The notes under the pieces: generated by a model
Databases searched by the model: none
Told to the model about the DNA's origin: nothing
Seen by the model: the letters and a program-made list of their open reading frames with translations, nothing else
Shown here: piece by piece, positions 1 to 18,509 of the stretch
How the letters are laid out: the number at the start of each line of letters is the position of its first letter
Position numbering within the stretch: position 1 is the first letter of the stretch
Program-made: the position numbers and the translations under genes
Source: Candidatus Hodarchaeota archaeon
GTDB lineage: Archaea; Asgardarchaeota; Heimdallarchaeia; Hodarchaeales; Hodarchaeaceae
Direction: 5' to 3'
Assembly (NCBI GenBank): GCA_016839665.1
Contig: JAEOTU010000172.1
Coordinates: 1-18,509 of the forward strand
DNA length: 18,509 nucleotides

Positions 1-210
1 ATCAGGATGGCAAATGAAGAAATCGCTGATATAATACAAGGAGTCTCCCTTTTCCATTACTTGGACGCAGCAACTGTCATGAATGCAATAATTGCTGGTG
101 AAGAATACCCATTTGGTGAATTGTTTCTCGTCCTCTTCATAGGAATCGTAGCCCTGGGACTGGCGTTGGTCCTATTCTGGAAACGAGAGTTTCACACACA
201 ACATGGCTAG
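1..210 (+). CDS. ABC-2 type transporter permease, C-terminal end only (5' partial)
   Basis: The reading frame is open from the first base, so an upstream start lies outside the window; the ATG at 7 is probably internal. The visible ~69 residues contain a short loop with the pattern SLFHYLDA, then one hydrophobic segment (about residues 40-58 from that ATG) and a short basic tail, FWKREF. In ABC-2/NosY-type permeases the last extracellular loop commonly has a Y-x-D stretch, followed by a final transmembrane helix and an F-x-R-R/K-E/D tail at the cytosolic face. That resemblance is the only basis for the family call. As an ABC-2 permease it would form the membrane channel of an exporter whose ATPase is presumably encoded upstream. 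The next gene starts 53 bases later on the same strand and could be cotranscribed. The call is tentative because only one helix is visible. Confidence 0.5.
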   Translation: MRMANEEIADIIQGVSLFHYLDAATVMNAIIAGEEYPFGELFLVLFIGIVALGLALVLFWKREFHTQHG

Positions 211-262
211 TAGTTGGATAGAGAAGATGACATGGTATTAAAAGAGTTGTACAGGTGTTTTT

Positions 263-928
263 ATGGGATTACATATATCAATAGACGATTTTAAAAGCAT
301 TGGAAGATTAGCATGTCTATCAACCATATTTTCTTCACTTCAATTTCTTCTAATCACTACTTTGGCCGCGTTATTTTATACTGGCGGATATGATTACCTT
401 GGGTATTACTTTAGTGATCTCGGAGCAGTAGTGGCCAGAAATGGAGCATCTAACTCGTTCTCCTCCACATTGTTTTTTATTACACTAACAGTAACAGGAA
501 TAACAATGATCCCGTTTTGGTTAATCTTACCTTCCTTATTTAAAGAATCGACAGTGGAAAAAGTTTTGAGTATTTCGGGATCTGTTTTAGGTTTAATAGG
601 CGTTCCGTTGCTTATTGCGATTGGTATTTATCCTATGGATACCCAATCTGAATTACATGGTTTTTTCGCTCAATACTTCTTTTTAGCTTTTGGAATAGCT
701 ATACTCATTTATTCGATTGCTATCGTGTTTAATAATAATTATTCCAATTTTTATTCATTAATTGGATTGGCGATCTTTATTCTCGTTATTATATTCGTTT
801 TCGTTGAGCTTGGTGATCTATCCACTCTTGTGCAAAAGGTGATCGTTTATAGTTATATTATCTGGGCGTTTATTCAAGTTTTCCGCATCTGGCCTGCTGT
901 CCGACCAGAATCAATAGCTCCCGCCTGA
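263..928 (+). CDS. DUF998-like integral membrane protein
   Basis: A 221-residue polytopic membrane protein with six hydrophobic segments at roughly residues 17-40, 67-93, 101-124, 131-156, 163-183 and 189-211. Two landmarks suggest the DUF998 family: YYFSDLG at 48-54 after the first helix, and GIYPMDTQSELHG at 121-133 between helices 3 and 4. DUF998 proteins typically have an SDLG-like motif and a G-x-(F/Y)-P...HG motif in these places. Length and helix count fit the family. The biochemical function of DUF998 proteins is not established. The ATG start is preceded by AGGTG at a suitable distance (253-257). The gene lies 53 bases after the ABC-2 permease tail on the same strand, and a hairpin plus T-run follows its stop. 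A role in the membrane is certain from hydrophobicity; the family name is moderately certain. Confidence 0.72.
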   Translation: MGLHISIDDFKSIGRLACLSTIFSSLQFLLITTLAALFYTGGYDYLGYYFSDLGAVVARNGASNSFSSTLFFITLTVTGITMIPFWLILPSLFKESTVEKVLSISGSVLGLIGVPLLIAIGIYPMDTQSELHGFFAQYFFLAFGIAILIYSIAIVFNNNYSNFYSLIGLAIFILVIIFVFVELGDLSTLVQKVIVYSYIIWAFIQVFRIWPAVRPESIAPA

Positions 929-950
929 CTCTCATCTCATCAAATAGCTC

Positions 951-973
951 CTTCACGGTGAAGAGGGTTTTTT
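951..973 (+). terminator. Hairpin plus T-run after the DUF998-like gene
   Basis: CTTCACGGTGAAG (951-963) is a near-perfect palindrome that can form a 5-6 bp stem, followed by AGGG and six T residues (968-973). It lies 23 bases beyond the stop of the plus-strand membrane protein gene, where a transcript end is expected. It overlaps the last codons of the convergent surface-protein gene, so the two genes end tail to tail over this element. Termination itself is inferred. Confidence 0.5.
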
Positions 974-3900
974 CCACTTATGACTGAGAAAAAGGACCAG
1001 TAATATCGACACAAGCAAAAACAGTCCAAACGGAAGACGCCAATCTGGGTTTCCTACAGCAGTCGTTGCTGTAGTTGCAGGATTGTTGAATAGATCAAAA
1101 TCGCTGTGATGGTATTCGCGAGTCCAATATGGATTATATATTTGGTGAATAAGGTCATCATCTCCTTTAAACAGTTGCACAAGCTTAACCTGGAGATGAA
1201 AAGGGCTATCAAAGCCACTAAAAGGGCTATAAGAAAAGAAAGCAGCAGAAGGTACATAGACATAAATGTCATTAAACCCTTCTTCCAATAAATCTTGAAC
1301 AGAGAATGTAAATTCTTTGTATTCAGGGTTATCGACGGATAATTCCAACCGTACCGTATAAACCCCTTGTTGAAATACATCAACTCCCACGCTAACGAGA
1401 ATTTCTTCATATTTAGAATCAGAATCTAAATTGATTCCGTCATCCCAAAATTCGTCTCTAAGAAAGGCTCCTGGTCGGTCAAACTCAAGATAGCTATAAC
1501 TTTGTGTGGTATAATCGTACAACATTCGATCCAGCAAGTGACCTCCATGATCATAAATCCTGATATTTTCGACAATGTGATGTGAATTCTTGTCTAGCAA
1601 GTATAATGGGGCAGAATATACCAATATTGAAAGGTTGTTTAGGCCTTCCTCCCAATATTCATTGATTGATCCGTCTCTATGGAGTTCCCATTCAGACTCA
1701 TACCAATGAAAGTCATATGAGTATATGTCTGGTTGAGATACATCTACTTCGAAAATTACTGAAAGCGCATCAAATGTCCCATCCAGATCGGTGTCAACAC
1801 CATGATCCCAACTCTTACCAGTCAAAATTGCACTCGGAGGATCAAATTCTTCATATTGATACACACGCGTGAGGTGAGGTTGTCGAACCTGATCAATATG
1901 ATCTCCTTCAGAATCATAAATCGAAATTTCTTCAAAGATATAAGCAGTGTCAACCCTTAGCGAATAAGGTAGTGTTAGGTAAATTTCAAGCGATATATTT
2001 TGAACACCTTCATTCAAATCTCTATCAATCGATTCTCCGAAGTAAGAATCCCAGACTGGAACATAAGTCCTAATATTGAAATCAAAGGAAAATGGGCCAT
2101 CTTGGGTTACATTTACTTCTACTAAGACATCTAAAAAGTCAAACATTCCATCTCTGTCAATATCGGCCCCAACATCCCAGTATCGTCCTGTAAAAAACAC
2201 GATTGGAGGTCGAAATTCGGTATAGCGATAAAGACGTGTGATATAAGGGGAATTAACCCGATCAAGGGTATGCCAGTCAGAATCAAGAATCTCAATCTGT
2301 CTGATAAGGAAAGACGTATCTTTCCGAATCGAATAAAGTGAAGCTGCATCAAAGGACAACGTGATGTTATACTTTCCTGTATCCGAGTAAGGGGATAAAG
2401 GGGTTTCTACCCATTCCTCCCAAGGATTTTGGTCTAAATCAACAGAACGTAAAGCCAATCTGACTCTATATCGAGTAGTTTGAGTCACATTGATCTCTAC
2501 AGTGAAAGTTAATTCCTCAAACTGGTTGTCATCGTCAGAATTTATCCCATGATCCGAGTACTTCCCCGTGAAAAATGCACGAGGCGGGGGAAACATTTCA
2601 TAGCTATATTTCTGTGTAATATGGGATTTATCTGCAAAATCCATCAAATTACCATCGACATCTCGTAAAGTAATTTCCTTAAGGAGAAATGACGTATTTT
2701 CTCGTAAATGAAAGAAATCTTCTTCTGTAGTATCAAAGGAAAAGGGAATAATTAGAACTCCTTTTGGCAAATAACGAGAATAATCTCCCCATAGATTCCA
2801 ATCAGAATTGTTCAAACCAAATGGTATTATATGTATATCCATCTCATAGGATCCTGCTTTAGTTATATTTACTTCAACTTCAATTTTAAATTCCTCATAT
2901 ATTCCATCAGTGTTTGCATCAACTAGATAATCCCAGTTGTTTCCCGTTAAGAAGGCTGGAGGAGGATTAAATTCTTTATAGCTGTATTCTTGAGTTGTAT
3001 AAAGGGAACCACGCCAACTTTGACTATACTCTTCCTGATCACGAATTTGAAAATAAGTAATTATAAAAGATGTATTGTTTTTTAAAGAATAGAATGAGGT
3101 TGCATCCGCAAAAAAGGTAACGTTTTGAACACCTATCTTCAAGTGTTCCTCTGTCTCTGCTCCTTGATCCCAATGGTTTTGATCTGTATCAAGGGGATCA
3201 AAATTTAGGTTGGAATAATACAATCCTCTATTCCGAGTAACATTTACTTCAACACTTAGAGCAAGTTCCTCATATATTCCATCTGTATCAAGATCGACCC
3301 CCCAATCAAAAAATCTCCCAGTTAATTTCACTTGAGGAGGTTCAAACTCGCTAACTGGATATGAATCAGTGCTATAGGGAGTAGTCAGGAATTGATGGTC
3401 TTGGCCATAAAATTGTAATTGAACATAACTGACATTATACGGCCCGCTTAGACCCCAACTAATATAATTATGTAGTGAATAAGATATTTCAACTTCATTT
3501 CCATTAGGGGTTAAGAAACCATTCCAATGAGCAGTGAAATCGTTATTAGATCCAGGAAAAGGGGTAGAATCTTCCAGAAACAATTCAATCTCATAATGTC
3601 CTGGATCTTTGACTTCAACACCTAAGTTGAAGACAATCTCATCATAAAATTGATCTTCATTCGTATCAACAAGATAATCTGAAAAACCTACAATCGTTGC
3701 GGATGGAGGTTCAAAATCGCCATGATTATAGGATGTAGTGGTAATATATTGATGAGTAAAATTTATCTCATATCCAATCCACCACCACCATCCAGAATAA
3801 GTGAAGAGACCAACTTCAATAACATACGGGCCATCAGTCCCTCCTGCATTGATTGGTTGTCCCAAAAATGAAAGTTTAACAATTTTCCCAGAATCATATC

Positions 3901-4234
3901 TATTAAACTGTGAGGTACCGATCAGATTTTCATCTTTATCCTTTAGAATGCCATAAACTCCATCAAACTCTGTGAAATTAATCCATCCCAATTCCACAAT
4001 TAAGTGATCAAAGAAACCATTTTTATCTTCATCTTCAGGATAATCCCTCCAAGTATTGTTATCAGGTAATACATCTGTGCTTGTCTTAATTGAAAATTGT
4101 GGTGACTTTAGTTGATCGTTTAGGGGGTTTAAAAATCCCAATTCTGTCATATTCACTTGAACGAGATTTAAAAAGTCTCCGTGGATCAATCCGAAGAAAA
4201 TCATGACCATTAAGGTTAATCGTAATCGTTTCAT
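953..4234 (-). CDS. Large secreted, membrane-anchored surface protein with eight tandem DxDxDG modules
   Basis: About 1,093 residues. The N-terminus is basic then hydrophobic (MKRLRLTLMVMIFFGLIHG), a signal peptide or signal anchor. The C-terminus has one membrane helix (about 1068-1086) followed by a short basic tail, KWKKPSSP. Between them lie eight modules with a period of 121-126 residues. Each opens with an acidic loop like DLDTDGIYEE (near residues 70, 192, 316, 441, 567, 693, 816, 937). Alternating hydrophobic, strand-like sequence with VEVNVT-type strands follows, and each module ends in a hinge such as FEPP or FDPP (176, 299, 425, 550, 676, 799, 920). The acidic loops resemble dockerin/EF-hand-like calcium loops, and the strand pattern suggests an Ig-like fold; both are inference. 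Many N-x-S/T sequons suggest N-glycosylation. Numbering counts from an in-frame TTG at 4240; I prefer the ATG at 4234. I cannot name a family. Likely roles are adhesion or a cell-surface stalk. Confidence 0.82.
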   Translation of the reverse strand: MKRLRLTLMVMIFFGLIHGDFLNLVQVNMTELGFLNPLNDQLKSPQFSIKTSTDVLPDNNTWRDYPEDEDKNGFFDHLIVELGWINFTEFDGVYGILKDKDENLIGTSQFNRYDSGKIVKLSFLGQPINAGGTDGPYVIEVGLFTYSGWWWWIGYEINFTHQYITTTSYNHGDFEPPSATIVGFSDYLVDTNEDQFYDEIVFNLGVEVKDPGHYEIELFLEDSTPFPGSNNDFTAHWNGFLTPNGNEVEISYSLHNYISWGLSGPYNVSYVQLQFYGQDHQFLTTPYSTDSYPVSEFEPPQVKLTGRFFDWGVDLDTDGIYEELALSVEVNVTRNRGLYYSNLNFDPLDTDQNHWDQGAETEEHLKIGVQNVTFFADATSFYSLKNNTSFIITYFQIRDQEEYSQSWRGSLYTTQEYSYKEFNPPPAFLTGNNWDYLVDANTDGIYEEFKIEVEVNITKAGSYEMDIHIIPFGLNNSDWNLWGDYSRYLPKGVLIIPFSFDTTEEDFFHLRENTSFLLKEITLRDVDGNLMDFADKSHITQKYSYEMFPPPRAFFTGKYSDHGINSDDDNQFEELTFTVEINVTQTTRYRVRLALRSVDLDQNPWEEWVETPLSPYSDTGKYNITLSFDAASLYSIRKDTSFLIRQIEILDSDWHTLDRVNSPYITRLYRYTEFRPPIVFFTGRYWDVGADIDRDGMFDFLDVLVEVNVTQDGPFSFDFNIRTYVPVWDSYFGESIDRDLNEGVQNISLEIYLTLPYSLRVDTAYIFEEISIYDSEGDHIDQVRQPHLTRVYQYEEFDPPSAILTGKSWDHGVDTDLDGTFDALSVIFEVDVSQPDIYSYDFHWYESEWELHRDGSINEYWEEGLNNLSILVYSAPLYLLDKNSHHIVENIRIYDHGGHLLDRMLYDYTTQSYSYLEFDRPGAFLRDEFWDDGINLDSDSKYEEILVSVGVDVFQQGVYTVRLELSVDNPEYKEFTFSVQDLLEEGFNDIYVYVPSAAFFSYSPFSGFDSPFHLQVKLVQLFKGDDDLIHQIYNPYWTREYHHSDFDLFNNPATTATTAVGNPDWRLPFGLFLLVSILLVLFLSHKWKKPSSP

Positions 4235-4286
4235 TGTCAATGATAGGTGAATACCTGCTGCAATAGAAAAAGCTTTCTCAAGTTTG

Positions 4287-4296
4287 AAAATTATAG
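4287..4296 (-). promoter_or_regulatory. Possible TATA box for the surface-protein gene
   Basis: On the minus strand this AT-rich stretch reads CTATAATTTT. A start site about 26 bases downstream would leave a 5' leader of roughly 30 bases before the ATG at 4234. The 4241-4394 gap separates two divergent genes and must hold both promoters. No strong ribosome binding site precedes the surface-protein start. Confidence 0.3.
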
Positions 4297-4334
4297 CAGT
4301 TTAATGATTTTGGTTTAAAAAAGTATGAAGAAAG

Positions 4335-4346
4335 TAAATAAATTTT
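4335..4346 (+). promoter_or_regulatory. Possible TATA box for the carbamate kinase operon
   Basis: TAAATAAATTTT lies about 50-60 bases upstream of the carbamate kinase ATG. An archaeal start site ~26 bases further on would give a leader of about 25 bases that includes GAGGA at 4384-4388, a good ribosome binding site. Identified by eye only. Confidence 0.33.
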
Positions 4347-4394
4347 TGAATTTCCTTATCATTCTACCGATTTGCGTCAGATTGAGGAATCGAA

Positions 4395-5381
4395 ATGCTC
4401 AAGCCGTTGGTTGTAATTGCACTTGGCGGAAATGCCATGATTAAGGGGAAACAGAGGGGAACATTAGAGGAACAGATTGAGAATATTACAGAAACAGCTA
4501 AACAAATAATGAAGGTCATTCCAAAATACAGAGTAGTAATAACGCACGGAAATGGTCCTCAGGTGGGGAATCTTATGCTTCAGATGGAGGCAGGCAGTCA
4601 TCCCCCTTATAATCGTCCATCGTTAAAAATGGATATTTGTGGATCAATGACCCAGGGGCAGATAGGTTATCTTATCCAGAATATTCTCGGAAACCTACTG
4701 TGGACTGAAGGACCACCAAGCCGTCTTGATCCTACTGACAAGGTCAAAATCATAACAGTGGTGACCCAAGTCGTCGTATCAGAAGATGATCCTGCGTTTC
4801 AAAATCCAACAAAACCCGTAGGCCCATTTTATAATAAAGAACAAGCTGATAAAATCCAAGCCGAACATCCTGATTATGTGATAATTGAGGATGCAGGGCG
4901 AGGGTATCGAAGAGTTGTCCCTTCTCCTGATCCCATTGAGATACATGAGAAAGACCAAATTAATATACTGTTAGAAGGAGGATTTATTGTGATTGCTTCT
5001 GGTGGAGGAGGAATTCCCGTTGTGAAAAATCCTGAGGGCACAGTTAGGGGTGTGGAAGCAGTCATCGATAAAGACTTGGCTGGAGAACGTCTTGCAGTCG
5101 ATACCAATGCAGAAATTTTTGTTATCCTAACAGATACGGACAAAGTTTATCTGAATTTTAAGACCCCTGAAGCTAAAGGTATCGATAATATGACATTAAT
5201 CGAATTAGAACAGAATTTGGCAGAGGGGGCATTTGGTCAAAAATTAAAAGGTAGTATGGGCCCCAAACTGAAGGCTGCTATACGATTTTTGAAAGATGGT
5301 GGTAAAAAAGTTATTATTACAAGTCCCGAATTAGCAGCAGATGCTTTGGAAGGTAAAGCAGGAACAACAATTGTTCCATGA
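4395..5381 (+). CDS. Carbamate kinase (ArcC/YqeA family)
   Basis: Catalyses reversible phosphoryl transfer between carbamoyl phosphate plus ADP and carbamate plus ATP; in catabolic pathways it runs toward ATP. The 328 residues match the normal length. Family motifs are all present: ALGGNA (9-14), THGNGPQVG (50-58), KPVGPFY (140-146), the RRVVPSP segment (172-178), ASGGGGIPV (201-209), EAVIDKD (221-227), LTDTDKV (245-251), GSMGPK (286-291) and the terminal GTTI. It appears fully functional and cytosolic. GAGGA at 4384-4388 sits about six bases before the ATG. A carbamoyltransferase gene starts 18 bases after its stop, so the two are almost certainly one operon. This is the classic arrangement in which a carbamoylated compound is phosphorolysed and the carbamoyl phosphate is used to make ATP. 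There is no arginine deiminase or second carbamoyltransferase in the window, and the companion enzyme is not a standard OTCase, so YqeA-like use in ureide catabolism is more likely than the ADI pathway. Confidence 0.95.
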   Translation: MLKPLVVIALGGNAMIKGKQRGTLEEQIENITETAKQIMKVIPKYRVVITHGNGPQVGNLMLQMEAGSHPPYNRPSLKMDICGSMTQGQIGYLIQNILGNLLWTEGPPSRLDPTDKVKIITVVTQVVVSEDDPAFQNPTKPVGPFYNKEQADKIQAEHPDYVIIEDAGRGYRRVVPSPDPIEIHEKDQINILLEGGFIVIASGGGGIPVVKNPEGTVRGVEAVIDKDLAGERLAVDTNAEIFVILTDTDKVYLNFKTPEAKGIDNMTLIELEQNLAEGAFGQKLKGSMGPKLKAAIRFLKDGGKKVIITSPELAADALEGKAGTTIVP

Positions 5382-5399
5382 ATAAGGAGTTGAAAAAAA

Positions 5400-6449
5400 G
5401 TGAAATTTTCAGATTTATATGGACGAGATTTAATTTGCACTCAAGATTGGGCTAAACACGAACTTAGTTTGGTGCTAGACTTAGCTGGGAGAATGAAACG
5501 TGAACGTCTCGCATCAAAATATACTAACCTCTTGGCACACAAGACATTCTTTATGTTTTTCTATAATCCGAGTGTACGAACAAGACAGAGTTTTGAAGTT
5601 GCTGCCACAGAGCTAGGTGGTCATGCACAGTTTCTCGAACCAAAAGCTATGCGTTTAAAAACCGCAACAACAGCAGGTGAAACTGTTGAAGACGCAGCAC
5701 AAGTCATGTCTCGGTATGCGCATGGTCTTGGTATTCGAATGCTTGAGGATAAAGTTAGTGAATATGGCGAGGGCGAAGCTCTTCTTCGTGAGTATGCAAA
5801 ATGGGCAACTATTCCTATTATCTCAATGGCTCACGATAAATATCATCCGTGTCAAGGGTTAGCTGATGTCATGGGTTGGTCCGAATGGTTCAATAAAGGT
5901 ACCAAATATCCCCCTGATTGGCGAACCTTACAAGGGAAGAAATTACTTGTTACATGGGGTCATGGTGCTCTTGCTCGTTCTTGGTGTTCTGTTCAAGAGG
6001 CGATGTTAATCGGTTCTCGCTATGGAATGGATGTTACAGTTGCCTCTCCCGAAGGATTTGATCTAGATCCTCAAGTTACAAAATGGACTGAGGAAAATTG
6101 CAATAAAAATGATGCACAATTTGAAATTACCAATCACCTCACCAAAGGCTACGAGGATGCTCATGTGGTTTATTCTCGTCATTGGATGAGTCCTGACGCT
6201 TACCAAGATGGAGAATTTTTAAAGCAACAAGAGATCGAAAAAGCCCTAAAATACCCTGATTGGATTTGTGATTCGAAGAAAATGGCTTTGACGGACAATG
6301 CAATCTACACACATCCTATGCCAATAGATCGGGGACACGAAGTGACAGATGATGTTGCATCAGGGCCTAGATCCTGCATTTATGATGTTGCAGAAAATCG
6401 TCTGCATGTTCAAAAAGCCATTATGGCTCTCACTATGGCAGGAATATGA
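5400..6449 (+). CDS. Knotted-type carbamoyltransferase, YgeW/AOTCase-like, with altered HPMP motif
   Basis: A 349-residue aspartate/ornithine carbamoyltransferase-superfamily enzyme. The carbamoyl-phosphate site is intact: PSVRTR (57-62, the S-x-R-T-R motif) and HPCQGLAD (149-156). The N-terminus (CTQDWAKHEL, 13-22) and C-terminus (AENRLHVQKAIMA, 331-343) closely resemble acetyl-/succinyl-ornithine carbamoyltransferases. GMDVTVASPEGFDL (209-222) and P-I-D...EVTDDV (308-319) also recall E. coli YgeW. Both groups belong to the trefoil-knotted branch. The second-substrate motif, HCLP in OTCase, AOTCase and YgeW, reads HPMP (305-308), as in the HPLP of ATCases. The lysine that is carboxylated in AOTCase aligns with Glu314. 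Substrate is therefore uncertain. The GTG start is preceded by AAGGAG. Coupling to carbamate kinase argues for the catabolic direction, carbamoyl-X plus phosphate to X plus carbamoyl phosphate. An anabolic arginine role is the main alternative. Confidence 0.88.
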   Translation: MKFSDLYGRDLICTQDWAKHELSLVLDLAGRMKRERLASKYTNLLAHKTFFMFFYNPSVRTRQSFEVAATELGGHAQFLEPKAMRLKTATTAGETVEDAAQVMSRYAHGLGIRMLEDKVSEYGEGEALLREYAKWATIPIISMAHDKYHPCQGLADVMGWSEWFNKGTKYPPDWRTLQGKKLLVTWGHGALARSWCSVQEAMLIGSRYGMDVTVASPEGFDLDPQVTKWTEENCNKNDAQFEITNHLTKGYEDAHVVYSRHWMSPDAYQDGEFLKQQEIEKALKYPDWICDSKKMALTDNAIYTHPMPIDRGHEVTDDVASGPRSCIYDVAENRLHVQKAIMALTMAGI

Positions 6450-6513
6450 CTCTCATTTAAGAAACATGGAAAGAAGAAAGCTTAATTTCATTAAACCAAG
6501 TCAGGGAAGATTT

Positions 6514-7344
6514 TCAATATCCAAAGTGAGCTCTGGCTTTTTTAATCGCTTTTTCTACCATAGCAACATCTTCAGGGTAAAGATGCTCATTTTTCTTTTT
6601 TAGAACCTTTTCGGCGCGAGTCAGAAAGGCAAAATTCTTCGTCTTAATAGCTTCCAGTAAAAGTCTGACACTATCATAAAAATTATTCTCCACAACCGCG
6701 GAAGGGACACCAGAGCTTAAATTTACCATTGTTTGACGAGCAGTTTGCCATCCTTCCGCTATTAAATCGCAGAGAATGGCACATGCATAATTCGTTGCTG
6801 TATTGTCATAAAAATTTAATTCAAGGTGTTTGTTACCCGCTTCAATGTATTCGTGTTTTGAATTGCGAAAATGTTTTTTTGCGAGGTCTTCTGGCGATAC
6901 CTGGACAGCTTGTCTTTCAGGAGGTTTTTTCATGATTGGTCCGAATTTTTGTCTTTGTCGTAATTCAGAATGAATTTCACTGGCGAGTTCATCGTCAAAA
7001 AGTGATACTGGCGGTTGAGAACTAATTGGTGGTTGTGAGGAAACATTATTAGCAAATGGTGAAGGGGGAGGTGAAGGGAGATTCGGTGGAGGTGTGATGG
7101 CCTTTTCAGGTTGTTTTCTCGGAGGCCCTGAGAGTGGTGGAGGTGAAGAGAAGTTCATTAGAGTCTCAATATTTTTTTCAGATTGTTGTCGCGTACGCCC
7201 TTTAAAAACCTGCTTTTCTCTACCAGAAAGCGGTGGAGGTGTTTTTTGCTTTTCTTCCAGAATATTATCCAATTTTTTAATAAATGAAGGAGGTACGGGT
7301 AGTTCTTCTTCCTTCTTCTTTTTTTTCTTGAAAGGCCACGGCAA
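6514..7344 (-). CDS. Proline-rich linker protein with C-terminal helical domain, function unknown
   Basis: 276 residues from the TTG at 7344, which I prefer because AGAGG sits just upstream and the protein then begins MPWPF followed by KKKKKK; an ATG at 7398 would add 18 residues. Order along the protein: a W-P-F plus polylysine N-terminus (2-11) that could touch membrane or nucleic acid, then a short amphipathic helix (20-33). A low-complexity linker (about 35-120) follows, with four PPP runs at 36, 68, 85 and 92 and the repeat PPPLSG twice (36-41, 68-73). Last is a helical domain (about 150-276) with helices around 151-175, 180-206, 216-234, 237-252 and 257-274 that resembles TPR/SNAP-like helical hairpins only loosely. 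No signal peptide or membrane helix is seen, so it is cytosolic. It converges with the carbamoyltransferase gene. I recognise no family. Its proline-rich linker is compatible with binding a profilin or SH3-like partner, which is speculation. Confidence 0.72.
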   Translation of the reverse strand: MPWPFKKKKKKEEELPVPPSFIKKLDNILEEKQKTPPPLSGREKQVFKGRTRQQSEKNIETLMNFSSPPPLSGPPRKQPEKAITPPPNLPSPPPSPFANNVSSQPPISSQPPVSLFDDELASEIHSELRQRQKFGPIMKKPPERQAVQVSPEDLAKKHFRNSKHEYIEAGNKHLELNFYDNTATNYACAILCDLIAEGWQTARQTMVNLSSGVPSAVVENNFYDSVRLLLEAIKTKNFAFLTRAEKVLKKKNEHLYPEDVAMVEKAIKKARAHFGY

Positions 7345-7472
7345 TTTGATACCTCTCTGAAATTGGCAGAATACTCTAATTTCGAAGATTGAGAGCATTA
7401 TTATGCAATTATAAGTAGATGTATTTTGATATAAAATTGTAAAAATTAATTTAAAAAAGATTTTGAATTTTC

Positions 7473-7955
7473 CTAAAAAACAGAACCGAATTTACTCTCA
7501 TCCCAACTTTTTTGAAGAAAGTATTTTGCGAAATCAGTTAAAATGACTCGCTTGCTTGAGAAGAATAGTAAATGTCCTCCACATTTTGATTTGCAGTCGG
7601 AGGAACCAAAATTTGATATGATTGTAGCATTTTGAAACTCTTCTTTGAATTGTCTAAGAGCAGAACATTCAGTTACTTCAGAGCTTGTATTGTAATATGT
7701 ACTGATTATCTCAGTATCTACGTGGGTAGTAAGATAATCAATATGCCAAAAAATGTTCTTTTCTTTTTTCAAATGACGAAGAAGACGATTTCCAAGATTT
7801 GTTGCTGTTTTCCCTTTTGCGGAACCAAAATAAAGATAAAAACCAGGTTTAATTATCCATTTAAACCGATTAGTATTAATTCTAAGATGATTTTTTACTT
7901 CAAGGACTAGAACGTAGACACCCTGAAGATTTCTAAGCTGGTTCCAATTATCCAA
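7473..7955 (-). CDS. DUF123 family GIY-YIG-type (Uri-like) nuclease-fold protein
   Basis: 160 residues that match the DUF123 family, an archaeal and bacterial group related to GIY-YIG endonucleases. Visible landmarks are GVYVLVLEV (12-20, the GIY-like strand), GFYLYFGSAKG (38-48, the YIG-like strand and turn), NRLLRHLKKEKNIFWHIDYL (56-75), ECSALRQF (96-103) and a C-terminal GSSDCKSKCGGHLL (117-130) with paired cysteines and a histidine. The length is ordinary. Members are presumed DNA-binding nucleases, but a physiological role is not established. The start is a TTG (7953-7955) with no strong ribosome binding site; no better in-frame start precedes the conserved GVYVL. A TATA-like TTTAAATA lies about 35-42 bases upstream on this strand. 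The divergent neighbour is a transglutaminase-like gene sharing the same 92-base promoter region. Confidence 0.85.
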   Translation of the reverse strand: MDNWNQLRNLQGVYVLVLEVKNHLRINTNRFKWIIKPGFYLYFGSAKGKTATNLGNRLLRHLKKEKNIFWHIDYLTTHVDTEIISTYYNTSSEVTECSALRQFKEEFQNATIISNFGSSDCKSKCGGHLLFFSSKRVILTDFAKYFLQKSWDESKFGSVF

Positions 7956-7989
7956 TTAATATCAGCTCAATATTCATCTTTGAAAAGAT

Positions 7990-7997
7990 TATTTAAA
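7990..7997 (-). promoter_or_regulatory. Consensus-like archaeal TATA box in a divergent promoter
   Basis: On the minus strand the octamer is TTTAAATA, close to the archaeal TATA consensus. A start site about 26 bases on would give a ~10-base leader for the DUF123 gene. On the plus strand the same bases read TATTTAAA and sit about 50 bases before the transglutaminase-like ATG, so one nearly symmetrical box may serve both directions. Assigned by eye. Confidence 0.45.
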
Positions 7998-8047
7998 GGC
8001 CTTCTGATACAAAAGTCATCATAAAGGTCACTTAGAGGAAATTTCAG

Positions 8048-8899
8048 ATGGTAGCTTCCCAGGATGTTCATGGTTGGCAGATCCAGCATCATGAACGTCT
8101 TTTTTATCGAGCTAATTCTGGGTCTCCAACTATCATTTTAAAATTCTTTCATTATCCTGTATATCGCCAAACGGTTCAGATAAACCAATTTCCTTCTAAA
8201 TGTAAATTGCAGGTTAAAGGAAACAATTCATTTTTCCTCTTTAAAGAAAAAGTTCGCACAAAGGGCTCAATATCTTTGGATAGAACAATTTCAGTGTTTC
8301 CTACTCTTTTTCCCGTTAATTTAAAGGATGATTGGGGGAACATTTCAGAAATTCCTCAATCTCAAAGAACCAAATACCGGGAGAGTTCAAAATATTGGCC
8401 CATCCACTCTTCTTCCATTCAAAAAATTTCAGGACAAGATTGGTTTAATTTAGATGATCTTCGCCAGTGGGTGTTATCAGCAAGCCAATACATCAGAACA
8501 ACAATTAAACATCGTGAGAATCAAGAAGAAAGATTGGGAGCATATCAGGCTTTTCATCATGGAATAGGGGATTGTGATGAATTCACTGATCTCTTCATTA
8601 CACTCACTCGAATGCGTGAGATTCCTTGTAGACGATTGACAGGGTGTTATATTGCTAACAAAGGGTTATTAACCGAAAACCATGCGTGGGGAGAAGTCCT
8701 CACGCCTGAGTTGGGGTGGATCCCAATCGACATAGCATTAAACGACTTCGGACATAGCATCAATTATATCATCTTAAAGATAGAGGAATTCAATCCAGCT
8801 CTCCCCGATTACCATATACAAACAAAGCATACTGCTAATGTGCATTATCAATGGGAGAAACCTGATCCAGAAATCACACCAATTCTGTCTAAAAATTAA
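8048..8899 (+). CDS. Transglutaminase-like cysteine protease/amidase-fold protein
   Basis: 283 residues. The C-terminal half carries the transglutaminase core with the catalytic triad in order: Cys176 in GIGDCDEFTDLF (172-183), His212 in ENHAWGEVL (210-218) and Asp228 in GWIPIDIA (223-230). A preceding helix (SASQYIRTTIKHREN, 144-158) fits the usual start of the domain. The first ~130 residues are strand-like and unassigned. There is no signal peptide or membrane helix, so it acts in the cytosol unless exported by an unseen route. Transglutaminase-like archaeal proteins are usually thought to be proteases or amide-bond hydrolases rather than crosslinkers; the substrate is unknown. The ATG at 8048 has AGAGGA at 8033-8038. 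It ends one base before the convergent RNase HI gene. Confidence 0.85.
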   Translation: MVASQDVHGWQIQHHERLFYRANSGSPTIILKFFHYPVYRQTVQINQFPSKCKLQVKGNNSFFLFKEKVRTKGSISLDRTISVFPTLFPVNLKDDWGNISEIPQSQRTKYRESSKYWPIHSSSIQKISGQDWFNLDDLRQWVLSASQYIRTTIKHRENQEERLGAYQAFHHGIGDCDEFTDLFITLTRMREIPCRRLTGCYIANKGLLTENHAWGEVLTPELGWIPIDIALNDFGHSINYIILKIEEFNPALPDYHIQTKHTANVHYQWEKPDPEITPILSKN

Positions 8900-8900
8900 T

Positions 8901-9335
8901 CTATTTCTTCTTAAAGTAATCATTCAAACATTTGTTACATAGCTTATCAGCCATGGTTATCCATTGGTTATCTCGGGGAACATGTGTAAAACTAATTTTT
9001 TGGAAAGCTCTCTTCCGTTGGGTTACTTCCTGAAAAAATTCCAAAAGCTGAATATTTTTGACTTGATAGTCCCCATTAATCTGCTTTATGACTAGTTCAC
9101 TATCCGAAAGCACCTCTACAGCCCCTTGAGTATTCTTTTTTGCCTCTAATAAAGCTTTAATAATTGCTTGATATTCAGCTTGATTATTTGTTTGTTTTCC
9201 TATGAATTCATTCTTCTGAAAAACAGATTTTTCATCCATTACAAAAATAAAAGCAATAGCTGAAGGACCTGGATTTCCTCTTGATGCTCCATCAGCGTAG
9301 ATCTTGAGTTGTTTTTCCTCTGGAATTTTAAGCAT
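8901..9335 (-). CDS. rnhA: Ribonuclease HI
   Basis: A 144-residue type 1 RNase H that would cleave the RNA strand of RNA-DNA hybrids in a metal-dependent reaction. All four acidic catalytic positions are visible: Asp15 in YADGASRGNPG (13-23), Glu54 in NNQAEYQAI (50-58), Asp78 in SDSELVIKQING (77-88), and Asp130 in MADKL (128-132) after THVPRDNQ (117-124). Length is typical of the compact archaeal/bacterial form; there is no N-terminal hybrid-binding domain and no basic protrusion like that of E. coli. It lies 39 bases downstream of the hydantoinase-type gene on the same strand and may be cotranscribed with it. It meets the transglutaminase-like gene tail to tail with a one-base gap. Confidence 0.93.
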   Translation of the reverse strand: MLKIPEEKQLKIYADGASRGNPGPSAIAFIFVMDEKSVFQKNEFIGKQTNNQAEYQAIIKALLEAKKNTQGAVEVLSDSELVIKQINGDYQVKNIQLLEFFQEVTQRKRAFQKISFTHVPRDNQWITMADKLCNKCLNDYFKKK

Positions 9336-9374
9336 TTTATGCCGTTTTTCTCCCGTATCATTCTTTTTTCTTTC

Positions 9375-10775
9375 TTAATTAAGGCCATTCAACTGTGAGA
9401 TTGACCTTTTCACAAATTTTCCTTCATTTTGGGGTCCTATGAATTCTCCATTCTCACAAAGGATATGTCCACGAAGTATTGTCATAATAGGCCATCCCCT
9501 CACCTTCATATCCATAAAAGGATTCCAATCAATAGAGTAATGAAGAATTACAGGTGAAATAGTTTTTACTAGATTTGGATCAAAAATAACAATATCAGCA
9601 TCCGTTCCGACCATAAGACTTCCTTTTTGAGGGTAAAGACCAAATATGCTCGCTGGTCTAGTTGACATTAATGATATAAGCTGAGGATATGTTAATTTTT
9701 GTTTGTTAACCAGTAGATCATGCATCAGAGGTAAAGAGGTCTCTATTCCTGGAATGCCATTTAAAATTTGATGAAATGGCAGTTTACCATTTCCTTTGCT
9801 TGCTCGTGAGAATTCACAATGATCTGTTACTATCTGATCAATTGTACTGTCTTTTATTCTCCTCATTAAAGCCTGCTGGTCTTTCGCGTGACGTAGAGGT
9901 GGAGACATTAGGTTTAAATAGCCGTTTGAGCCCTTGTAGGCTCCTTCATTAAGCAATAAGTAATGAGGACATGTTTCTCCTGATACTTTTAGGCCGTGTT
10001 GTTTAGCATGGAATAAGAAATCACTCCCCTGTTTCGTAGTAATGTGAGCGAGGTGAAGTTTAACACCTGTTTTTTTAGCAAAGAGTAGGACTCTCTGGAT
10101 AGCTTCTTCTTCTGCAATATGGGGTCGTGAATGAGCATGAAAAATAGGTTCGGTCTTTCCCTCTTGAATCAGCTCGTCTCGATAATTTAGAACCATCGCA
10201 TCATTTTCACAGTGGCCCATGACCATCCCCCTGTATTTTCTAACCTCACGAAAAAAATGTAATAGTTCGGCATCATTAAGGTCAAGATTTCGCCAACTGT
10301 AAGTAGTAAAAAACTTAAAACTTGTTACTCCTTCAGAGATCAGAGTAGGAATTTCATCCGGATATTCCATATCGGTTTTTGAAACATGTAGACTATAATC
10401 AATAGCCACTTGTGGATCAGCATTCTTTTTCCGTTCATTAAAGTCATTTAATGGGGATTTTCCTCGTGTTTGGTCTGCAAAGTCAATGATTGTTGTGACC
10501 CCCCCACAAGCAGCGGCTTGAGTTCCAGAAGCAAAGGTATCGGTCGAGATAATCTTCCCTAAATCCTGTAATTGAAAATGGACATGTGGATCAACTATTC
10601 CAGGAAAAATTAACTTCTTATCAGCGTTAATAACACGAGCAGCATCTAAACTTTTATTCCCCTGATAAATGGCATCAATTTTTCCATCCTTGATTGTCAG
10701 GTTTGCTTGGTAACAACCAGTTATATCTACAAGTGTTCCATTCTTTATGATGAGATCCAAATACAATTCACCCAA
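9375..10775 (-). CDS. D-hydantoinase/dihydropyrimidinase-type cyclic amidohydrolase
   Basis: Hydrolyses the ring amide of a hydantoin, dihydropyrimidine or related cyclic ureide to an N-carbamoyl product. The protein has 466 residues. Binuclear metal ligands of the family are all present: DPHVH (62-66), the carboxylatable Lys154 in SFKFF (152-156), His188 in MGHCEN, His244 in HLAHIT and Asp318 in TDHCEF. Tyr159 just after the lysine loop and NGIPGIE (339-345) match the substrate-contact positions of D-hydantoinases. Allantoinase or a HyuA/YgeZ-type ring-opening enzyme cannot be excluded from sequence alone. The start is uncertain: TTG at 10775, or a TTG at 10760 that is better spaced from GGTGA. 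It diverges from an amidohydrolase gene across a 193-base region and is followed after 39 bases by RNase HI. Together with the carbamate kinase-carbamoyltransferase pair it suggests ureide catabolism. Confidence 0.9.
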   Translation of the reverse strand: MGELYLDLIIKNGTLVDITGCYQANLTIKDGKIDAIYQGNKSLDAARVINADKKLIFPGIVDPHVHFQLQDLGKIISTDTFASGTQAAACGGVTTIIDFADQTRGKSPLNDFNERKKNADPQVAIDYSLHVSKTDMEYPDEIPTLISEGVTSFKFFTTYSWRNLDLNDAELLHFFREVRKYRGMVMGHCENDAMVLNYRDELIQEGKTEPIFHAHSRPHIAEEEAIQRVLLFAKKTGVKLHLAHITTKQGSDFLFHAKQHGLKVSGETCPHYLLLNEGAYKGSNGYLNLMSPPLRHAKDQQALMRRIKDSTIDQIVTDHCEFSRASKGNGKLPFHQILNGIPGIETSLPLMHDLLVNKQKLTYPQLISLMSTRPASIFGLYPQKGSLMVGTDADIVIFDPNLVKTISPVILHYSIDWNPFMDMKVRGWPIMTILRGHILCENGEFIGPQNEGKFVKRSISQLNGLN

Positions 10776-10968
10776 TAAATAAGATGAAGCAGTATTAGCT
10801 TCATATATTTCTTAATATATTCAAATACCACTAGTGATGTTTGAAAAAGACGTGCTTATTTTTTATGTTTGTAGCTCTAACTTTTTCAATGTTTTCTTCT
10901 ATCTTGTCATTAAAGAATGCTGGTTCATTGCATAATCACTGAATATAATTTAAACGGTTGGTAGCGTA
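10776..10968. promoter_or_regulatory. Divergent promoter region between hydantoinase and amidohydrolase genes
   Basis: No gene fits in this AT-rich 193-base gap. Facing the hydantoinase on the minus strand is a TATA-like AATATATTAAG (about 10811-10821), placing a start site near 10785. Facing the amidohydrolase on the plus strand is ATATAATTTAAA (10943-10954), very close to its GTG start, which would imply a leaderless or very short leader. A perfect 7-base inverted repeat lies at 10784-10804. Joint control of the two hydrolases from this region is inferred from the divergent arrangement. Confidence 0.5.
10784..10804. repeat. Inverted repeat over the presumed hydantoinase start site
   Basis: ATGAAGC and GCTTCAT are exact inverted copies separated by seven bases (AGTATTA). 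The site is just downstream of the TATA-like box and 9-24 bases before the candidate hydantoinase start codons, where an operator or a 5'-leader hairpin would act. Perfect 7-base repeats of this sort are not rare in 18 kb, so position is the main argument. Confidence 0.45.
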
Positions 10969-12447
10969 GTGAAACACAAATTACTTAGAACTAAATTTCT
11001 CTTGCCAATATCTGATGAATTAGGACGGGAGACTCGAATTGTAGATGGTTTTATTTTCATAGAGGGACAATACATCAAAGAAGTTGGCAAGTATAATAAT
11101 CAACGAATTCACAATATTATTGATTCGTGTAGATCAGACCTTGAGATTATAGGAACTCCAACAGGAGAAATAACGGAAGATGATGAGATTCCCCAAATAA
11201 ATGGTGTAGCACTCCCTGGGTTTGTGAAAGGTCACGGTCATGATCATGAGTCCCCGATTATTGGTATTGCTAAAGATGTTCCATTGACGACTTGGTTAGA
11301 CTCAGCAGTGAATATGTACACAGGTTTTCTCCATACTGAAGAATCTAGCTTAACTAAGCGCTTTGGAAAGTCACCATATCTAATTACTTATCTTAAAGCA
11401 CGAATAGATGACCTTCAACATGGTATAACCACTGCTTTAGTTCATCATTGTAATTTTAACAAGTATCATGTAGATGAATTAATTGAAGCTAACCAAATTG
11501 TAGGGACAAAAATCATGATTGCGGTCGGATCTCAAGATCGCCATTATGACCCCCGAATATTAGACATCCCTGCTTCTATTGCCGTTAAAAGGCTTGATGA
11601 ATTATATAAAAAATATAAAGGTGTTCAAAATATCAAAATTATTCCAGGTCCAGATCAATTCTTTTCAAATGGACCAGAATTACTAAGAGTGTTAAAAACT
11701 TGGGCTCAAGAACACGATACATTAATTCATATTCATAGCAGTGAAGAGCCAGCGACCACCAAATGGTTCATAGAAGAGTACGGGATGACTCCTATAGAAT
11801 ACGGACATTCGATTGATTTTCTTGATAAAGATACATTTGTTGGACATCAGGTTCATAATACGGAAAATGATCTAACCATCTTAGCAAATACTAAGACAAA
11901 AGTAGTTCATAATCCCCTTGCTAACACCATTCTTGGTTCTGGTATGCCTCCGCTCCAAAAATTTAAGGAAAGAGGGATTGAGTTCGCAATTTCTACTGAT
12001 GGATCTGGTAGCGCAGATAATCAAAATATTATTAATGCGGCTCGTGTTGCAGCCCAATATCAAAAGGCCCTGCACCAAGATGCGACATTGATGACCGCTC
12101 AAGATGTTCTTGAACGAATCACAATCATTCCTTCTGGTTTCTTGGGTTTTAATACGGGTTCATTAGAGACAGGAAAACTGGCAGATATTGTTATTGTGGA
12201 TCTCTCTGCACCAAATTTAACACCAACACGTGTGGATAACGTTGTTGAAAATTTAATTTGGGCTGCAAATGGAAACGAAATTCAGTATGTAATCTCAAAT
12301 GGAGAACTTCTGATTGACAACTATACTTTTACATCTTTGAAGGTTCAAGACGTTCTTCAGGAAGTTCAAGACCTTTCAGAAATGTTTTTCGAATATAAGA
12401 GTCTCTTAACTCCCAAAAAGACGACAGGAGTTCGTGATAAGACATAA
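10969..12447 (+). CDS. ATZ/TRZ/SsnA-type metal-dependent amidohydrolase
   Basis: A 492-residue amidohydrolase-superfamily enzyme of the mononuclear deaminase/chlorohydrolase branch, which includes SsnA, TrzN, guanine deaminase and S-adenosylhomocysteine deaminase. Likely metal and catalytic residues: His89 and His91 in PGFVKGHGHDHE (83-94), His256 and Glu259 in HIHSSEE (254-260), His293 in GHQVHN (292-297), and Asp344 in STDGSGSADNQN (342-353), with NPLANT (315-320) before it. The C-terminal composite beta-domain returns with GKLADIVIVD (402-411). The HxH motif is unusual in carrying a third histidine (H-G-H-D-H-E) and in having KG where NA/NT is common, so substrate assignment is open. The GTG start has only a weak ribosome site; no better start is in frame. 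It diverges from the hydantoinase gene, which favours a shared ureide or purine substrate pathway. Deamination of a purine or pterin is the main alternative. Confidence 0.85.
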   Translation: MKHKLLRTKFLLPISDELGRETRIVDGFIFIEGQYIKEVGKYNNQRIHNIIDSCRSDLEIIGTPTGEITEDDEIPQINGVALPGFVKGHGHDHESPIIGIAKDVPLTTWLDSAVNMYTGFLHTEESSLTKRFGKSPYLITYLKARIDDLQHGITTALVHHCNFNKYHVDELIEANQIVGTKIMIAVGSQDRHYDPRILDIPASIAVKRLDELYKKYKGVQNIKIIPGPDQFFSNGPELLRVLKTWAQEHDTLIHIHSSEEPATTKWFIEEYGMTPIEYGHSIDFLDKDTFVGHQVHNTENDLTILANTKTKVVHNPLANTILGSGMPPLQKFKERGIEFAISTDGSGSADNQNIINAARVAAQYQKALHQDATLMTAQDVLERITIIPSGFLGFNTGSLETGKLADIVIVDLSAPNLTPTRVDNVVENLIWAANGNEIQYVISNGELLIDNYTFTSLKVQDVLQEVQDLSEMFFEYKSLLTPKKTTGVRDKT

Positions 12448-12450
12448 CCT

Positions 12451-12465
12451 ACTTTTTTATCTTTA
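12451..12465 (+). terminator. T-rich transcript end after the amidohydrolase gene
   Basis: A run of six T residues (12453-12458) followed by another short T-rich stretch and A6 comes directly after the amidohydrolase stop. Archaeal RNA polymerase can terminate at U-rich tracts without a strong hairpin. A new promoter-like element begins at 12476, so a boundary is expected here. Weak evidence. Confidence 0.3.
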
Positions 12466-12475
12466 AAAAATGAGG

Positions 12476-12524
12476 ATAATGTTTATTTCCATTTACAATT
12501 CTAAAAGTTCACTCGCTAGGATGA
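12476..12524 (+). promoter_or_regulatory. Promoter-leader element of the TPR gene, shared with nadB
   Basis: ATAATGTTTATTTC (12476-12489), then 27 bases, then TAGGATGA (12517-12524). The same two blocks with exactly 27 bases between them lie upstream of nadB (14384-14432), differing at one position in the first block. The first block looks TATA-like and the second lies where a start site or ribosome binding site would be. Ten bases after the second block is ATG immediately followed by TAA (12534-12539), at about the place of the nadB start codon. The TPR protein itself begins further on, at 12566. Confidence 0.5.
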
Positions 12525-12565
12525 GGATTCCCTATGTAATACGAGCAGGTGGCTAATGAAACGAA

Positions 12566-14332
12566 ATGACAAAAATATGTTTAAAAAAACTGTTCGAGGA
12601 AAGGCAGTATCATGAAATATTAGAGTTGGTAACAAGGTTGGAAGACCAGGGAGAACTAACAAGCTTATCCCTTATCACTCAGGTTGATCATGCTTACTAT
12701 AAAAGTCGGGCGCTGGAGCGACTAGGAAAATACAAAGAGGCTCTGCTAAATGCAACACGTATTCGCGATGATCTAGTCCCTCCAGATGAAAGAGTTTCCA
12801 ATCTCAAGCTGTTGATTGGTCGAATTTATGCCTTAATCCAGCTGGGTCGGTACGATGAGGCCCTTATGGACAGTAGAGAAGGAGAAACAGTTGTAGAATC
12901 GTTGACAGATACTGAACAAGACACGGGGATGTATTGGATTGCTTCTTTATATAATGTAGAAGCAGATATCTACTTCCGTAAGGGTGAACGGAATATTGCA
13001 CTTGACTATTACAAGCGAAGTTTAACTTTATTTGAGAAAATAGATAATCCACGGGACATTGCAAGGACGTTATACCTCATTGGTGAGTGTTATGATTGGA
13101 AGGAGCTGAATATCGCACTGGATTATTACAAGCGCGCTTTAATGTTGTATGAAAAGTTAGATGATTCACTAGGCGTCGCAGATTCAATACTAAGTATTGG
13201 ATACACCTATTTTTGCAAAAATGAACTAGTAACTGCCTTGAATTATTACCAGCGCGCATTAAATCTGTACGAGAAGACAGGTCATTCTAAAGGCACTGCA
13301 GTTACTTTAATTGTCATTGGTGAAGTCTATAGATCTAAAGGTGAACTGGACACTGCTTTGGAATATTTTCAAAGGACCCAAATCTTAGCTGAAGCTATAG
13401 GCGATTCTTGGAACATTGCCAATTCTTCAAACCAAATTGGAATTATATATAATATTAGAGGTGAACTGGACACTGCTCTGAAGTTTTTTCTACGAGCTTT
13501 AACCTTGTTTGAAAAATTAGGCGATCTTGGTACAATTGCTTGGTCATTAAGCAACATGGGACACGTCTATTATAGTAAAGGTGAGCTGGATTATGCCTTG
13601 GAGAATTTCTTGCGCGCTTTATCCTTAACTGAAAAGCTTGGTAGAGATCTTCCCATATCAGAATACCTTTTTTATATTATTATCATTTTATTAGACCTTC
13701 AGGATCAGGAACAGGCACAGATATACCTTTCACGTCTGCAGGCGCTTCATGACCGTAATCCTGAGAAAATAATTCAACACCAATTCCAACTAGCACGAGC
13801 TCTGGTCTTGAAGCAAAGCAAGCGGATAGTAGATAAAGCTCAGGCTCAAAGAATTTTGAGTGAAATGGTTGCTGGAAAACAAATTAGTTTTGATCTTGCA
13901 GTTCTGGCTACAACCCATCTCTGTGAACTATTACTGGTTGAATTGAAAGCATTTGGTGAACCTGAAGTATTGAAAGAAGCTAAAATCTTAGTACAGGATC
14001 TATATGTTCTCGCTCGAGACCAACAGTCGTTTTCACTCACCGTAAAAGCCTTACTTTTGCGAGCCAAATTTGCAATCATTGAAGGTGACCTCCAACAAGC
14101 CCAAGAATACCTTGACCAATCCATGAGAATTACTGGAGAAAAAAAAATGGGTTTAATGGCTCAAAGAGTCAAAAATGAACAAAAACTTTTAGAAACAGAG
14201 CTTAGTAAGTGGCAAGAACTCATCCGTAGGAACGCGCCCTTAGAGGAACGACTCGAACAATCGAAGTTGGAAGAATACGTCAAGGAAGCCCGTAAAGTTG
14301 TTGGTTCGTTTAATAGCAGAAAGAATCCTTGA
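12566..14332 (+). CDS. Tetratricopeptide-repeat protein
   Basis: 588 residues built from helical repeats. Five or six TPR units with an exact 40-residue period run from about 123 to 359. They are recognisable by phrases such as LDTALEYFQRTQILAEAIGD (261-280) and LDTALKFFLRALTLFEKLGD (301-320) with an IG-x-(I/V)-Y helix start. More divergent helical hairpins occupy 1-115 and 365-525, and a charged, probably coiled-coil tail covers about 525-580. There is no signal peptide or membrane helix. TPR arrays are protein-protein scaffolds, and the partner is unknown; similar 40-residue arrays are numerous in Asgard archaea. The start is the first possible in-frame codon, since a TGA lies three codons upstream (12557); CAGGTGG at 12546-12552 may be its ribosome site. 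Adjacent repeats share DNA-level identity, which points to recent repeat duplication. Confidence 0.88.
   Translation: MTKICLKKLFEERQYHEILELVTRLEDQGELTSLSLITQVDHAYYKSRALERLGKYKEALLNATRIRDDLVPPDERVSNLKLLIGRIYALIQLGRYDEALMDSREGETVVESLTDTEQDTGMYWIASLYNVEADIYFRKGERNIALDYYKRSLTLFEKIDNPRDIARTLYLIGECYDWKELNIALDYYKRALMLYEKLDDSLGVADSILSIGYTYFCKNELVTALNYYQRALNLYEKTGHSKGTAVTLIVIGEVYRSKGELDTALEYFQRTQILAEAIGDSWNIANSSNQIGIIYNIRGELDTALKFFLRALTLFEKLGDLGTIAWSLSNMGHVYYSKGELDYALENFLRALSLTEKLGRDLPISEYLFYIIIILLDLQDQEQAQIYLSRLQALHDRNPEKIIQHQFQLARALVLKQSKRIVDKAQAQRILSEMVAGKQISFDLAVLATTHLCELLLVELKAFGEPEVLKEAKILVQDLYVLARDQQSFSLTVKALLLRAKFAIIEGDLQQAQEYLDQSMRITGEKKMGLMAQRVKNEQKLLETELSKWQELIRRNAPLEERLEQSKLEEYVKEARKVVGSFNSRKNP
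13339..13477 (+). repeat. 120-base tandem repeat period within the TPR gene
   Basis: The 19-base string AGGTGAACTGGACACTGCT at 13339-13357 recurs exactly at 13459-13477, one TPR unit (120 bases) later. A more diverged copy begins near 13579. Identity at silent positions indicates duplication of whole repeat units rather than convergent protein sequence. Confidence 0.75.
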
Positions 14333-14340
14333 TTAAGCCG

Positions 14341-14364
14341 CTCTTTTCTAGAAGAGAGATTTTT
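14341..14364 (+). terminator. Hairpin plus T-run terminator after the TPR gene
   Basis: CTCTTTT (14341-14347) pairs with AAGAGAG (14352-14358) around a CTAG loop with one U-G wobble, and ATTTTT follows. It begins eight bases after the TPR stop and just before the nadB promoter-like element, so it marks a transcription-unit boundary. Confidence 0.6.
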
Positions 14365-14383
14365 ATTTCCTCCAAAAATAAGA

Positions 14384-14432
14384 ATAATGTGTATTTCTTG
14401 GAGTTTTGTTAACACTTCCTACTTTAGGATGA
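14384..14432 (+). promoter_or_regulatory. Promoter-leader element of nadB
   Basis: ATAATGTGTATTTC (14384-14397) and TAGGATGA (14425-14432) with 27 bases between them, the same arrangement as upstream of the TPR gene. Here AGGATGA also sits about eight bases before the nadB ATG and can serve as a ribosome binding site. Confidence 0.5.
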
Positions 14433-14439
14433 AGTTTCT

Positions 14440-16056
14440 ATGAACAGCGATGGTGCTGAAGTGAAATGTGACGTTCTAGTAATTGGTTCTGGTATCGCTG
14501 GATTATCTTTTGCTCTTAAAGCGGCAAAATTTGGTGAAATCATAGTTATTACTAAGACTACATTATCTGATTGCGCTACCAACTTGGCCCAGGCTGGCCT
14601 TGCTGCAGTATTTTCCTCAGAAGATTCATTCAACGCTCACATGCAAGATACAATGACAGTAGGAGATGGACTCTGCCATGCAGGAATAGCTGAGCAGATC
14701 ATTTCAGCAGGACCAGATCGTATTCAAGAATTAGCCTCTTGGGGTGTTCAATTTTCAAAGAATGATAAAGGTGACCTCGATTTAGGATTAGAAGCGGGTC
14801 ATTCACATCGAAGGGTTGTACATGCTAAAGATATTACCGGGGCGGAAGTTCATAGAGCTCTTAGAAATGCAGTCTTACAAAACCCACAGATTCAAGTTCA
14901 TGAACAGCATATTGCAATCAACCTGAAAATCCATGCAGGACGCTGTTTAGGCGCTTATATTTTAGATAAAAAACAAGATTCTGTCAAAAATATCTCCGCT
15001 AGGGTTACCGTCCTTGCAACGGGAGGTTTGGGTAAATCTTTCTTGTTTACTAGCAATCCTGATGTTGCTAGCGGTGATGGTATAGCAATGGCCTATCGGG
15101 CGGGTGCTACAATAATGAATATGGAATTTATACAGTTCCATCCTACCTTACTCTATCATCCTTTTGCAAAATCATTCTTAATATCAGAAGCTCTTCGCGG
15201 TGAGGGTGCACGATTGATAGATGGAGAAGGAAATCGTTTCATGAGTAACTACGATTCTCGAATGGAAATGGCCCCACGAGATTGTGTTGCTCGAGCGATC
15301 GATTCTGAATTGAAACGTACGGGAGCGGATCATCTATATTTAGATATCTCCTTTAAAGATCCTAAATTTGTCAGAAAACGGTTCCCAGGGATTTATGATA
15401 AATGTTTGTCACTAGGTATTGATATCACAGAAAAACCAATACCAATTGTACCTGCTGCTCATTATGCGATTGGAGGAGTGAGAACTACAATATCTGGGGA
15501 AACTAATATACCAAATCTTCTTGCTATTGGTGAAACAGCCTGTACAGGATTTCATGGAGCTAATCGTTTAGCATCTAACTCGTTATTAGAAGCAGCTGTG
15601 ATGGCTCATTATGGAGCTGAGGAATGTAGAAATATTCTACAAAAAGACAGACCTATCCAATCTTTTTCTCCTTGGCATGCTGGAGATGCTGTTGATAGTG
15701 ACGAGTCAGTTGTTGTGAGTCAAAACTGGATGGAACTTCGATTACTAATGTCCAACTATGTGGGTATTGTTAGATCAGATAAACGTCTCCGCCGTGCAAC
15801 AAAAAGAATTGTTTTACTTCAAAACGAGATAGATCAATATTACTGGGATTTTAAATTAACTTCTGATCTAATAGAACTCCGAAACTTAGCTGATGTCGCT
15901 CAGATGATTATCGATTCTGCCTTACATCGTAAAGAAAGTCGTGGGGTTCACTACACAGTTAATTATCCTCAAAAAGGCCATAGTGCTAAGGATACTCTCA
16001 TTCGGAAATCTGTGATGAGTGATATTATTGATTTGAACGAAAAAAATTGTACTTAA
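14440..16056 (+). CDS. nadB: L-aspartate oxidase
   Basis: FAD enzyme that oxidises L-aspartate to iminoaspartate, the first step of de novo NAD synthesis, using oxygen or fumarate as electron acceptor. The 538 residues match the usual length (~540). Landmarks are GSGIAG (16-21, FAD dinucleotide fold), NLAQAGLAAV (48-57), EAGHSHRRVVHA.D.TG (118-134), FIQFHPT (230-236), SEALRGEGARL (249-259), APRD with Arg280 (278-281), PAAHYAIGGV (338-347), ANRLASNSLLE (374-384) and RGVHY (501-505). These distinguish it from succinate dehydrogenase/fumarate reductase flavoproteins, together with the aspartate-oxidase-type C-terminus. The usual QGG of the FAD region reads QAG. Quinolinate synthase (nadA) and nadC are not in the window, so they must be elsewhere or replaced. 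The ATG is preceded by AGGATGA. It follows the TPR gene after a terminator and has its own promoter-like element. Confidence 0.95.
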   Translation: MNSDGAEVKCDVLVIGSGIAGLSFALKAAKFGEIIVITKTTLSDCATNLAQAGLAAVFSSEDSFNAHMQDTMTVGDGLCHAGIAEQIISAGPDRIQELASWGVQFSKNDKGDLDLGLEAGHSHRRVVHAKDITGAEVHRALRNAVLQNPQIQVHEQHIAINLKIHAGRCLGAYILDKKQDSVKNISARVTVLATGGLGKSFLFTSNPDVASGDGIAMAYRAGATIMNMEFIQFHPTLLYHPFAKSFLISEALRGEGARLIDGEGNRFMSNYDSRMEMAPRDCVARAIDSELKRTGADHLYLDISFKDPKFVRKRFPGIYDKCLSLGIDITEKPIPIVPAAHYAIGGVRTTISGETNIPNLLAIGETACTGFHGANRLASNSLLEAAVMAHYGAEECRNILQKDRPIQSFSPWHAGDAVDSDESVVVSQNWMELRLLMSNYVGIVRSDKRLRRATKRIVLLQNEIDQYYWDFKLTSDLIELRNLADVAQMIIDSALHRKESRGVHYTVNYPQKGHSAKDTLIRKSVMSDIIDLNEKNCT

Positions 16057-16139
16057 TTCAGGAATTCAAATTTCCACCAAAAAATAAATAGATGAGAGTT
16101 GAATATGGGTTGATAACCTACTTCTCTTGAGGAAAACAT

Positions 16140-16319
16140 ATGTCGATGCAGGAGATGCAAGAGCTACTCACCAAGGAGAATTATCCAGAATTATCTGAAC
16201 CTTGGGATACTCCGTGCATGATTTGTGATCACCTAGAAAAATGTAATATAGGTCAGGATTTCAATCCAATAGGATGTAGTTGGATTAATCATTATATTTC
16301 ATTATATATAGACAAATAA
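16140..16319 (+). CDS. Small four-cysteine protein resembling the TFE-beta/RPC39 Fe-S module
   Basis: A 59-residue protein: ATG at 16140, TAA at 16317-16319, GAGGA at 16129-16133 as ribosome site. After an acidic helix-forming N-terminus it has PCMIC (25-29), C35, and NPIGC ending at C46. The spacing is C-x2-C-x5-C-x10-C with a glycine three residues after the third cysteine and N-P before the last, then an aromatic tail (W48, Y52). As I recall it, the C-terminal Fe-S module of eukaryotic RPC39/POLR3F and archaeal TFE-beta has the same spacing, with a G and S-P before the last cysteine and an aromatic W-containing tail. The winged-helix part of TFE-beta is absent. I infer a stand-alone Fe-S or zinc module, perhaps a transcription-initiation partner of RNA polymerase or TFE-alpha. 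It sits between nadB and a radical SAM gene, on the same strand as both. Confidence 0.72.
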   Translation: MSMQEMQELLTKENYPELSEPWDTPCMICDHLEKCNIGQDFNPIGCSWINHYISLYIDK

Positions 16320-16398
16320 GCGATTTGTAGTGCTTTATTTTCCCCTAATTTTCTGATAATTGAGCATGTTAGAATTAAGGAAGAACCAGTATCAGAAA

Positions 16399-16406
16399 TT
16401 ATTTAA
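16399..16406 (+). promoter_or_regulatory. TATA-like box consistent with a leaderless radical SAM transcript
   Basis: TTATTTAA is centred about 28 bases before the ATG at 16431, so an archaeal start site would fall at or next to the start codon. The bases before the ATG (TGTAATCCCTTCTT) contain no purine-rich ribosome binding site. Both facts fit a leaderless mRNA. Confidence 0.42.
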
Positions 16407-16430
16407 TCAAATATATTGTAATCCCTTCTT

Positions 16431-17879
16431 ATGAAATTTCTTCTTGTGGAACCACCTAAACAGTTCTGGTTTGTGATGGGAGAGTATCTTCCACCTCCAT
16501 ACAACTTACTTCTTTTGGCAGCAGTAGTAGAGAAGGAATTCCCCGAGATTGAGGTGAAGATTATTGACTGTCAAGCTGAAGAATTGGATTGGTTAGCGTT
16601 AGAGCAGAGAATCAAGCAAGAAAGAGCTGATGTTGTTGCTTCTGGAAGCCATGCTACCTGTAATGTGTACAAAACGGTTCGTACACTTGATATTGCTAAA
16701 CAAATTGACCCTGACGTAATTACAATTGCTGGCGGTTATCATTTTACAATGCTCGATGAGCAGACACTCAACCAATACCCAAGTATTGACATCATCGTAC
16801 GGTATGAGGCAGAAAAAGCACTTGTTGTCTTACTAAAACACTTTCAGACTCACGGCCGATTAAAAGAGGGATTAAAGAATGTCAATGGAATTTCGTTTAC
16901 ACAAAATGGTGAGTTTCGAAGAACCCCTGATTACCCCCCACTTACTAACGAAGAATTGGATAATCTACCTTATCCAGCCTATCATTTAGTTCCTGATATG
17001 ACTCTCTATCACTTTGCTATGATGAGTGATGTTCCCTATATTCTTCTGGAGGGTTCCCGAGGTTGTACACATAGTTGTACTTTCTGCTCTCAAAGCGCAT
17101 TCTATCGTCGACACTGGAGTACGAAATCAGTTGAACGAATCGCTGATGAAATGGAATGGATGTATAATACCTTTAATAGTCGTTTTTTTTGGTTTACAGA
17201 TGACAATTTTTGTGGTGGAAAACCCAAATTAATCGAAAACTTGTGTCAAGAGATGCTTTCTCGTGGATTAAATGGTGATGACATTGAGTGGTTTGCTCAG
17301 ATGCGGGTTGATAGCATATTGAAAGTAGGTGACGGATTATCAACAATGAACCGCGCGGGGAACTATTGGCAATTAGTTGGAGGAGAGTCTCCATTTACGA
17401 ACGTATTAAATGATTTTAAAAAAGGAATTCAGGGAGATCAAACAGTAGCTGCTATTAAATTACTGAAAAATAACAATATTCTTGCCCAATTAATGATAAT
17501 GCTTGGGCATGAAAATGAAACACGAGAATCAATACAGGAAACCATGAAATGGGCGACTGATGTTGTAAAACCAGATTTTATCATTACTATGCTTGTAACA
17601 CCATATCCAGGCACACCCTTATATGAAGACCTTTCCGCTAAGGGTCAGATAATTGATGATAATTGGACAAATTATGACATGATTCATGCTGTGTGTGATA
17701 TGAAATATTTATCTGCAGTAGAATTACAGGAAGAGCTCTATAAAGCATATCGTCACGTTTATGACAGTTGGTCTCTTCGACTCGGGGGTTTATTTGCTAA
17801 AAATAAGTATAAACGTCGAATTTACTGGTACTATGTGAGAGCTGGAGTCATCCGTCAGCTTAAGAGATTAATTCCATAA
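16431..17879 (+). CDS. B12-binding-domain radical SAM protein (BchE-like class)
   Basis: 482 residues with the two-domain layout of cobalamin-binding radical SAM enzymes. The N-terminal Rossmann-like domain (about 1-140) begins MKFLLVEPP and includes PPYNLLLLAAVVE (22-34) and ITIAGGYHFTML (97-108). The radical SAM barrel follows, with RGCTHSCTFCSQ (210-221) holding Cys212, Cys216 and Cys219 for the 4Fe-4S cluster. FTDDNF (255-260), QMRVDSI (290-296), LVGGES (315-320) and TPYPGTPLYEDL (390-401) match strands of this class. A small C-terminal helical segment ends the protein. The classic base-off cobalamin motif D-x-H-x-x-G is not evident; SGSHATCN (71-78) lies near where it would be. Substrates in this class vary widely (methylation, ring cyclisation, lipid or hopanoid modification), so no reaction is assigned. 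No partner biosynthetic genes are adjacent. Confidence 0.88.
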   Translation: MKFLLVEPPKQFWFVMGEYLPPPYNLLLLAAVVEKEFPEIEVKIIDCQAEELDWLALEQRIKQERADVVASGSHATCNVYKTVRTLDIAKQIDPDVITIAGGYHFTMLDEQTLNQYPSIDIIVRYEAEKALVVLLKHFQTHGRLKEGLKNVNGISFTQNGEFRRTPDYPPLTNEELDNLPYPAYHLVPDMTLYHFAMMSDVPYILLEGSRGCTHSCTFCSQSAFYRRHWSTKSVERIADEMEWMYNTFNSRFFWFTDDNFCGGKPKLIENLCQEMLSRGLNGDDIEWFAQMRVDSILKVGDGLSTMNRAGNYWQLVGGESPFTNVLNDFKKGIQGDQTVAAIKLLKNNNILAQLMIMLGHENETRESIQETMKWATDVVKPDFIITMLVTPYPGTPLYEDLSAKGQIIDDNWTNYDMIHAVCDMKYLSAVELQEELYKAYRHVYDSWSLRLGGLFAKNKYKRRIYWYYVRAGVIRQLKRLIP

Positions 17880-17913
17880 AATGAGCTTAATTTGATCCTC
17901 TTAGCTTTTGTTG

Positions 17914-18509
17914 TTAATATTCTGCTAAATTACCCTCTTGCCTGGCTTTTTGGACTGTACGACGAAAGTAAAGGATTCCAAAGATAGGAAGAAGAATCGC
18001 AGATATAATTACAACGATAAACTCTAATTCAAAGGGAAGAAGTTCGGGAGGAACCCCAATCATTGTTGTACGAAACAGATCCACGCAATACGATAAGGGG
18101 ATTACTCGAGAAATTATTAAGACTATTTCAGGAAGAGCAGAGAAGGGGAAAAACATAGCACATACGATCATGAAAAGAAATTGAAGGAAGTTAGTGAAGG
18201 TATTCATGGATTCCTTATACTTCAAAGCGAGACCAGCAAATCCAAATGAGAAGCCAAAGCAAACAAAAAGGCTGAGACACAATACAATGAGGCCAAGACC
18301 CAAATTGGCAAATGGAAGCCTACCAAAAACCAGTGACATGAAGAAAAATGTAACAATTACATTGAGTCCTGTCCATATAAGGTTAGCAAAGATCCTGGAC
18401 ACCAGGGTAGAGAAGTAACTGATGGGGGTCATGAATAGTGACTCTAAAGTTCCTTGGTATTGTTCCTCACGTAATGAGTTACCTATATCCCAAAGAGCTG
18501 TCGAAAGAA
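17914..18509 (-). CDS. ABC-2 type transporter permease (5' partial)
   Basis: The frame continues past the right edge, so the N-terminal part is missing; the ATG at 18432 is internal. Upstream codons in the same frame give LREEQYQGTLESLF followed by MTPIS, the RE...GTLE.L..TP signature of ABC-2 permeases. The remaining ~170 residues contain hydrophobic segments at about 11-33, 41-65, 79-103, 105-122 and 132-155 (from that ATG), then a polar tail, YFRRTVQKARQEGNLAEY. It would form the membrane channel of an ABC exporter for lipids, drugs or glycans. The ATPase is not in view and is probably upstream, beyond the edge. Its stop lies 34 bases from the convergent radical SAM stop. It is not the other half of the permease at the left edge, because both pieces contain a C-terminus. 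Confidence 0.88.
   Translation of the reverse strand, partial: LSTALWDIGNSLREEQYQGTLESLFMTPISYFSTLVSRIFANLIWTGLNVIVTFFFMSLVFGRLPFANLGLGLIVLCLSLFVCFGFSFGFAGLALKYKESMNTFTNFLQFLFMIVCAMFFPFSALPEIVLIISRVIPLSYCVDLFRTTMIGVPPELLPFELEFIVVIISAILLPIFGILYFRRTVQKARQEGNLAEY

Follow-up and report, generated by a model that had tools for sequence, protein, structure and literature searches.

The window (the whole stretch of 18,509 nucleotides analysed here) holds one half of what may be a loosely packed Hodarchaeal locus for energy-conserving ureide breakdown by a hydantoinase-type cyclic amidohydrolase (HYD), two transcarbamylases (CT-B and CT-A) and a carbamate kinase (CK), with the reductive purine (urate) route as its likeliest line; this is a reading towards which we lean tentatively, being close to evenly divided over it. 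Judged by its sequence, CT-A is a distinct kind of predicted carbamoyl-transferring enzyme, apart from both YgeW and AOTCase. The relevant features of the window are the following.

Positions 4395..5381, + strand: carbamate kinase (CK), intact open reading frame, TIGR00746 at 376 bits (cut-off 358).
Positions 5400..6449, + strand: transcarbamylase CT-A, intact open reading frame, separate subfamily with an HPMP motif.
Positions 6514..7398, - strand: conserved hypothetical protein next to CT-A in Hodarchaeales, 0 Pfam matches.
Positions 9375..10775, - strand: hydantoinase-type cyclic amidohydrolase (HYD), intact open reading frame, TIGR02033 at 417 bits (cut-off 393).
Positions 10776..10968, no strand: divergent intergenic region between HYD and the amidohydrolase, 193 bp.
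Positions 10969..12447, + strand: TRZ/ATZ-type amidohydrolase divergent from HYD, intact open reading frame, PF01979 at 138 bits, a family of its own.

Several features of the original prediction were recovered. The window is probably a complete contig, its own protein being recorded on one of 18,509 bases. An archaeal source is supported, the best relative among the matches listed being 89% identical and belonging to Candidatus Hodarchaeum mangrovi, and the carbamate kinase and hydantoinase labels are carried by family models above their cut-offs (TIGR00746, and the D-hydantoinase/dihydropyrimidinase model TIGR02033). CK and CT-A are adjacent as an operon, as had been proposed, with a gap of 18 bp and an AAGGAG upstream of the GTG start. 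The two hydrolases do diverge, but the common promoter suggested for them was not borne out, no conserved element being visible in an alignment of 4 HYD/amidohydrolase intergenic regions. The amidohydrolase at 10969..12447, labelled as SsnA-like, was rejected as SsnA: the two SsnA models gave 115 bits (cut-off 444) and 107 bits (cut-off 455, TIGR03314), and its identity to two SsnA-like proteins is 23-25%. Its own relatives (57-63% identity) include several named as bacterial, and no homologue of it was found in the 75 bacterial CT-A loci, drawn from the best 80 of at least 151 confirmed CT-A relatives. Homologues of the hypothetical protein at 6514..7398 hold the same position in G001, G003, G004, G007 and G011.

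In a transcarbamylase tree, CT-A forms its own clade with support of 100/100. YgeW, ArgI and AOTCase were flagged as long branches in this tree, which establishes the CT-A clade firmly but not how the other groups branch, and one row that carries an OTC label (L014) is really CT-B. The CT-A loci are the best 80 of at least 151 confirmed relatives, and all counts from them describe the close relatives of the window protein and not the whole family; the 61 CT-A rows are those of 81 loci (window included) with a called reading frame of 321-371 residues, the others being left out. The S, R and T of SxRT, the H, P and Q of HPxQ, and CP-Arg did not vary across the 45 rows of an alignment led by the window protein, and the Ser, Arg, CP-Arg and His that mark the transcarbamylase superfamily were found in 61/61 of these best relatives. 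The motif definition followed here (SxRT, HPxQ and HxLP) is that of PMC4581275, which in its available text allows "some variations" of HxLP; the corresponding CT-A motif is HPMP, not HxLP, in all 61 rows.

CT-A is not the YgeW-type transferase first predicted, scoring 110 and 108 bits against YgeW cut-offs of 453 and 500 (TIGR03316: 107.9 bits, cut-off 500). Like YgeW (YTCase), it belongs to the transcarbamylase superfamily and has a loop stretch where the proline-rich loop of the knotted group sits. In contrast, the equivalents of the substrate Lys (K270) and of Gln160 in YgeW are Arg and Ala in 61/61 of the best relatives, HPMP replaces HCLP, and the long N- and C-terminal extensions are missing. 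AOTCase (NF003384) was likewise rejected; it is the top model for CT-A, but 228.6 bits fall below the cut-off of 288, and the equivalents of E144 and K252 are Ala and Arg. A knotted transferase, as originally suggested, is plausible, the nearest solved fold being knotted AOTCase. However, the AOTCase loop prolines are missing: among the best relatives, the first position holds Ala or Ser in 61/61 rows and the second a non-proline in all of the 59 rows (of 61) listed for it, although the alignment does contain the loop stretch itself. Among the matches listed, the window protein is 75-78% identical to ten relatives named as Chloroflexota or Anaerolineae.

We identified the gene order (amidohydrolase/HYD)-CT-A-CK-CT-B-SsnA in Hodarchaeales wherever contigs reach. 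CT-B and SsnA, both missing from the window contig, lie upstream in related genomes. Co-occurrence of the two gene pairs in related genomes had been named as a check, its absence counting as refutation; the prediction withstood this check, and relatives of CT-A and of HYD (HYD identity 69-93%) were found in exactly the same 10 of the 14 genomes of the order, nine of which also contain CT-B. These 10 genomes may be one lineage. Eight genomes have an SsnA homologue, in seven of which it is on one contig with CT-B at a distance of 0.9-11.4 kb; in G008 the two are on different contigs. These homologues scored 350-357 bits in four genomes, under the TIGR03314 cut-off of 455. Where the locus was followed from amidohydrolase to SsnA, in two genomes, it spans 22 and 38 kb. 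In a tree of 29 rows, the Hodarchaeal HYD enzymes form a clade of their own that belongs neither with HyuA nor with the PreA-paired dihydropyrimidinases and whose position relative to them the tree does not fix; one row, L128, was read in the wrong frame, has a very long branch and is to be ignored.

The second transcarbamylase, CT-B, shares with YgeW both the substrate Lys and HCLP. This Lys, of YgeW/AOTCase type, is found in 38/38 rows from the best 80 of at least 151 relatives, and the equivalent of Gln160 is Glu in 35 and Leu in 3, never Gln. Of 17 genomes tested for YgeW itself, 15 bacterial and 2 archaeal, a single one exceeded the cut-off, and CT-B and CT-A therefore seem to stand in for it.

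Within the same best 80 of at least 151 relatives, the 75 bacterial CT-A loci contained CK in 65, CT-B in 50, a threonine-synthase-like PLP enzyme in 33, YgeY in 15, SsnA in 6, and YgfK, Xdh and HYD in 4 each. CK lies less than 600 bp downstream of CT-A on the same strand in 58 of the 69 of these loci with room for it, and CT-B less than 600 bp upstream in 35/61. Both 10-kb flanks were available for 23 of the bacterial loci, 12 with SsnA, YgfK, Xdh or YgeY and 11 with none. L054 and L064 have PLP4-CT-B-CT-A-CK-HYD in a row, and in L055 and L066 YgfK and Xdh surround CT-A, CK and CT-B, with SsnA as well in L055; the genomes of these last two (G019 and G020) are without YgeY over cut-off. In L007, a PnrA/Bmp-like ABC uptake system precedes CT-B, CT-A and CK. 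A search covering 50 of the 75 bacterial genomes gave a hydantoinase match at E 1e-80 in 29, with 35-44% identity, such a match not being proof of orthology.

Reductive urate degradation in E. coli and Clostridia involves XdhD-YgfM, YgfK, SsnA, HyuA, YgeW, YqeA, YgeY and YgeX, and proceeds through UMH, HyuA, phosphorolysis by YgeW, YgeY and YgeX, according to the available text of PMC12507026 and PMC12990295. As in that pathway, the Hodarchaeal locus links a hydantoinase, an SsnA homologue, CK and transcarbamylases, and carbamoyl phosphate would be the energy carrier. It differs in its archaeal host (the word archaea is absent from the main text of PMC12507026), in the spread of its genes over tens of kilobases, in having two transcarbamylases, neither over the YgeW cut-off, and in its results for YgeX, YgfK and YgeY, given next.

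A search for YgeX, YgeY, YgfK and XDH, named in the original prediction as a check on the source genome itself, had a mixed outcome in the archaeal and bacterial genomes covered here. YgeX gave no match at E 1e-20 in 29 genomes (among 14 controls, one was over cut-off and two gave a match, E. coli among them). A PLP enzyme adjoins SsnA in G001 and G005; the G001 copy clears the cut-off of a threonine synthase model by 0.7 bit and the L015-type enzyme also passes, and these may therefore simply be threonine synthases. YgfK was over cut-off in none of the 14 genomes of the order and in 3/6 bacterial CT-A genomes, and a PreA/PydA-type reductase in just 1/14 (1/10 CT-A archaea). With these models, loci of the window type yielded no ring reductase. 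Among 20 genomes, YgeY was over cut-off in G001, G002, G004, G005, G006, G010 and G015-G017, and under it in G003, G007-G009, G011-G014 and G019-G021. The genomes over cut-off include 5/10 CT-A archaea, with no copy in the archaeal locus stretches read, and 3/6 bacteria tested, and CT-A is therefore not a clean replacement for YgeY. The XDH-family domain PF20256 was found in all 10 CT-A archaea; none of these genes was seen in the locus stretches read, and the closest one known lies some 30 kb away from the amidohydrolase of G001.

The best reading is phosphorolytic catabolism of a ureide, probably one derived from purines, in an archaeal form with partly dispersed genes and with two transcarbamylases feeding one kinase. 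The ureide/purine module originally proposed is thereby retained in part: carbamoyl phosphorolysis feeding CK, and a purine or ureide link, are supported by context outside the window, whereas the YgeW and SsnA labels fail. From gene content, conserved order, co-occurrence and motif divergence, we infer substrates, reaction direction and ATP yield as follows. Ring opening by HYD, on a hydantoin or a dihydropyrimidine-like compound, would give an acid with one or more ureido groups. CT-B, with its YgeW/AOTCase-type Lys and AOTCase-type Glu, would phosphorolyse the alpha (2-)ureido group, and CT-A, with Arg for that Lys and Ala for that Glu, the other, beta (3-)ureido group. The carbamoyl phosphate from both would yield ATP, CO2 and NH3 through the linked CK. 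The likeliest substrate line would be the reductive purine (urate) route via ureidomethyl-hydantoin and 2,3-diureidopropionate, in which phosphorolysis by CT-A in place of the hydrolysis by E. coli YgeY could give two ATP per ring instead of one.

Two partial precedents may be compared. The ureidoglycine transcarbamylase (UGTCase) of Rubrobacter, as described in the available text of PMC4016543, resembles the proposed CT-A in that it phosphorolyses a purine-derived ureide in catabolism and is encoded beside CK; however, it is a pseudo-ATCase of a uricase/allantoinase cluster, whereas CT-A groups away from ATCase in our tree, which is without UGTCase itself. UacY of Clostridioides difficile, in the available text of PMC12507026, likewise offers the urate route another way to take off one ureido group, but is a hydrolase, whereas CT-A would be phosphorolytic. 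In a literature search of mostly open papers (most subscription papers and all preprints being outside its scope), we found nothing on purine degradation in Asgard archaea, carbamate kinase in Heimdallarchaeia, arginine biosynthesis in Hodarchaeales or carbamate kinase-hydantoinase-carbamoyltransferase sets in Chloroflexi. Among papers from 2022 onwards that name intermediates of the urate pathway, two deal mainly with it, and the available text of the review PMC13219045 uses one such name once.

An unlikely but serious alternative is pyrimidine catabolism, in which HYD would be a dihydropyrimidinase, CT-A a catabolic beta-alanine transcarbamylase phosphorolysing N-carbamoyl-beta-alanine, and CK the source of ATP. 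Such a transcarbamylase is named as possible but unproven in the available text of PMC4581275, HYD passes a model whose name includes dihydropyrimidinase (TIGR02033), and PreA was over cut-off in 6/15 bacterial genomes tested. Moreover, the stretch between CT-B and SsnA in G003 encodes a second dihydropyrimidinase, a dehydrogenase of PreA type and an enzyme resembling carbamoylputrescine amidase (239 bits against a cut-off of 410). However, it is this second dihydropyrimidinase, not the window-type HYD, that clusters with a PreA-paired one; PreA exceeds its cut-off in just one of the ten CT-A archaea, as above; and no role would be left for the CT-B, SsnA, YgfK and Xdh of the same clusters.

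Quite unlikely, too, is a general salvage of hydantoins and N-carbamoyl amino acids with no purine link, HYD and the divergent amidohydrolase taking assorted cyclic ureides and CT-A and CT-B different N-carbamoyl amino acids. The breadth of the hydantoinase family would fit this, as would the scarcity of YgfK and PreA in the order and an MFS-type gene between CT-B and CK in G003 (there with other genes), G006, G007 and G008, an assignment for which the profile scan covers the G003 copy only. Against it stand the SsnA homologue kept beside CT-B and, among the best 80 of at least 151 relatives, four bacterial loci with both YgfK and Xdh beside CT-A, two of them also with SsnA.

Carbamate kinases and transcarbamylases are reversible, which would allow a kinase-like enzyme to make carbamoyl phosphate from ammonia and CO2 for CT-A and CT-B to build N-carbamoyl compounds. 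Anabolic CK-like enzymes are mentioned in the available text of PMC6022934, but in bacteria the proximity of YgeY, purine genes and hydrolytic enzymes that open rings points to breakdown, and we consider the biosynthetic direction highly unlikely. That the two gene pairs are simple neighbours without a common pathway is hardly credible: 3 kb of unrelated genes, several also conserved in place, separate the kinase-transferase operon from the hydrolases, but against this CT-A and HYD co-occur exactly across the order, with the reservation on lineage given above, and HYD directly follows CT-B-CT-A-CK in two bacterial loci.

Arginine biosynthesis, with CT-A or CT-B as N-acetyl- or N-succinylornithine transcarbamylase, is the least credible of all and was rejected on family cut-offs, argG and replaced substrate residues: AOTCase is the best NCBIfam and fold match of CT-A, and the L007 copy of CT-B, at 301 bits, exceeds the AOTCase cut-off of 288, unlike the other two CT-B proteins in the scan, but argG was over cut-off in none of the 14 genomes of the order (one 21-bit match, in G006) against 13/14 controls, which makes citrulline-based arginine synthesis unlikely, the E144 and K252 equivalents are missing in 61/61 CT-A rows, and seven bacterial loci among the best 80 of at least 151 relatives carry a further OTC-type gene, with argG present in the single genome searched of these seven (G016, L033). 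The arginine-synthesis alternative to the original prediction is thus disfavoured.

Returning to phosphorolytic ureide catabolism, a possible but doubtful extension is that CT-A represents a new class of catabolic transcarbamylase acting by phosphorolysis on the beta-ureido group of an acid such as albizziin, which together with CT-B and one CK would give Hodarchaeales and many uncultured bacteria two ATP per purine-derived ureide, anaerobically; the CT-A tree suggests that it was probably acquired from Chloroflexota-like bacteria. A sharing of work between two transcarbamylases bears on which ureido group is cleaved first, an open question in the available text of PMC12990295. If true, the strongly conserved CT-A would gain a function, and its database name of "ornithine" or "N-acetylornithine carbamoyltransferase" would be corrected. 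Energy-yielding ureide (probably purine) catabolism would likewise be added to the Asgard archaea, close archaeal relatives of eukaryotes.

We identified four intact genes in the window, at the positions where a candidate ureide/purine module with enzyme types of a bacterial cluster (carbamate kinase, a YgeW-type knotted carbamoyltransferase, a hydantoinase-type hydrolase and an SsnA-like amidohydrolase) had been proposed:

4395-5381, carbamate kinase (CK), passing the carbamate kinase model
5400-6449, CT-A, a member of the aspartate/ornithine transcarbamylase superfamily
9375-10775, minus strand, hydantoinase, passing the D-hydantoinase model
10969-12447, plus strand, TRZ/ATZ-type amidohydrolase, with weak SsnA scores

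CK and CT-A are spaced by 18 bp, and the hydantoinase and amidohydrolase diverge across 193 bp, where a common promoter had been suggested; no conserved element was visible in the intergenic regions of four genomes. The window seems to be a complete contig of 18,509 bp. In its CT-A to hydantoinase interval (6514-8899), conserved positions are held by the genes of an unknown protein rich in lysine, a DUF123 protein and one that resembles transglutaminases; for each, homologues were seen in four or five Hodarchaeal genomes out of ten read. An L-aspartate oxidase (NadB, 695 bits) lies a few genes from the locus at 14440-16056, and the complete genome CP070695 (G001) has a 79% identical copy close to its own version of the locus.

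The identification of the transferase as YgeW was not borne out, as CT-A matched 16 curated models and scored under cut-off in every case, with N-acetylornithine transcarbamylase as the top model and YgeW far behind. Similarly, the amidohydrolase is poorly described as SsnA, given its weak model scores and 23-25% identity to two SsnA-like proteins. Among the matches listed, its relatives beyond Hodarchaeales-type sequences are 57-63% identical, several with bacterial names (some Eremiobacterota, Riflebacteria and Aureabacteria), and include no characterised close family member.

Among 120 listed CT-A relatives, the closest (89% identity) is named Candidatus Hodarchaeum mangrovi, and ten are named Chloroflexota or Anaerolineae (75-78% identity). 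Within the 14 genomes of the order of G001, CT-A was found in ten (split across two contigs in G006), and the window-type hydantoinase, at 69-93% identity, in exactly the same ten, the G008 match stopping at residue 401 with one stop; the four genomes lacking CT-A contain only more distant hydantoinases (at most 36%). The close relative G005 has a CT-A 94% and a hydantoinase 93% identical to the window proteins. The ten genomes may represent one lineage, and the co-occurrence therefore counts as a single pattern and not as ten separate events. Nine of the ten also possess a second, 40-42% identical transcarbamylase, CT-B. Ordinary citrulline-based arginine synthesis is an unlikely role for either enzyme in this order, as argG was over cut-off in none of the 14 genomes (a lone 21-bit match occurs in G006), against 13 of 14 for the controls. 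In one archaeon (L005, 39-6930), CT-B directly precedes an aspartate carbamoyltransferase gene, near genes that by appearance resemble further pyrimidine biosynthesis genes.

Across 11 contig stretches from ten genomes (G011 being read over 60 kb), we identified a conserved order of divergent amidohydrolase/hydantoinase, CT-A with CK, CT-B and an SsnA homologue, which is read through on one contig in G001 and G003 (22 kb and 38 kb, respectively), the other stretches being consistent parts. SsnA homologues were found in eight of the ten CT-A genomes, by profile in G001, G002, G003 and G008 (350-357 bits, below the cut-off of 455) and by BLAST of the stretches read in G005, G006, G007 and G009; in seven of the eight, the SsnA homologue and CT-B are on one contig, separated by 0.9 to 11.4 kb. 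In G004, whose contig ends at CK, profiles detected no SsnA except a 92-bit partial match elsewhere. An SsnA-like gene thus belongs to the locus in relatives, beyond the window span, and the amidohydrolase to which that name had been given is a different paralogue. A PLP enzyme adjoins the SsnA homologue in G005 and in G001, where its score is 0.7 bit over the threshold of a threonine synthase model; phospholipase D-domain and AhpC/TSA-type proteins also recur as neighbours of the SsnA homologue (G001 4844574-4846082; G006 C103 8967-12704). Four genomes have an MFS-type gene in the interval from CT-B to CK (the G003 copy was scanned).

In G003, a run between CT-B and the SsnA homologue (L110, contig C93 41914-50252) encodes a PreA-type dehydrogenase, a second dihydropyrimidinase, a carbamoylputrescine-amidase-like enzyme (below cut-off), an aminotransferase and a methylmalonate-semialdehyde-type dehydrogenase, and is likely a reductive pyrimidine degradation run. 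G003 is the only one of the 14 genomes with a PreA-type pyrimidine reductase over cut-off.

A genome scan by CT-A alignment, in which the best 80 of at least 151 confirmed relatives were taken as loci, returned five loci whose source archaea bear the names Hodarchaeum, Hodarchaeota or Heimdallarchaeota, and 75 with bacterial names. In these 75, locus-derived profiles identified CK in 65, CT-B in 50, PLP enzymes of two kinds (one threonine-synthase-like, in 33; the other about 490 aa long with weak CysK similarity, in 19), YgeY in 15, SsnA in six, and YgfK, Xdh and hydantoinase in four each. Where there was room, a same-strand CK gene came less than 600 bp after CT-A in 58/69 loci, and CT-B preceded CT-A in 35/61. 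L054 and L064 have the order PLP4-CT-B-CT-A-CK-hydantoinase; YgfK and Xdh adjoin the transcarbamylases and CK in L055, L056, L066 and L072, with SsnA additionally in L055 and L056. Among 23 bacterial loci with both 10-kb flanks, 12 contain SsnA, YgfK, Xdh or YgeY, and 11 none of these. A GntR regulator and a PnrA/Bmp-like ABC uptake system stand in front in L007.

Of the urate pathway components sought genome-wide, YgeW proper was over cut-off in 1/17 genomes, a search of 29 genomes at E 1e-20 gave no hit for YgeX (diaminopropionate ammonia-lyase), and YgeY was over cut-off in 3/6 bacterial genomes. In G019 and G020, YgfK exceeds its cut-off and YgeY does not; both genomes also carry Xdh-type genes, as well as SsnA-like genes that score below cut-off. 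In the Hodarchaeal order YgfK was over cut-off in 0/14 genomes. XDH-type genes occur in all ten CT-A archaea, with none seen in the locus stretches read; in G001 the distance from one of them to the amidohydrolase is about 30 kb. Both PLP enzymes accompany CT-A, CT-B and CK across bacterial loci L012-L080. Either could replace YgeX, though for the threonine-synthase-like one a part in the pathway is a guess, since the L015 enzyme passes two threonine synthase models.

In the urate route as published (PMC12507026, PMC12990295), ring opening of ureidomethyl-hydantoin by HyuA gives 2,3-diureidopropionate, of whose ureido groups one is phosphorolysed by YgeW and the other hydrolysed by YgeY, and YgeX yields pyruvate; which group is cleaved first is disputed. 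Here CT-B, with its AOTCase/YgeW-like residues, would act on one ureido group and CT-A on the other, both supplying CK. Linkage, order, co-occurrence and substrate-site divergence are observed, and the substrates, direction and ATP yield of this mechanism are inferred. Its weakest point is the reductase missing in the archaea; the locus may begin from an imported ureide, or use some other reductase. The original prediction was partly right in what it observed, and its interpretation is partly supported: the locus is a variant of a known module type, built around a distinct transcarbamylase subfamily.
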